The notes under the pieces are model-generated. The model was not told the DNA's origin. It saw only the letters and a list, made by a program, of their open reading frames with translations, and ran no database searches. 60,335 nt of DNA, taken from assembly GCA_015232395.1 (NCBI GenBank), contig JADFZT010000010.1, positions 23,766-84,100 of the forward strand. Direction: 5' to 3'. This document shows, piece by piece, positions 1 to 60,335 of the stretch (the first letter of the stretch is position 1; each line of letters opens with the position of its first letter). The stretch comes from Magnetococcales bacterium. Lineage in GTDB: Bacteria > Pseudomonadota > Magnetococcia > Magnetococcales > JADFZT01. The position numbers were made by a program, and so were the translations under genes.

Positions 1-267
1 ACACTCAAACAGATTTTTCAGGACAACTGGGAACCCTTTCTCCTCGCCTTCAAACACTTGGTCACCATCTATGTGGCTTACAACGTTTGGAAAATCATGA
101 ACTGCCGGGAACCGGAGGGGCTTGGTTACGCCACCTATGCCTGTCCCGACCACCCCGGAGAAACATGCCACATCCCCAGGTCTTGCAAAAGCCGTTTCTG
201 CTCGGTCTGCGCCAAAATCCAAATTGATGGATGGGTTGCAGACATGAACCGCCTGTTCCCCAATTGA
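1..267 (+). pseudogene. IS91-family transposase, N-terminal zinc-binding fragment
   Basis: The frame is open from the first base of the window and reads TLKQIFQDNWEPFL, then a cysteine-rich segment with CPDHPGETCHIPRSC and CKSRFCSVC. This is the N-terminal zinc-binding domain seen in IS91/IS1294-type rolling-circle transposases. The frame stops at 265-267 just after the zinc domain, where intact family members continue for some 250 more residues into the catalytic Y1/Y2 domain. The following 200 bases do not resemble the missing part in any frame I read, so this looks like a remnant rather than a simple frameshift. The upstream part lies outside the window. The family is fairly sure; whether the element is dead is likely. 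Confidence 0.75.
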
Positions 268-469
268 TCGCAGGAAATGATCCTGAAATCCGGATCACAA
301 TCGACCCTCAGTCCAAAAAAACAAGCCATCAGACAAATGAATTTCCAATTAGGATGGCTAATCTCCAACTTTGTTTTTCCGAAACATCGAGATAGTCATC
401 GCTCCAGTTGATCAGATCCACCATTATGTTTTACTCCTGGAGAATGATTCATTCTGAACGAACAGGTGA

Positions 470-1591
470 TCAGGTGATGCCAGCCTTGGCTTTGAGATCT
501 TCCTCAGAGTCGCCAAACTCCTCGGCAACCGCAAAAAATTCTTGGGATACCTCCAGAAAAGCATCCACCATGTCTGGGTCAAAATGGCTCCCCTTGCCCT
601 CTTCGATGATGGCCACAGCTTTTTCGTGTGGAAATGGCGGCTTGTAGACCCGGCGGCTGATCAGGGCGTCATAGACATCAGCAACCGCCATCAGACGTGC
701 TGAAATGGGAATGTCATCTTCCTTCAAGCCTTCCGGATAGCCGCTGCCGTTCCATTTTTCCTGGTGGTAGTAGGCGATCTCTTTGGCGAAAAGTAAAAAA
801 TTATCTGCACGGCTCATGGATTTTTCAGCAGCGGCAATGGCGTCGCGGCCATAAATGGTATGTTTTTTCATCTCATCAAACTCTTCCTCGGTGAGACGTC
901 CTGGCTTGAGCAGGATGTGATCCGGAACCCCCACCTTGCCGATGTCGTGGAGGGGAGCGGATTTGAAGAGGGTGGTGATGATGGATGGGGTGAGATAATC
1001 CTTGAACTTGGGATGGGTTTTGAGCTTTTCCGCAAGGACTTTGACATAGCGTTGAGTGCGGCGGATATGGTTGCCTGTCTCTGGATCCCGGGCCTCTGCC
1101 AAAGAGCCCATGGCCACCATGGTAACATCCTGCAACTCTTCCATCTGCTGGGTGCGTTCTACGACTTTTTCTTCAAGAATGTCGTTCTGACGCAGTAATA
1201 AATCCCGAGAGGTCTTCAGCTCCAGGTGGGTTTTGACGCGCTCCTTGAGAATCGGTGGGCTGATAGGTTTGGTGATGTAGTCTACGGCACCGACAGCAAG
1301 CCCCTTGGCTTCATCTTCCACCTCGGCCTTGGCGGTGAGAAAAATGACCGGAATGTCCCGGGTGGCCTCATTGGCCTTGATCCGTTGGCACACCTCATAG
1401 CCGTCCATCTCCGGCATCATGATATCCAGAAGGATCAGGTCGGGTTTTTTGCGTTCGATGATCTTGAGGGCCATTTTGCCATGGACAGCAGCTTGCACCA
1501 GATAGGTCTTGGAGAGCACTCCCTTGACCACATCGATATTGGCTGGGGTGTCATCGACCGCAAGAATGGTTAACTTGGCTTCCTGTTGCAT
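470..1591 (-). CDS. Response regulator with HD-GYP domain (probable cyclic-di-GMP phosphodiesterase)
   Basis: A 373-residue protein with an N-terminal receiver domain (about residues 1-120, ILAVDDTPANID and the phosphoacceptor in LILLDIMMPEMDG) and a C-terminal HD-GYP domain (about 165-345). The metal-binding and signature motifs are visible: HDIGKVGVP, KKHTIYG, a GYP loop reading HQEKWNGSGYP, and ADVYDAL. HD-GYP proteins of the RpfG type hydrolyse cyclic-di-GMP, and phosphorylation of the receiver controls this. The usual Asp of the HHExWDGxGYP loop is Asn here. I chose the ATG at 1591 because AGGAG lies six bases upstream and the receiver begins right after it; an in-frame start at 1633 would add 14 unconserved residues. 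It lies downstream of the giant hybrid kinase on the same strand, which could be its partner. Confidence 0.9.
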   Translation of the reverse strand: MQQEAKLTILAVDDTPANIDVVKGVLSKTYLVQAAVHGKMALKIIERKKPDLILLDIMMPEMDGYEVCQRIKANEATRDIPVIFLTAKAEVEDEAKGLAVGAVDYITKPISPPILKERVKTHLELKTSRDLLLRQNDILEEKVVERTQQMEELQDVTMVAMGSLAEARDPETGNHIRRTQRYVKVLAEKLKTHPKFKDYLTPSIITTLFKSAPLHDIGKVGVPDHILLKPGRLTEEEFDEMKKHTIYGRDAIAAAEKSMSRADNFLLFAKEIAYYHQEKWNGSGYPEGLKEDDIPISARLMAVADVYDALISRRVYKPPFPHEKAVAIIEEGKGSHFDPDMVDAFLEVSQEFFAVAEEFGDSEEDLKAKAGIT

Positions 1592-1747
1592 GCTTGTCTC
1601 CTGGTGGATCATCCAAGCTGGATGATGTCGCAACCTATCCGGTTAACGATGGCCTTACTCTGCCGCATTTTTTTTCATCCAGCTATAAACCCGGTCACGA
1701 TGATTTTATTTTCCAAGTTTATACCAGGCACATTTATATTGACAATA

Positions 1748-4700
1748 TCAAGCCTCACGAGCGCTTGCCAAAAGCTGTCCCGCAAAGGCCGCCGCTCCAT
1801 CGAAATCATACTCTCCCAAGAAGCCTTTCAGCTTTCCGAGCCCAGAGCGCAACTCCTCTTCGGTCACCTTGTTGAGGAGTTCATCCACCATTTCCTCAGC
1901 TGTGGCATCATAACCTTCAATTTTACTGGAAATCGATTCAAGGCTTTCGATCATCTCCTCTTTGGATGGTCCGGTATCGTTGCTTCCGGATGATTCAAGA
2001 TTCGGGAGAGTCAGAGACATCTCCTGGACCAGTTCTTCAGCTTGATCAAAGGCGTAGTCATCAAGGGCCTTGATCAGTCGGGAAGCGGGGTTTTCCAGGG
2101 GGGAGCCTGACACCAGCAAGGCCAGCTTTTCAGAGGTATCTGCAGCGGCGGAGTCGTAGTCGTCGATCTGGTTTTGCAATTGTTCCAGCAGGCTCTTGAT
2201 TTGGGTTGGATCCAGGGTGGCCGCAGCAGAGGTGGTGGCGGTTTGTTGGGCTAAGGCAATGTTGATGGTTTCCAGGGTTTCCGAGAGAATTTCAGCCACC
2301 ACTGCAAACAACCCTTCCAACGCATCATCTTCCCCATCCTTGAGGCATTTTTCCAGTTTTCCGGCCTCTTCCTGGAGTCTCACCGCACCGATATTGCCAG
2401 AGACTCCCTTCAGGGTGTGTGCCCCCCGGATAGCCCCTTCCTGGTCGCCTTCATCCAGGCTTTTTTGGATGCGTTCCAACACATCCCCTTCGCTGGTGAG
2501 CACCCGGCCCAGAAGCTTGCGATAGGCCTTTAGACTTCCCCCCACCCGCATGACAGCCCGTTCCACATCAAATCCAGGCAGCTCTGGCAGGGGTTCCTCC
2601 TCCTCGGATTTTTGGGAGGCTTTTTTCAAAAGCTCTTCCGGGATTTCCCGCTCTCCCGGCTTGATCCACTTGGCCAAGGCACCATACATCTCCTTGGGAT
2701 CAATGGGCTTGGCTACATGGTCGTTCATGCCAGCATCGAGACAGCGCTCCCGATCCCCGGCCATGGCGTTGGCGGTCATGGCGATGATGGGAAGTTCCTT
2801 GAAGGCCTCCTCCCCACGAATGGTACGGCTGGCTTCATAGCCATCCATCACCGGCATCTGGATATCCATCAATACCGCATCGAAGGATTCCCGCTTGACC
2901 CAATCGACCCCTTCCTGGCCGTTGTTGGCGATGGTGATGACAAATTGGGCCTGTTCCAATAGTTCGGAGGCCACCTGTTGATTGACCTCGTTGTCTTCCA
3001 CCAGCAAAATGCGGGCACCGGCGATGGTTTCCACCATCTCTTTGCCCAAGCGTGATGAGCTCTCCTTATCAGAGGTTTTTTCTGTCTCAAAGCCGTACAC
3101 CCCACTGACGATGGTGTCGAACAGGGTCGAGGCAGAGACAGGTTTCAAGAGAAAGCCATCCAGATTCACCTGCTCAGCCTGTTTGCGCACTTCCTCCCGA
3201 CCATGGGCGGTGACCAGGATTATTTTGGGTCGTACTGAAATTTCCGACAGATTTTGGATGGTCCGGGTGGTTTCGATACCGTCCAATCCAGGCATTCTCC
3301 AATCCATGAGTACCAGGTCGAAGGGGTTGCCTCCCGCCGAAGCTTCGATCAATCGTTTCACGGCAGCCTCACCTGATGAGACCTCTTCAGCTGTCAGGGA
3401 ATAGCCTTGGAGCAAATTGACCAAAATTTCCCGGGAGTCGGCGCTATCGTCTACTACCAGTACCCTGAGGTGATGAAGTTCCTCGGGTACGATCCGGGCA
3501 TTGGTTCCAGCCTCACCGTGACGGCCAAAGACAGCCGTAAAGCGGAAGGAACTGCCATGTCCGGGCTCGCTTTCCACCCAGATCTTGCCGTTCATCATCT
3601 CCACAAAGCGCTTGCTGATGGTGAGTCCCAGACCGGTACCGCCAAACTTGCGGGTAGTGGAGGTGTCCGCTTGGGAGAAGGCCTGGAACAGGCGGCCTAT
3701 CTGCTCCTTGGTCATGCCGATACCGGTATCCTGTACTGAAAAACGCAGGGTAACGGGGTGGTCATCTTTCAGTTCTGTGGCCAGCCTGGCCTCTTCTCCC
3801 ACAGTGACCGGCAGACCGTCCTCCCCCATCAACTCGATGCGGATGACCACCTCTCCGGATTCGGTAAATTTGACCGCATTGTTGGCGAGGTTGACCAAAA
3901 TCTGGCTCAGACGTAAGGGATCTCCCATCAGGCCGTTGGGAACAGCGGGGCTGGGGGAGATGAGAAATTCCAGCCCCTTTTCACGGGTTTTGACAGTGAT
4001 CAGGCTGGCCAGATTGTCCAACACTTCATCCAGTTGGAAGGGGGCGGACTCCATGTCCATTTTGCCCGCTTCAATTTTGGAGAAGTCGAGAATATCGTTG
4101 ATAATACCGAGCAGGGAGTTGGCTGCATTGAATGTTTTGGTAACATAATCCCGCTGCTTGGTGGTGAGTTCAGTCTGCAACGCCAGGTGGCTCATGCCGA
4201 TGATGGCGTTCATGGGGGTGCGGATTTCGTGGCTCATGTTGGCCAAAAAGTCACTTTTGGCCCGAGTGGCGTCTTCAGCAGCTTCTTTGGCTTTTTTCAG
4301 CCCTTCCTCAGCCTCTTTTCGCTCGGTGATATCTTTGGTGAAAGCCATGATGATCTCATTGCTATCACATTTGGCCAGAGAGGCACTCATTTCCACGGGA
4401 AAGGTACGGCCATCCTTGGTTCGGTGTTTGGATTCCAGGGTGATGCTCTCCTGATGGCGAAATTTTTCCAACAGATCCTCCACCGCTTTCTGGGGAAAAG
4501 CGGTATCGATATCCCGAATCTGCATCTGGAGTAGCTCTGCCTGGGAATAGCCCAACCTTTGGCAGGCGGTATTGTTGACATAGGTAAAACGGCCACCATC
4601 GGTCTGCATCCAGAAGATCGCCTCTGCGGCATGGTCCACGGCGTGTTGGGTGAAGAGAAGGGCTCTCTCGGCTTCCTTGCGGGCCTCCTCGGAGCGCAGG

Positions 4701-7700
4701 GAGATGACCCCGTGGGAGACGTTGTCCGCCAGGCGCTCCAGTGCTTGGATGTTTTCACTCTCAAAGCCATCTGTCTCCCGGGAATAAACCAACAGGCAGC
4801 CGAAGGTTTTTTCCTGATCTTTCAGGGGGAGGGCAAGGACTGAGTGGTAGTTTCGCTCCAGAGCGGCCTCCCGCCAGGGCTCGAAGCTGAGTTCGGTTTT
4901 GGTGTCTCGAACCAGATGGGGTTGACCACTTCGGATCGTTATTCCCGCTGGCCCCTGACCTGTGGGGGATTCACTGTCCCAGGAAAATCCCCCCTTCCTG
5001 AGATAGCCCTGTTCGATCCCGGCATGGGCGACGGCCTGGATGGTTTTTTGTTCATCGTTGCGAGCCAGACCAGCCCATACCATGGCTTTTTCGTTGTTTT
5101 GGACAATGGTTCGGCAGATCTGGGTGAGCAGATCTTCTTCGGTGGTGGCTTGAAGCACGATTTCGTTGGCGTGGCTTAAGGTGCTCAGATCCCGGTTGGA
5201 TTGAGCAATTTTGATCTCCGCCTGTTTGCGTTTGGTAATCTCGGTGCCGATACAACAGATGATGGGAAGTTCGACTGTGGTCATGCCCAAGGGAAAGAAT
5301 GTGGTATCGAAAAACCGTTCTCCATCAGGGCCAGGAAAGGCCAGTTCCATCTCCCAGGAGAGCCCTCGCTGCAATACCCACTTTTCGGCCTGCTCCATTT
5401 GGTTTACCAAGGAGGTAGGGAAGAGATCACGATGCTTTTTGCCCAGGAGTTGTTCCAAGGGAGTGGCGACCAGCTCTTCAAAACGGCTGTTGGCGAATAT
5501 GATATTCTCTTTGGGATGTTTGAGATAGACGATATTGTTCATGTTTCTCAATATCGCATCCATCTGGTCCTTGGACTCGTTGAGGCTCTTTTCCGCCTCT
5601 TGTCGCAAATGGGCAGAGTAGAGGGTTTTGACTCCATAGGAGATGTTTTGTGAAAGCCGTTCGAGAATGGCGACGTTTTCCTCATCAAAGGTATCCGTCG
5701 AATCGGAATAGATGGCCAAGACCCCTGTTTCGTTGTCATTGAAAAAAATTGGGAAAAAAGCGCTCGAACCTATCCCGCGATTTTTGGTCTCCTGGATCCA
5801 GCCGGCGTGGCTCCATTCAGTCTCGATATTTTGCAAAACGATGGCTGCCCAGTGGACCATGGTTTTGATTTCAGGATAGTTTTTCAGTTCGTCTTGTGGG
5901 CAGTCGTTGGTTAAAAAATTGACATAACCGTTATCAGCGCCATGGGAGGCCAGAATACGGAAGGAATTTTTTGTATCATCGACCGCTACGGGGGCTCCAC
6001 CAGCCATACCGATCCAGGTAAATTTGGCTTCGAAGATATCGACGATAACTTGGCAAATTTTTTCGAGCAGCTGTTTGGTATCGGTGGCCTGAAAGAGAAT
6101 TTCGTTGCAGCGGCTTAAGAGTTCATAATTGGTCCGGGATTTTTTTATCGCCTCTTCGGTTTGCTTGCGTTCGGTTTCGTCCCGTACCACACCCACCATC
6201 CGTGTGGGAGCCCCCGCTTTGTCTCGGGCTACGATCATGCCGCTGGAAAAAAACCATTTCATCTCACCGCTTGGTGTAAAAGCGCGATATTCCACCAGAT
6301 AGTCGTGGGTCAAACCTTCCCGATAATTTTTCCCGGAAGTGAGAACCTGGTCCCGATCCTCCGGATGGATAGAGTTAATCCACTCCTCATGGGTGATATC
6401 GGCATCTTCCGGCAGACCCATCATCTCCCGGTAGAGATCGTTGACTATGGTTTTGTTAGAGACCAGATCGGCATCCCAGAAGCCCAGATTGCCACCGTCG
6501 AGCGCCATGTTGACCCGTTCCTCACGCTCCTGGAGAACCTCGGCATTGCGTCTCTCTTCGGTGACGTCGGAAAGAGTGACCACCACGCCCCCCCCTTCGG
6601 TGGGGGCTTGGCGCAGGTCGAGTATGGTGCCACCCGGGACATGGAGTTCTCGGCGGACGGTATCCCGACGTCGATAGGCTTCCAAGCGCTGCTCGATTAA
6701 AAATTCCACATCGAGGGAGCCATAGTTTTCACGGGCGGCCAGATGACGCACCATCTTTTCTACGGATGCCCCAACGTCAATCAGACCCTCGGGCAGTTGC
6801 AGCAGCTCCAGGTAACGTTGGTTGAAAAAAATAAAGTTGAGATCTTCATCCAGCATGAAGAGTCCATCGGACATGCTGGAGAGGGCCAGGTTCAGGCGTT
6901 CGTAGATATTTTCAAGCTCAGTGGTGCGCTCCAGAACCTTCCCTTCCAGTTCATCCCGGGCACGGGCCATGGTGCGGGTGGCCCGTTCTCCCAAGAGGAC
7001 GGTAAACATGGTCAGCGCGACGGAGAGGAGCAGGGTGAGACCGGTGATGATCAGCAGGTTTTGGCGCAGGTCAAAATAGCCGGCCAATGCCTCCTCCATA
7101 TCGATCTCAGTGGTTATTCCCAATCCCAGATGCTGTTCCCACTGCCACGCCCCCAAAACTGTAACGCCTCGATAATCCCGATAGCCGTTGGTGTCGACGA
7201 CAATGTGCCCATGCCCGGCTTCGACACTGTTTTCAGCCATTTCCCAGCCTTGGCGAATGGCGTTCAGGGCCATATGGGTGAAGGGGAGCTCGTCTCTGGT
7301 TTTTTCAGGGCGGAACCCTTCGAGCAGATTGCCCCCGGGGTCGCGCACATAAATTTTTCCGTGGGCTTTTTCTCCCGGCTCCAAAAGACCAATCTCGTAG
7401 AGATCTGATTTGAATCGGCTGTCAGAGACCATGCGTCCTTCAAAATCAAAGGCATAGCTCTCACCGGACTGGCCGATGCGCCCGGCTTGTATGATTTTGG
7501 AGAGCTGCCCTTCCGGTAGCAGCCGTTGGGTCATCACCGCAATGACCGAGCCGTCCGAATCTCGGATGGGAGCGGCAAAAAACATGGTGAGAGGTAGCTT
7601 GTTGGCTGTTTTTGATTTGGGTTGACCTAGAGTTACGTCAGAGCGGATGGGGGGAATAAAGACCGCTTCTCCAAGGAATGCCCGCTCCAGGAGTTCCGGT

Positions 7701-9907
7701 TTTTGTCGGGCAATCAGATTTTCGCTACCGAGGTTCGAATCCCGGCGGGAGCCGATGGAAATGGTGTCCGGGTTGATGATGAAAAAACCGATCCGGCCGA
7801 ATTCATTCTTCCTCTTGGCGAAAAAGGCTCTGGCTTCAGCCAACGCTTCAGACTGTTTTAACGCTTCATGGGTGGAGGGAACCATGAGCAGCCGCCGGGT
7901 GATGGCAGCAAGCTCCGGATCCCGCCCCAGTTGCATCATGAAATTTTTCCGTTCCGCCACCCAGGAATCGAGCCGGTCCATGGTGGTTTCAAGCGCCACT
8001 TGAAGATCACCACGCACATTTTCCAGGGTATTTTTGCGGTTTTGGGAAAGGGTGTACCAGACCAGGCCGGACACCACCATGGCCACCAGGCTCATGCCGG
8101 AAAAAGCGATGATGCGAAAGCGCAGGGTGCCAAAAATGCGGGCGATGGATTCATCGGAGACCAGCCGAGGTAAGATCAGGGTGCCAAAAATCAGCACCAA
8201 AAACACCACCACGCTGCTGCCCATGAGCCACTTGGAATTGAGTGTGTTTTCTGAAGATGGGCCAGCACTCTCCCCTTTCGGGTGATCTGAAGGGGATGAT
8301 TTTTCCAGGGAGGGGATCCATTTGTTTTGAATGAGGGAAAGCTTTCCCGGAGGAATGGTCGCAAGTCCCTTGTTGATCAGGGCCACCAGTTGGGGCCAGT
8401 CGGAACGCACCGCAATGGAGAGTCTTCGGGGGGGAAGATTGGTTATCCCGGCAATTTTAAGCTCCAGCAATCCTTCCTGCTCAATCAGATAGCTGATGGA
8501 GCCCTGATAACCGATATAGTAATCCGCTTTATTTTCCAGAATCTGATTGAGCCCATCCAGGGGAGTCGGGACTTCCTCAAAGGCGATCTGGGGATATTTA
8601 TCCCGCAGGTAGGAGACAACGGCATAACCTTGGGCCACCACCACTCGATATGGGGTGAGTTGTGCAGGGTCTTCGATATTGGGGCTGTCGTAGCGGGCTG
8701 CGGCTACGATGGGCATGGTGACAATGGGGTGGGACCATTTTAAAAATTTTCGCCGCTCGGGGGTTTGTGAAGCCAAAGAGATGACGTCTATCTCCCGTCT
8801 TTTTGCCCCTTCAGTCACTTCATTCCAGGAGAGGTTTGGCACCAGCTGAAAGTTGATGCCGAGTTTTTGCTCAAGGAGGTCGAGCACTTCGGCGGCAATG
8901 CCGTCATGGGCTCCCAAAGCGTTGATATAGTCAAAGGGTGGCCAAGCCGGATCCACACCCAGGCGAATTGTCGGGTGCTGCTCAATCCACTTTTTTTCCT
9001 CTGGGGTGAGGGGGGTGCGTTTCAGGGTTTCGATGGGGGTGGTGGTCAGCCAACGGCGTTGGATTTCCCGTTTATCCTTGGCGGTGATCGCCTGGACCCC
9101 CTTGATGAGAATCGATGCGAGAATGGGCAGATCCTGATGGGTGGCGATGTTGAGCAGCGCCAGTTCCGGGTCTCCCATTTTGACCTCGCCGGAGACCGTG
9201 AGATCACTCATCATATGGTGGGCCAGGAGATGATTGAACACGGCCAGCTCCCCCAACGCTGCATCTGCCTGGCCGAAGCTTACCGCTTTCATGGTTTCGA
9301 TGGTGCCTTTTAAAGGCAGGACGGTGATGAGGGGATAGTCCCGCTTTAAAAGTTCCTCATAAAAAAAGCCCTTGGGCACGGAGACGGTCTTGCCAAAAAG
9401 TTGCTCCAGGTTTTGATAGGGGGTGTCTCGCTGGCTCAGGATAGTGTTGGGGTTTTCAGCATAGGGGGGGGTGTAGAGTAGATATTTTTCCCGCTCAGGG
9501 GTTTTGACGATATTGAGCATCACGTCAAGGGTGCGGGCCTTCATCATCTCCAAAAAGTCATTCCAGGAAGGACCGGTGATATATTCCACTTCCAGGCCAG
9601 CCTTTTGGGCCAGGAGATTCATATAGTCGATGGAGTATCCCTTGGGCTGGCCCTCCTCAGCAAAGTTGAATGGGGGCCAGTTGGTCTCATTGTGGACACG
9701 GATTTTGGGGTTTTGAGCGATCCAGGCTTTTTCTTCAGGGGTGAGATCCAGTGTCCTTAATGGTGTTGCTGATTTGCTGACCTGAGTGGTCGCAGGAGCT
9801 GCTTGAAGCCCTGGAGGAGAGAGTGCCAAGCAAAGGAACAGCGATATGCCCACAAGCCATGGGAGCAGGGCAGCAGCTCTGTTCAATTGAAAATAGGGCG
9901 TGTTCAT
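1748..9907 (-). CDS. Giant multi-sensor hybrid histidine kinase (2,719 aa)
   Basis: Approximate order: signal peptide (1-37), two periplasmic solute-binding (SBP_bac_3-like) domains (55-285, 300-540), membrane segment, second membrane segment, large Cache-like extracytoplasmic region (640-975), membrane segment, PAS, PAS, GAF, PAS, GAF, PAS, HisKA, HATPase, two receivers, Hpt and a helical tail. The phosphorylated His is residue 1893 in [10 protein letters not shown]. Receivers show [18 protein letters not shown] and [21 protein letters not shown]. The Hpt reads [11 protein letters not shown]. This is an ArcB/BvgS-like phosphorelay with duplicated ligand-binding domains. The tail (about 2567-2719) holds two similar helical units also found once in the kinase at 36918-40304. 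The ATG at 9907 is chosen before the signal peptide; a TTG at 9922 is possible. Output is unknown; the HD-GYP regulator downstream is a candidate. Confidence 0.9.
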
Positions 9908-10123
9908 CGGTGGGATTCCCAATCAGATCAATATTGCCAAACCCGCCCGATGGTAACATGTTTGGTAAAATGGACGCTACGTTCCTGTATCTAATCTGCA
10001 TTTTGTCATCTTTTTTGCCAAACTGGAGCAATTTTCTTGGAAAAGGTTCACGCATTTTTCCATCAAGCTTTTCAAAAGAGGGGACAGGCAGCACACGATA
10101 GGAATAAATGGAGTGATTCTTGT

Positions 10124-11938
10124 CTATGGTCTGTTTAGTGGCTTTTCCAACCTGTTTTGTAAGGGGGTCAGACGTTGGACCAGGGGTTGGATGTACTCTT
10201 GATAGTGCTCCCAGCGGGCTACGGAGCGGCGGTGGACCGGCTCTCTGACTTGGGCGTTACTGGCGGTGTTGACCATTCTCCGGGAGCGGTGAAAGCTGAG
10301 GCAGGCGGGATCCCACTCCAAGCCACAATGGTCGATCAGGCGGCGGATGTGGGGTTCGGGTTCGGTGACCAGATCTTCGTAAATGATTTCCAATAAGTCT
10401 GGAAAGCAGTTGCGCCACTGTTCGGTCAGAGTGGCATATCCTTCCACGTAGGCGGCAATGCCATCCAGGGAAAAGGCGTAGCCGTGGCTGGGGAGAAAGT
10501 TTTGAAAATAGATCGAAAGCGCCGTATCCAGCAGATTGCGGCGGCAGTGGATCAGGGTGGCTTTGGGAAAGAGGGTGCGGATTAAACCCAGGTGAAAAAA
10601 ATCTCCGGGCATTTTGTTGATCACCCGGGCAGCCCCCTGGCTGAGAGCGTCTATTTCCTGGAGATAATCCTGGCCCAGGCGGCGTAGATGGGGGAGGGTG
10701 AGGGCCTCCAGGGTGTCGGGATAGGGGGCTTTATGGTTGAGCCGGGTGGGGAGGGTTTGACTGAGGGCATGCATGTGTTCCAATTCTCCCGCACCAAAGG
10801 CTTGGGGATGGCTTGCCAAAATCTGCTCCACCAGGGAGGTGCCGGAACGGGGCAGCCCCACCACAAAAATCGGTCGCCGGGAGGCCAACCCCCCATCTCG
10901 CCATTTTTCAAACCATTCCGGAGAAAAGCGGGCGATGAGGCGTTGGACGAGCTGGATGTGGGCCTCGGAATCAAAAGGGGCCTGGGGGCGCTTCAAAATG
11001 TTGCCCTGGTCATAGTGATGGAATGCCCGATCCCACGCCTGGCAGTCGTCGTGCACCTTGCCAAGGGCAAAATGGAGGTCGATGCGGCCTGTGGCTGAGA
11101 GGTGCGGGTTATTGAGCGCAGCCTCCATCTTTTGGATCTCTTCTTGATCTTGGGGGCCGTAACGATGGGTTTTGGCCAAATGAGGCCACACCTCACCAAA
11201 ATCGGGGTGTTGCTCAAGGGCCTTTAAAAAATGTTCTCTGGCCGCTTTCAACTCCCCCCGATCCAGAGCGATTCCCCCCAGACCAAACCAGGCAGGGGCA
11301 AAGTGGGGTGCCAGCTGGGTGGCTTGGCGATAACTTGTTTCAGCGGCCTCGTGGCGATTGGTTCCTTTGAGCAGACTCCCCAGCCCACAATGCAAAATCG
11401 CCTGATGGGGGTGTTGCGCCAGCCCGTGGCGGTAGAGTCGCTCTCCCGTCTGATAATCCCCCATTCGCACCGCGATAATCGCCAGATTGTTGAGGGCTGT
11501 CAGATGGTTGGGATCTTGAGCCACGATTTTTTGAAAAAAAGCCGCCGCTTGTTTGATTTGACCCAGACCCATGAGGATGAGCCCCATCTCTTCCAGGGCT
11601 GAAATCAGGGTGGGCTCCAAGATGAGGGCCTGGGAGAGGCTTTCGATGGCGGGTTTGTGGTGACCGGCCAGGCGCAGCAGATGTCCCCGCTCAAACCACA
11701 ATGAGGCCGTCTGGGGGAGCTGTTTCAGGCCCTTCTCCAGGGTTGTGAGAGCCCCTTGGGCCTGGCCTGCTTGGCGCTCCAGTTGGGCCAATAGCCGCCA
11801 AGCAGACCACTCTTTGGGAAAACGTTTTACCAGGGTGCGGGCCTGGGACAGTGCCGACTCCGGATCCATCCCGGTTAGCGCTTTTTCGAACGCTGCCAGC
11901 GCCTTGGTGAAAGTGGAGGAGGAGTGGGGTGTCGTCAT
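10124..11938 (-). CDS. TPR-repeat sulfotransferase
   Basis: A 604-residue cytoplasmic protein without a signal peptide. About residues 1-300 are tetratricopeptide repeats (for example LWFERGHLLRLAGHHKPAIE and LTALNNLAIIAVRMGDYQTG). The C-terminal half is a Sulfotransfer_3-type domain with the 5'-PAPS-binding loop FVVGLPRSGTSLVEQIL near residue 355 and a later region (TLIHCRRNLLDTALSIYFQN) that fits the 3'-phosphate-binding site. Proteins of this kind transfer sulfate from PAPS to a carbohydrate or peptide; the acceptor cannot be told from sequence. It is transcribed toward the giant kinase with about 215 bases between them. No clear ribosome-binding site precedes the chosen ATG. The domain assignment is firm and the substrate unknown. 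Confidence 0.88.
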   Translation of the reverse strand: MTTPHSSSTFTKALAAFEKALTGMDPESALSQARTLVKRFPKEWSAWRLLAQLERQAGQAQGALTTLEKGLKQLPQTASLWFERGHLLRLAGHHKPAIESLSQALILEPTLISALEEMGLILMGLGQIKQAAAFFQKIVAQDPNHLTALNNLAIIAVRMGDYQTGERLYRHGLAQHPHQAILHCGLGSLLKGTNRHEAAETSYRQATQLAPHFAPAWFGLGGIALDRGELKAAREHFLKALEQHPDFGEVWPHLAKTHRYGPQDQEEIQKMEAALNNPHLSATGRIDLHFALGKVHDDCQAWDRAFHHYDQGNILKRPQAPFDSEAHIQLVQRLIARFSPEWFEKWRDGGLASRRPIFVVGLPRSGTSLVEQILASHPQAFGAGELEHMHALSQTLPTRLNHKAPYPDTLEALTLPHLRRLGQDYLQEIDALSQGAARVINKMPGDFFHLGLIRTLFPKATLIHCRRNLLDTALSIYFQNFLPSHGYAFSLDGIAAYVEGYATLTEQWRNCFPDLLEIIYEDLVTEPEPHIRRLIDHCGLEWDPACLSFHRSRRMVNTASNAQVREPVHRRSVARWEHYQEYIQPLVQRLTPLQNRLEKPLNRP

Positions 11939-12151
11939 GATAAAGCGCGACTTTTATCGGCTTGAGGGAAGGGAGGCCGGAATTGGAGAGTGAAAAAGTA
12001 AAAGGGATGCGTTCCTGGTCAAAAAAAATCAGCTGCCAATCAGGCTGGATTCCATACTAACAACACGCAGGACTTTATTCAGGGATCATTCATTCGTTGG
12101 AATACGGCGTTGATCATGCTTGGATTTTTGCGAAAATATCGCCATTCAAGC

Positions 12152-12964
12152 TCATTCCCAGGAGCCGATGATGCCGTATTTGTCGAGAGTTTTCCGATAG
12201 CCGCCATCCGCTACCAGCTCAGCCAGTTCAGCGTTGAAGCGTTCTTGGAGTTGGATGGCGTTGGGCCATTTTTTGGAGATGACCAGCATAAAATCCCGGA
12301 TGGGGCCGATGGGGCGGTCGATATGGTCCAGGGTGTCGAGTTGGGGGGCGCGCTTGCGGATAATGTGGTTGCAGACGTTGATCTCACAGATCACCAGATC
12401 GACTCGACCGGCAGCCAATTTTTTCAGGTGCTGAATTTCCGGGGTTTTGGAGGTGATCAGATCCACCTTGAAGAGTTCGTCTTTCATCGCCTTTAAAAAG
12501 ACCGGCGCATAGTTATAGGCGGAAACCCCCACCACATAGGGCTTTAAATCTTCAAGCGCTTGCCAGCTGATTTCTGAATCCTGGCGTTTATAAAAAACAT
12601 CCGAAATACGAGCGATGGGCTTGGTGTAGAGAAAATGCCGGGCGCGTTCCTCGCTGTGGGTAAAAAGCATGGCCGCTGCCAAGTCGCCGTATTTGGTCAG
12701 CTTTTGCAGGCGTTTGGAGGGATAGAAAAAAAACTGGGGCTGATATCCCATCCGGGTAAAGACGGCATCGGAAATTTCCACGGCAGCCCCCACCAGTTGA
12801 TCCCCTTCCAGATAATAGAAGGGGGGAAATTCCGAGGCACCGATGGGGATCTTGGTGTTGGCAGCCCATGACGATACCGGGAGGATGAAAAAGAGCATGC
12901 CACTCAACAGAGTGGCCGCAATCGCCCTTTTTGCACCTTTCAGGAACCTCGGAATTTGGATCAT
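12152..12964 (-). CDS. Periplasmic solute-binding protein (SBP_bac_3 family)
   Basis: A 270-residue protein with a signal peptide (basic start, hydrophobic AIAATLLSGMLFFILPVSSWA, cleavage after SSWA) followed by one amino-acid-type binding fold: IPIGASEFPPFYYLEGDQLVGAAVEISDAVF near the start and an inter-domain segment ARISDVFYKR. No transporter permease or ATPase gene is adjacent, so it may be an orphan sensor-type binding protein, like the binding domains fused to the giant kinase at 1748-9907. I chose the ATG at 12964 because GGGAG lies eight bases upstream and the signal peptide follows; the open frame extends to 13054 without signal-peptide character. The ligand is unknown. Confidence 0.85.
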   Translation of the reverse strand: MIQIPRFLKGAKRAIAATLLSGMLFFILPVSSWAANTKIPIGASEFPPFYYLEGDQLVGAAVEISDAVFTRMGYQPQFFFYPSKRLQKLTKYGDLAAAMLFTHSEERARHFLYTKPIARISDVFYKRQDSEISWQALEDLKPYVVGVSAYNYAPVFLKAMKDELFKVDLITSKTPEIQHLKKLAAGRVDLVICEINVCNHIIRKRAPQLDTLDHIDRPIGPIRDFMLVISKKWPNAIQLQERFNAELAELVADGGYRKTLDKYGIIGSWE

Positions 12965-13432
12965 CTTGGTTTCTCCCGTGATGGTCATGGCTCCAGCCAT
13001 GCCAAGTTTTTGCATCGATTCGCCGAGCCTACAACGATCCCGGAACGATGGCAATCGGCTGTAGCAGCCAAGCCTCTGCCGATAACCGGCTCCTGAGTAG
13101 GTGGGCGGGGATCTTTAAGAGAGTGGGGCGGTTGGAATGTTAAATAATCGTTTGGATACCCCCTAAACGGCACCATTTTTGAATACCTCTTTTAAAATGC
13201 CCTTCCCACACCCTCTCTATCTCCGGGAATAGTGGCATGATCCAGGCAACCCGTTACGACTGGATCAAATCCCCCGACTGTTTTGTGCAAAGAGGGGGAG
13301 GGTGAGATACCAGGATCTATTCATCATAGCCTAAGATGGTTTCTGGGTAAGCGAAATTCCCTGCAAATTCGGAGTATGGTTTCCTTCTTATGAAGGTTCC
13401 AGCACGATTTTACCGGGGGGACAAAACAGCGG
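12965..13432. other. Divergent intergenic region upstream of the pilus locus
   Basis: This 468-base stretch separates the leftward binding-protein gene from the rightward pilus locus and should hold both promoters. I found no convincing sigma-70 pair at normal spacing and no sigma-54 motif. The one clear structure is the 8-base inverted repeat at 13238-13267, annotated separately. No gene was recognised here. Confidence 0.5.
13238..13267. promoter_or_regulatory. Operator-like inverted repeat
   Basis: Perfect 8-base arms, TGATCCAG and CTGGATCA, are separated by 14 bases, about 165 bases upstream of the first pilus gene. Two half-sites 22 bases apart centre to centre would suit a dimeric regulator on one DNA face. 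There is no T-run, so it is not a terminator. Its role as an operator is inferred from position only. Confidence 0.3.
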
Positions 13433-15175
13433 ATGGGGCCATTGACGGGAAAGATGAAAAATTTATTTCAAAAGCCCAAAGGCAAAAAGAGTCCCAGGAA
13501 GGGAAAAAAGAGCAAAAAGAAGCCATTGATGGGGGGGCTTAATAAGCTGTTTCAGCCTTTCAAACGTTCATCTGTGGCCAAAAAAAGAAGCAAGGCTGAA
13601 AAATCGCCTGTCGTGGAACAGCCCTCCCTGGATGTGGTGCAGCCCTTATCCGAGGTGCCACCCCCTCCAATCCATGAGCCCCTCTCCACAGCTGCGTCAT
13701 CCCAAGAGCCGGAACCGTTATCAGCAGCTCCTTCAGCGGTGCCGGATGTTTTTTCCATGGCGGAAGAGTCTGCGTCCCCCTTGGAGCAGTTTTCCATGGC
13801 GGAAGAGTCTGCGTCCCCCTTGGAGCAGTTTTCCATGGCGGAAGAGTCTGCGTCCCCCTTGGAACAGTTTTCCATGGCGGAAGAGTCCGATTCTCCTCCA
13901 GAACCATTTTCCATGGGGGAAGAAACTTCCTCCCCCCTGGAATCGTTTTCCATGGAGGAAGAATCTTCCTCCCCATCAGAGACCCGCTCACCCTTTGAAC
14001 AGCCGCCAGTGGATGTGTCTTCTCCGACCCTGGAACAGCCCCTCCCGGTGGAGCAGGCCACCACCCTGGCTAATCCACCACTGTCCCGGGAAAAACAGCC
14101 CGTTGCCGCCAAGAAAAAAGCTCAGGAAAAGCCCACCTCAAAGTTAAAAAATCCCTGGATGGGAAAGATCAAAATGCTATTCAAGGGGCGTGGCAAAACC
14201 ACCGGAAGCGGCCTGCAACATCTCCAAGCTCGGGTCACAAATCTGTTCAAGGGCAAAGGGCGATTTTCCGACGATCAGGTTGGCCTCTTTTGGGGGCGGG
14301 ATTGGATCAGCATGGTGGGGGTGACGGGGCTGGCCAGTGGAGATATCCAGCTGAAACTGGCCCTTCACGAAACCTTTGCCCAACCTGAGGATCGGAGCAA
14401 AAGGCTTTTTGAATTGGGAGTGACCCACCAGATTCAAAAAACCCCCCTGCATCTGGCCTTGGGAACCGAGCAGTACGATCTGTTTCCCCAGGAAGCGGTT
14501 GATGTTCCCCAGGAAGAGATGGCCATGGCCATGCGTTGGCTGGTGCGTAATCGCCTGGACTATCCGGTGGAAGAAGCGGTGGTGGACTGCTTTGAAATTC
14601 CCGAAGCGGGGGGGCAGTCAGCTGCAGCGGCTACCAAAAAGGTCTATGTGGTGGCTGCCCAGCGGGAAGTGGTCAAAAAATGTGTCGATGCCCTGCAACC
14701 CCCCCGGCTGAATCTGCAATCCATCGAAATTTTGGAGTTGGCCCTGAACAACGTCGCAGCCAGGCTGCCGGAAAGCGAGGAGGGGGTGGCGCTGCTCTAT
14801 CTGCCCCCGGGGGAGGAGACGGGTATTTTGCTGGTTTCCCGTCAGGGCATGCTCCATCTGGTGCGACAAGTGGGAGGGGTCTCTGACGATGCCATGGATC
14901 TGGGTATCGACCCGGGGGATGCCCTGGGGGGGGAGAGCCAACGCTCCCTGGACTATTATCAAAACCATTTTGCCAAGCCGCCGGTGGCGGCACTCTATCT
15001 GATTACTTCACCAGAAAATGAAACCCGCCTGGCTCCAGCCCTCTCCCATCATCTTAAAGTTCGGGTGAAAAATTTTGAGCTGTCGACACTGCTGAAAGTG
15101 GATTTGGAACTGGCTCCGGAATTGCATGCTTATCTCTTTCCAGCATTGGGAGCCGCTTTGCGCTCCACGGGTTAA
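13433..15175 (+). CDS. mshI: MshI/PilM-like pilus assembly protein with repeat-rich N-terminal extension
   Basis: A 580-residue protein. Residues from about 275 on resemble the actin-like MshI/PilM family (FWGRDWISMVGV at the start of the fold, ending LFPALGAALR). Such proteins sit at the cytoplasmic face of the inner membrane and recruit the PilN-like partner, which is the next gene. The first 270 residues are unusual: a very lysine-rich segment, an acidic region with six 13-residue repeats (FSMAEESASPLEQ type), then another basic stretch. Four short basic LF motifs occur near residues 11, 38, 243 and 268 (NLFQKPKGKK, KLFQPFKRSS, MLFKGRGKTT, NLFKGKGRFS). The ATG at 13433 has a G-rich stretch about 12 bases upstream; the ATG at 13454, after GGGAAAG, is an alternative start. 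The assignment is based on fold-level resemblance and gene order. Confidence 0.75.
   Translation: MGPLTGKMKNLFQKPKGKKSPRKGKKSKKKPLMGGLNKLFQPFKRSSVAKKRSKAEKSPVVEQPSLDVVQPLSEVPPPPIHEPLSTAASSQEPEPLSAAPSAVPDVFSMAEESASPLEQFSMAEESASPLEQFSMAEESASPLEQFSMAEESDSPPEPFSMGEETSSPLESFSMEEESSSPSETRSPFEQPPVDVSSPTLEQPLPVEQATTLANPPLSREKQPVAAKKKAQEKPTSKLKNPWMGKIKMLFKGRGKTTGSGLQHLQARVTNLFKGKGRFSDDQVGLFWGRDWISMVGVTGLASGDIQLKLALHETFAQPEDRSKRLFELGVTHQIQKTPLHLALGTEQYDLFPQEAVDVPQEEMAMAMRWLVRNRLDYPVEEAVVDCFEIPEAGGQSAAAATKKVYVVAAQREVVKKCVDALQPPRLNLQSIEILELALNNVAARLPESEEGVALLYLPPGEETGILLVSRQGMLHLVRQVGGVSDDAMDLGIDPGDALGGESQRSLDYYQNHFAKPPVAALYLITSPENETRLAPALSHHLKVRVKNFELSTLLKVDLELAPELHAYLFPALGAALRSTG
13751..13984 (+). repeat. 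Six tandem 39-base in-frame repeats in mshI
   Basis: Six consecutive 39-base units encode FSMAEESASPLEQ-type 13-mers. The first three are nearly identical at DNA level and the last three have diverged (FSMAEESDSPPEP, FSMGEETSSPLES, FSMEEESSSPSET). Near-identity of the first copies suggests recent unit duplication. Copy number can change without breaking the frame because the unit is a multiple of three. Confidence 0.95.
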
Positions 15176-15186
15176 AGGTCGGAATA

Positions 15187-15954
15187 ATGGGTCAGCAGCA
15201 GCGCATCAATCTTTATGAAGAGACCCTGCGACCGGTCCAGGACTGGGTGGATGCTGTTGTCTGCATTCGGGTGGTGATAGTGGCGGTGTTGGTGTTGGGG
15301 TTGGCGACTATTCAGATAAAGGTGCAAGCCGACACCTTTGCCAAGGAAGTGGCCGCTGTCGCTGAGGAAGAGGCGGAGATGGCGGACCGCCTGAAGCGTC
15401 TTGCACGAAAATATCCGCTGCCCAAGAAGGATCCGGAGCTGGCTAAACAGATCGATCAGCTTAAGGAAGATATCGCCACCTGGAGTAAGGTTCAGGAGCT
15501 GCTTTTTGGTCGTCGTATGGGTAATCGGAAAGGGTTTTCCAGCCACTTTTCCCAGCTGGCAGCCCAAAGATATCCCCATCTTAGGCTCACCCAGGTTGAT
15601 TTTCTCGATGGGGGTCGCAACTTGGTGATCGGTGGGCGGGCAGAACACAATCAGGCCATTTTGGATTTTGTCAAACAGCTGAGCAAAAAACCGGACTTTC
15701 AAAAGAAGGTTTTTCCCTACTTTCAGCTGGACAGGGTGGCAGGAGCGACCCCCGCCCAGCCGATGCTGACGAATTTTGTACTCTCCACCAATCTTCAGGG
15801 ATTGCAGGTCGCCGTGGAGCGCAACAAAGAGGTGCCCGAGAGGGTGGTTGGGGCGGGTGATTCATTTGTCCAGGCCATCGAACAGGCCAACCAGGAAAAT
15901 TCTGTCATCAACGCCAAGCAGACGGCGATTTTAAAGGGTATCAGCAAAAAATAG
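15187..15954 (+). CDS. PilN-like pilus assembly protein
   Basis: A 255-residue bitopic inner-membrane protein: a short cytoplasmic start with QQRINLYEETLRP (the INLY motif binds the PilM partner in this family), a membrane helix at about residues 22-42 (VVCIRVVIVAVLVLGLATIQI), a coiled-coil stretch rich in E, K and A (about 45-100), and a periplasmic domain. The gene lies 11 bases after mshI. It corresponds to the PilN position in type IV pilus systems; Vibrio-type msh loci have an equivalent between mshI and mshJ. It would bridge the cytoplasmic PilM-like ring and the PilO-like protein encoded next. Confidence 0.8.
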   Translation: MGQQQRINLYEETLRPVQDWVDAVVCIRVVIVAVLVLGLATIQIKVQADTFAKEVAAVAEEEAEMADRLKRLARKYPLPKKDPELAKQIDQLKEDIATWSKVQELLFGRRMGNRKGFSSHFSQLAAQRYPHLRLTQVDFLDGGRNLVIGGRAEHNQAILDFVKQLSKKPDFQKKVFPYFQLDRVAGATPAQPMLTNFVLSTNLQGLQVAVERNKEVPERVVGAGDSFVQAIEQANQENSVINAKQTAILKGISKK

Positions 15955-16040
15955 GGCCTGCAGGGCTATTTAAAGAGGTCTCTTGAACGATCCGACAGGG
16001 ATGCCATTTTCAGGATAGACAGGTCATTGGGCAGGGTTTG

Positions 16041-16736
16041 ATGGGCGTGGGGACTCAATTGGCAGAATACAGAAAGCGGTTCGACAATCTGCCCCGCTCC
16101 AGGCGACTTTTTCTCCTGATGGCGGTACTGCTGTTTTTGCTTTTGGGTTGGAAACGTTCTTTTTTTACCGATCACCAGCTGGCAATCCAAGGGATGAAGG
16201 CGCAGCAGATCGCCCTGAAAACCAAGCTTGAGGAGGAAAAACTCCAGGAGGCCCGGATTCTTAACCGGCCCAACGTGGATCTCGATAAGGAAAATCGCAA
16301 AGAGCTGAAAAAACTTCAGAAAAAAGTTTTTAGGCTGCGGGCCAAGTTGGGTGAGGATGCCGGCACCCTGATTTCGCCGGAACAGATGCTGGAGGCGTTA
16401 AAAACCCTGGTGGCCAGTGATGGGAATGTGACCCCGGTCAGCCTTGTGGCCAAGAAGGTCAAACCCATCAACCGGGAGAGCCTCAATGTGGTCCAGGGCA
16501 CCGCCACCACCAAGGATTTTAAAGCGGTTCTCTATCGCCACGATATCGAGTTGGTGGTGGAAGCCGGATATCTGAACGTGCTGAAGCTTTTTCAAAAAAT
16601 CGAAGGGTTGGAATGGGTCTTTTATTGGGAGGAGGTGCGATTCGATGCGGTTGATTATTTGGCCACTCGGGCCTCCATCCGCCTTTTTACCTTCAGTCTT
16701 GGCAAGGGTTTGATCGGTGGCAACTCCGGAGGGTGA
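16041..16736 (+). CDS. mshJ: MshJ (PilO-like) pilus assembly protein
   Basis: A 231-residue protein with one membrane helix (about residues 25-42, FLLMAVLLFLLLG), a coiled-coil region (MKAQQIALKTKLEEEKLQEARIL...) and a small C-terminal periplasmic domain that would be ferredoxin-like, as in PilO and GspM. It pairs with the PilN-like protein in the inner-membrane alignment complex. The start at 16041 is the ATG preceded by AGGG; a GTG at 16047 is an alternative and cannot be excluded. Its place between the PilN-like gene and mshK matches known msh operons. Confidence 0.8.
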   Translation: MGVGTQLAEYRKRFDNLPRSRRLFLLMAVLLFLLLGWKRSFFTDHQLAIQGMKAQQIALKTKLEEEKLQEARILNRPNVDLDKENRKELKKLQKKVFRLRAKLGEDAGTLISPEQMLEALKTLVASDGNVTPVSLVAKKVKPINRESLNVVQGTATTKDFKAVLYRHDIELVVEAGYLNVLKLFQKIEGLEWVFYWEEVRFDAVDYLATRASIRLFTFSLGKGLIGGNSGG

Positions 16737-16741
16737 TCCTT
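16728..16741 (+). promoter_or_regulatory. Ribosome-binding site that decides a TTG start for mshK
   Basis: GGAGGG at 16728-16733 lies seven bases before TTG at 16741. This strong site overlaps the end of mshJ. It marks the TTG as the start of mshK rather than the GTG at 16717, and it places the signal peptide right at the N-terminus. Confidence 0.7.
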
Positions 16742-17169
16742 TGAGGCGGCTTGTTTTTTCCGGGGTGTTGAGCCTGGGCGTGCTGGGTGCTGTCGGCACG
16801 ATTCAAGCAGAGAAGCTGTTCGACCCAAGCCTGCCTCTGGCCGGGGAGATCGCGCCCGTTGAATCCCCCGACGAAGATGAAAATGACGGACTCTACCCGG
16901 CTTGGCTGCCCGAAGAGCTGGGAACAGAGGAAACCGCCGATCAGCCACCCCAGCCGGGGGATGTGTGGCGTTTGGATTTTGTGCGTGTTTCCGGTACGGA
17001 TCGACTGGCCATCATCAACGGCCAAAGAGTCCGGCTGGGAGAGAGCGTGGATGGGCTCCTGGTGGAAGAGATCGACACCCAGGGCGTCAAGGGGCGGGTG
17101 GGTGAGGAGAGCATTGAACTATTCTGGAAGGTGCTGAAAAACAGTCAGCGGATGCAGATTAAAAAATAA
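16741..17169 (+). CDS. mshK: MshK (PilP/GspC-like) periplasmic pilus protein
   Basis: A 142-residue protein with a signal peptide or anchor (RRLVFSGVLSLGVLGAVGTIQA) followed by an acidic, proline-rich linker and a small beta domain ending in WRLDFVRVSGTDRLAIINGQ...VRLGESVDGLLVEEI. That C-terminal pattern (operation on a short 'inhibitory' or homology-region domain, with AIINGQ) is typical of MshK, PilP and GspC, which connect the inner-membrane platform to the secretin. It is the last gene before the secretin gene mshL, as in other msh loci. Starts with TTG. Confidence 0.75.
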   Translation: MRRLVFSGVLSLGVLGAVGTIQAEKLFDPSLPLAGEIAPVESPDEDENDGLYPAWLPEELGTEETADQPPQPGDVWRLDFVRVSGTDRLAIINGQRVRLGESVDGLLVEEIDTQGVKGRVGEESIELFWKVLKNSQRMQIKK

Positions 17170-17320
17170 CCCTGATGGGGGCTGCCCTGGTAAATAAACC
17201 AACAGGGTCTATCCATCAGATGGAAAACCCCGAATCCGATTTCAGGGGAGATACCGCATCCGGTTTCAGGAAAAATCCTGAAGTGGATTGGTTCTGCGGA
17301 AACAAGAGGTTTTATCGACC

Positions 17321-19501
17321 ATGGCAAGCAGGCAGGAAACCAAAAGCTCACCGTCAGGCAGACCATCGTGGATGGCCACAGCCTGCGTGGGGCTCATGCT
17401 GACCGCCTGTGTCACCGGCCAGGAAAAATTATCCAATGAGGATATCTTTGCCGATGTCGTGCCGGAGTCCATCGCCCCGGCAGCCCCCCTGGGAGCCCAG
17501 CTGCCCAAAAGCGTCGCCAAGGCCCTGGAGTATGCTCCCAGCGTCGATGATCAGGCCATCGGCAGCCCCAAGGAGCCCCGTTATGATGTGATGGTGGAGA
17601 GTCTCTCCCCCCAGGCTTTTTTCATGGGGGTGGTGGAGGGGACCGGTTATAACGTGGTGGTGCATCCCCGGGTGCGGGGGGCTGTTACTCTGCGTCTCTC
17701 CCGGGTCACTGTGCCTGAGATCATCGAAACCGCCTGCCGGGTCTATAACTTTGACTGCCAGCACTCCGGGGTGGGCTATATCGTCTCTCCGGCCATTCTG
17801 CAAACCCGTCAATATCATGTGGACTATCTGCGGATTCAGCGGCGGGGCATGACCCGCACCAAAATCAGCTCCGGACAGACCGCCACAGCCAGCTCCAGCG
17901 CGGAGGATCAACAGGGCAACACCACCGACTCCAATGTCGAAACCATATCCGGCAGTGAGGTGGTTACCGATCAGCAGTCCGATTTTTGGAACGAATTTTC
18001 CTTTAACCTTTGTGGCATCCTGGGGCTCATCGGCCATGGCTCCGAGGGAGAAAATGCTGCGGGTCAAAATCAATCCACCGCCACATCCGGCTGGAACACC
18101 CTGCCGGTGGATACCACCCTGCTGGGGTGCAACCAGGCGGCCAGCCAAAGCAACTCCCGTATGAGTCGCTGGGTGGTGATCTCCCCCCAGACCGGCAACA
18201 TTGTGGTTCGGGCCTACCCCGACGAGTTGCGCCAGATCGAAACCTTTATCGACAATCAAAAAGGGGTTTTGGAGCGCCAGGTGATTCTGGAAGCCAAAAT
18301 CCTGGAAGTGGAGCTGACCGACGGTTTCCAGAGTGGGGTCAATTGGACCGCCTTTTTCGATAGCCGCCATGGGCAGTCCAGCGTTGGCATGACCGGTGGA
18401 GGCTCCTCCCTGGGGGATAATGCGGTGAGTTCCCTCTTTTCGGATAATACCAGTCAGCAGTTCAGTGCGTCGGGCCTGGCAGACGTAACCGCCAACAGCG
18501 CTTTTGGTGGGACTTTTTCCATGGCGCTGGCCTTGGACGACTTTACCACCTTCATTGAGCTGTTGGAGACCCAAGGGGATGTCAAAGTGCTCTCCAGCCC
18601 CCGGGTATCCACCCTCAACAACCAAAAAGCGGTGATCCGGGTGGGGCAGGATGAGTTGTTCGTCACGGATCTCAATTTTTCCACGGAAAGCGATGAGGTC
18701 AACCTGACCACGACCTATACCGTGACCCCGGAGTTTACCACCTTTTTTTCCGGCATCGCCCTGGATGTGACCCCCCAGATCAGTGAGCAGGGGCAGGTGA
18801 TTTTGCACATTCATCCATCGGTGAGTGAGGTGACCATCGATGAAAAACAGCTGACGGTGGGATCCAATCTGCAAACCTATCCCTTGGCGCTCAACCGGGT
18901 GCGGGAGTCGGACACGATTGTGCGCGCAGCCAGTGGGGAAGTGGTGGTGATTGGCGGCTTGATGAAAAATGCCACGGTGGATCGGGATGCCGGGGTGCCG
19001 GTGTTGAGTGATATCCCGCTTCTGGGCAAGCTTTTCACCCACGAGCAGCAGAGCATCAAAAAAACCGAACTGGTGATTCTGGTGCGTCCGGTGGTGGTGA
19101 AAAATGCCACCGACTGGAAACAGGAGGTGGATCAATCCATCAACCGGATGCGGCGCATGCAGATTCCACCCACCTCTTCCTGGAATCAAATCCGGCCGGT
19201 CAGCGATCATTCAGGTGCCGTTGAATCCCCCTTGCCAGCCGACTCGGCCATTGGGAAGAGCACCCCCGGCAATCGATTCAAAGGGCGCGCTGTGGAGGAG
19301 GGTGGAAAACCCATTTTCCACATGGCACCGGTTGAATCCAGCACCATTTCCGGGAATGGCCGGACACCCCGGGATGACCCGCTGACTGCCTATCCAGCCG
19401 ATGATGACAGCGAGCTTGCAGCGGCCATGGATGAGGTGATGGCAGGTGCCAGCTTGGCTGTGGTTGAACAGAAAGTTCCAGGGATGGCTGAAAAGAGATG
19501 A
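17321..19501 (+). CDS. mshL: MshL outer-membrane secretin (lipoprotein)
   Basis: A 726-residue secretin. The start has a lipoprotein signal (ATACVGLMLTAC, lipobox LTAC, lipidated Cys near residue 25). A short secretin N-domain follows (VVVHPRVRGAVTLRLSRVTVPEIIETACRVYNF), then a Ser/Thr/Asn-rich segment, and the N-domain/secretin core from WVVISPQTGNIVVRAYPDEL onward. ERQVILEAKILEVEL and VLSSPRVSTLNNQKAVIRVG are signature segments; VVVIGGLMKNATVDRDAGVPVLSDIPLLGKLF is the late secretin motif region. About 120 residues of low-complexity tail follow. It forms the gated channel through which the pilus crosses the outer membrane. The ATG at 17321 was preferred over an upstream TTG at 17288. Confidence 0.92.
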   Translation: MASRQETKSSPSGRPSWMATACVGLMLTACVTGQEKLSNEDIFADVVPESIAPAAPLGAQLPKSVAKALEYAPSVDDQAIGSPKEPRYDVMVESLSPQAFFMGVVEGTGYNVVVHPRVRGAVTLRLSRVTVPEIIETACRVYNFDCQHSGVGYIVSPAILQTRQYHVDYLRIQRRGMTRTKISSGQTATASSSAEDQQGNTTDSNVETISGSEVVTDQQSDFWNEFSFNLCGILGLIGHGSEGENAAGQNQSTATSGWNTLPVDTTLLGCNQAASQSNSRMSRWVVISPQTGNIVVRAYPDELRQIETFIDNQKGVLERQVILEAKILEVELTDGFQSGVNWTAFFDSRHGQSSVGMTGGGSSLGDNAVSSLFSDNTSQQFSASGLADVTANSAFGGTFSMALALDDFTTFIELLETQGDVKVLSSPRVSTLNNQKAVIRVGQDELFVTDLNFSTESDEVNLTTTYTVTPEFTTFFSGIALDVTPQISEQGQVILHIHPSVSEVTIDEKQLTVGSNLQTYPLALNRVRESDTIVRAASGEVVVIGGLMKNATVDRDAGVPVLSDIPLLGKLFTHEQQSIKKTELVILVRPVVVKNATDWKQEVDQSINRMRRMQIPPTSSWNQIRPVSDHSGAVESPLPADSAIGKSTPGNRFKGRAVEEGGKPIFHMAPVESSTISGNGRTPRDDPLTAYPADDDSELAAAMDEVMAGASLAVVEQKVPGMAEKR

Positions 19502-19571
19502 TCCGTGGCCAAGCTCTTTTGGATCAGGCTTTGAAACGGCCTAAAACCTGTAGGCTGTGACGGGGAGCGCC

Positions 19572-20483
19572 ATGTATCTCGACCATTTTGGACTGAAGGA
19601 AAGTCCCTTCGGGCTCACCCCGAATACCCAGTTTCTCTTTCAGAGCAAAGGGTATCGGGAGGCGTTGAATGTGATCCTGTTCGCGCTCTCTTCAGGGGAG
19701 GGATTTGTCAAGATTGTCGGGGAGGTGGGGTGTGGCAAGACCTTCCTCTGCCGCAAGGTGCTCCACCAGCTGACCCATCCCGAATATGTCACCGCTTATC
19801 TCCCCAATCCGCTGCTCTCCTCCCAGGAACTCTACCGCGCTTTTGCCGGAGAGTTGGGGCTTTCTACCGATACCCGCAAGGGATTTCAATATCTGCTGAG
19901 GGAGATTACCCACCATCTGATTCAGCTGGTGGGCCAGGGCCGCAAGGTGGTGCTGCTGGTGGATGAAGCCCAATCCTTGCCGGATAAAACCCTGGAAGCG
20001 TTGCGGCTGATGACCAATCTGGAGACCGAACAGCGCAAGATTGTGCAGGTGGTGCTTTTTGGTCAGCCGGAGCTGGATGAGCGTTTGCGGCATAAAAAAT
20101 TTCGTCAGCTGCGCCAGCGCATCACCTTTTCCTACACCTTACCCTCCCTGGATCGTGAAGAGACCCATCAATATCTTGCCGCCCGGCTGAAGATCGCAGG
20201 CGTGCCTGGTCACGCCCTGATCTCCTCCCGGGGGGTGCGTCTGTTGCATCAATATAGCGGTGGGATTCCCCGCCTGATCAATATTTTGGCCCATAAATCC
20301 CTGCTGGCTGCTTTCGGCAAGGGGAATCGAAGCGTGTTGGCCAGCCATGTCAAGCGGGCAGCCCAGGATACCGAAGGGGTGGTTTCCCGGTTGAATATGA
20401 ATACCCTGTGGCTGACGCTCTTGGGCGCGGCGGGATTGGCCGGGGGGGCGGCCTGGTTCTATTTCCAGGGGGTGTTGCCGTGA
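19572..20483 (+). CDS. mshM: MshM-like AAA ATPase (ExeA family)
   Basis: A 303-residue protein beginning MYLDHFGLKESPFGLTPN, the typical ExeA/MshM start. The Walker A motif is GEVGCGKTFLCRK, and Walker B is VVLLVDEAQ. The AAA domain spans about residues 40-230 and a membrane helix lies near the end (LTLLGAAGLAGGAAWFYF). ExeA-type ATPases help insert or assemble secretins at the peptidoglycan. This one lacks a C-terminal peptidoglycan-binding domain. GGGGAG lies four bases before the ATG at 19572, so this start is favoured over a GTG at 19557. Confidence 0.88.
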   Translation: MYLDHFGLKESPFGLTPNTQFLFQSKGYREALNVILFALSSGEGFVKIVGEVGCGKTFLCRKVLHQLTHPEYVTAYLPNPLLSSQELYRAFAGELGLSTDTRKGFQYLLREITHHLIQLVGQGRKVVLLVDEAQSLPDKTLEALRLMTNLETEQRKIVQVVLFGQPELDERLRHKKFRQLRQRITFSYTLPSLDREETHQYLAARLKIAGVPGHALISSRGVRLLHQYSGGIPRLINILAHKSLLAAFGKGNRSVLASHVKRAAQDTEGVVSRLNMNTLWLTLLGAAGLAGGAAWFYFQGVLP

Positions 20484-20517
20484 GCTTGCCCTGTATCACT
20501 CTCCCGGGTGTGGTGTC

Positions 20518-22089
20518 ATGAGCCTGGTCAATCAAATGTTGCGGGATCTGGATCAGCGGGGGGGGATTCCATCCCAGGGGGAAGAGGTCTGTTTTCCTTC
20601 AGGCATCGCCTTTGAAGAGCAGACCATGGGGAGAGCTTTTGGGGTTGATGGGGCGCTTCGGCCCTGGCTTTTGGGGGCGCTTTTTGCCGGGGGCTTGGGC
20701 GTTGCAGCGCTCCTGATGCAAGGGGTGTCTTGGGAGCCATCGCATTCCTTGGGGTCTGATTCGAACGATCAAGTGGCATCAGCATTTTTGGCCACCCAGC
20801 CATCTGCCAGTCAATCCCACACTCATGCTTCAAAGGACTCTTCCCAGCCCGTCATCATCGGCTCAGAGCCTGCTGTTATCCCTTCCCAGGCCCACCAGAT
20901 GATCCAGGAGAGGGTGCATTCAGAGGTTCCAGATTTTCAGTCAGGGAAAGGGGGCATTCCCTCCACCCGGGCTTCTCTTTCCCCACCCACCAGAGAGCTC
21001 CAGGAGCAGGAGCTATCCACCCCGGAGCTTTCCCGGGCGATTGGTGAATTGTTGACCCTGGCCACCAGCTTGCCAAGGGTTGGGGGGGAAGGGTTGGCGG
21101 TAGAGGAAGCTTCCCGGCTGGGTGAACATTCCATCCCGAGGGAGCATCCTGAATCCCCGGAGTTTTTTAAAGCCACCTCCCTGAAACCAAGAGCCCCCTT
21201 TCTGACTCCCCCTGTTCTTGATGCCCCCTATCAGGGTTCTGCCAGGGCTGTTGCTGAGAATAACCAGCGGTTGCAAACCACCAGAGCCCAGGATCGAGGA
21301 ATCAAAACAGCGGTCGTTCCCCTTGAAATATCCGAGGCGCTGATCTCCTCGGCTCTCTCCCTGTTTTCCGATGAACGGGGCGTCGTAGAGGAGGGGGGAG
21401 GGGTGGCCCTGAAATATGCTCCCAAACCCCAGTGGATAGGGGATGGTCGCCAGGTGAAGCAGGTTTCCCAGCCTACCGATTGGGAAAGATCCCGGCTTTT
21501 GGAAAAGGAGGCCACCCGCACCCGGGAGTCGGACCGGGCGATTGTTTTGTTGAAGCAGGCCTTTGAGGCGGACCCCGACAACCTTTCCGCAGCTTTGCGT
21601 CTGGGGGAAAAATGGCTGCTGGATCAACAGGTCAATCAGGCCAGATCCCTCTCCCAAACCCTGGAACACCACCACCCCCGGGCTGTGGAAACCCTTTTGC
21701 TACAGGTGCGTCTGGCTTTTATCGATCAGGATTCTGCAAAAGCCCAAACACTGTTTGTCCAGTTTCGTCAGTGGCAGATCGGCAGCTACAGCCGCTATTT
21801 TGCCCACTTGGCCTCCCGCTTCCAAAAAGGGGGGATGTTCGAAACCGCCGGAGAGATCTATCAGGCCCTGGCAGAGCAGGAACCCCGGCAGGGTAACTGG
21901 TGGCTGGGGTTGGCGATTAGTCAGGAGCGCTTGGGTTTTCCCAAGGAGGCCCAGGACGCCTATCTCAAGGCGAGGGCGGATCGGCGCATGAAGGGGGCGG
22001 TGGCTGAATTTATCGAGGAGCGGTTGGCTTTTCTCGCCAAAAGTCCGGTAAAGCGCCAGCCGGTAGAGAATTCCCCTTTGGCTGGCTGA
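20518..22089 (+). CDS. mshN: MshN-like TPR protein
   Basis: A 523-residue protein starting with MSLVNQMLRDLDQRGG, the characteristic opening of MshN and related TPR proteins. A membrane helix lies around residues 47-67 (PWLLGALFAGGLGVAALLMQG). Then comes a long disordered, Pro/Ser-rich periplasmic segment (about 75-320), and a C-terminal TPR region (SDRAIVLLKQAFEADPDNLSAALRLG, then QAYLKARADR-like repeats). It would be a bitopic periplasmic scaffold of the pilus machine. It follows mshM after 34 bases, matching the known mshM-mshN-mshE order. Confidence 0.82.
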   Translation: MSLVNQMLRDLDQRGGIPSQGEEVCFPSGIAFEEQTMGRAFGVDGALRPWLLGALFAGGLGVAALLMQGVSWEPSHSLGSDSNDQVASAFLATQPSASQSHTHASKDSSQPVIIGSEPAVIPSQAHQMIQERVHSEVPDFQSGKGGIPSTRASLSPPTRELQEQELSTPELSRAIGELLTLATSLPRVGGEGLAVEEASRLGEHSIPREHPESPEFFKATSLKPRAPFLTPPVLDAPYQGSARAVAENNQRLQTTRAQDRGIKTAVVPLEISEALISSALSLFSDERGVVEEGGGVALKYAPKPQWIGDGRQVKQVSQPTDWERSRLLEKEATRTRESDRAIVLLKQAFEADPDNLSAALRLGEKWLLDQQVNQARSLSQTLEHHHPRAVETLLLQVRLAFIDQDSAKAQTLFVQFRQWQIGSYSRYFAHLASRFQKGGMFETAGEIYQALAEQEPRQGNWWLGLAISQERLGFPKEAQDAYLKARADRRMKGAVAEFIEERLAFLAKSPVKRQPVENSPLAG

Positions 22090-22293
22090 TTGGTTGGCTT
22101 TTGACCTTGGTCTCTCTGTCACGGATCTTTTCCCACGGATATCTCCGCCTCTGTTCCGGTCGTTTTTTCTCTCTTCTTCTGTTCCTGGGATCACCGCCCT
22201 TGATCTCCATGCTTGCCACTTCCACACCTGACCCTGTTATGATCCATACGGCTGATTTTATTGTTTCCACCTGACCTTTCAGGGATTCATTCC

Positions 22294-24642
22294 ATGGCTG
22301 TGACCCAAAAACTCGCCAAAACCCACGCCAAGTCCGATAAAAGCAGCTCTCCCCCTCGATTTAAGCTGGGGGACATGTTGGTGGAAAAGGGCAAAATCAC
22401 CCAGGAGCAGCTTCTGGAGGCCCTGAAACACCAGAAAGCCCAGGATGTTCGCCTGGGAGAGGCCCTGGTGGCCCTGGCGTTTCTTACCCAAAAACAGCTG
22501 GACGACTTTTTGGATACCCAGCGCAAGCAGGCTTTGGTAGGGAACCTGCTGGTTCGGGCGGGAAAAATTACCGAAGAGCAGCTTGGGGAAATTTTGGCTG
22601 AGCAGAAGCGGACCAAATGCCGCTTTGGCGAAGCTCTGCTGCGTTTGGAGGTGATGGAGGAGAAGGCCTTTTCCCAGTTTTTGGCGAGCCATCTGGGGGT
22701 GCCTTTTCTGGATTTGATGGAGATGGAGCTCCAGGAGGCGGCGGTCAAGCTGTTGCGGGAGGAGGATGCCCGTCGCCTGCGGGCCATTGTGGTGGTGGAC
22801 AACCTCAAAAGCGTCATCGTCGGGATGGTGGATCCCAGTGATCTGATGGCCTATGACGAGCTGGCCCAGATCATTCGCAAACCGATTCGCCTGGGGATGG
22901 TGATTGAGCGACAGTTTCACCAGGCCCTGGATCGGGTATTCAAAAAGACCGACCAGATTCAGGGGCTGGTGGAGGAGTTGGGGGATGAGGTGGATCGCAA
23001 ACGCCTCGACTTCAACCAGTTCGTCCAGTCTGAAATGCTCACCGAGGCCCCGGTGATGCGGGTGTTGCAGACCATGTTTGAAGATGCCGTGCGCCACAGC
23101 TCTTCGGACATTCACATTGAGCCGGGTCTGGAGGTGTTGCGCATTCGCAAGCGGGTGGATGGGGTGCTCCACGAACAGGTGTTGAAACAAAAACATATCG
23201 CCCCCTCCCTGATTTCCAAGCTCAAGCTGATGGCTGGTCTGGAAATTTCTGAACGCCGCCTGCCCCAGGATGGGCGCTTCAGCATGCGGGTGGATGCCTT
23301 GGATGTGGATGTGCGTATCTCGACCCTGCCCATTCAGACCGGTGAATCGGTGGTGATGCGGATTTTCAATCAGCAGGGGGCCAACATTCGCATCAACCAG
23401 GTGGGATTTCCCCCGGCCCTGCAAAACCGCCTGCGCAACTGGATCGCACGCCCCAATGGTCTCGTGCTGGTGAGCGGTCCCACCGGCAGCGGCAAGACCA
23501 CCACTCTTTATGCCGCCTTGAATGAACTCAACGTCTCCTCAAAAAAAATCATCACCGTGGAAGATCCGGTGGAATATCGCCTGGATCGGATCAATCAGGT
23601 GCAGGTCAATTCCAAGATCGGGCTCACTTTTGCTTCGATTTTGCGCAACGTTTTGCGCCAGGATCCCGACGTGGTGCTGGTGGGTGAGATGCGGGATCAG
23701 GAGACAGCCGATCTGGCGATTCGGGCGGCTCTGACCGGTCATTTGGTGCTCTCCACCATTCACACCCGGGATGCCGCTTCCACGGCGGTGCGCTTGATGG
23801 ATATGGAGGTGAAGGGGTATGCCGTGGCTTCGGCGCTGGTGGGGGTGTTGGCCCAACGGCTGGTGCGGCGGATCTGCCCCCACTGTGTAGCCCCCTATCA
23901 ACCCAATGTTCAGGAGCAAGCGTGGCTTTCGACCATGATCCGGGATGAAAATCTCCCTCTGAAAGTGGGTAAGGGGTGCAAGCGTTGTCAAAAAACCGGC
24001 TATCTGGGCCGGGTGGCCGTGGGGGAAATGCTGGAGATGGATGAGCCACTCTCCCAGGCCTTGCAGATGAACGATACCGGGGCCTTTTTGCAGCGGACCG
24101 CCCGGCAAAAGGGGTTTGTCTCTTTGCATCAGGCGGGATTGCTCTACGCTCGGGGGGGGATCACCACTTTGAGTGAAGTGATGCGCCATTTTGGCGATCC
24201 CACCTTCAGCGACACCCCCCTGGCGAGCCAAACCACCGGAGGAAGTGGTCAAACCGTCCGTCCCACCCAAACCCTGCGCACCACCCAGGCTCCCCGGACT
24301 CAGAGCGTGGCTGGGGGGGGTGTTCCGGGCAGAACCCAATCCCCCACGGCCCGCAAAGCGCCATCGGCCCCCCAAACGCCGGTCACACAACAGGCCGCCC
24401 CAGTCGATGATGAGGATAAAACCGTAGTAGCCGGTCAGGCCCAGATCCCAACCCAAGCGCCTATCCAGGCCAAATCACGGATGATTCCAGGCCTGGATGA
24501 TGAGGATAAAACCGTAGTGGCTGGTCAGGCTCAGATCCCAACCCAAGCGCCTATCCAGGCCAAGTCACGGATGATTCCAGACCTGGATGATGAAGATGAC
24601 GATGAAGAGGATGCCCCCACCATGATTGCGCCAAAATCCTGA
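22294..24642 (+). CDS. mshE: MshE-type pilus extension ATPase with doubled MshEN domain and acidic repeat tail
   Basis: A 782-residue GspE-family ATPase that powers pilus extension on the cytoplasmic face of the platform. The catalytic core shows Walker A (GPTGSGKTTTLYA), the Asp box (ITVEDPVEYRL), Walker B (VVLVGEMRDQETADLAIRAA) and the tetracysteine zinc site (CPHC ... CKRC). The N-terminus contains four copies of the 24-residue MshEN half-motif (about residues 21-45, 52-76, 83-108, 113-137), which in VcMshE bind cyclic-di-GMP; the first reads LGDMLVEKGKITQEQLLEAL. An unusual ~140-residue C-terminal tail includes two 30-residue repeats (DEDKTVVAGQ) and an acidic end with DAPTMIAP. The ATG at 22294 is preceded by CAGGGA; the frame starts farther upstream without support. 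Confidence 0.9.
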   Translation: MAVTQKLAKTHAKSDKSSSPPRFKLGDMLVEKGKITQEQLLEALKHQKAQDVRLGEALVALAFLTQKQLDDFLDTQRKQALVGNLLVRAGKITEEQLGEILAEQKRTKCRFGEALLRLEVMEEKAFSQFLASHLGVPFLDLMEMELQEAAVKLLREEDARRLRAIVVVDNLKSVIVGMVDPSDLMAYDELAQIIRKPIRLGMVIERQFHQALDRVFKKTDQIQGLVEELGDEVDRKRLDFNQFVQSEMLTEAPVMRVLQTMFEDAVRHSSSDIHIEPGLEVLRIRKRVDGVLHEQVLKQKHIAPSLISKLKLMAGLEISERRLPQDGRFSMRVDALDVDVRISTLPIQTGESVVMRIFNQQGANIRINQVGFPPALQNRLRNWIARPNGLVLVSGPTGSGKTTTLYAALNELNVSSKKIITVEDPVEYRLDRINQVQVNSKIGLTFASILRNVLRQDPDVVLVGEMRDQETADLAIRAALTGHLVLSTIHTRDAASTAVRLMDMEVKGYAVASALVGVLAQRLVRRICPHCVAPYQPNVQEQAWLSTMIRDENLPLKVGKGCKRCQKTGYLGRVAVGEMLEMDEPLSQALQMNDTGAFLQRTARQKGFVSLHQAGLLYARGGITTLSEVMRHFGDPTFSDTPLASQTTGGSGQTVRPTQTLRTTQAPRTQSVAGGGVPGRTQSPTARKAPSAPQTPVTQQAAPVDDEDKTVVAGQAQIPTQAPIQAKSRMIPGLDDEDKTVVAGQAQIPTQAPIQAKSRMIPDLDDEDDDEEDAPTMIAPKS
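24406..24585 (+). repeat. Two 90-base in-frame repeats in the mshE tail
   Basis: Two adjacent 90-base units (24406-24495 and 24496-24585) differ by only a few bases. They encode a 30-residue segment that begins DDEDKTVVAGQ and includes QIPTQAPIQAKSRMIP. A partial acidic start of a third unit follows. High DNA identity suggests recent duplication. Confidence 0.95.
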
Positions 24643-24864
24643 TGAGGATGGAATGAGGTGCTGCCAATAGGGGGGGCTGCTCGTCATCATCACATCGGGA
24701 CAAACTGAAAAGGCCTGTTTTTTTTCCGTGAAGCTCGGGCGGTGTCTGGCCGATGAATAAGGAGAAGTAGCGGCATTTCGCCTGTTTTTGGAAAAATGAT
24801 GGGTGGTATGGGTGATGTGGATGGCCGGAAAGGGCCGGTGAATGGGGCGAGGTGAAGAGCTGGT

Positions 24865-26079
24865 ATGAGAGCATTTCGTTTCAAGGGCCGGGCCAAGGAC
24901 GGCAAGATCATCACTGGTGAGATGCCGGGGAATGCCTCTGGCGAGGTAGTGGAAAAGCTTTCCAATCAGGGCATCATTCCTCTGGAGGTGGTGGCATCGG
25001 AATCGGACAATCCCCTGGGATTTTTGCAGGGGTTGATGGATCGCAAGCCCGGCCTCGACGACATCATTCTTTTTGCCCGGCAGATGGAGACCCTGACCCG
25101 CTCGGGCATTCCCCTGGTGCGGGCGGTGGGCGGGGTGCGGGATGGGGTGCACAATCGTCTTTTTCAGAGGGTATTGACCCAGGTGATTGAGCAGATTGAA
25201 GGGGGGCGGGCTTTTTCCGCCGCCCTGGGTGAACATCCCAAGGTATTCAATAATTTATTTGTCAACATGGTCAACATGGGTGAGGAGAGCGGCGGCCTGG
25301 AAGAGGTGTTTGGCCAGCTCTACCGCTATATGGAAGTGGATCGGGAGACCGCCCGACGCATCAAGGCAGCCATGCGCTATCCGATGATTGTGATGGGGGC
25401 GATGGTGATCGCACTTTTTATCGTTTCCTATTTTGTCATTCCGACCTTTTTTGAATTTTATGAAAATTTTGACATGGAGCTGCCCTGGCAGACCCAGGTT
25501 TTGATCGATGTGTCCGAATTTACCGTGCAATATTGGTATTTTATCGCCGGGGGGCTGGTGGTGGGGATCGTTGGCTTTTTCCACTATATCGGCACCCCTG
25601 AGGGGGAACGCTGGTGGAGTGAAAAAAAATTACGCCTGCCCATTGTTGGCTCCATCATGCTACGGGGAACCCTGGCCCGTTTTGCCCGCTCCTATGCCAT
25701 GGGCTCCAAAGCCGGGGTGCCGGTGCTCCAGAGTCTGAACTCGGTCTCTCAGGCGGTGGATAACGCTTATGTGGCGGAAAAGACCCTGGAGATCAAGGCC
25801 GGAATCAGCGAGGGGGAGACCCTGATGCAGAGCGCCTATGGCACCCGACTTTTCCCCCCTCTGGTGTTGCAGATGATGGCCGTGGGAGAGGAGACCGGGC
25901 AGATGGACCAGATGATGATGGATGTGGCGCTTTTTTATGAACAGGAGCTGGAATATGACGTCAAAGCCCTGACCACCCTCATCGAGCCCATTCTCACGGC
26001 GATGATGGCGGGGATGGTGTTGATTTTGGCAGTGGGTATCTTTTTGCCCATGTGGAATCTGGTGCAGATGGCCAACTGA
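24865..26079 (+). CDS. mshG: MshG (GspF/PilC-like) inner-membrane platform protein
   Basis: A 404-residue protein of the GspF family: two similar cytoplasmic T2SSF domains (about residues 66-190 and 268-390) and three membrane helices near 165-190, 215-240 and 370-395. Signature segments are LILFARQMETLTRSGIPLVRAV-like in the first domain and FARSYAMGSKAGVPVLQSLNSVSQAV in the second. It sits in the inner membrane as the rotor-like platform driven by MshE. It lies 222 bases after mshE, with a run of short hairpin-free sequence between them. ATG at 24865; an AGGTGAAG sits just upstream. Confidence 0.92.
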   Translation: MRAFRFKGRAKDGKIITGEMPGNASGEVVEKLSNQGIIPLEVVASESDNPLGFLQGLMDRKPGLDDIILFARQMETLTRSGIPLVRAVGGVRDGVHNRLFQRVLTQVIEQIEGGRAFSAALGEHPKVFNNLFVNMVNMGEESGGLEEVFGQLYRYMEVDRETARRIKAAMRYPMIVMGAMVIALFIVSYFVIPTFFEFYENFDMELPWQTQVLIDVSEFTVQYWYFIAGGLVVGIVGFFHYIGTPEGERWWSEKKLRLPIVGSIMLRGTLARFARSYAMGSKAGVPVLQSLNSVSQAVDNAYVAEKTLEIKAGISEGETLMQSAYGTRLFPPLVLQMMAVGEETGQMDQMMMDVALFYEQELEYDVKALTTLIEPILTAMMAGMVLILAVGIFLPMWNLVQMAN

Positions 26080-26101
26080 TTGGATTTTTTTTGGAGCGTT
26101 T

Positions 26102-26126
26102 CAATCCATTTCAGTGGATTGTTTTG
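26102..26126 (+). terminator. Possible intrinsic terminator or attenuator before the pilin gene
   Basis: CAATCCA, six-base loop, TGGATTG, then TTTTG. The stem is short (7 base pairs) and moderately stable. It lies between mshG and the first pilin gene and could separate the assembly-machinery transcript from a stronger pilin transcript. Confidence 0.4.
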
Positions 26127-26247
26127 TTGCGAAAAGTGTCTATGAAAGCAAAAGAGAAGCGTAGATTTTTTTTAAACGATGGCGTATTATATGAATGGCT
26201 CCTTGTGCAGTGGGTTGAGCCAAATATTCAGACTTAGGAGAGGTTCC

Positions 26248-26511
26248 ATGAAAAACAGACCCGCAAATCGCCGCATCAACCGTAAAGAGGGCGGCTTCAC
26301 CCTGCTCGAACTGATCATCGTGGTGATCGTCATCGGTATTCTGGGCTCCATGGCCCTACCCAAATTCGGCACCATCACCGACACCGCCCAAATCAACGTA
26401 GACAACTACGAAGATGCTGCTGAGGCCTCCCAGGATGCGTGCCTGGAAGCCACCAGCAACAACACCACCATCTGCGGTGCCAGCACCGATAAGATCAGCA
26501 GCGGGAATTAA
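26248..26511 (+). CDS. Very short type IV pilin (MshA-like)
   Basis: An 87-residue prepilin. The leader is basic and ends in GG; the processing site is G|FTLLELIIV with Glu at mature position 5. The hydrophobic alpha-1 helix ends in MALPKFG, after which only about 45 residues remain, with two cysteines (DAC and TIC, about 14 apart) that could form a disulfide. A mature size of about 71 residues is roughly half the usual length of MshA. AGGAG sits just before the ATG, a strong site. It is the first and best-translated-looking pilin gene, so it may be the major subunit, or a short isoform beside the next pilin. There is no stop-in-middle or frameshift that would explain the shortness. Confidence 0.85.
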   Translation: MKNRPANRRINRKEGGFTLLELIIVVIVIGILGSMALPKFGTITDTAQINVDNYEDAAEASQDACLEATSNNTTICGASTDKISSGN

Positions 26512-26523
26512 GCTGTTCGGCAA

Positions 26524-26546
26524 CCCTTTTCCAATGGGGAAAGGGG
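26524..26546 (+). other. Hairpin after the short pilin gene
   Basis: CCCTTTTCC, loop AAT, GGGGAAAGGGG form an almost continuous stem 12 bases after the pilin stop codon. No T-run follows, so it is more likely to protect the 3' end of the pilin message or reduce read-through than to be a full terminator. Confidence 0.35.
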
Positions 26547-26685
26547 CTGGAGCAGAAGTGAATTTTTGGCTGGGGTAGTGCTTGGTTGGCATCTGAGGAG
26601 GAGGATAGCCTTTTTTCGGGTAGTCGGTCGGCAATAGATTCCCTCAAAGGGGTTTTCCCCAGCTGGACTGGAGTTGATCTGATAG

Positions 26686-27057
26686 ATGAAAAGGGCCAAA
26701 TCAGCCGGTTATCGAGATCAACAGGGATTCAGTTTTCTGGAACTGGTCATTGTGGTCGTCATCGTCGGCATTCTGGCGGCCATGAGCCTGCCCAAGTTTG
26801 GCTCCCTGGGACCAAGTGCCGCCAACGCCAATGCCGAATCGGTCGCCGGAGCCATCGGCGCTGCTGCGGCCAGCTATAACGCCCGCTGTGAAGTGGGCCT
26901 GGAAACCGCCTGCTCCGGCCTCACCTGTTCGGCTGCCATGGGGCTGTTGAGCGGTATTGATGCCGCTGATTATACCCTGGGCGGCAGTCCCGGGAATGGC
27001 TGCACGGTGCTTCACACCAAGGGGGATACCACCTATACCTCCGCTCCGATTCAGTAA
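26686..27057 (+). CDS. Type IV pilin (MshA-like)
   Basis: A 123-residue prepilin: leader MKRAKSAGYRDQQG, processing at G|FSFLELVIV with Glu at +5, hydrophobic helix ending in MSLPKFG, the same motif as in the preceding pilin. The globular part has five cysteines (C near 68, 77, 82 and others), so at least two disulfides are possible. It is close to normal pilin size. It may be the major MshA-like subunit or a minor one paired with the 87-residue pilin. A GGAG lies about 12 bases upstream of the ATG. Confidence 0.88.
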   Translation: MKRAKSAGYRDQQGFSFLELVIVVVIVGILAAMSLPKFGSLGPSAANANAESVAGAIGAAAASYNARCEVGLETACSGLTCSAAMGLLSGIDAADYTLGGSPGNGCTVLHTKGDTTYTSAPIQ

Positions 27058-27178
27058 CCAGCTCCGGCTTTCCACAGTTGCCAGGCCCAGCAGGCTTTTC
27101 TTTCCAGGTTTGCTTGAGAGAGTCAGGTTAAGATGGCGGGCTTGGGGGTGACTCCTTCACCACCAGGGGGTGTGGCAG

Positions 27179-27622
27179 ATGGCGAAACCAGGATCGCTCC
27201 TGAGACGTTCCAACCACCTTGATACCGAAGGCTTTACCCTCCTGGAGCTGGTTTTGGTGATGGTGGTTCTGGGGCTTTTGGCTTTTTCCGCCATTCCTCT
27301 TTTTCCGGATGGGGTGGACCGGGTGGCTGAAGCCCGGCGGCTGGCGGGGGAGATCCGCCTGGCCCAATCCCACGCCATGAACCGGGGGGAGCGCTACACC
27401 ATTCTCTCCACCGGCGACAGCTCCTACGAAATCCGCGACAGCAGCAACAACCCCGTAGCGGGTAGCACCACCACCCTGAAGCGGGGCAGCCTCTCCACCT
27501 TCACCATCGAGTTCGACTCTTTCGGCTCTCCCACAGCCGGAGCCACCACCATCACCGTGACCGACAATGGCACCACCCAGGTGGGCGTAGCTGCCGACAC
27601 CGGCTATGTGAGCGTGCCATGA
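27179..27622 (+). CDS. mshC: MshC/GspH-like minor pilin
   Basis: A 147-residue prepilin with G|FTLLELVLVMVVLG processing site, Glu at +5, and GspH-type features after the helix (EARRLAGEIRLAQSHAMNRGERYTI). Minor pilins of this type form the initiation complex or tip of the pilus. The ATG at 27179 has GGGGG eight bases upstream; an in-frame GTG at 27170 is less likely. The gene overlaps the next one by four bases (ATGA), showing translational coupling. Confidence 0.85.
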   Translation: MAKPGSLLRRSNHLDTEGFTLLELVLVMVVLGLLAFSAIPLFPDGVDRVAEARRLAGEIRLAQSHAMNRGERYTILSTGDSSYEIRDSSNNPVAGSTTTLKRGSLSTFTIEFDSFGSPTAGATTITVTDNGTTQVGVAADTGYVSVP

Positions 27623-28032
27623 ATCATCCCCTCTCTCATCGCGGCTATACCTTTCTGGAAGTGATCGTGGTGATTGTGGTGATCGGTATGGTGGCAGCGG
27701 GTCTCTCATCGGCCATGGTCACCTCTTTGCAAAACCCCACCCTGAACCGGGAGGTGGCCCAAGCGACCTTTGTGGCCCAGCAGACCCTGGATACCATCCT
27801 CACCGACCGCCGCAGCGGTGATCCAGCCAAAGGGTATGACAACACCACCACTGCCTTTGCCACCACCATCCTGGCAGGAAAAGTCTTTACCCCTACGGTG
27901 ACGGTGTCGGCTCAGGGTGCTGGTAGTAATGGTTGTCCAGCGGGGGCGGATTGCAAATTGGTGGAAGTTTCGGTGGTCGCCCCCGGGGGAGCCACGATTG
28001 AGGCCGCTACGTTGTTGATCGATTATGAGTGA
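27619..28032 (+). CDS. mshD: MshD/GspI-like minor pilin
   Basis: A 137-residue prepilin with a short leader (MNHPLSHRG), processing at G|YTFLEVIVVIVVIG with Glu at +5, and a GspI/MshD-like region with FVAQQTLDTILTDRRSGD. It starts inside the end of mshC (ATGA overlap) and ends over the start region of the next gene, so all of these minor pilins are probably made together. The C-terminal part has two cysteines (NGCPAGADC). Confidence 0.82.
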   Translation: MNHPLSHRGYTFLEVIVVIVVIGMVAAGLSSAMVTSLQNPTLNREVAQATFVAQQTLDTILTDRRSGDPAKGYDNTTTAFATTILAGKVFTPTVTVSAQGAGSNGCPAGADCKLVEVSVVAPGGATIEAATLLIDYE

Positions 28033-28045
28033 CAGGGGAATGACC

Positions 28046-28558
28046 ATGATCCCATCACCAGAAAGGAGCTGGCCTGTTGCCGGTCGATTGAGGGGGAGAG
28101 AGTGGCTTGCCCCCCGGCACCAAGCCCGGCGCTTGGGATTTACCCTCCTGGAGATGGTGATGACCATCACGCTGCTGGCGGTGGTGACCGGCATGGTGTT
28201 GCCCATTCTATCGGTAGGATTTGAAACCTTTTTTCTCCACTCCAACATTCGAGAGAGCGACAGTCGTGCGCTTTTGGCTCTGGAGCGAATGACCCGGGAG
28301 TTGCGGGGGGCGGATCCTGACACCCTCGTCACCGGGGCCAGCTCCATCTCCTTTACCGATCAAAATGGTGCGGCGGTTTCCTTTGTACTGAATAACGATA
28401 CCCTGATGCGGGGGGGGAGTATTCTGGCGGAAGGGGTGACGGCGCTGGCGTTTACGGTAAATAGTGGAACCTATGACACCACGGTACAGATCGATCTGAC
28501 TGTGGAGGTGGGGGGGCAGGGGGAACCTTTCCGCACGACAGTAGGGATTCGGAACTGA
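28046..28558 (+). CDS. mshO: MshO/GspJ-like minor pilin
   Basis: A 170-residue prepilin. The leader is long and basic and ends RRLG, then G|FTLLEMVMTITLLAVVTGM with Glu at +5. The domain after the helix (SDSRALLALERMTRELRGADPDT) resembles GspJ/MshO. The ATG at 28046 was chosen because AGGGG lies seven bases upstream; the ATG at 28025, which overlaps mshD by eight bases, is a possible coupled start. The gene ends in TGATG, sharing one base with the next start. Confidence 0.82.
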   Translation: MIPSPERSWPVAGRLRGREWLAPRHQARRLGFTLLEMVMTITLLAVVTGMVLPILSVGFETFFLHSNIRESDSRALLALERMTRELRGADPDTLVTGASSISFTDQNGAAVSFVLNNDTLMRGGSILAEGVTALAFTVNSGTYDTTVQIDLTVEVGGQGEPFRTTVGIRN

Positions 28559-29778
28559 TGAAACCCACTACTGACAGTAAATTTATCGATAAAGGCTCGA
28601 AGTCGCCTCCAGAAACCCAACGGGGGTCGGCTTTGCTGATGGCTTTGGCTCTGGTGCTGGTGGGGGGGGTGCTCTCTGCCAACATGACCCGGATGTCGGT
28701 GGTGAGCCACGAAAGCAGCCGCAGCAACTATTCCGCCTCCAAAGCCCTCTATCTGGCGGAGGCAGGCTTGGAAGCGGCCCGTTTTGAATTGTTTGATTCC
28801 AGCTGCGCCGAAGCCAGCTGGACCATCAACTCCGGGGCTATTTCCGCCAGTGGTACCGCCATCGGTGAGTATATCGCCACTGTTACTTTCAATGGCGGCA
28901 CCAACTGGACCCTCTCCAGCACCGGTTATGTCCCTTCCCAGGCCGAAGCCCGGGGTGTGCGAAGTGTGGCGTGGGATGTGGAGTGTGACAGTGGGGGGGC
29001 GGATGGGATGACGATTACAGCAGGTCCTGGGGGCTTGGAGGTCTCCAACAACGTCGATCTGTATGATGAGGGCGTTTATGTGGGGGAAATTCCCAATATT
29101 GATGGGGAATATCGAATTATTGATGATACGGCCACTCCCAGCAACGACCCCCCTGATTTGCCGGATTTACCCCCATTTATCGATATCCCAGCAGGCGGTA
29201 ATGACGAAAGCCACAGCAACGATTGCTCCGTTTCCTTGGATGATTCCACTCATTACAATTCAATCAATGTAAGCAACAACTGTACCCTCGATTTTTCCAC
29301 CAAGGATGGGGAATATCTGATTCGGGATTTTGATGTGGGCAACAATGTCACCGTTATATTTGCACCAGGCGACTACTATTTTGAAGATTTTGATACCGGG
29401 AACAATGTCACTTTTCAGATCAGCACCAATGATGACGGCTCACCAGGGCATGTCAACTTTTATATCGGAAATGAGGCGGAGATCGAAAATAATGCGACCC
29501 CCCAAGGGGGATCTGCCGAGGATATGACCATCTATGTTCACGATGGTGCCTCCCTTGAAATTGAGAATAATGCCCAGGTTTCTGCCGTCATTCGAGCCGG
29601 TGTCAATACGGAAGTTGAAATCAGTAACAATGGCGGGATAGAGGGGGCGATATTCAGTGAGGGCAGTGTGGAGCTCAGTAATAACGCATCTCTCGATTAT
29701 AACCCGGATGCGGCTGACGCTCTTTTTTCTTCTGAACTGGCCACCTCTGTAAATTCCTGGAAAGAGCCCGGCAGCTGA
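28558..29778 (+). CDS. MshP/PilX-like minor pilin with beta-solenoid C-terminal domain
   Basis: A 406-residue protein. A PilX-like N-terminus (RGSALLMALALVLVGGVLSANMTR, processed after RG, with no Glu at +5, as in GspK- and MshP-type pilins) is followed by SKALYLAEAGLEAARFELFD, the standard PilX segment. From about residue 160 the chain becomes rich in Asn and Asp with eight xNN motifs at roughly 20-residue spacing in the later part (SNNV, SNNC, GNNV, GNNV, ENNA, ENNA, SNNG, SNNA), each followed by a beta-prone strand. This suggests a right-handed beta-solenoid with an asparagine ladder. It could sit at the pilus tip as an adhesin. Known MshP proteins are about 140 residues; MshQ is separate and large. 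Confidence 0.78.
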   Translation: MKPTTDSKFIDKGSKSPPETQRGSALLMALALVLVGGVLSANMTRMSVVSHESSRSNYSASKALYLAEAGLEAARFELFDSSCAEASWTINSGAISASGTAIGEYIATVTFNGGTNWTLSSTGYVPSQAEARGVRSVAWDVECDSGGADGMTITAGPGGLEVSNNVDLYDEGVYVGEIPNIDGEYRIIDDTATPSNDPPDLPDLPPFIDIPAGGNDESHSNDCSVSLDDSTHYNSINVSNNCTLDFSTKDGEYLIRDFDVGNNVTVIFAPGDYYFEDFDTGNNVTFQISTNDDGSPGHVNFYIGNEAEIENNATPQGGSAEDMTIYVHDGASLEIENNAQVSAVIRAGVNTEVEISNNGGIEGAIFSEGSVELSNNASLDYNPDAADALFSSELATSVNSWKEPGS

Positions 29779-30025
29779 ATCCAACCTATCTCCAGTGAGA
29801 GTGGTTTTTTGTGATAATCGCAACAATTCTCACTCACATGTCAATACTGTTCCTGAACCAGTTTGTTTATTTCAAAGAGAGGGGGGTTCACTTTGTTCCC
29901 TCTTGAAAAAGATTGCTCGGGATGAAATCAGCTGGCGACATGTGGCGTGAATGGGTATATTTTGTTGTTGAATGATTCTTCAATAATCATCTGCCGCCAA
30001 AGACCAATGGGGGGTTTGATTTTCC

Positions 30026-32230
30026 GTGGCCAAGAAAAAAACATTTCCAGACGCTATTCCCGAAGAGTCCATGCTGCTCCAGTACAAGATTGAAAAAGTA
30101 CTGGGTCAGGGGGGATTCGGTATCACCTATCTCGCTACCGATACCCGGCTGAAAATGCCGGTGGCGCTGAAGGAATATTTTCCCGCCGGGGTCGCGGTGC
30201 GGGATCTGGCCAGCGGTCAGCTCAGGCCCAAATCCCCCAACGAGGAGGCTCAGTTCAAAACCGGGCTCGAAGCCTTCCTGGAGGAGGGGCGTACCCTGGC
30301 CCGTTTTCGCCATCCCAACATCGTCCAGGTGCTCAATTTTTTTGAGGAGATGGGTACCGCCTTCATGGTGATGAGCTATGAGGATGGCAAATGCCTGGGG
30401 GATCTGTTCAAGGCCCGCCAGCAGCTCACCGAAGAAAAGCTTCTGGAGATTGTCCTGCCGCTCCTGGACGGTCTTCATGTTCTCCACGAGGAGGGCTTTA
30501 TCCATCGGGATATCAAGCCCGACAACATCTACCTGCGCAAAAAGGACGACTCTCCCGTGCTGCTGGATTTTGGCGCTACCCGCCAAACCATGGGTGAGCA
30601 GACCAAAACCGTCACCGCCATGTTGACGCCGGGCTACGCCCCCTTTGAGCAATACCACTCTTCCAGCAAGCGGCAGGGGCCCTGGACCGATATTTATGCC
30701 TTGGGTGCGGTGCTCTACCGGGCGGTCTCCGGTCGCCTGCCCGATCACTCCACGGATCGGGGCAGCGCCATCCTCCAGAGCGAACCCGACCCCACCCCTT
30801 CGGCCTTGTCGGTGGCTGGCGGCTACTATTCAGACCATTTTTTAAACGCCGTCGATAAGGCGATGCAGGTTCTGGAAAAAGACCGCCCCCAAAACACCAT
30901 GGAGTTGAAGGAGCGCCTTACCGGTCGATTTGACGGGGTGGACGAACCCCTGACCCGACCGATGATGGGGCAACCACCGGGATTTGCAGCAGGCGGGCCT
31001 GACTTCCAGGAGCCTGCCAGCACCCTGATGGATATTGCCGATCATGACGACTATATGCCGGTTTTGGATGAGGCGACCACCTTTCCCACCGGACCTGCCC
31101 TGGAGCTGGAACCAGAGGATGAGGAGGAAGAGGAGACCCCGCCAGCCGGAAGTGATCCTGCTTCGGATGGCCCAGGCAGTGAAGCGCAACCCGAAGCCCC
31201 ACTCTCCCCCGAACCTGCCCCGGCCCCTGATCGGGTCGCTCCGGAAAATCTGGAGGAGGAGGAAGAGGAGTATGAGAAGGAATCTTCCGGTGGATTGATG
31301 ATCCCGGTTCTGGCCATTTTACTCGGAGCGGGGGGATGGTTTGGCTATCAACATTTTATGGGCGAGGAGAGCGCACCCGCAGGTCAGACAGCCCCGGGAC
31401 AGTTTGCCACGCCAGAACAGGCCCGACACATGCCCCCGGGTGCTTCCGGGATGATGCCTGCCAGCCAACGGGGACCAGCCCGCGATCTTCCCATCGAAGA
31501 GTGGATCGAGCCGGTAACGGGAATGGTTTTTATCAAGGTGGGGGGCGGCTGCTTTCAGATGGGCAGCGATGACGGTAAAAAAGATGAGCAGCCGATTCAC
31601 GAGGCGTGTGTTGGTGATCTCTGGGTGGGCAAGCATGAGGTGACCAACGCCCAGTACAACCAGTGCGTCACCGCTGGCGGTTGCGCTCCCACGGAATGGC
31701 AGGCCGGTGGCAACCTGGAGCACTACAACCAACTGGGCAAAGCCCTCTCCGTGGCCGATCATCCAGTGGTGGGGGTCTCCTGGAACAATGCCAACGAAAT
31801 GGCTGCCTGGCTATCGAGTCAGGGAAATGGCCACTATCGGCTCGCCACGGAAGCAGAGTGGGAATACAGCTGCCGCTCTGGTGGTGGGGACGAAAAATTT
31901 TGCGGGGGGTTTTTAGTCGGCAAAGTAGCTTGGCATTCCAATAATTCCGAAGAGGAAACCCACCCGGTAGGTCTCCTGGAGGCCAACGCCCTGGGCCTTC
32001 ACGATATGAGCGGCAACGTTTGGGAATGGGTGTCGGATTGGCACAACAACGACTATTACCAGGTGAGCCCCATCAACAATCCCCAAGGCCCTCCAGAGGG
32101 TACCCATCGGGTGCGCCGGGGTGGGGGCTGGTATGATCCCCCCAGAGATGTCCGCTCAGCCGGGCGTTATCGAAGTGATGCCAGCATTCGCTTCAACGAT
32201 TTGGGTATGCGCCTGGTGAAAAATCCATAG
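30026..32230 (+). CDS. Ser/Thr protein kinase with membrane helix and FGE-sulfatase-like domain
   Basis: A 734-residue protein. The N-terminal kinase (about residues 15-285) has the glycine loop GQGGFGITYLA, the ATP-anchoring Lys in VALKEYFP, catalytic HRDIKPDN, LLDFGATRQ, and GYAPFEQY typical of this bacterial family. An acidic/proline-rich linker (about 310-420) precedes a membrane helix (IPVLAILLGAGGWFGYQHF, about 425-445). The C-terminal domain (about 490-734) is of the formylglycine-generating-enzyme/sulfatase-modifying family: GMVFIKVGGGCFQMGSD, KHEVTNAQYNQC, RLATEAEWEYSCRSGG, GNVWEWVSDW, RRGGGWYD. The external domain may be a sensor rather than an active enzyme. GTG start. It lies 250 bases after the pilin genes on the same strand. 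Confidence 0.9.
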   Translation: MAKKKTFPDAIPEESMLLQYKIEKVLGQGGFGITYLATDTRLKMPVALKEYFPAGVAVRDLASGQLRPKSPNEEAQFKTGLEAFLEEGRTLARFRHPNIVQVLNFFEEMGTAFMVMSYEDGKCLGDLFKARQQLTEEKLLEIVLPLLDGLHVLHEEGFIHRDIKPDNIYLRKKDDSPVLLDFGATRQTMGEQTKTVTAMLTPGYAPFEQYHSSSKRQGPWTDIYALGAVLYRAVSGRLPDHSTDRGSAILQSEPDPTPSALSVAGGYYSDHFLNAVDKAMQVLEKDRPQNTMELKERLTGRFDGVDEPLTRPMMGQPPGFAAGGPDFQEPASTLMDIADHDDYMPVLDEATTFPTGPALELEPEDEEEEETPPAGSDPASDGPGSEAQPEAPLSPEPAPAPDRVAPENLEEEEEEYEKESSGGLMIPVLAILLGAGGWFGYQHFMGEESAPAGQTAPGQFATPEQARHMPPGASGMMPASQRGPARDLPIEEWIEPVTGMVFIKVGGGCFQMGSDDGKKDEQPIHEACVGDLWVGKHEVTNAQYNQCVTAGGCAPTEWQAGGNLEHYNQLGKALSVADHPVVGVSWNNANEMAAWLSSQGNGHYRLATEAEWEYSCRSGGGDEKFCGGFLVGKVAWHSNNSEEETHPVGLLEANALGLHDMSGNVWEWVSDWHNNDYYQVSPINNPQGPPEGTHRVRRGGGWYDPPRDVRSAGRYRSDASIRFNDLGMRLVKNP

Positions 32231-32264
32231 AAAAATCGTGTAACGCTTCATCCTGGATGATAAA

Positions 32265-32308
32265 AAAAGCCGGGCCTTGGGAGGATATTTCCCCAAGGCC
32301 CGGCTTTT
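32265..32308. terminator. Bidirectional intrinsic terminator
   Basis: AAAAGCCGGGCCTTGGG and its complement CCCAAGGCCCGGCTTTT form a perfect 17-base-pair stem with a short loop, flanked by A-runs on the left and T-runs on the right. It ends the kinase gene and the convergent gene on the other strand. Confidence 0.92.
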
Positions 32309-32337
32309 GATTTGGAAACAGGTCAAGCTATGAATTT

Positions 32338-32928
32338 TCAGCGCATCTCAATGGCAATAGGCCCTGAAAATCCCTCTTTCGGCACACCGGTTACCTGCTC
32401 GTCGTTGGGATAGACCGGCACCAACTGTTTGGTTTCCTTGGGCATGCTTTTGCACTCCCCCCGCCCCTTCAGCATGTAGTGCATCACCTCTACCTTTTCG
32501 CTGGCTTGATCCTGTTTGAGATAATAGAGATTGTCGTCAAAATGAATCAGAGATCCCATGGCGATAGGCCAGCGAGGGTTGGCGATGAAGGCTTGGCCTG
32601 TGCAATCTTTCTTTTCAAAATAAAAACGTTCCTTGGAGATCACGCTTTTCACCTCCATCCCCCGAGAATAGACGGATCCTTCCAGACGAACGTAAAAGCC
32701 GGTATGGGTTATTAAGTCAAGCCTGATTTCATCGGCACCTGGCAAGGTAGTGTAGATCATGATACCGACGGGAGTGTCACCATTTTTTACGATGGCTTGG
32801 GGAGAGGTGGCCGTCGCCAGGGAAGGGGTGGTGCTGATTCCTGTCAATAGGAGGGTCAGGCACGTGAATGGTTTGAGCCATTTTTTCGCGGCTTTGGATT
32901 TGGAAAACATGTGCACTAGTGATCCCAT
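32338..32928 (-). CDS. Secreted protein of unknown function
   Basis: A 196-residue protein with a signal peptide (KKWLKPFTCLTLLLTGISTTPSLA). I do not recognise a family. The mature part has two cysteines (KKDC and GEC), aromatic-rich beta-like segments (GFYVRLEGSVYSRGM, FYFEKKDCTGQAF) and no obvious catalytic motif. The start is uncertain: the ATG at 32928 has GGAT four bases upstream; one at 32910 is also possible and the open frame runs to 32970. It ends just beyond the bidirectional terminator and stands alone. Confidence 0.65.
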   Translation of the reverse strand: MGSLVHMFSKSKAAKKWLKPFTCLTLLLTGISTTPSLATATSPQAIVKNGDTPVGIMIYTTLPGADEIRLDLITHTGFYVRLEGSVYSRGMEVKSVISKERFYFEKKDCTGQAFIANPRWPIAMGSLIHFDDNLYYLKQDQASEKVEVMHYMLKGRGECKSMPKETKQLVPVYPNDEQVTGVPKEGFSGPIAIEMR

Positions 32929-33086
32929 GAAGATCCAAAAACAGTGAATATGACACCCTTTTTCCCTCAATGATGGTGAAGAGAGGGGGGCGGATTTAAT
33001 TCAGGTTTTGAATACTACCACAAAATAGGGTGAAATGCCATTGCCAGCCAGAAAGCTTCCCCGGTTGGTCGAGGAGAAGCTTATGG

Positions 33087-33108
33087 CTACCCCATGATAT
33101 GGGGGTAG
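33087..33108. other. Near-perfect palindrome
   Basis: CTACCCCAT, loop GAT, ATGGGGGTAG, with one unpaired G. It lies in the space between apaG and the unknown secreted gene. A second small hairpin (GCAC, five T, GTGC) follows at once. No T-run is properly placed for a terminator on either strand. The role is unknown. Confidence 0.45.
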
Positions 33109-33203
33109 GAACGCACTTTTTGTGCCATGTTTGACAGATGGAAAACGGGTGGCGTGGATCAGCTGATGGGATCAGGCCGGGGAGGGTGCTCTTTTGGGTC
33201 GGG

Positions 33204-33590
33204 TCAATGCAGTACCCGTTTTTCCGGTTTTATAAAAAAGAAGGCGGGTACCTCGGCCCAAAAACCTTCACCCTGTTCGGTGGTGAAATAATATTTGCCG
33301 CTCATCTCCCCGGTTTGGGTCTCAATCATCGCCCAACTCGTGTAGGAAAAGGATTGTCCTGGGTTGAGCCAGGGTTGCTCCCCCACCACCCCTTCTCCCA
33401 TCACCTCCTGAATCCGACCGTTGTGGCTGCTGATGAGCCAGTGTCGACGCAAAAGTTGTACGGCGAGGGGGCCTTCGTTGCGGATGGTGATGGTATAAGC
33501 AAAGGCGTAACGATCATCGTCGGGTTTGGAGCGTTCGGCGATGTAGCGGGTCATGACTTCGACGGTGATTTCACTGGGTAGATCGCTCAT
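33204..33590 (-). CDS. apaG: ApaG
   Basis: A 128-residue protein of normal family length. The sequence carries the family pattern: IRNEGPLAVQLLRRHWLISSHNGRIQEVMGEGVVGEQPWLNPGQSFSYTSW and GEMSGKYYF. ApaG proteins have a beta-sandwich fold; mutants show changed cobalt and magnesium handling, but no enzymatic function is known. ATG start at 33590. It is a single gene on the minus strand with no partner such as apaH or ksgA next to it. Confidence 0.95.
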   Translation of the reverse strand: MSDLPSEITVEVMTRYIAERSKPDDDRYAFAYTITIRNEGPLAVQLLRRHWLISSHNGRIQEVMGEGVVGEQPWLNPGQSFSYTSWAMIETQTGEMSGKYYFTTEQGEGFWAEVPAFFFIKPEKRVLH

Positions 33591-34347
33591 GGTCTATAGG
33601 CCTGCTTTTGATGGTTTTTTAGGTATAATCGGTTATTTTTCTGACAAAACCTGGAAACAAGGCTGGCCAAAGGGCAGAGCTGAAAAAGAGAACCCACTGG
33701 CGGTTTATCAAAACTGTTTTTGGCCATGCTGCCGGTACCCCTTGGATCTTTGGGGAATCAATCAGTTCCCATTGGGTGTTGCCGGGATTGAATTAAGCGG
33801 GCGATCCCATTTTCAGATGGGCTGAAATGGGTGGGGGAAAATGCCGTAAGTTTGTCCTGGGGCTGGATGGCACGCTGTGGGCCAATATCAAAGATAAACA
33901 GAAAATTTTTTGTGTTCCTGGCTGTTTCCGGTTTTGCCGGTAAAAGCATGATTGATCTGTAAAATAAGTAACATACAGCTGTTTTTCAGGAGACACTTTG
34001 ATCCTTTGTATCAAGTTTGGTTTGTTTCGTTATAAGCATTCATTATTTGTGAAATAGTTGTAATTCCGGTTAATTTTGTGTAAAATTTTTAAGTTTTGCT
34101 CCTCTGGATGGTGGGCCTTTGGTCCGTTTTTTTGACTGAACAGCATCGTTTGTGGATGGGTAGGGCAGCCGACCTGGGGTGGGTTGGCTGATTGTGAATC
34201 CAAAACAAGGATCATCTGAATCGGTACAATTAGCCTGATTCAGACTGTTTGAGACGAAAGGGCTGGATCTGCTGATGCTGACGCCAGTTCATTGAGGTTT
34301 CAACATGTTGCGATTGCCTTCTTTCTTACCCTCTGGGGGGGTGTGAG
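33591..34347. other. Long intergenic region upstream of the TonB receptor
   Basis: About 757 bases with no convincing gene; the part near 33930-34090 is AT-rich. I looked for a cobalamin riboswitch box (GCCACTG type) in front of the receptor gene and found none, and no Fur-box-like palindrome stood out. One imperfect hairpin (CCCATTTTCAG ... CTGAAATGGG) lies at about 33807-33832. The region probably holds the promoters of apaG and of the receptor operon. Confidence 0.5.
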
Positions 34348-36339
34348 ATGATTTTTTCCGACGCTGGTTTGCGCCACTCTCTGCGGCTGCTTGCCGTACC
34401 TCTGTTTTTGGTCACAGCTCCTGCTTATGCCCAGGAGATGGCGGACGAGCAAGCCTTCGATGAGCTGGAAGCCTTGATGGAATACAGTATCGAGGATCTG
34501 GTCAATATCCAGGTGACCACCGCCTCTCGCAAGGAGCAGCGTCTAGGGGATACGGCTGCGGCTGTTTATGTGATCACCCAGGAGGAGATCCGCCGTTCGG
34601 GCGCCACCTCCATTCCCGAAGCGCTGCGCATGGCTCCCGGCCTTCATGTGGCCCGTTTCAACAGCAATAACTGGGCGATCACGGCTCGGGGCTTCAACGA
34701 CCAATATTCTGCCAAGTTATTGGTGCTGATGGATGGCCGTTCCATCTATACACCACTGTTTTCCGGCGTTTTTTGGGATATGCAGGATACCATGCTGGAG
34801 GATGTGGAGCGGATTGAGGTGGTGCGGGGCCCCGGGGGGGCGATGTGGGGAGCCAATGCCGTCAACGGGGTGATCAACATCATCACCAAAAAGACCAAAG
34901 ATTCCCAGGGCTGGCTGGTGAGCCTGGGGGGAGGTGACTTCGAACCCTATCACACCGCTTTCCGCTATGGTGGCCAGCTGGGAGAGGATGCCACCTTCCG
35001 GATTTGGGGAAAGGGGTTTGAGCGCAATGCCTTCAATGCCGTTGCCGGTGGAGATGCCGGGGATTCCTGGGATGGCAAGCGGGGTGGTTTCCGAACAGAA
35101 TGGCAGGTCAATGAGCGCAATCATCTGACGCTTCAGGGGGATCTTTTCCAGGGAGATGTCGATTTGGAAAGTGGGGAGTATGAAGGGGGCCATGTATTAC
35201 TGCGCTGGACCCATGCCCGGAACGATCAAGAGGCCTCTTTGCAGCTTTACTATGATCGAGCGGAGCGGATTGAGTATGAAAAACGGGATATTTTTGATCT
35301 CGATTTTCAGCACCAGTTTTCCCCGTTTGACCGCCATCAGATCATCTGGGGGTTGGGGTATCGCCTCTCTGACGATGAGACCGGGGAGGCGGTTTTATCC
35401 GGTGGCACATCGGGTTTTGGTGTTTCCACGACCCTTGTCACCTGGGATCCTGCTGAAAAAAGCGATGAGATTTTCAGTGTTTTTCTCCAGGATGAGGTCA
35501 CCCTGATTGATGAAACCCTGAAACTGATCGTGGGCTCAAAGTTTGAGGATAACGACTATTCCGGTTTTGAAATTCAGCCCAACGCTCGCCTGCTGTGGAA
35601 TGTCAACGAATCCAACACCCTGTGGGCTGCCGTCTCCCGGGCTATCCGCTCGCCTTCCCGGACCACCTCTGATTTCAGTCTGATCGTTTCAGAAACCGGA
35701 TTTACCAATACCCTGGTCGGCACCGACAATCTGGATGCAGAGTCCATGATGGCCTATGAATTGGGCTATCGGGGCCGGTTCGGCGACCGGTTCATGCTGG
35801 ATATTGCGGCCTTCTACAATGCCTATGACGATCTGATCTCCTACGAAAACGAGACCACCTTTATTCCACCCTTCAGCATTTTGGTCTCCAGTTGGACCGG
35901 CAGCATGTTGGAAGCAGAGACCTATGGCGTGGAAACAGCCATCCATTGGCAGGTGCTCGACAACTGGAAGCTCAAGGGTAGCCACACTTTTCTGAACATG
36001 GATCTGGAACTGAAGAGCGGTTCCACCGACACAGCGGGTCTGGACCGGGGAAAACGGATTCCAAGCCACCAGTTTCAGATCCGTTCTTATCTGGATCTTC
36101 CCTACAATCTGGAATTTGATACCGCTCTCTACTATGTCAGCCATCTGAAGGGAGATGCGGATATTCCCGCCTATGCCCGCCTGGATGCCCGGCTGGGCTG
36201 GCATCCCACGAAAAATTGGGAAGTCAGCCTGAGTGCTGAAAACATCATGGATAACGAGCACCCGGAATTTATCGGTGTCAGTTTTCCGGAGAGTGAAATT
36301 CCCCGCTCCTTTTTTGCCAAGCTGACCTTCAAATATTGA
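34348..36339 (+). CDS. TonB-dependent outer-membrane receptor
   Basis: A 663-residue receptor with a signal peptide (cleaved near APAYAQ), plug domain (about residues 48-165: VTTASRKEQRLGDTAAAVYVITQEEI, LRMAPGLHVARFNSNNWAITARGF, VLMDGRSIY, DVERIEVVRGPGGAMWGANAVNGVINIITK) and a 22-strand-type barrel ending in an aromatic residue (TFKY). Such receptors import siderophores, cobalamin or other ligands, or act in signalling. The substrate is not clear. The plug is like those of receptors found next to YfiR-like and sensor-kinase genes, and the next gene (nine bases away) is YfiR-like. ATG at 34348 after GGTGTGAG. Confidence 0.9.
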   Translation: MIFSDAGLRHSLRLLAVPLFLVTAPAYAQEMADEQAFDELEALMEYSIEDLVNIQVTTASRKEQRLGDTAAAVYVITQEEIRRSGATSIPEALRMAPGLHVARFNSNNWAITARGFNDQYSAKLLVLMDGRSIYTPLFSGVFWDMQDTMLEDVERIEVVRGPGGAMWGANAVNGVINIITKKTKDSQGWLVSLGGGDFEPYHTAFRYGGQLGEDATFRIWGKGFERNAFNAVAGGDAGDSWDGKRGGFRTEWQVNERNHLTLQGDLFQGDVDLESGEYEGGHVLLRWTHARNDQEASLQLYYDRAERIEYEKRDIFDLDFQHQFSPFDRHQIIWGLGYRLSDDETGEAVLSGGTSGFGVSTTLVTWDPAEKSDEIFSVFLQDEVTLIDETLKLIVGSKFEDNDYSGFEIQPNARLLWNVNESNTLWAAVSRAIRSPSRTTSDFSLIVSETGFTNTLVGTDNLDAESMMAYELGYRGRFGDRFMLDIAAFYNAYDDLISYENETTFIPPFSILVSSWTGSMLEAETYGVETAIHWQVLDNWKLKGSHTFLNMDLELKSGSTDTAGLDRGKRIPSHQFQIRSYLDLPYNLEFDTALYYVSHLKGDADIPAYARLDARLGWHPTKNWEVSLSAENIMDNEHPEFIGVSFPESEIPRSFFAKLTFKY

Positions 36340-36347
36340 GCGCTTAA

Positions 36348-36902
36348 GTGAAAAAACCTCTCCACAGACCACTGAATTTCCTGCTGGGGCTGCTGCTTGC
36401 GGTCAGCCTGGTGCTGGGGTTTTCAGTGCGTGGGGTTTGGGCCGCTCCTTCCGAGGCCCAGGTAAAGGTGGTGTTTCTCTATAATTTCACTAAATTTGTC
36501 GAATGGCCGAGTGCTGCTTTTCCAAACAGCGAATCTCCGTTTCAGGTGTGTGTGATGGGGCAGGACTCCTTTGGTTCCTTGTTAATGGCCATCAAAAAAA
36601 AATCGGTCCGAGGACGACCGCTCAACATTCGTCGCCCTGACTCTCTGGCAGAGACCGACAGCTGTCACCTGCTTTTTGTGTCGGAATCAGAAAAAAGCCA
36701 CTCAGAAAAAATTATCCAGGCCATGCTCGGTAAGCCAATACTCACCGTTGGTGAAAGTGATGGATTTGCCGATAAGGGGGGGATGATCCATTTTTTTATC
36801 GAGAAAGGCGCTGTCCGTTTTGTCATCAACCGGGAAGCGATCAAAAAGGCCGGCTTGACGGTCTCATCCCGATTGTTGCGTGTTGGGCGCCTCCTCAAAT
36901 AG
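36348..36902 (+). CDS. YfiR/DUF4154-family periplasmic protein
   Basis: A 184-residue protein with a signal peptide or anchor (LNFLLGLLLAVSLVLGFSVRGVWA) followed by the YfiR pattern: VKVVFLYNFTKFVEWP near the start of the mature part, VCVMGQDSFGSLL, CHLLFVSES, ILTVGESDGFADKGGMIHFFIEKGAVRFVIN and SSRLLRVGRLL. In Pseudomonas YfiR holds back the diguanylate cyclase YfiN; here a hybrid kinase follows 15 bases later instead. The signal would be passed from the periplasm to that kinase, an inference. GTG start. A run of nine A (36594-36602) within the gene is a possible slippage site. Confidence 0.85.
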   Translation: MKKPLHRPLNFLLGLLLAVSLVLGFSVRGVWAAPSEAQVKVVFLYNFTKFVEWPSAAFPNSESPFQVCVMGQDSFGSLLMAIKKKSVRGRPLNIRRPDSLAETDSCHLLFVSESEKSHSEKIIQAMLGKPILTVGESDGFADKGGMIHFFIEKGAVRFVINREAIKKAGLTVSSRLLRVGRLLK

Positions 36903-36917
36903 CCGAGCGAAGATTTT

Positions 36918-39900
36918 ATGGTCTTTAGCGATCTTTCCATCCGCCGCAAACTGACCGCCATTATGACCCTGGTGAGCGGCATCACCCTCATTTTGTCCCT
37001 GGCTTCCTTTTCCTTGTCTGATTGGCTCAATGAACGCAAGGCGTTGGTGGAGCATATTACCCTCCAGGCCCGGATTGTGGGTTCCAACTGCCGGGCAGCC
37101 CTGGCCTTCAACGATGCTACCACCGCCGAGGAGACCCTTTCGGCTTTGGCCGCCTCCGATACCATCCTCAATGCCACCCTGTTTGATGCGGATGGCAAGC
37201 CGGTTACCCAATACATGCGTACCTCTCATTCAGAGAAACATCAAGCTCTGCAGGGGCTGCCGTTGTATGAGGGGAGCGTGTTTGATCACGACTTGCTTTT
37301 GTTGCGGGATCCGATCTTTCTGGATGGGGAAAAAATTGGTTCCATCGTCATTCATGCGAGCTTGGAATCTCTCTATGAGGAGTTGTGGCGTTCTCTCATC
37401 GTGGGACTGGCGGTATTGACCCTGGCCTTGATGATCGCCTATGCCCTGGCTGATCGCTTACAGAAGGTTATTGCCGGACCCATTGCCCAGCTCAAGGAGG
37501 CCACACTCGCCATTGCCCATGGCCAGTTTAATACCACCATTACTTTGAATACCAAGGATGAGCTGGGGCAGTTGGCGGACTCTTTCAACTCCATGGCCGG
37601 GAGCTTGGGCTATATTGACAACATTCTTCTCTCCATGGCCGACATTCTTATCGTCGCCACGCCCCAAGGGGTGATCGAAAAGGTCAACCGCCCGGGGCTT
37701 CTGGGGTTTTCAGAGGCAGAAATTACAGGGCTTTCTCTGGAAGAAATTTTTGTCGGGGAGGTGGTGATTGGTGAGGAGGGCACTCACCCTTTTGGTTCGG
37801 ATCAATTCGATATGTTGGTTTTGGAAGGGGCCATCAGCAATATCGAAGCCGCTATGATTCGCAAGGATGGTAAGCGTATCACGGTTCTTATCTCCGGGTC
37901 GGTGATGCAGGGGGCGGATGGCAGTATGGCCGGTCTGATTTTGGTGGCCAAGGAGATCACCGAATTCAAAAAGGCCCAGCAACAACTGCGGGCCAAGGAT
38001 GCTGAACTCCTGGCCGCCGAGATGACCTCCCGCTCCAAAAGCGAATTTTTGGCCAACATGAGCCACGAAATTCGCACGCCCATGAATGCCGTCATGGGGA
38101 TGACCGATCTGGCTTTGGCCACCGAACTTTCCCCCCAGGCCCGGGACTATCTCGATAAGATTGCCGGGGCCTCCCGCTCCCTGTTGCGCATCATCAACGA
38201 TATTCTCGACTTTTCCAAGATTGAGGCGGGCAAGCTGGAGCTGGAATCAGCTGACTTTTTGTTGCGGGATGTGTTCGATCATCTGGTGGATCTGTTTCGG
38301 GCCATGGCGGCTGAAAAGGGCATAGACCTGATTTTCGACATCTCAGCAGAGTGCCGCTACGCCTTGAACGGCGACTCCCTGCGCCTGGAGCAGGTGTTGA
38401 TGAACCTCATCAACAATGCCATCAAGTTTACCCCGGAGGGAGAGGTAGAGATTCGAACCCGAACCATCGAAGCCTCTCCGGAGCGGGTATTGCTGGAATT
38501 TGCCGTTCGGGATACCGGCATCGGCATGACCGAAGCCCAGATTGATCGTCTTTTTCAACCCTTTGTCCAGGCGGATGGCACCACCACCCGTAAATTTGGC
38601 GGAACTGGGCTAGGTCTGAGTATCTGCAAGCGTCTTGTGGAGATGATGGGGGGGGGGATTTGGGTGGAAAGCACCCAGGATGAGGGGAGTATCTTCCGTT
38701 TTTCCATGGCTTTTGCCCGTAAGGTGGAACTGGAAGGCCAAGATCTCACAGTCCCCCTCCTCTTGCAGAATCTTCAGGTGTTGGTCGTGGATGACAATCC
38801 ATCCATTCGCAAGGCCCTGGCAGAAATGGTGCTCTGCTTTGGCTTTGGAGTGGAAGAGGCGGATTCGGGGCTGGCGGCAGTGGAAGCAGTTCGCACGGGA
38901 TTGGAACAAAACAGCCCACCCAGTCTCCTTTTGGTGGACTCTTTGATGGTGGGTATCAGTGGGGTGGAGACGGCTCAGCAGGTGATGGCCACCCTGGCAG
39001 AAGCGAAGGGGAAGCACGATAAAACCCGGATTATCCTGTTGCGGGATTTTGGCCCCACTCAAGAGTCGGAAGCCCAGTTGCACCAGATGGGAGTAGACTC
39101 GGTACTGACCAAGCCCATCAACTGCTCCATTTTGTTTGATACCGTCATGGAACTCTTCGGCCAGGAGGTGACCAAAACTTATCGCCTGGGCTCGGATCAC
39201 ATCGATATCGACCTGGTCATGCAGACGATCGGTGGGGCTCGGGTACTGCTGGTGGAAGATAACCACATCAACCAACAGGTGGCCCAGGAAATTTTGGAGG
39301 GGGTGGGGTTGGTGGTGGAAACCGCTGAAAATGGCCGGGAAGCCGTGCGCATGGTGGAAAAACAGGCCTATGAAGTGGTGTTGATGGATATTCAGATGCC
39401 TGAGATGGATGGCTATGAAGCCACCCGTCAGATCCGCAACAACCCCCTCTTTACCGAGTTACCCATCATCGCCATGACCGCCCACGCCATGGCTGGGGAT
39501 CGGGAAAAGAGTCTCAATGCCGGCATGAACGGCCACATCACCAAACCGATTTCCAAGAAAGATCTTTACACCACCTTGACCCAATGGATCTCTCCACGAC
39601 AGGGGGGTGGGCAGGTGATCCAACGCCCCCTGGCAATGGATCATCCCCAGGAGTCGGTTTCCATGCCGGAGAGCCTGCCTGGCATCGATATCTCCGCAGT
39701 TTTGGAGCGTTTGGGGGGCAACCACAAGCTGTTTCGTTCGCTTCTGGCTGAATTTGAACGGGATTATGGTCATGCAGCCTTGGACATCCGTACCATCCTC
39801 AGAGGACAACGGATGGATGATATACAAGCGGCTGCCAATATGGCCCATACGGTCAAGGGGTTGGCGGGCAATCTTTCCGCCCACGATCTTTTCGAGTCGG

Positions 39901-40304
39901 CCCGGGCTTTGGAATCAGCCATTAAAAATCGTGAAACCGCCGCCTGGCCGGAGCTGCTGGATGTTTTTGAACAGACCATTGCCCAAGTGCTCGAAGGGGT
40001 GGCGTTGATCAAACAGCTGGAAAGTGCGGGGGAGGATGGCGCCACTGAAACCATTTCCTCAGAGCCACTGGATTTGGCCGTGGTTGCCACAATGGCAAAA
40101 AAACTGGCTAAGTGCCTGCAAAATTTTGACCCCAGCGCCCAGGCTCATCTGGATACCATGAAGCCGATGATTGCAAGCCGGAAAAACCAGGAGGAAGGGG
40201 TGCTGTTGCAAGAGTTGGAAGAAAAAATGGATCGTTTTGATTTTAATGAAGCCCTTGAAAGCCTTCAAAAGCTCGTTGAAGCCTTGGGGGTGACCATCGA
40301 ATAG
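36918..40304 (+). CDS. CHASE8-like hybrid histidine kinase
   Basis: An 1,128-residue kinase. Order: membrane helix (about 16-36), periplasmic CHASE8-like sensor (about 40-150, with GSNCRAALAFNDATTAEETLSAL), second membrane helix (about 155-180), HAMP (180-235), PAS (about 240-360), HisKA with phosphorylated His 383 ([10 protein letters not shown]), HATPase (about 430-590), two receivers (VLVVDDNPS/LLVDSLMVG and [22 protein letters not shown]), Hpt (AHTVKGLAGN) and a helical C-terminal unit like those in the giant kinase. The first receiver keeps the Asp but is divergent. It lies 15 bases after the YfiR-like gene, as in YfiR-linked sensor operons. The G-run of ten at 38648-38657 lies in the HATPase codons. 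Confidence 0.9.
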   Translation: MVFSDLSIRRKLTAIMTLVSGITLILSLASFSLSDWLNERKALVEHITLQARIVGSNCRAALAFNDATTAEETLSALAASDTILNATLFDADGKPVTQYMRTSHSEKHQALQGLPLYEGSVFDHDLLLLRDPIFLDGEKIGSIVIHASLESLYEELWRSLIVGLAVLTLALMIAYALADRLQKVIAGPIAQLKEATLAIAHGQFNTTITLNTKDELGQLADSFNSMAGSLGYIDNILLSMADILIVATPQGVIEKVNRPGLLGFSEAEITGLSLEEIFVGEVVIGEEGTHPFGSDQFDMLVLEGAISNIEAAMIRKDGKRITVLISGSVMQGADGSMAGLILVAKEITEFKKAQQQLRAKDAELLAAEMTSRSKSEFLANMSHEIRTPMNAVMGMTDLALATELSPQARDYLDKIAGASRSLLRIINDILDFSKIEAGKLELESADFLLRDVFDHLVDLFRAMAAEKGIDLIFDISAECRYALNGDSLRLEQVLMNLINNAIKFTPEGEVEIRTRTIEASPERVLLEFAVRDTGIGMTEAQIDRLFQPFVQADGTTTRKFGGTGLGLSICKRLVEMMGGGIWVESTQDEGSIFRFSMAFARKVELEGQDLTVPLLLQNLQVLVVDDNPSIRKALAEMVLCFGFGVEEADSGLAAVEAVRTGLEQNSPPSLLLVDSLMVGISGVETAQQVMATLAEAKGKHDKTRIILLRDFGPTQESEAQLHQMGVDSVLTKPINCSILFDTVMELFGQEVTKTYRLGSDHIDIDLVMQTIGGARVLLVEDNHINQQVAQEILEGVGLVVETAENGREAVRMVEKQAYEVVLMDIQMPEMDGYEATRQIRNNPLFTELPIIAMTAHAMAGDREKSLNAGMNGHITKPISKKDLYTTLTQWISPRQGGGQVIQRPLAMDHPQESVSMPESLPGIDISAVLERLGGNHKLFRSLLAEFERDYGHAALDIRTILRGQRMDDIQAAANMAHTVKGLAGNLSAHDLFESARALESAIKNRETAAWPELLDVFEQTIAQVLEGVALIKQLESAGEDGATETISSEPLDLAVVATMAKKLAKCLQNFDPSAQAHLDTMKPMIASRKNQEEGVLLQELEEKMDRFDFNEALESLQKLVEALGVTIE

Positions 40305-40352
40305 GCCAAGCCCATTTATTTCCCACCAAGTTTGTCTCCGTTTTTGTCTGCT

Positions 40353-40446
40353 TGCCTCTGAAACTCAGTTCGTTTTTTTCTATCTGCCTCTGAAATTCAA
40401 TTCGTTTTATTCTACTGCCTTCTGAAGCTCAGTTCGTTATTTTCTG
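40353..40446 (+). repeat. Three imperfect tandem repeats, about 31 bases each
   Basis: Three copies start with TGCCTCTGAA or TGCCTTCTGAA at 40353, 40385 and 40416, followed by CTCAGTTCGT or TTCAATTCGT and a T-rich end. They lie between the hybrid kinase and the next kinase gene, about 130 bases upstream of the latter's start. They could be protein-binding sites for an activator or simple decayed duplications. Confidence 0.8.
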
Positions 40447-40576
40447 GCTGATTGACCTCCAATCGTTCGACGTATCATTTGGGTCATTTCGATGGGCGAC
40501 CCTTTTGCGTTATGCTGACTGTTGATACGTGCTTCACTGGACGTATGGCCTCTACCCCTTCCCGAAAAGCATCTTA

Positions 40577-42337
40577 ATGGATAGATCAAAAATTTTGATC
40601 ATCGATGATATTCCCCTGAATATCAAAGCGCTTATGTCGGCTCTGGGGGGGGATTATCACTTTATCGTTGCCACCGATGGCGCCACCGCCCTCAAACTGG
40701 CCACCATGATGGTGCCGGATCTGATTCTTCTGGATATCATCATGCCTGGAATGGATGGCTATGAGGTGTGTCAGAAGCTGAAAAAAACCGACAAAACGCA
40801 GCATATTCCCATCATTTTTATCACTTCCAAAAATACCCCGGTGGATGAAACCCGGGGGTTGGCCCTGGGGGCGGCAGATTTTATCGGCAAGCCCTTTCAT
40901 GCCGGGATTGTCCAGCAGCGAGTGGCCCATCAACTGGAATTGAAGCAGCATCGGGATAATCTGGAAGAGATGGTCGTGAAGAGGACGGCCCAGCTGGCCA
41001 CTGCCAAAAGTGCTGCAGAAGAGGCCCGGGAGGTGGCTGTTGAAAATGAGCGGAAAACCCGCCGGCTTTTGGAGGCCCAGGAGGTCGTGCGGGCACTCCT
41101 GGATGCCTCCATTCGGACCAAGGATCTGGATAAATTTATGGAGCGGGCGCTAAGCCTGCTTTTTACCGTCTCCTGGCTCTCCATTCAAAAGAGAGGGGCT
41201 ATTTTTTTGGCGGATGAGCCCGATCATCCGTATCGAATGGTTTCCGCAACCGGCGAGCAGGGAAAGATTTTGAAACGTTGTAAAAAATTGCCGGAAGAGG
41301 GTTCCAATAACGCTGAAGAAAAGGTGGATTCCAAAACCGAAGAGGGTGCTGATGGTGAAGAGGAGTCGAACACCCGTTATCCCCAAATGATGGACGAGGG
41401 GGATTATGTGGTGCCTATTTTGGCGGATGACGAAGCTTTGGGGGCGATCTGCCTCTATTTGGTTGAGGGGTATGAGCGGTCAGAGGAGGAGGATCAATTT
41501 CTCCAAACCTACTCCCGAACCATCTCCGGTATCATTCGACGGGTGCAGGCAGAGCAGTCCCTCAGGGAAAAGGAGTTGCAGCTGATTCATGCGGATCGTC
41601 TGACTGCCTTGGGGGAAATGTCCACAGGGATTGCCCACGAAATCAACCAGCCTTTGACGATTATCCGTATGCGGGCGGAAAGTTTGAACAATGCCGCTTC
41701 CCGAGGTCGAATGGAGCCGGAAAAGGTGGCCCATACCGCTCAAAAAATGATGGAGCAGGTGGATCGTACTACCACCATCATCAACCATATGCGCTCTTTT
41801 TCCCGTAGTGAACGGCGGCTTTCTCCCCGTGCGACCGATCTGGCGGTGCCGACGGGGGAGGCCTTTTTTTTCTTCCGGGAGCAGTTTCGCAAACACGATA
41901 TTGAGCTGGTAGAGGATATTCCCGCCGATTTACCCCTGGTCAATATTCATGATAACCATTTTGAACAGATTGTCATCAATCTACTCTCCAATGCCCGCTA
42001 TGCTGTTTTGAAGCGCCGGGAGATGGAACCAAACCATACCATGCGGGTTCGGGTGGCGCTCTATCCCGAATTCTCAAGCCAAACAGTGATCCTGGATGTG
42101 GAAGATAACGGTTTGGGTATGACCCAGGAGGAACAAAATCGCTGTCTGGAGCCCTTTTTCAGCACCAAGGAAGTCGGCCAGGGAACCGGACTTGGCTTAT
42201 ATATCGTCATTGGTATCATCAATGAGTATAATGGCAAAATTCAGGTGGAGAGTGAATTCGGGGCTTGGACGCGATTTCAGGTCGCCTTGCCGATTCTGTC
42301 GGAAAATAATCAGGTCGATAGCCAAAAGAAACAGTAA
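40577..42337 (+). CDS. Receiver-histidine kinase with GAF-like domain
   Basis: A 586-residue cytoplasmic protein: receiver (about 1-120, ILIIDDIPLN and LILLDIIMPGMDG), coiled coil (about 125-175), GAF-like domain (about 185-330) with an acidic insertion, HisKA with His 354 (STGIAHEINQPLTIIR), and HATPase with VINLLSNARYA, NGLGMTQEE and GTGLGLYIV. It has no membrane segment, so it takes its input from another kinase through the receiver or from a cytoplasmic ligand. The ATG at 40577 starts at the receiver; an upstream GTG at 40529 adds 16 unconserved residues. It starts a run of three related signalling genes. Confidence 0.9.
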   Translation: MDRSKILIIDDIPLNIKALMSALGGDYHFIVATDGATALKLATMMVPDLILLDIIMPGMDGYEVCQKLKKTDKTQHIPIIFITSKNTPVDETRGLALGAADFIGKPFHAGIVQQRVAHQLELKQHRDNLEEMVVKRTAQLATAKSAAEEAREVAVENERKTRRLLEAQEVVRALLDASIRTKDLDKFMERALSLLFTVSWLSIQKRGAIFLADEPDHPYRMVSATGEQGKILKRCKKLPEEGSNNAEEKVDSKTEEGADGEEESNTRYPQMMDEGDYVVPILADDEALGAICLYLVEGYERSEEEDQFLQTYSRTISGIIRRVQAEQSLREKELQLIHADRLTALGEMSTGIAHEINQPLTIIRMRAESLNNAASRGRMEPEKVAHTAQKMMEQVDRTTTIINHMRSFSRSERRLSPRATDLAVPTGEAFFFFREQFRKHDIELVEDIPADLPLVNIHDNHFEQIVINLLSNARYAVLKRREMEPNHTMRVRVALYPEFSSQTVILDVEDNGLGMTQEEQNRCLEPFFSTKEVGQGTGLGLYIVIGIINEYNGKIQVESEFGAWTRFQVALPILSENNQVDSQKKQ

Positions 42338-42427
42338 GCCATGGTCGGTGCAAGGTGTCGAACCTGTAATCCCGTCCAATCGTTGGCCCGTCATGATCGT
42401 TTAGGTGGCCATAGGAGCTTTTAAACC

Positions 42428-43264
42428 ATGACCGTAACCTGGACCAGGAAAGAGCAGCGTCTGCTGATTACCATCAACGGCAGCCTCGATTTTAAGCAGA
42501 AAGCTGATTTGCTTGATGTTTACTATCAACAAAATGGGGATTTGGCCGGACTGGAAGTATATGTGGATATCAGTCTTGCCCAGGTAACGAGTAGTGGCCT
42601 GGGGGTTCTGGGTTTACTACAAAAAAAATTTAGTGCAGCTGGATTGCTGGTTACCCTGTTGATCGGTCGTCTGCCTACCCTGCAAAACGACGATATCGCT
42701 TCCCGGCCCATCGGTACGGTCCTTTTGGATCAAAAATCCTTTCTCAACTTTTTCCATGGTATGGGGTTTGTTGTCAAACTATCGATGCCCAACACCCTCC
42801 TGGCCGAGTTGGAGGGGAGTGATTTTGACCAAAACGAGGCAGGAAGGGGGGGGCTGTCAGAAGGTAAACCAGAAGGAGGTCGAGCCATCGCTGTTCTGGT
42901 GGTAGATGATGAGCCAGGCATTCTGGAAATTATTGAAGAAGATCTCAAAGAGCGCTCCCTGGTGGTATTTACCGCCGAATCGGGCATGGCCGCTCTCAAA
43001 ATATTGCACGAGGAAACGGTGGATGTGCTGGTGACCGATATGCGAATGCCGGGTATGGATGGCCTGGAACTGATCCAGCGTACCAATGCCATGGGAAAAG
43101 GGGTCAAGTCCATCATCGTCACGGGTCATGGAGATATGCACAATGCCATTGAGGCACTCCATCTGGGTGTTTCAGGCTATCTGCTCAAGCCACCGGTGTT
43201 GGCTGAACTGAATGATCGAATCTTGTCAGCGGCAAAGAGTCCTCCCGCTGCCAATGGTATTTAA
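42428..43264 (+). CDS. STAS-like/receiver protein
   Basis: A 278-residue cytoplasmic protein. The first ~115 residues resemble a STAS domain (anti-sigma-factor-antagonist fold: VTWTRKEQRLLITINGSLDFKQK, YVDISLAQVTSSGLGVLGLLQKKF). Residues 155-270 are a receiver (VLVVDDEPGILEIIEEDL, VLVTDMRMPGMDGLELI, VTGHGDMHNAI). STAS proteins usually bind kinase-like or transporter partners; this one would link them to phosphorylation. It lies between two receiver-histidine-kinases. AGGAG sits 10 bases before the ATG. Confidence 0.85.
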   Translation: MTVTWTRKEQRLLITINGSLDFKQKADLLDVYYQQNGDLAGLEVYVDISLAQVTSSGLGVLGLLQKKFSAAGLLVTLLIGRLPTLQNDDIASRPIGTVLLDQKSFLNFFHGMGFVVKLSMPNTLLAELEGSDFDQNEAGRGGLSEGKPEGGRAIAVLVVDDEPGILEIIEEDLKERSLVVFTAESGMAALKILHEETVDVLVTDMRMPGMDGLELIQRTNAMGKGVKSIIVTGHGDMHNAIEALHLGVSGYLLKPPVLAELNDRILSAAKSPPAANGI

Positions 43265-43354
43265 AAATCTGGTTTTATGGGGGGGCATTGAAATGCAGGT
43301 CGTTTGGCTTCATGGTTGAAACGGGGATGGGTTGGCCCCATGGAAGGTTTTTTT

Positions 43355-44461
43355 ATGAATCATTCTGCTGAAAAATCAAAAATATTGATCGTCGATGATG
43401 TGCCGGGCAACATTCGAACCCTCGTGGCTATATTGGGTGCCGAATATAAGCTTTTGGTAGCCACCGACGGCCCCACCGCTCTCAGTATTGCCCGGGAAAA
43501 AGAGCTTGATTTGATTCTCCTTGATGTGGTGATGCCGGAAATGGACGGTTATGAGGTGTGTCAAACGCTTAAAAGTGATGCGGCCACCCGGGGCATTCCG
43601 GTCATATTCGTCACCGCCCGCAGCGATGTGACCGACGAACTGAAGGCGCTGGAGCTTGGCGCGGTTGATTTTCTCACCAAGCCGGTAAGCCCACCGGTGG
43701 TGATGGCTCGGGTAAAAACCCATCTGGGCCTGAAACGCGCCAACGAAGCTCTGGAGCGGCAAAACAAGGAGTTGCGTGAGGCAGCCAAGCTTCGGGAAGA
43801 GGTGGAGCGCATCATGCGCCACGACCTGAAAACCCCCCTCAACTCTATTATTGGCTTTTCAAGTTTTTTGAGCACCGACACCGATATGAATTCGGAACAG
43901 GAGCACATGCTCAAAATTATCGTCGATAACGGCTACAGCCTGTTGAATATGATCAATCTTTCCATGGATATCTACAAAATGGAAAGAGGCAGCTATTCCC
44001 TGGATCCCAAGCCTGTGGACATCATGGACTTGATCCGGCGCATTCGTGAAACCAGCCTGAAACAGTTCACCCGGCGAAATCTCCAGTTGGAAGTGTTGTT
44101 GGATGGGCACCCCTCTGATCCTTCAGCCCGATTTCTCATCGTTGGCGAAGAGTTGCTCTGTTATTCCATGTTGGGCAATCTATTCAATAATGCCCTGGAA
44201 GCAGCTCCCAAGGGGAGTATCGTGACCATCGCTATGGATCGTGGGCAGGCAGGGGAGATATCGATTCACAATATGGGGAGTGTGCCTGAGGAAATTCGAG
44301 CCGATTTTTTTGAAAAATATACCACGGCTGGCAAAGCGGGGGGCACAGGGCTTGGCACCTATTCAGCCAAGCTGATGGCTGAAACCCAAAGAGGCAGCAT
44401 TCATCTGGATACCTCCGAAGAGCGGGGGACGACAGTGACCGTACGCCTGCCGTTGGCCTGA
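43355..44461 (+). CDS. Receiver-histidine kinase
   Basis: A 368-residue cytoplasmic protein: receiver (about 8-130, ILIVDDVPGN and LILLDVVMPEMDG), short coiled coil, HisKA with His 156 (IMRHDLKTPLNSIIGF), and HATPase (about 240-365; LGNLFNNALEAA, GTGLGTYSAKLMAE). It resembles the kinase at 40577-42337 in its receiver but lacks the GAF domain. GGAAGG seven bases before the ATG at 43355 supports this start; the frame extends to 43304. It is the last of a three-gene set that may form one signalling pathway. Confidence 0.9.
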   Translation: MNHSAEKSKILIVDDVPGNIRTLVAILGAEYKLLVATDGPTALSIAREKELDLILLDVVMPEMDGYEVCQTLKSDAATRGIPVIFVTARSDVTDELKALELGAVDFLTKPVSPPVVMARVKTHLGLKRANEALERQNKELREAAKLREEVERIMRHDLKTPLNSIIGFSSFLSTDTDMNSEQEHMLKIIVDNGYSLLNMINLSMDIYKMERGSYSLDPKPVDIMDLIRRIRETSLKQFTRRNLQLEVLLDGHPSDPSARFLIVGEELLCYSMLGNLFNNALEAAPKGSIVTIAMDRGQAGEISIHNMGSVPEEIRADFFEKYTTAGKAGGTGLGTYSAKLMAETQRGSIHLDTSEERGTTVTVRLPLA

Positions 44462-44585
44462 TATTGAGTCAGGCGATCCAGAGTAAAATGGGTGGGATTT
44501 TGACCATGGCAACCTGTGGGAGATGGAAGGAAATAATTTGCCCGGGATGAAGCCCCCCTTGAATCAGCAATGGCATATTGAATAA

Positions 44586-44615
44586 AGTCCCGTTTTGAAC
44601 AGGACTCCCCTTTTT
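44586..44615 (+). terminator. Weak possible terminator
   Basis: AGTCC, 11-base loop, GGACT, four C, then TTTTT. The stem is only five base pairs. It lies between the signalling set and the next unknown gene. Confidence 0.3.
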
Positions 44616-44664
44616 GTGGGCTGCCGCCCCAGACTCCCCCTGACGGATTGAAAGAGAGTTTTAA

Positions 44665-45258
44665 ATGGCATCATATGTGTGCACGGTTGTTGATGGCGTT
44701 CGGTATTTTCCCGAGCTTTTTTGGGATGCTCCCTGGTTGTCCATGCTGGGTATCGTGATCGGGTTTGCTGTCAATCGGGCTTTAGGCAACAAAAAAGCCA
44801 ATTTGGATGCCTTGCTCAAAGTGGGTTTTTTGGTCTCCCTTGGTCTTGTAATCGTCGTTTCACCCTTTAGAAATATTGCGGATATAGGTCGATGCGGGGC
44901 TTTTGGGGAAAAATCGATCTTTGAATCAGCAGCCCCCCTGGAACCGGTGGTTGTGGCAGAAGCAGCTGAAGTCAAAGGAGAGCCGGGAACCCCTCCGGAG
45001 AAAAAAAGCGGCACCCAAGAGCTGTTGGAGGATAATGCGCTTTATCACTATTTTTTTGGTGAGGAGGCTTCTCTCGTCTCGGTGTTGCTGGGGCTGCTTT
45101 TATCATCCGTTCTCTTGATGTTGATCACCCAGTGGTTTTCGGTCTTTCCCATCCTTGCGGCAGAAGCTTTTCATGAACGGGTTTTTCCCTTGGGTCTGAC
45201 TTTGTCTGTTTTCCTGTTTTATATGATCTTTTGGTCCATTGGCCTGACGATTGTCTGA
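44665..45258 (+). CDS. Membrane protein of unknown function
   Basis: A 197-residue protein with about four membrane helices: PWLSMLGIVIGFAVNRAL (25-42), LLKVGFLVSLGLVIVV (51-68), SVLLGLLLSSVLLMLITQW (133-153) and GLTLSVFLFYMIFWSIGLTI (175-195). A soluble loop of about 55 residues, rich in E, P and K, lies between the second and third. I do not recognise the family. It opens a run of four genes of unclear role. AGAGAG lies upstream of the ATG. Confidence 0.75.
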   Translation: MASYVCTVVDGVRYFPELFWDAPWLSMLGIVIGFAVNRALGNKKANLDALLKVGFLVSLGLVIVVSPFRNIADIGRCGAFGEKSIFESAAPLEPVVVAEAAEVKGEPGTPPEKKSGTQELLEDNALYHYFFGEEASLVSVLLGLLLSSVLLMLITQWFSVFPILAAEAFHERVFPLGLTLSVFLFYMIFWSIGLTIV

Positions 45259-45304
45259 TTCTTGTCCATCTGGCTCTGGGGCCTGGGGATAAGGGAAACG
45301 GATC

Positions 45305-45763
45305 ATGGCGGAGATACCGACCGATGGGGATTGGTGTGATCCACAAGCAGATGAAGTGATGCGGCTGGATCAGGATTATGCCCGAAAAAAAATGGCTGGG
45401 AAGAGTCGTGGGGAGGTGCAGTGCTTGTTTTATGAAAATGTGTTGATGTGCGCCGAAGATCTCCGCTGGATGCCCCGGGTACCGTTTCAATATTATGTTT
45501 TGGGGTTTCGGGATTATCTCCTGTCAGAGGGGATCAACCGGGATGAGATGGCCGAAGGGGCTGATTCCTTTTTAAATCTGGTTCTCGATAAGTTGACCCA
45601 CAATCCCGATTTTATCCTGCCGGTTATGGCCGAATTGATGACAGCGGTGGCTTATCTCTGTCACAATCAAGCCCACTTTGAGGCCGATAGTGGGATCTAT
45701 GGTGATTTTTTGGTGCGACTCAACGAGATATCCACCCGCTATGAGACCTTATCACAGCCCTGA
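45305..45763 (+). CDS. Protein of unknown function
   Basis: A 152-residue, mostly helical, acidic soluble protein with no signal peptide. It has three cysteines and motifs such as QCLFYENVLMCAEDLRWMP and LMTAVAYLCHNQAHF. I do not recognise it. It lies 46 bases after the membrane protein gene and has a good AAGGG upstream. Probably co-transcribed with its neighbours. Confidence 0.7.
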   Translation: MAEIPTDGDWCDPQADEVMRLDQDYARKKMAGKSRGEVQCLFYENVLMCAEDLRWMPRVPFQYYVLGFRDYLLSEGINRDEMAEGADSFLNLVLDKLTHNPDFILPVMAELMTAVAYLCHNQAHFEADSGIYGDFLVRLNEISTRYETLSQP

Positions 45764-45840
45764 TGCGGCCCCCCGGCTTTGTGGATAAAAGTCCAGGGCG
45801 TGGGCAGCCAAGGGGAGGCTGAAAGGAGCCGGATTATTTT

Positions 45841-46179
45841 ATGAACCAACCATCCATTCCAGCCATCGATACGGATATTTTTCTTCTCTACAAGGGCATA
45901 CCCCACCAAGGCTTTGTCGTCATCGACCGCTTTCATCCCAAGGGGGAGATGCTCTCCATGGAGCTGAAAGGGGTGCCGGTCTTCGTGATGAAGGATTTTT
46001 CCGGGTTTACCGATGATCAGGGGGTGGATCTGCTGCTTTTTTTGCCTGAGGAAAGCTACACCACCCTACCGGCCTCTTTTTTCTCCGACCATGGATTTGC
46101 AACAATCCGAACCGCTCAAAGGCAGCTGGAAAATCGTGTATTGGTGATGGCGGTGTTAAAGGAGATCCAGGGTAGCTGA
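45841..46179 (+). CDS. Protein of unknown function
   Basis: A 112-residue soluble protein, with alternating beta-like and helical segments (DIFLLYKGIPHQGFVVIDRF, VPVFVMKDFSG). No cysteine, signal peptide or membrane segment is visible. No family is recognised. AAGGAG lies 13 bases before the ATG. It sits between the 152-residue gene and the periplasmic binding-protein-like gene. Confidence 0.65.
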   Translation: MNQPSIPAIDTDIFLLYKGIPHQGFVVIDRFHPKGEMLSMELKGVPVFVMKDFSGFTDDQGVDLLLFLPEESYTTLPASFFSDHGFATIRTAQRQLENRVLVMAVLKEIQGS

Positions 46180-46305
46180 CCGGGTTATCTGCCACGGCCA
46201 TGGGATTGGCTCGATCTGGTAGGAAATTCAGGTGATGGGGGGATTTCCAACTCACTTGCTCCCATGGTAGGTGTCGGGGATGACATGAAATAAAGGGGGT
46301 TTGGC

Positions 46306-47421
46306 ATGCAGGCATACCTGAAACCGCTTCTCTATCTGTTTGTAGCAAGCTTTTTAATGGCCACCGGCTCTTCAGTTGAAGCCGGATTGCTTGATAAAAT
46401 TGCCTTTTTTAAAAGCTTTTCGGAAACAAGCCTTTTCCAGGAAAATAACGACGGGATCCATCTGGTCACTAAAGTGTGTCCCCAGGCCTACTATTTCGAA
46501 TCCAACAAGGAAAATACGACCTTAAGAGATCTTCTTGAAACATCCATTCGGGATGTTTTGGCAGAAAAACAGATCGACCTGACAAAAACGCGCTATCAGC
46601 TGGCTGCCATTCGTCTTCTTTCAGAATCACCGACACCGGATTATCAGCAGGATGGGCGTTGTGAAGATTTGGCCATCCAACTGAAAAAACAGACCGACTC
46701 CCTTGGGCCTGCCATCTCCTCGGAAGATGTTTTGCAGAGAGAGAGTCTCCTGAAAATCGGTGTACGCCCCATTCGCAACGTCAGTGAACTCGATTCAAAT
46801 TCGCAAACCTGGTCCGGGGCGGCCATCACTTTCGGAACCCTGATTGCTGAGAGTCTTGGTAAAAAGCCCCTGTTCGTTCCCCTCTCCACCACCTCCGGGC
46901 GGTTTGATTCGATCCGCTTTGGCGCAACCGATCTTGTGATCAGTCAGATCACCCAAACCGAGCAGCGTAAAGAGCTGGCCTATCTGTCGGATACCTATTT
47001 CAATACCGGCCTGGTGGTGGGAACCTTCGACAGGAATTTTCCCGGTGCCATCAAGGATTCTTCAGTGTTGAACATCCCTGGAATACGTATGGTGGTGTCC
47101 AAAAAAAGTACCGGGGAGGCCAAGGCTCGCAATCTTTTTCCCAAAGCGGAACTGGTGATTGTGGATGAGACTGGGGAAATTCCGACAGTATTGGCTAAAA
47201 AGGCGGGGAAGGGTTTTTTTATCACCGATGAGGTGATTGCTGGCCAGTGGCGTGAAGCACGGATCGTCTCCGTGGCAGGTTCCTCTCTCCTCACCCGCGA
47301 TGATGAATATGTGGTGGCCTCCTGGAGTGGTGCCCTCAACAAGCAGGTAAATGAGGTGATCCGTACCCAAAAGATCAAAGCCCTTTTTGCCAGGCTATTG
47401 CGGCGTTCCCCCTGGCAATGA
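46306..47421 (+). CDS. Periplasmic binding-protein-like protein
   Basis: A 371-residue exported protein (signal peptide LLYLFVASFLMATGSSVEA). The first ~140 mature residues are unfamiliar. From about residue 147 (LLKIGVRPIRNVSELD) the sequence resembles a type 2 periplasmic binding fold: GAAITFGTLIAESLGKKPLFVPLST, RFGATDLVISQITQTEQRKELAYLSDTYFNTGLVVG and DEYVVASWSGALN. The order and content suggest an amino-acid- or phosphonate-like binding domain fused to an extra N-terminal domain. AAGGGGG six bases before the ATG. Distinct from the binding protein at 12152-12964. Confidence 0.75.
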   Translation: MQAYLKPLLYLFVASFLMATGSSVEAGLLDKIAFFKSFSETSLFQENNDGIHLVTKVCPQAYYFESNKENTTLRDLLETSIRDVLAEKQIDLTKTRYQLAAIRLLSESPTPDYQQDGRCEDLAIQLKKQTDSLGPAISSEDVLQRESLLKIGVRPIRNVSELDSNSQTWSGAAITFGTLIAESLGKKPLFVPLSTTSGRFDSIRFGATDLVISQITQTEQRKELAYLSDTYFNTGLVVGTFDRNFPGAIKDSSVLNIPGIRMVVSKKSTGEAKARNLFPKAELVIVDETGEIPTVLAKKAGKGFFITDEVIAGQWREARIVSVAGSSLLTRDDEYVVASWSGALNKQVNEVIRTQKIKALFARLLRRSPWQ

Positions 47422-47571
47422 GAGGATGTTTGGATGGGGGGAGGGGGCTTGTGGCAGTGATGGCCGCAATGAGTCGGGCAGTCGGGTTATTAAGGCCATC
47501 CCTTACAGCAGCATTTTGGCTGGATTTTATAATTGGTAACTATTCAGCTGTAAGACCGGATATTCAGTTAT

Positions 47572-48846
47572 CTATCCGATCCGTTCGATATGCACCTTGG
47601 TAACCGCCCGGGCATCGGCTTCCAAAACCGTAAAACGGTGATCTTCTTCATCGTAGGTACTCTCCACCGAGGGGATGAGATGGAGACGATCCACCATGAA
47701 GCCCGCCACAGTGTGCACACCACCAACGGGTATGTGGATGTGCAGGGCGTCATTGATCTCTGAAATAGGCGTGCGACCATCCACCACGTAGGAACCGTCC
47801 TCCTCCTGGACAATCTCAAACCGGCGCCGTGGTTTGTACTCTTCAAAATCATATCCCACATCGATTTCGCCCACCACCTCTTCGAAGATATCCTCCATGG
47901 TGAGAATGCCCACCGCTGAGCCGAATTCATCGACAACGACGGCCATGTGGTCATCCCGGGCCTGAATCTGGGGAAGTACCCGATCAATGGTCTGCTTGGG
48001 GGAGATGTAGAGGGGGGGGTTGGTGTATTCGGTGAGTTCAGGTTTGGAAGAGAGATCTTCTTCCAGAAGATCCCAGGTATCCAAGGTGAGAACAGCCACT
48101 ACGTTGGTGAGGTTGCCTTGGAAGACGGGGAGTCGGTTGAAACCGTTTTTAAAAACGAGCTCAATCGCTTCCTCCATGATGGTGTCTTCTTCGATTCCCA
48201 CCACTTCTGCCAGGGGAATCATCGCCTCACCCACGGTGGTGTCGGCAAAACGGGTGATGCGTCTGATGCGGTTTTTGTTGAATTTTCGGGCCGAGGCGGA
48301 ATCTTCGGACATGTCGAGCAACATGCGAATTTCTTCCCGGGTGATGAAGGAGCTCTGTTGGCTGGCAGAGCCCCCGGCCAGATAGGTGAAAAAGCGGGCG
48401 ATACGGCTGAATATGAAGATGACCGGATAGAATATCAGCGAGAAAAAACGTAGCCCGTAGATGATATAGGGGGCGATGGTGTTGGCTTTTTGCTGATAGA
48501 TGCTCTTGGGGACGATTTCACCCAGGATCAGCAAAAACGGGGTGAAGACAAGCACTGAAACCATATCGCCGGTGGAGCCCATGAGATTGATAAACATCAC
48601 CGCCGCGAGGGTGGAGATGACCACGGTGGCGATATTGGTCCCTACCAGAGTCGTCCCCAGGATGACGTCCGGGGTCTTGAAGAGTTTGAGAACCAGCTTG
48701 GCCCCGGCATCCCCCATTTTGGCCTGGTGGCGCATTTTAAGCTTGTCGCAGTTCACCATGGCGATTTCAGAGCCGGAAAAGAAGCCTTTCAGCACCAAAA
48801 ATATAACGATGATCAGCAACTCCAGTAGTAGCCCCAGAGTATCCAT
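47572..48846 (-). CDS. CNNM/CorC-type membrane protein with CBS pair
   Basis: A 424-residue protein: DUF21/CNNM transmembrane domain (about 1-190, with FFSGSEIAMVNCDKLKM and TTLVGTNIATVVISTLAA), a CBS-domain pair (about 205-330; MIPLAEVVGIEEDTIMEEAI, GFNRLPVFQGNLTNVVAVL, HMAVVVDEFGSAVGILTMEDIFEEVVGEIDVGYD) and a C-terminal CorC/HlyC domain (about 340-424). Members are linked to magnesium or cobalt transport. It is preceded by a related gene with a four-base gap, so the two are co-transcribed and may form a heterodimer. Minus-strand ATG at 48846. Confidence 0.92.
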   Translation of the reverse strand: MDTLGLLLELLIIVIFLVLKGFFSGSEIAMVNCDKLKMRHQAKMGDAGAKLVLKLFKTPDVILGTTLVGTNIATVVISTLAAVMFINLMGSTGDMVSVLVFTPFLLILGEIVPKSIYQQKANTIAPYIIYGLRFFSLIFYPVIFIFSRIARFFTYLAGGSASQQSSFITREEIRMLLDMSEDSASARKFNKNRIRRITRFADTTVGEAMIPLAEVVGIEEDTIMEEAIELVFKNGFNRLPVFQGNLTNVVAVLTLDTWDLLEEDLSSKPELTEYTNPPLYISPKQTIDRVLPQIQARDDHMAVVVDEFGSAVGILTMEDIFEEVVGEIDVGYDFEEYKPRRRFEIVQEEDGSYVVDGRTPISEINDALHIHIPVGGVHTVAGFMVDRLHLIPSVESTYDEEDHRFTVLEADARAVTKVHIERIG

Positions 48847-48850
48847 GGCC

Positions 48851-50377
48851 TTACTCCTCTACCTTGGCGGCGGAATCAGCGGGTTGATCTGGTTTGGCAT
48901 TGGACTTGGCGGATGAATCCGGTTTGGTAGTGGATTCGCCAGCCTCATCGGCCCGGGTGCCAGGATCAATCGGCTGATCTGTCTCGACTGCGGAATCAAG
49001 CGCGTGATTTATTCCGTCCGATTTGTGTTGGTTTGTCACTTCCTGGTGGACTATCGGGGAGGGTTCGGACCAATCCATGTCGATGCCGATTTTGGCCACT
49101 TCCAGGGTTTTGATCCGTAGAAGATCCATCCCCAGAACAGTAAACCGGATGCCTTCGAAGGCCACGGTGTCGCCTACCCTGGGCAGGCGTTTCAGGTGGC
49201 GGAGCACCACCCCACCGATGGTGGTCATGATGGGATCTTCGATGGAAAAATTGGTGAGATTGTTAAAATCGGTCAGGCGCATATCACCAGGGATTTTGTA
49301 GCTGTTATCGTCCTCCTCCTGATAATATTCATCGCCGGAGACGCGACCGGATATTTCCCCAAAGATGAAGGTCAGCACGTCACGCATGGAGACGATACCG
49401 GAGACCCCGCCATATTCACCCAGGACGATGGCGGTGTTGGTATGGTTCACCTGGAAATAGTCAAACAGCTCGTCCACCTTCAGGGTGGGGGGAACAAAAT
49501 GGGCGGGTTTGATGATCTCTTCGATTCTCTTGTCGTTGAGATTACTGCCTTTTTGTTTGATGTGGAGCAGATCTTCGGCCCGCAAAAAACCCAATATGTT
49601 ATCCCGATAATTTCGAATCACGGGAACCCGGGAATGTTTGTTTTTGCGGAACTTGGCAACCAGTTGGTCCAGGGGCATGTCCGCATCCAAAAATCGAATG
49701 CGGGTTCGCGGAGTCATGATGTTGACAATCTCCGTCTCCCCGGCTTCCAGCATGTTGTCGATCAGTACCCGTTCTACCGCTTCGATCACCCCCGAGGCTT
49801 CGCTCTCCTCCACCAGAGTTCGAAATTCGTCAGGTTGCAAAATGTTATCACTCTTGGCCGCTTCCCCGACAATCCAAGTGGTGATTCGGTCAGCCACCAT
49901 GCGGACAACGGCACGCAGGGGGGTGATCAGCACAATCCATCGGGGGAGAAAGCGGGCCGACAGATTGGCGGAAAATTTGATTGGAAATCTGACGGCAAAG
50001 GTCTTGGGGGTGACTTCTCCGACCAGGAGGAGAAGCGGCACCATGATGAGGATATTGATCCAGGTGGTGTCTGCCGCATCGAAAAAAGTCAGCAGAATGG
50101 CCGCCATGTTGGCAGAAGAGGCGATGTTGACCAGTTCGTTGCCGCACAAAATCGAGATGATCAGTCGTCTGGGTTCATCCAGCAGTTCGTGGATTTTTTC
50201 TGAGTGCGGGTGGCGGGTGGTTCGCAGTTTTTGCAGATCCAGGCGACTGATGGAAAAAAGAGCCGTTTCGGAGCCGGAAAAAAAGGCGGAGAGAACCAGG
50301 AGAAGTACCTGGAGGAGAATTCGGATGGTAATTTCGGGGTCGAGATTCAGTTCTTGGATAAAAGCCAGGTCAGGCAT
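48851..50377 (-). CDS. CNNM/CorC-type membrane protein with CBS pair
   Basis: A 508-residue relative of the next gene downstream: CNNM domain (about 15-200, with AFFSGSETALFSISRLDLQKL and CGNELVNIASSANMAAI), CBS pair (about 215-340; ADMPLDQLVAKFRKNKHSRVPVIRNYRDNILGFL, NTAIVLGEYGGVSGIVSMRDVLTFIFGEI), CorC/HlyC domain (to about 440) and a ~65-residue Asp/Ser/Ala-rich tail with no known fold. It is the first gene of the pair. Its long unstructured tail is absent from the second protein. Confidence 0.92.
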   Translation of the reverse strand: MPDLAFIQELNLDPEITIRILLQVLLLVLSAFFSGSETALFSISRLDLQKLRTTRHPHSEKIHELLDEPRRLIISILCGNELVNIASSANMAAILLTFFDAADTTWINILIMVPLLLLVGEVTPKTFAVRFPIKFSANLSARFLPRWIVLITPLRAVVRMVADRITTWIVGEAAKSDNILQPDEFRTLVEESEASGVIEAVERVLIDNMLEAGETEIVNIMTPRTRIRFLDADMPLDQLVAKFRKNKHSRVPVIRNYRDNILGFLRAEDLLHIKQKGSNLNDKRIEEIIKPAHFVPPTLKVDELFDYFQVNHTNTAIVLGEYGGVSGIVSMRDVLTFIFGEISGRVSGDEYYQEEDDNSYKIPGDMRLTDFNNLTNFSIEDPIMTTIGGVVLRHLKRLPRVGDTVAFEGIRFTVLGMDLLRIKTLEVAKIGIDMDWSEPSPIVHQEVTNQHKSDGINHALDSAVETDQPIDPGTRADEAGESTTKPDSSAKSNAKPDQPADSAAKVEE

Positions 50378-51513
50378 TTTTTAGGCGCCTTTTATGTAGA
50401 TCCATCGTGGTTTCGCAAGACGCTGGGCCATCAGCTGGCTGAACTGTTTTCCCTGTGTGGCCGACTGTCCGAATTGATATCGTCTTGGGTCGTTTTTTTT
50501 ACCTGCTTACATCTGTTGCGGCAGAAGCCTCAATCCTTTTTGAATCTTGAGATATTGCTCATCAACCTTATATCACGGCCATGGACGCCACGGATTGCGT
50601 GTTAAGTGATGGGGGCTGACTTTACCAACTCATGAGATCCTATGGATGATTTGCTGTGAAGTGGTTGTAAAAAGTGTCCCCACCCCACATGAAAAGCCCA
50701 CAATGTCTAGTCCTGTGGGGCTGGTAAGTAAAGGGAGAATGCAGCCATTTTTCAGATCAAATAAGAGCATGACTCTCTATCTGTCCGATATTATAGGTAA
50801 AAGTTGACCGATCGCATAAATTTTTTTTCTTCTGTCCCGGTTTAAATCTGGATACTCATTTTTGAAGAGTGCCCAGCCAGAAGCCCGGAATGTGGGCCAT
50901 TTCCAATGGGGGCGGGCTCTCCAAACAGTCGTCAATTCCGGTCGCTTCTGAGTGTCGTTCTCTATTCATTCAACAGATAAAACCATCAAGAGCCATTTCC
51001 GGGATCCTGCCCCGTTCTCACCATCTTGGAGAGGCCACTTTTGGATCGAATGGATCACCCGAAAACTGGTTTCAAAATAGAGGGATTTCTGGATGGTTTG
51101 GGAAAATGGCTCTGGGTCAGGGGGGGCTTGGGAACTTTTTTTCGGCTTGACCACTCCTATATTAGCAAACAATCAATTAATTAATTTGATTCTCGATATA
51201 ATTTTGTGATGGCATGGCCAAGCCAGCCCGCTTTCGAAATCCAGGCCTGGAGCCATCTTGAAACAGCAACGCCAGACCATGGAGAAAATTTGAGATTGAA
51301 AAGGCAAAAACAAAGAGGCAAACAGAGGAAAGAACAAAATATTTGTGGAGAAGAAAATAATTATTTACCCAAGAAAAAACTTATGACAAAGTCTCCCCCA
51401 TATTCCGTACTGGAGTTGGGTCAAGTGGCAAGGGAGTTCCCGTATGCCACCAGGGAAGTGGAACTGCCGGAAAAATCCGGTAGCTATGAAAAAACGAGTG
51501 AGGAGTTCAAGGC
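50378..51513. other. Long region with no recognised gene
   Basis: This 1.1-kb stretch has no credible protein. Short open frames exist (for example 50869-51150 and 51206-51517), but they lack family likeness. Visible structures are a 7-base hairpin at 50683-50720 (CCCCACA/TGTGGGG) and a long inverted repeat at 50989-51113, annotated separately. TATAAT at 51197-51202 could be the -10 of the hemerythrin promoter, but no good -35 is at the right distance. Confidence 0.5.
50989..51113. repeat. Inverted repeat with 10-base arms
   Basis: AGAGCCATTT at 50989-50998 and AAATGGCTCT at 51104-51113 enclose 105 bases with no gene. This is the size of a small non-autonomous element, but no target duplication was checked and the arms are short. 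Confidence 0.35.
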
Positions 51514-51960
51514 ATGACCAAACTACACGAAAAATATCCGGAAGCTTTCCAACGTCTCCATGATGTGGGCAACGAAAAGCTCAATCGGGATCACGAAAAT
51601 TTGCTGGAGATCATCCTCGGCATCAAAGATCACTTGTCTGATCATCCCCACAAGACTCTCAGTGAGCGGGATCAGGCTTTCATCGGCAAGTCCATCGACC
51701 GCCTGGCTACCCGAACCGAGGTGCACTTTGAATCAGAAGAGGCCTACATGGCCTCCCAAAATTTTTCCGGACTGGCGGCGCACAAGGAAGAGCATGCGCT
51801 TTTTATGACCCGACTGCTGGTTATTCGGGAACAGATTCGCAAAAATCGCGAGATTGATGCTGACGGTGTGGAACAGCTTCTGGAAACCTGGCTTTTTTCC
51901 CATATCGATCAGTCAGATCGGATTTACGCAAGCCACTTTTCCGATAAGGCTGCAGCTTGA
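51514..51960 (+). CDS. Hemerythrin
   Basis: A 148-residue protein with the iron-binding ligands of bacteriohemerythrin: RDHEN (His 27), VHFESEEAYM, HKEEH and FSHIDQSD. It would bind oxygen or act as a sensor or oxygen store through a diiron centre. GAGGAG lies upstream of the ATG. The ATG overlaps the end of a short upstream frame (ATGA), so a small coupled peptide may exist, but I found no support for it. It stands alone; a different hemerythrin gene lies at 53421-53837. Confidence 0.88.
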   Translation: MTKLHEKYPEAFQRLHDVGNEKLNRDHENLLEIILGIKDHLSDHPHKTLSERDQAFIGKSIDRLATRTEVHFESEEAYMASQNFSGLAAHKEEHALFMTRLLVIREQIRKNREIDADGVEQLLETWLFSHIDQSDRIYASHFSDKAAA

Positions 51961-52548
51961 TGGGTGTTGTTGGATCCTCGACCTGACAGCGAGATGTGCC
52001 GGTTGGGTGTAACCGGTATATCGTTGGGTGTAGCTGTTAGGTATGACGGGTGGGTTTGAGGGGAGGGTCGAAACCGGCTTTCGTTGTCTTTGGGGATGAT
52101 GGGCACCGATTTCGGTCCACCTCTCAAACCAAAATTTGAGTGCCCCCGGTATTGGATCGCCGGTAAGAGCCCAGGTCGATTTGCGTGATGATCCATCCAA
52201 GCAAGGGATCTGCCCTCTTTAAGCTGAGGTCAGGCCCTTCACCATTTTCCCCTGCTTCCTTCCTTTATGGGAAAGTGTGACTCATTCCATGGGATGACTC
52301 GCTTATCCCACAGCTTAATTCCCTATTCCAAAAGCAGGCAATAGGGCGGTGTCGGGCATTCCAGAGCCAGGAGCATTGAGGCATTGTATTCCTGGTTCCT
52401 GGAAATCAGCCTCCTTTCCCCCAAAAAATCCCTTTCAAAGGCATAAAAATCTCTGGCACCCTACACAGTGTGGGCAGAGGTTTTGTGGCTTTGGTCTCTG
52501 TGCAGGGTGCCAGGGCAAAAGCGGGCTTGGGTTATCGTCAGAAAAGAG
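51961..52548. other. Intergenic region with hairpin-forming sequence
   Basis: No gene was recognised in these 588 bases. Near the left end two similar stretches (52001-52020 and 52022-52043) both contain GTTGGGTGTA. Near the right end lies the hairpin annotated at 52453-52513. Confidence 0.5.
52453..52513. other. Extended hairpin, possible RNA structure or terminator
   Basis: CTGGCACCCT and AGGGTGCCAG make a perfect 10-base-pair stem around a 41-base interval that contains an inner CAGAG/CTCTG stem. It lies just past the stop of the tiny CxxC gene (52549-52731, minus strand), so it could end that transcript. No clear T-run follows on either strand. Confidence 0.5.
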
Positions 52549-52731
52549 TTAGCGGGCTGCCGCTGCTTTTTCCTGATCCCGAATCAGTTCCTCGGGGACG
52601 TTGAAGGCGGTTGGAACCGCTACCAAGGTGTCGGCTTCACACCAGGAGCACACTCCCGGCCAGGTGACCACTGTGACCGAGTTGCGTTTTCCATGTTTGA
52701 GAGCGCATTCACCGCAAATGTGTACGGTCAT
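52549..52731 (-). CDS. Tiny CxxC protein
   Basis: A 60-residue protein with two CxxC motifs (CGEC near residue 6, CSWC near 28), which would bind one zinc or iron ion, and a helical, charged C-terminus. AAGGGA upstream of the ATG on the minus strand supports translation. It has no recognised family. It lies between two hemerythrin genes but on the other strand. Confidence 0.6.
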   Translation of the reverse strand: MTVHICGECALKHGKRNSVTVVTWPGVCSWCEADTLVAVPTAFNVPEELIRDQEKAAAAR

Positions 52732-52748
52732 TTGACTTCCCTTTCATG

Positions 52749-52805
52749 CTGATCCTGCCGATTCAGGTTGATCCTGCTGATTGAGTTTGATCCTGCCAAT
52801 ATGGA
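52749..52805. repeat. Three 19-base tandem repeats
   Basis: CTGATCCTGCCGATTCAGG, TTGATCCTGCTGATTGAGT and TTGATCCTGCCAATATGGA follow one another at 19-base intervals, all sharing TGATCCTGC. They lie just upstream of the tiny CxxC gene, so they could be binding sites for a regulator of it. Confidence 0.8.
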
Positions 52806-53183
52806 ATGGTTCCGATGCCTGTGTGGATAAAAGCCAGGGCATCAGCCCCTCATTATCGTTGGGTCAAATTCTTTTGGAGCAGGATTTTCTTTGGTTTGGA
52901 AGAGATTCCTGCAGCCGTTGCTCTGTTATGGCAGGCTTGCAAAGCAGCGGATGCTGCATTCTCCCCTTTATCGGAACAGATTGGTTATGGGATTGGCATT
53001 TTGCCATTGGTTTTCGGATGACAGCCTGTTCCATAATAATACTGGATACCATCATAAACGACTCTGGGTTTGAGTTCAATCAATGAATGAACGCCCGCGT
53101 TTCCGTTACCTTGGTATAGGGACTGATTTAAAAAGAAATTATAGCCAACAGGTGAAGCCAAAAGGGGATGGTGGGAGCGGCGA

Positions 53184-53219
53184 TGGCCAGCCCAAATCAA
53201 AGGATGGGGAGGCTGGCCA
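53184..53219. other. 9-base inverted repeat
   Basis: TGGCCAGCC and GGCTGGCCA are perfect arms separated by 18 bases, about 200 bases upstream of the second hemerythrin gene. No T-run follows. Confidence 0.5.
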
Positions 53220-53240
53220 GTCAAGGGTTTGGCCAAGTGG

Positions 53241-53284
53241 GTTTGATCCGGTAGAATGGTGTAGGTTTGATCCGCTGGAATGGT
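53241..53284. repeat. Two 20-base direct repeats
   Basis: GTTTGATCCGGTAGAATGGT (53241) and GTTTGATCCGCTGGAATGGT (53265) start 24 bases apart. The third 19-base repeat at 52787, followed by GGAATGGTT, has a similar pattern, so the region may hold several copies of one TTTGATCC-GAATGGT unit. Confidence 0.7.
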
Positions 53285-53420
53285 CAATCAGAAGCTTATA
53301 AGTTGGAAATCAATTGACACAGTAGGTTGGAACATTAGGATGGCGGTTGGAGGAGGGGGCCTGTGTGGAAGGAACCCCGGGATAGTTGCCATTAGGATGG
53401 GATGGGAGGGAGATGCGGTT

Positions 53421-53837
53421 ATGATGGAGATGACGACGATCAATCTGCTCCGTGAGCAGCACAAGGATATTTTGGGTGCCATCACCTGTTTGGCCGATCT
53501 GCTGGAAAAGGTGGGGCCGGAAGGGGAAGGGGAGGAGATCCGGGATCAACTTTTAAAGATCCATGAGCGGGCTCTGGCCCATTTTGCTGTTGAGGATAAA
53601 CTTCTCTATCCCCAGATGGCAGAGCACAAGGAGACCTATCTCAGCGAAACGGCCAAGGGGTTTTATGATGTGGCCTTGAGTCTGGGCAAGGAGTTGGAGC
53701 GGGTTTGCCAGGCGTGGAAAAAGGGCGATTCCTCCCGAGGTGATCTGAAAGAGGTGCTGGAAGCCTTTCAACTACGCATTCATGTGGAGGATGAATTTAT
53801 CCTCAAAAAGGCTGAAGAGAGTCTCAAGGGGGGATGA
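53421..53837 (+). CDS. Hemerythrin-like HHE-domain protein
   Basis: A 138-residue helical protein with HHE ligands: REQHKDILG, HERALAHFAVEDKLLYP and RIHVEDEFIL. HHE proteins bind oxygen, nitric oxide or iron with a diiron site. The start is uncertain: the ATG at 53421 has GGAGG about 12 bases upstream, and the ATG at 53430 after GGAG is also possible; the open frame extends to 53280 without likeness. It differs from the hemerythrin at 51514-51960. Confidence 0.85.
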   Translation: MMEMTTINLLREQHKDILGAITCLADLLEKVGPEGEGEEIRDQLLKIHERALAHFAVEDKLLYPQMAEHKETYLSETAKGFYDVALSLGKELERVCQAWKKGDSSRGDLKEVLEAFQLRIHVEDEFILKKAEESLKGG

Positions 53838-53918
53838 AGTCGGTTGGTGGGCGCGAAAAGGCTGACCTGGGATGATGCCAGTTTCCCTGGCTTGGGTGAT
53901 TTCGACCGGGGGCTTGTA

Positions 53919-54716
53919 TTATTTTTTCCTGGGACGCCTTTTAGCACCTGAGACCTTACCCTGATTATCGGCCAACACCATCTCTTCCAGACGGGAAAAG
54001 TGCCCCAAGCTTTCCAGGTGGGCTAAAATCGGCAGCTCAAGTCCCTCTTCTTTCAGCGTGGTTCTATCCGCCTCCGCCAAATCCTGCCAACGTGTTGGAT
54101 CCACGACAAAATATTTTTGGCTGATTTTTTTCTTGCCAGGGCGCTTAACCACCCGTTTGGCCTTCACCAACAGCCCCAACCCCTCCAAACGCCTGCCAAA
54201 GCGAACCGTTTGCCCCTCCAGATCCGTCCGTTCGGGTCTGAGAAACCCCTGGATCATTTGTTCAGTGAGATGATTCGGTTTTTGGCTCTCCAAAATCGCC
54301 ATGCCTTCTGAATGATCTCCATCTTGTTGTAATGCCGGACACTGTTCATCCATCTCTATCACAAAGGGAAAATTGTCGAAGGGGGGCTTTTCGTCCGGGG
54401 TGGGGGTGGAAGGATGAAAGGGAAACGAAGCGCAGGAGATGGGGCGCTCTTCATAGATTTGGCAGCGGCCTGATTGGGGATCCAGATGGAGGCAGAGGGT
54501 CTTTTTTTTCAGGGTATAAAAAAGCCCCGGCCAATAATTATCGCCGATTTTGTGAAAGACCACCGGAAAGTGTCGGCAGGCCAGGGGAATTTCGGGTAAG
54601 GGCACGAAAGCCACGGTAAAGGCGGTGCCGTCGCAGCAGAGGGTGCAGCCATTGCAGTCGGTGAATGTAAGCTCCCGGTGTTGAGCGGGATCGAGTCGTG
54701 TGAGGCCGCTGCTCAT
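53919..54716 (-). CDS. YkgJ-family cysteine-cluster protein
   Basis: A 265-residue soluble protein with the YkgJ pattern of clustered cysteines: DCNGCTLCCDG near residue 20, then ACRHFP, LCLHLD, GRCQIYEERPISCASFPF. This motif is thought to bind zinc or an iron-sulfur cluster; function is unknown in most members. The second half is not conserved. It stands alone, on the minus strand. Confidence 0.88.
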   Translation of the reverse strand: MSSGLTRLDPAQHRELTFTDCNGCTLCCDGTAFTVAFVPLPEIPLACRHFPVVFHKIGDNYWPGLFYTLKKKTLCLHLDPQSGRCQIYEERPISCASFPFHPSTPTPDEKPPFDNFPFVIEMDEQCPALQQDGDHSEGMAILESQKPNHLTEQMIQGFLRPERTDLEGQTVRFGRRLEGLGLLVKAKRVVKRPGKKKISQKYFVVDPTRWQDLAEADRTTLKEEGLELPILAHLESLGHFSRLEEMVLADNQGKVSGAKRRPRKK

Positions 54717-54931
54717 GATCGAATCTATTCAATCCCTTGGGGGTGGCTTGTGCGTGGCTTGGCGATACGCTGGAAGTGTGAATCTGATAATAGAGTTTAA
54801 CGCGTTACATATCACCTATCTCGACATACAATGAAGACGCATTACGTGTTCCGTAATATATGTGTAAGCGAACTACCTGTTTTGTAATGAACGACCATCG
54901 CCCCAATCCCATGGGAGGGATGGTAAGCTCC

Positions 54932-55558
54932 CTAATGATCGAGGGCTACAATGGCTTGGGCTATCTCCTGACTCAGGGCTGTGAGATTATCATTCATGGC
55001 GGCAACCACGGCTACATAATCCCCATATCCCACCGCAGCACTTTCCTTGGAGAAGTGGCCCGAAGCTTTGATGCGACCGTCATCATCCCCCAAAATCCGC
55101 CAACTCGCCGTCAGATTGACCTGCCTCTCTACGCCCCGTTCGAAACGCAAAATACGTACCACCAACGTGAGGCCCGACAGGTCGACTACAGGGGTCAAGC
55201 CGTTGCCCAGACGATGCCCGGGCAGCAGTTGGCTGAGGTTTTCCTCCAGCACCCGGGAAAGGTTGTCGCTCAGGCTTCCCCCCCACTGGTGATATTCCGA
55301 CAGGGTGATTTCGTTGTAGCCATCCCGGGTGACGATTTCAGGTCGGTTGAGATAGGGGGGGATCACCACCGGGTTGACGGTGAGGGGGGTGAGGCTCGTG
55401 GTGGCGCTTTCCAGACTGGCCAGGGTTTGCGTCTCTTTGCCGAGCAAAAAATAACGGGTCGGCATGACCGGGCCACCGCCACCCACAGTTGGGATGCAGG
55501 CTCCCAGGAGCAGTCCCAGGGGTAGGAGAGTTCCCAACAGCTTGCGAGAGGTTTTCAT
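54932..55558 (-). CDS. pqiC: PqiC-type lipoprotein
   Basis: A 208-residue lipoprotein (LLLGAC lipobox) of the ABC-transport-auxiliary family, with YFLLG near the start of the mature part and PPYLNRPEIVTRDGYNEITLSEYHQWGGSLSDNLSRVLEENLSQLL-type segments (residues 65-115). In E. coli PqiC is an outer-membrane partner of PqiB in intermembrane lipid transport. It overlaps the end of pqiB by one base (TGATG). Confidence 0.9.
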   Translation of the reverse strand: MKTSRKLLGTLLPLGLLLGACIPTVGGGGPVMPTRYFLLGKETQTLASLESATTSLTPLTVNPVVIPPYLNRPEIVTRDGYNEITLSEYHQWGGSLSDNLSRVLEENLSQLLPGHRLGNGLTPVVDLSGLTLVVRILRFERGVERQVNLTASWRILGDDDGRIKASGHFSKESAAVGYGDYVAVVAAMNDNLTALSQEIAQAIVALDH

Positions 55559-57258
55559 CAGCGTTTTCCCTTGCCGGATTTGCCAAAGATCAGCGCTTCC
55601 GGATTGCGTTTCAGATAATCGGTTAATCCCCGCACCGAGCGGGAGGTGGCAGAGAGTTCCTTCAGGGTTTCCACCAGCTGGAAGTGAAGTTTGGAGCCCG
55701 GCGTGACGGTGCCGGCCAGGCCATCCACCGATTCCTGAACTTCCTGAAGTGTTTTGCGGGTTTCAAGCAGGGTAGAGGCCAGATCCGCAGCCAGGGGTTG
55801 GACCTCTCCTTCCAGGTTTTTCAGCAGCCTGTTCAGGCTGGCGGTGGAGTCGCTCAGGTTGGAGACAGTTTTACCCATTTCCGGAGCGTTGACCAGCAGG
55901 TTGGCTCCGTGGACGGTTTCTGCCAGTTCCTGGACCAAATTTTCCAGGGGGAGCTGGTGGAGTTTTTCCAGGAGGCCGGTCACCGAGCGGGTGATCTCCT
56001 CGAAGGGGCTGGGGATGGTGGGCAGCTCTGGAAATCCCGAATCCCCCCCCCTCAGCCGCAAGGGGGTCTCTGGCAGGAGATCCAGCTCCACAAAGAGGGA
56101 GCCGGTGAGATAGTTGTTGGTGTGGAGTTGGGCTCGCAGTCCTTTTTGTATCAGCTGTTGAAAAAGCTCCCGCTCCTCGGAGGGGGAGGCGGGTTTGTTG
56201 CGGGCGATGCGTTCCGGCTCCAGTTGCAGGAGCACCGGAATGTGGAAGGTGCCGTCGCTGTCGTCAAAGGCCATTTTAAAGTCGGTCACCGAGCCGACTT
56301 TGATTCCCCGAAACTCTACCGGTGCGTCGATCTTCAAGCCCCTTACCGAATGGTCGAAATAGGCTACAAAATGCACCTTGCGGGTGTAGGCCAGTTCGGT
56401 GGTGGCGGCGTGGTTTTCATAGAGGATAAAAAGATTACCCTGTTGGGCGGTTTGGGAGGATTCCAGGTTGGTGGGGGTTTCGAAGGAGATGCCCCCGACC
56501 AGCATGACGGGGAGGGATTCGGTTTTGACGTTGATACCGTTGGCATCCATGGAAACATCAATGCCGTTGGCGTTCCAGAAGCGGGTGTTTTCCTTGACCA
56601 GATCGTGGTAGGGAGCCTGGATGAAAATGCGCACCCGGACGTTTTGTTTGTCGTCGGTCAGCTCATAGTTCAGCACTTCCCCCACGGTGATGCCCCGATA
56701 GTAGATGGCGGAGCCCGGTTGCAGGGCGGCCAGGCGATCCGCCAGCAGGAGATATTCCCGCCCTTGTTCGTGGGCGCGCACCACGGGGGGCTCTTCCAGG
56801 CCGATGAAGGTTTCGGCAGGCTCTCCCGAGCCAGGATCCATTTCGATGTAGGCGCCGGAAACCAGAGTGCCAAGTCCCGTCAGGCCACTGGCTGAAAGCC
56901 GGGGTCGCACCACCCAGAAGCGGGTGTTTGTCTTCAGATGGTCCGCCATGTGGCGGGTGATGCGGGCGGTGACCAAAATGTGGCTGAGATCATCCGAAAA
57001 CCGCACCCCTTTCACCTGCCCCACCTCCACATCCCGATATTTGATCCGGGTCTGCCCTATTTTGATGCCGTCGGAGGTTTCGAAGGAAATTTCGATGGTG
57101 GGGCCTTTTTCCATCCAGGTGGTAAAGCCGATCCAGATGGCCATGATGGCGGCGATCAGGGGAATCAGCCAGATGGGGGAAAATCCGGAGGGGGTTTCCA
57201 CCACCACCTCTGGGGGCGGGTCGATAGGGGGTTCGGTCAGGGGCTTGGTTTCAGCCAT
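55558..57258 (-). CDS. pqiB: PqiB MCE-domain protein
   Basis: A 566-residue protein with an N-terminal membrane helix (IWLIPLIAAIMAIWIGFTTWM) followed by three MCE domains (about 50-140, 165-265 and 285-400; signature VEFRGIKVGSV in the third and TRIKYRDVEVGQVKGV in the first), then a long coiled-coil needle (about 420-560). It spans the periplasm as a lipid-conducting tube. The ATG at 57258 is chosen for the GGAG seven bases upstream; the start overlaps the end of pqiA by eight bases, which suggests coupled translation. Length is close to the 546 residues of E. coli PqiB. Confidence 0.93.
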   Translation of the reverse strand: MAETKPLTEPPIDPPPEVVVETPSGFSPIWLIPLIAAIMAIWIGFTTWMEKGPTIEISFETSDGIKIGQTRIKYRDVEVGQVKGVRFSDDLSHILVTARITRHMADHLKTNTRFWVVRPRLSASGLTGLGTLVSGAYIEMDPGSGEPAETFIGLEEPPVVRAHEQGREYLLLADRLAALQPGSAIYYRGITVGEVLNYELTDDKQNVRVRIFIQAPYHDLVKENTRFWNANGIDVSMDANGINVKTESLPVMLVGGISFETPTNLESSQTAQQGNLFILYENHAATTELAYTRKVHFVAYFDHSVRGLKIDAPVEFRGIKVGSVTDFKMAFDDSDGTFHIPVLLQLEPERIARNKPASPSEERELFQQLIQKGLRAQLHTNNYLTGSLFVELDLLPETPLRLRGGDSGFPELPTIPSPFEEITRSVTGLLEKLHQLPLENLVQELAETVHGANLLVNAPEMGKTVSNLSDSTASLNRLLKNLEGEVQPLAADLASTLLETRKTLQEVQESVDGLAGTVTPGSKLHFQLVETLKELSATSRSVRGLTDYLKRNPEALIFGKSGKGKR

Positions 57259-58597
57259 GGGGTTTCTCCAGCACATCCCAAATCAGACGGGAATCAAATG
57301 TTTCGGCGGCAAACAGGGTCATCACCACCACGGCGGCAAAAAAAGAGGCCCCCACACCGGGGGTGATGGTGGCGATGGGGCCAAAGTTGACCAGGGCCAC
57401 CATCACCGCAATCACATAGATATCCACCATGGACCAGCGTCCCACCCCTTCCAAAATCCGATAGAGAATTGTCCGGTCTTTGGGTTTGGTGTGAGATTTT
57501 ATCTGGACGGAGATCAGGAGATAGACCAGAGAGGCGATTTTGAGCAGGGGGACGACGATGCTGGCGAAAAAAACCAGTAGCGCCAGGGGCCACATCCCCT
57601 CTTCCAGGAGTTTTTGCACCCCGGAGAGAATCGTATCGGGCTCCCCGTAGTGGCCAAAGCCCACCACCGTCATTACCGGGAGCAGATTGGCGGGGATATA
57701 GAGAATCACGGCGGCGATGAGCCAGGCCCAGGTGCGGCGCAGGCTGTTGGGTTTGCGGGGGTGGCTGATGGTGCGGCAGCGATGGCAGGCGATCACCCCA
57801 CCGGGTTTGGGGGCGGGGAGGGTGAGGTGGCAGATGGGGCAGCAGGTGATACGGGTGGGGTTTGGTTTTGGTGATGGGGGGATTGCTGAGCCTGCATCAA
57901 GCCGCTCCCAGATCTCCCGATTATCGAGACTGGCGGCGGCTGCGGTGGTGGCGACGATCATGCCGCCGATGGCAAAGAGGGCGATGCCGGGGGTGATGGC
58001 GGCCAGGTCGGCCAGTTTGACGAAGGCCACCATGGCCCCCAATAGATAGACCTCCATCATCCCCCAGTGGCGCAGGTGGGAGATGGATTTCATGAGGGGT
58101 TTGGCTCCGGGCATGGGGGGGCCTGATCTCAAGGGGAGGAGGATATAGAGCATGCTGGAGAGGGTGATGAGGGGCACCAGAATGGAGGTGGCGGCGACCA
58201 GGGTGCCCAGACCTGGCATGCCTCTCTCAGCGATCCCCGCCACCGCACTCAGCAGGGTGGCTTCCCGCATGCGGCCATGAATTTCAAAGGCCATCAAAGG
58301 ATGGTGAATGGCGATCAGAAAAAAGATAAATCCGGTGAGGGTGAAGGCCAGCGCTCGGTCGAGGCTGTTGGGATGGCGTCGGAAGAGCACCATGGCGCAG
58401 CGTCGACAGCGTCCCACCCCCCGCTTGGGAAGGGGGAGGGGCTGGCTCTGGGTGAGCCCGCATCCGGAGCAGGCGATCAGTTGATGCGGTGTGTGGGCGT
58501 CCTTCACTGGGGGATTGTTGCCGGAAAATTGGTGATGGCCAATGGTGGTGCTCCCTGATGGGTAAAATAAAATGGCTTTGGGGATTATTCCCACCAT
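57251..58597 (-). CDS. pqiA: PqiA membrane protein
   Basis: A protein of up to 448 residues with two PqiA domains, each a four-cysteine zinc ribbon (CSGCG ... CRRC, and CPIC ... CHRC) followed by about four membrane helices. In E. coli PqiA is the inner-membrane partner of PqiB. The start is uncertain. The ATG at 58597 has no ribosome-binding site. A GTG at 58507 gives 418 residues, matching the E. coli length (417). The best ribosome-binding sequence (AGGGAG) precedes an ATT at 58543. Confidence 0.9.
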   Translation of the reverse strand: MVGIIPKAILFYPSGSTTIGHHQFSGNNPPVKDAHTPHQLIACSGCGLTQSQPLPLPKRGVGRCRRCAMVLFRRHPNSLDRALAFTLTGFIFFLIAIHHPLMAFEIHGRMREATLLSAVAGIAERGMPGLGTLVAATSILVPLITLSSMLYILLPLRSGPPMPGAKPLMKSISHLRHWGMMEVYLLGAMVAFVKLADLAAITPGIALFAIGGMIVATTAAAASLDNREIWERLDAGSAIPPSPKPNPTRITCCPICHLTLPAPKPGGVIACHRCRTISHPRKPNSLRRTWAWLIAAVILYIPANLLPVMTVVGFGHYGEPDTILSGVQKLLEEGMWPLALLVFFASIVVPLLKIASLVYLLISVQIKSHTKPKDRTILYRILEGVGRWSMVDIYVIAVMVALVNFGPIATITPGVGASFFAAVVVMTLFAAETFDSRLIWDVLEKPHG

Positions 58598-58791
58598 AAA
58601 TTTAACATACTGGGAGCGGGTGGGGGAGGTGGGGCAACTGTTTTGGTTAAAATGTGGGTGGACACTTGCCTGATGCGCCTGGTTTCGGGCATTTTTTGAG
58701 GGGTCAAGTGGGCGAGGGGTGGTTGGATGGTGAACCTCTTGCCGTGGGGGGCGCAACATGGGATTGAACCTGAGATGAGCTGGAGGCGCTT

Positions 58792-59661
58792 GTGAAGAGG
58801 ATGATGGTAGGGAACTTGGTCGTCATGGTGATGGTGGCAGGGGGGATGGTGATTGGAGTGGGCCTGGCAAGTGCTGAGGAGTCGGCTGGGGGGAATGATC
58901 TGCTCTCCATGCCGGTGCTCTCTGCTCCCTATCAGGCGATGGCTGAGGAAGCCCGCGCCCTGGCGGAAGCGGCCCCGGCTGAAGCGGCTCCTGTTGAAGT
59001 AACCGAAGCGGCTCCGGCGGAAGCAGCTCCTGTTGAAGTAACCGAAGCGGCCCCAGTTGAAACAGCTCCCGTTGAAATAACCGAAGCGGCTCCAGCTGAA
59101 GCAGCTCCTGTTGAAGTAACCGAAGCGGCTCCAGCTGAAGAAGCAGCCCCGGCGGCGGAAGCGGTTCCTGTTGAAGTTGTCGAGTCAGCCCCGGCAGAAG
59201 AAGCGGCTCCGGCGGAAGCAGCTCCTGTTGAAGTAACCGAAGCGGCCCCCGCTGAAGTGGTTGAGTCAGCCCCCGCAGAAGAGGTGGCTCCCGTTGAAAT
59301 AACCGAAGTGGCCCCGGTGGAAGTGGCTCCGGCTGTGGATGAAAGCGTGCTCGCAGCGGCCAGGGAAGCGGGGTATCAGGCGGGGCGGCAGGCTTGCATC
59401 GATGATCCAGCCTCTTGCGGCTTGGAAGCTGCATCGGTGGCGGTGGTGGAGGAGGTGGTCGGGGAGACGTGTGAGCCTGCCCGGGTCTCCTGGAAGCGCA
59501 GTGGTGGATTGATGAAAATTCCCAACGCCCTCATCCCCCAGCAAAGATGGAACGCCAAAAAACGCCGCTTCTACCACACCGAAACCCGCGCCGAAATGCT
59601 CCTGCGCTACAACCCCTACATGAACGCCTGGCAGGAAGTAAAACGCAAACCCAAGCGTTGA
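58792..59661 (+). CDS. Exported Ala/Pro/Glu-rich repeat protein
   Basis: A 289-residue protein: signal peptide (VGNLVVMVMVAGGMVIGVGLASA), a repeat region of EAAPAEAAPVEVT units (about residues 58-182), a short helical part with two cysteines (AGRQACIDDPASCG), another cysteine (GETCEPA) and a very basic, aromatic C-terminus (KRRFYHTETRAEMLLRYNPYMNAWQEVKRKPKR). The repeats are flexible and acidic; the end is probably the folded or binding part. No family is known. GGAGG five bases before GTG supports the start. Confidence 0.8.
   Translation: MKRMMVGNLVVMVMVAGGMVIGVGLASAEESAGGNDLLSMPVLSAPYQAMAEEARALAEAAPAEAAPVEVTEAAPAEAAPVEVTEAAPVETAPVEITEAAPAEAAPVEVTEAAPAEEAAPAAEAVPVEVVESAPAEEAAPAEAAPVEVTEAAPAEVVESAPAEEVAPVEITEVAPVEVAPAVDESVLAAAREAGYQAGRQACIDDPASCGLEAASVAVVEEVVGETCEPARVSWKRSGGLMKIPNALIPQQRWNAKKRRFYHTETRAEMLLRYNPYMNAWQEVKRKPKR
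58966..59335 (+). repeat. In-frame repeats of about 39 bases in the Ala/Pro/Glu-rich gene
   Basis: Four regular 39-base units (58966-59121) encode EAAPAEAAPVEVT-type 13-mers; later units vary in length (for example with VVESAPAEE insertions). The unit length equals that of the mshI repeats, but the encoded sequences differ. Confidence 0.93.
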
Positions 59662-59670
59662 TAAAAACGC

Positions 59671-59718
59671 CGGGGGATGGATCGGAACCGAAAAACCACC
59701 CACCGATCCATCCCCCCG
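59671..59718 (-). terminator. Intrinsic terminator between convergent genes
   Basis: CGGGGGATGGATCGG and CCGATCCATCCCCCCG form a 14- to 15-base-pair stem with one bulged C. On the minus strand the stem is followed by GCGTTTTTATC, a proper T-run, so it ends the leftward gene at 59730; on the plus strand it may also stop the repeat-protein gene. Confidence 0.8.
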
Positions 59719-59729
59719 CACCTCTCTCC

Positions 59730-60335
59730 CTACATGCCCCACCAGGCTCTGGCTACATTCAGCCCCAAATCAGCCATCCACCAGATGGTATAGGCTGCTG
59801 GATCCAACACCATCGAACCTATTTCCAAAATACCCCACCCAACCCCCCAGAGAAGAGCCCCTGCCACAAACCACACCCCGATGAGATAGGCGGCTGGTGG
59901 GGTGAGGAGTTGCAGTGGGGGCTTGCCTGCTGAATAGTTGTGATAATTCTCAAGATTGGTATAGGCCCATTTGCGAAAGAACCCCTTTGGCCAGAGGGTG
60001 ATGAAGGCGAAAAAGACCGTGAGCAGGTGGAAAAAGGTAGGGATCAGGGTGGAAAGCAGCATCCAGGTGATCCAGCGATGCTCCCCAAAAGGATCCCGGA
60101 GTGAAAGCAGGGTCGTTTCCACCTGCAACATCGGATCATGGCCCCGTGATTGAATCCACAGATCAACCCCCTCTGCCCCCCCTGCCAGCAAAAATGCCAA
60201 TCCCCCCAACAAAACCACCGCTATCCCCAGATCGATGAAGGCGTGTCCTACCAAAACAGCTATCATCCGGCGCTTTAAAATCCGCCAGCCCAAATAACGG
60301 CTTAACCCCCAGGAGAGCCAGTCCAGAATACTGTT
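59730..60335 (-). CDS. Membrane protein of unknown function, 5' end outside the window
   Basis: The open frame runs to the window edge without a stop (reading NSILDWLSWGLSRYLGWRILKRR at the boundary), so the gene is incomplete at its 5' end and has at least 201 residues. It has about four membrane helices: IAVLVGHAFIDLGIAVVLLGGLAFLLA, ITWMLLSTLIPTFFHLLTVFFAFITLW, AYLIGVWFVAGALLWGVGWGI and a final amphipathic part. No family is recognised. It ends 12 bases from the terminator at 59671-59718. Confidence 0.7.
   Translation of the reverse strand, partial: NSILDWLSWGLSRYLGWRILKRRMIAVLVGHAFIDLGIAVVLLGGLAFLLAGGAEGVDLWIQSRGHDPMLQVETTLLSLRDPFGEHRWITWMLLSTLIPTFFHLLTVFFAFITLWPKGFFRKWAYTNLENYHNYSAGKPPLQLLTPPAAYLIGVWFVAGALLWGVGWGILEIGSMVLDPAAYTIWWMADLGLNVARAWWGM

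Follow-up and report, generated by a model that had tools for sequence, protein, structure and literature searches.

Pilus motors are already known to be tuned by c-di-GMP, and the 24-residue c-di-GMP-binding motif was defined in one of them, the Vibrio cholerae ATPase MshE (PMC5013675). Phosphothreonine control has been described in Bdellovibrio for the FHA-GGDEF protein DgcB, in which the FHA domain binds a phosphopeptide from the protein's own tail, and the sites in DgcB, GarA and OdhI have a hydrophobic residue at +3 (PMC6733907). In Sulfolobus, the FHA protein ArnA, together with ArnB and ArnC, controls the archaellum, a relative of the type IV pilus (PMC12852372). In the literature searched, we found only archaeal precedents for a link between kinases or FHA proteins and PilB/MshE. 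Here we describe a pilus ATPase of the Magnetococcales whose C-terminal tail is probably a tandem phospho-acceptor array. The window (the whole stretch of DNA that was analysed, 60,335 nucleotides; G000:C10:23766-84100) belongs to a genome of 4.94 Mb in 170 contigs, and its features are collected in Table 1.

Table 1. Features of the window, in window coordinates, and the array-bearing fusions of related genomes
Feature	Position or locus	Strand	Basis or remark
Open frame of 2,724 residues	1748..9922	-	
MSHA-type pilus extension ATPase (MshE/PilB/GspE family)	22261..24642	+	Pfam T2SSE 421 bits + MshEN
c-di-GMP-binding motif pair, predicted	22363..22521	+	24+5+24 residues, aa 35-87; NF053729
Disordered C-terminal tail, aa 651-793 (143 residues)	24211..24639	+	AlphaFold2 pLDDT <50 throughout
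Tandem repeat copy 1, DDEDKTVVAGQAQIPTQAPIQAKSRMIPGL	24406..24495	+	candidate phospho-acceptor T721 at 24421-24423
Tandem repeat copy 2, DDEDKTVVAGQAQIPTQAPIQAKSRMIPDL	24496..24585	+	candidate phospho-acceptor T751 at 24511-24513
Third site, extreme C-terminus, DDEDDDEEDAPTMIAPKS	24586..24639	+	candidate phospho-acceptor T787 at 24619-24621
Transmembrane Hanks-type Ser/Thr kinase, FGE/SUMF-like C-terminal domain	30026..32230	+	Pkinase 117 bits, FGE-sulfatase 165 bits
Cluster of CHASE8 hybrid histidine kinase (two receivers + Hpt), receiver-histidine kinase and receiver protein	36918..43264	+	
Clear-array fusions	L329, L330, L331, L332, L337 (G028, G036, G009, G022, G010)		N-terminal FHA, long (D/E)xDAT[VIM][VM] array

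Because the ATPase combines T2SSE and MshEN domains with a complete 24+5+24 motif and is encoded in a locus containing MshL, we assigned it to the MSHA-type (MshE) family; by its motif, it is a predicted c-di-GMP-binding protein. Counted from TTG, it has 793 residues, and the true start may be an ATG 11 codons downstream; the Walker A motif, GPTGSGKTT, is at residue 406. The two motif halves (residues 35-58 and 64-87, with a 5-residue spacer) gave 98.9 bits in two stretches with NCBIfam NF053729 (cut-off 38), and both of their deviations, Lys for the first Arg and Ala for the Gly of the second motif, are permitted by the relaxed motif. A more diverged second motif pair is found at about residues 93-144. 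The MshL secretin of the locus passes its equivalog cut-off (275.9 vs 250.2); the locus also encodes a T2SSF protein and, downstream, several proteins of the prepilin type. The T2SSE ATPase, the tandem 24-residue motifs and the MSHA-type locus with MshL are thus shared with V. cholerae; in contrast to V. cholerae MshE (PMC5013675), the ATPase here adds a tail of 143 residues, predicted to be disordered, that contains three acidic-Thr sites. The same genome encodes a second MshE-type ATPase (L085, G000:C22:25527-27380), which is 56% identical and has a plain acidic tail with no Thr motifs.

The tail, which ends the protein as DEEDAPTMIAPKS, is in frame with the ATPase, and DEDKTVVAG occurs in it twice, both as the original prediction had it. 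The three sites are DDEDKTVVAG at T721 and at T751 and EEDAPTMIAP at T787, and all conform to Acidic-x-T-[VIM]-[VILM]-A within a disordered segment. The first motif is present twice because of an exact-length, in-frame tandem duplication of 90 nt (30-residue units, 94% identical, 2.1 copies by TRF). The third site lies outside the duplication. The acidic residue before Thr, the hydrophobic residues after it and the disordered tail are shared with DgcB, GarA and OdhI (PMC6733907), as is the context of FHA domain, kinase and second messenger. Unlike in those proteins, however, all three sites have Ala and not a hydrophobic residue at +3, the site and the FHA domain are on different proteins (on the same polypeptide in the fusions of relatives described below), and the sites form arrays on a pilus motor.

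To judge how widespread such a tail is, we compared it with 29 further MshE-type ATPases from the order, with the second MshE of the genome (C22) and with 10 homologues from outside the order, and found no counterpart. Most of the other MshE-type ATPases of the order have short, acidic C-terminal tails without the motif. Because the motif is missing from every other MshE tail inspected, the tail is, on the sequences compared, specific to the lineage of the source genome and without conservation of its own; as to its conservation together with the kinase across relatives, no inspected MshE relative has the tail. Acidic C-terminal tails are also common in this ATPase family, and the tail repeat is a recent duplication. 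These points would suit a neutral or purely electrostatic extension of this lineage, in which the Thr motifs are incidental and were doubled by duplication. Against such an extension, the repeat copies show five differences, four of them synonymous (P=0.045 if transitions are random), and the non-duplicated EEDAPTMIAP matches the consensus of a motif class found in other proteins of the order, with A/P at -1, A at +3 and P at +4.

This class was evident in the source genome itself. Across all 4.94 Mb, the strict DNA pattern for [DE]3-x-T-V-[VIM] was matched six times: twice in the tail, once in a Ser/Thr-kinase linker, once in a cyclase-FHA linker and twice outside credible genes (in one case the frame has no start before the motif; in the other it is 107 aa long and competes with a longer frame). 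The kinase, on contig C41, carries SDLDDGDDDATILAGGVDEDDEATVMAAGGG in its membrane-proximal linker, and the cyclase-FHA protein, on contig C7, carries WGEEDDLTVMGGG in the linker before its FHA domain; a second motif-bearing kinase, on contig C87, has FDEAATLIATADEAATVVMPPD. That both credible genes other than the ATPase gene should be kinase or FHA genes has a chance of about 1e-5, assuming about 4,500 genes of which 15 are kinase/FHA genes. Because there are only six strict matches genome-wide and the credible ones are the tail, a kinase and a cyclase-FHA protein, the tail motif is more than chance.

We also searched the strict pattern in 60 relatives and read the open reading frames around about 110 matches from the same order. 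In the order-wide comparison set of 47 other genomes, tandem arrays with the consensus [DE]3-A-T-V-[MV]-A-P take up the linkers of both Ser/Thr kinases and FHA proteins, and the +3 residue is mostly Ala in this class too. The claim that the acidic Thr sites resemble those phosphorylated by kinases and read by FHA domains is thereby strengthened at the level of the motif. Arrays like (PDDEATVMAPAPRR)n precede kinase domains in relatives, as do arrays such as DDEATVMAPRKPAPDDEATVMAPAPRRPAP..., with six copies in L246, five in L252 and four in L271. Large kinases that open with tandem DDEATVMAP-type arrays before the kinase domain were seen at L246, L252, L271, L266, L127 and L132, one of which carries C-terminal Sel1 repeats. 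In many genomes, the cyclase-FHA orthologues have WGEEEELTVMGG (EEEELTVMGG motif) ahead of the FHA domain; in the nucleotide-cyclase-FHA protein of the source genome (L079 2039-3073, G000:C7) and its orthologues, it is strictly placed between the domains.

The association depends on Thr. Among the open reading frames with the pattern, kinase or FHA proteins make up about 33 of 115 for Thr and none of 34 for Ser (Fisher P=5e-5), and 11 of 93 against 0 of 34 when the cyclase-FHA family is left out (P=0.03); the sequences are related, so both P values overstate independence, and the proteins were partly classified by hand. Where the coding sequence is clearly disordered, almost all Thr matches fall in kinases or FHA proteins; the exceptions are the MshE of the window, a probable adhesin and an open reading frame next to a kinase gene (L235). 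Many bare-pattern matches elsewhere are ordered beta-strands unrelated to kinases. Looser patterns ([DE][DE]xT...) gave at most about twice the matches of a reversed control, mostly in ordered beta-strands or non-genes, so we restricted the analysis to sites in disordered segments that match the strict pattern or were scored with the profile. To judge from these comparisons, the motif class is associated with kinases and FHA proteins and is Thr-specific.

A position profile was built from 78 sites in kinase and FHA proteins of 16 relatives, with none from the source genome (consensus [DE][DE][DE]-A-T-V-[MV]-A-P); the rule by which its training sites were selected leans towards acidic-T-hydrophobic sites from the outset. 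The background was the window together with 400 kb sampled from the genome in 20 stretches of 20 kb each, in which 369 genes were predicted with 7,143 Thr. Among these Thr, T721, T751 and T787 rank 1-3, with scores of 13.9-14.2 (next 7.9), and T787 is the highest-scoring Thr of the sample. The three rank 1, 3 and 4 with a kinase-only profile and 1, 2 and 3 with an FHA-ATPase-only profile; with a control profile from other genes chosen by the same selection rule, they rank 6, 7 and 279. In the same genome, the profile gives 22.9 and 14.9 for the C41 kinase, 20.3 and 11.2 for the C87 kinase and 11.1 for the cyclase-FHA protein. Because the three tail sites outrank every other Thr sampled, and the non-duplicated one most of all, a neutral or electrostatic extension appears unlikely.

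The search of the genome for FHA proteins that the original prediction called for yielded seven, including one FHA-GGDEF diguanylate cyclase, along with seven Ser/Thr kinases and two PP2C phosphatases. The FHA proteins are on contigs C6 (FHA-GGDEF), C7 and C9 (cyclase-FHA), C11, C29, C40 and C59 (double FHA), and the kinases include those on C41, C87, C29 and C23 and that of the window. Two of the FHA proteins combine the domain with a cyclase or cyclase-like region, and one phosphatase gene is directly upstream of the cyclase-FHA gene (C7). The FHA-GGDEF protein (L076 4746-5696, G000:C6) has an intact GGEEF and the domain pair of Bdellovibrio DgcB, with no obvious motif-class Thr of its own. 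An eighth kinase match beside its gene (C6:67119) looks only weakly like a kinase and was rejected as an ABC1-family protein.

The kinase gene 5.4 kb downstream of the ATPase gene is where the original prediction placed it; the link drawn from it to the tail fared less well. That this kinase is the dedicated writer of the tail is suggested by its position on the same strand as the last co-directional gene after the pilin genes, by intact HRDIKPDN and DFG motifs and by a kinase domain 59% identical to that of the motif-bearing C87 kinase. Its own linker, however, has no motif-class site (best 2.6, compared with 13.9-14.2 in the tail and 20-23 in the C41 and C87 kinases), and no MshE and kinase genes stand side by side among the matches listed for relatives, where short contigs limit the comparison. 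Further, its only near-full-length relative among the matches listed (G011, 42% identical) comes from a genome that has no close MshE, and proximity, weak evidence alone, is its only tie to the tail. This kinase is thus a possible writer, not a favoured one, and a dedicated role for it is doubtful.

In relatives, the same class of array occurs on a motor in another arrangement. Single polypeptides with an FHA domain, an array and a GspE/PilB-type ATPase, first classed as FHA proteins, were recognised with Pfam in L280 (G028) and L244 (G036), and a search with one fusion found clear arrays in G028, G036, G009, G022 and G010 (five families) and weak or no arrays in G037 and G041. The linker of the G010 fusion alone has >10 sites (GEATMLA, DDATMVR, DDATVIQ, ...). 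No such fusion is present in the source genome, and no description of this architecture was found in the literature searched. The fusions have the same motif array on a type II/IV secretion-family ATPase; they carry their own FHA domain with the array on the N-terminal side, whereas the MshE here lacks an FHA domain and bears its array at the C-terminus. These fusions show that the connection between the motif class and a pilus or secretion motor arose in a second form within the same order.

We therefore favour, with a probability of about 0.62, the reading in which the tail is a tandem phospho-acceptor array on a c-di-GMP-regulated pilus ATPase, phosphorylated by kinases, read by FHA domains and reversed by PP2C phosphatases. 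Reading the tail sites as phosphothreonine sites is well supported by sequence; from this we infer phosphorylation, FHA binding and an effect on pilus extension. At least one Hanks-type Ser/Thr kinase would phosphorylate T721, T751 and T787, and the C41 and C87 kinases (G000) are the best candidate writers because their own linkers carry the same motif. FHA-domain proteins would bind the phosphothreonines and either recruit a partner to the hexameric motor or sequester the motor, and PP2C phosphatases would reverse the modification, so that a second input would be added to a c-di-GMP-gated motor. Of the originally proposed dual control by c-di-GMP and Thr phosphorylation, the full 24+5+24 motif and the kinase/FHA-class sites support the two inputs as predictions, and the neighbouring-kinase link is not supported. 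Kinase and FHA phosphothreonine control of a type-IV-pilus-like machine is shared with ArnA/ArnB/ArnC (PMC12852372), but that system is archaeal and acts on the separate regulator ArnB and on component expression, not on a motor tail. That the motif instead is a docking or pseudosubstrate site, or an unphosphorylated FHA ligand tethering signalling proteins to the motor, is improbable, for although the DgcB FHA domain also binds the unphosphorylated DgcB tail (PMC6733907), Thr and not Ser is kept in the kinase and FHA proteins, which fits pThr-specific FHA reading.

Within the phospho-acceptor reading, we speculate that the FHA-GGDEF protein (G000:C6) is an attractive reader, since it would bring the synthesis of c-di-GMP to a motor that depends on c-di-GMP. 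A broader version is a long shot: an order-wide modular phosphothreonine tag (an acidic-A-T-V-M-A-P array) would have been copied onto kinases, FHA proteins and secretion or pilus ATPases, and here would recruit the FHA-diguanylate cyclase, with one phosphorylation bringing a c-di-GMP source to a c-di-GMP-gated motor.

If the favoured reading is true, direct control by Thr phosphorylation and FHA binding would join two signalling systems on one pilus motor, and the fusions show that the motif is connected with secretion-type motors in more than one genome. The question of the motif is testable with short peptides and purified domains, and, for an order whose bacteria are uncultured or hard to grow, the motif class already names kinases, readers and targets to work with.
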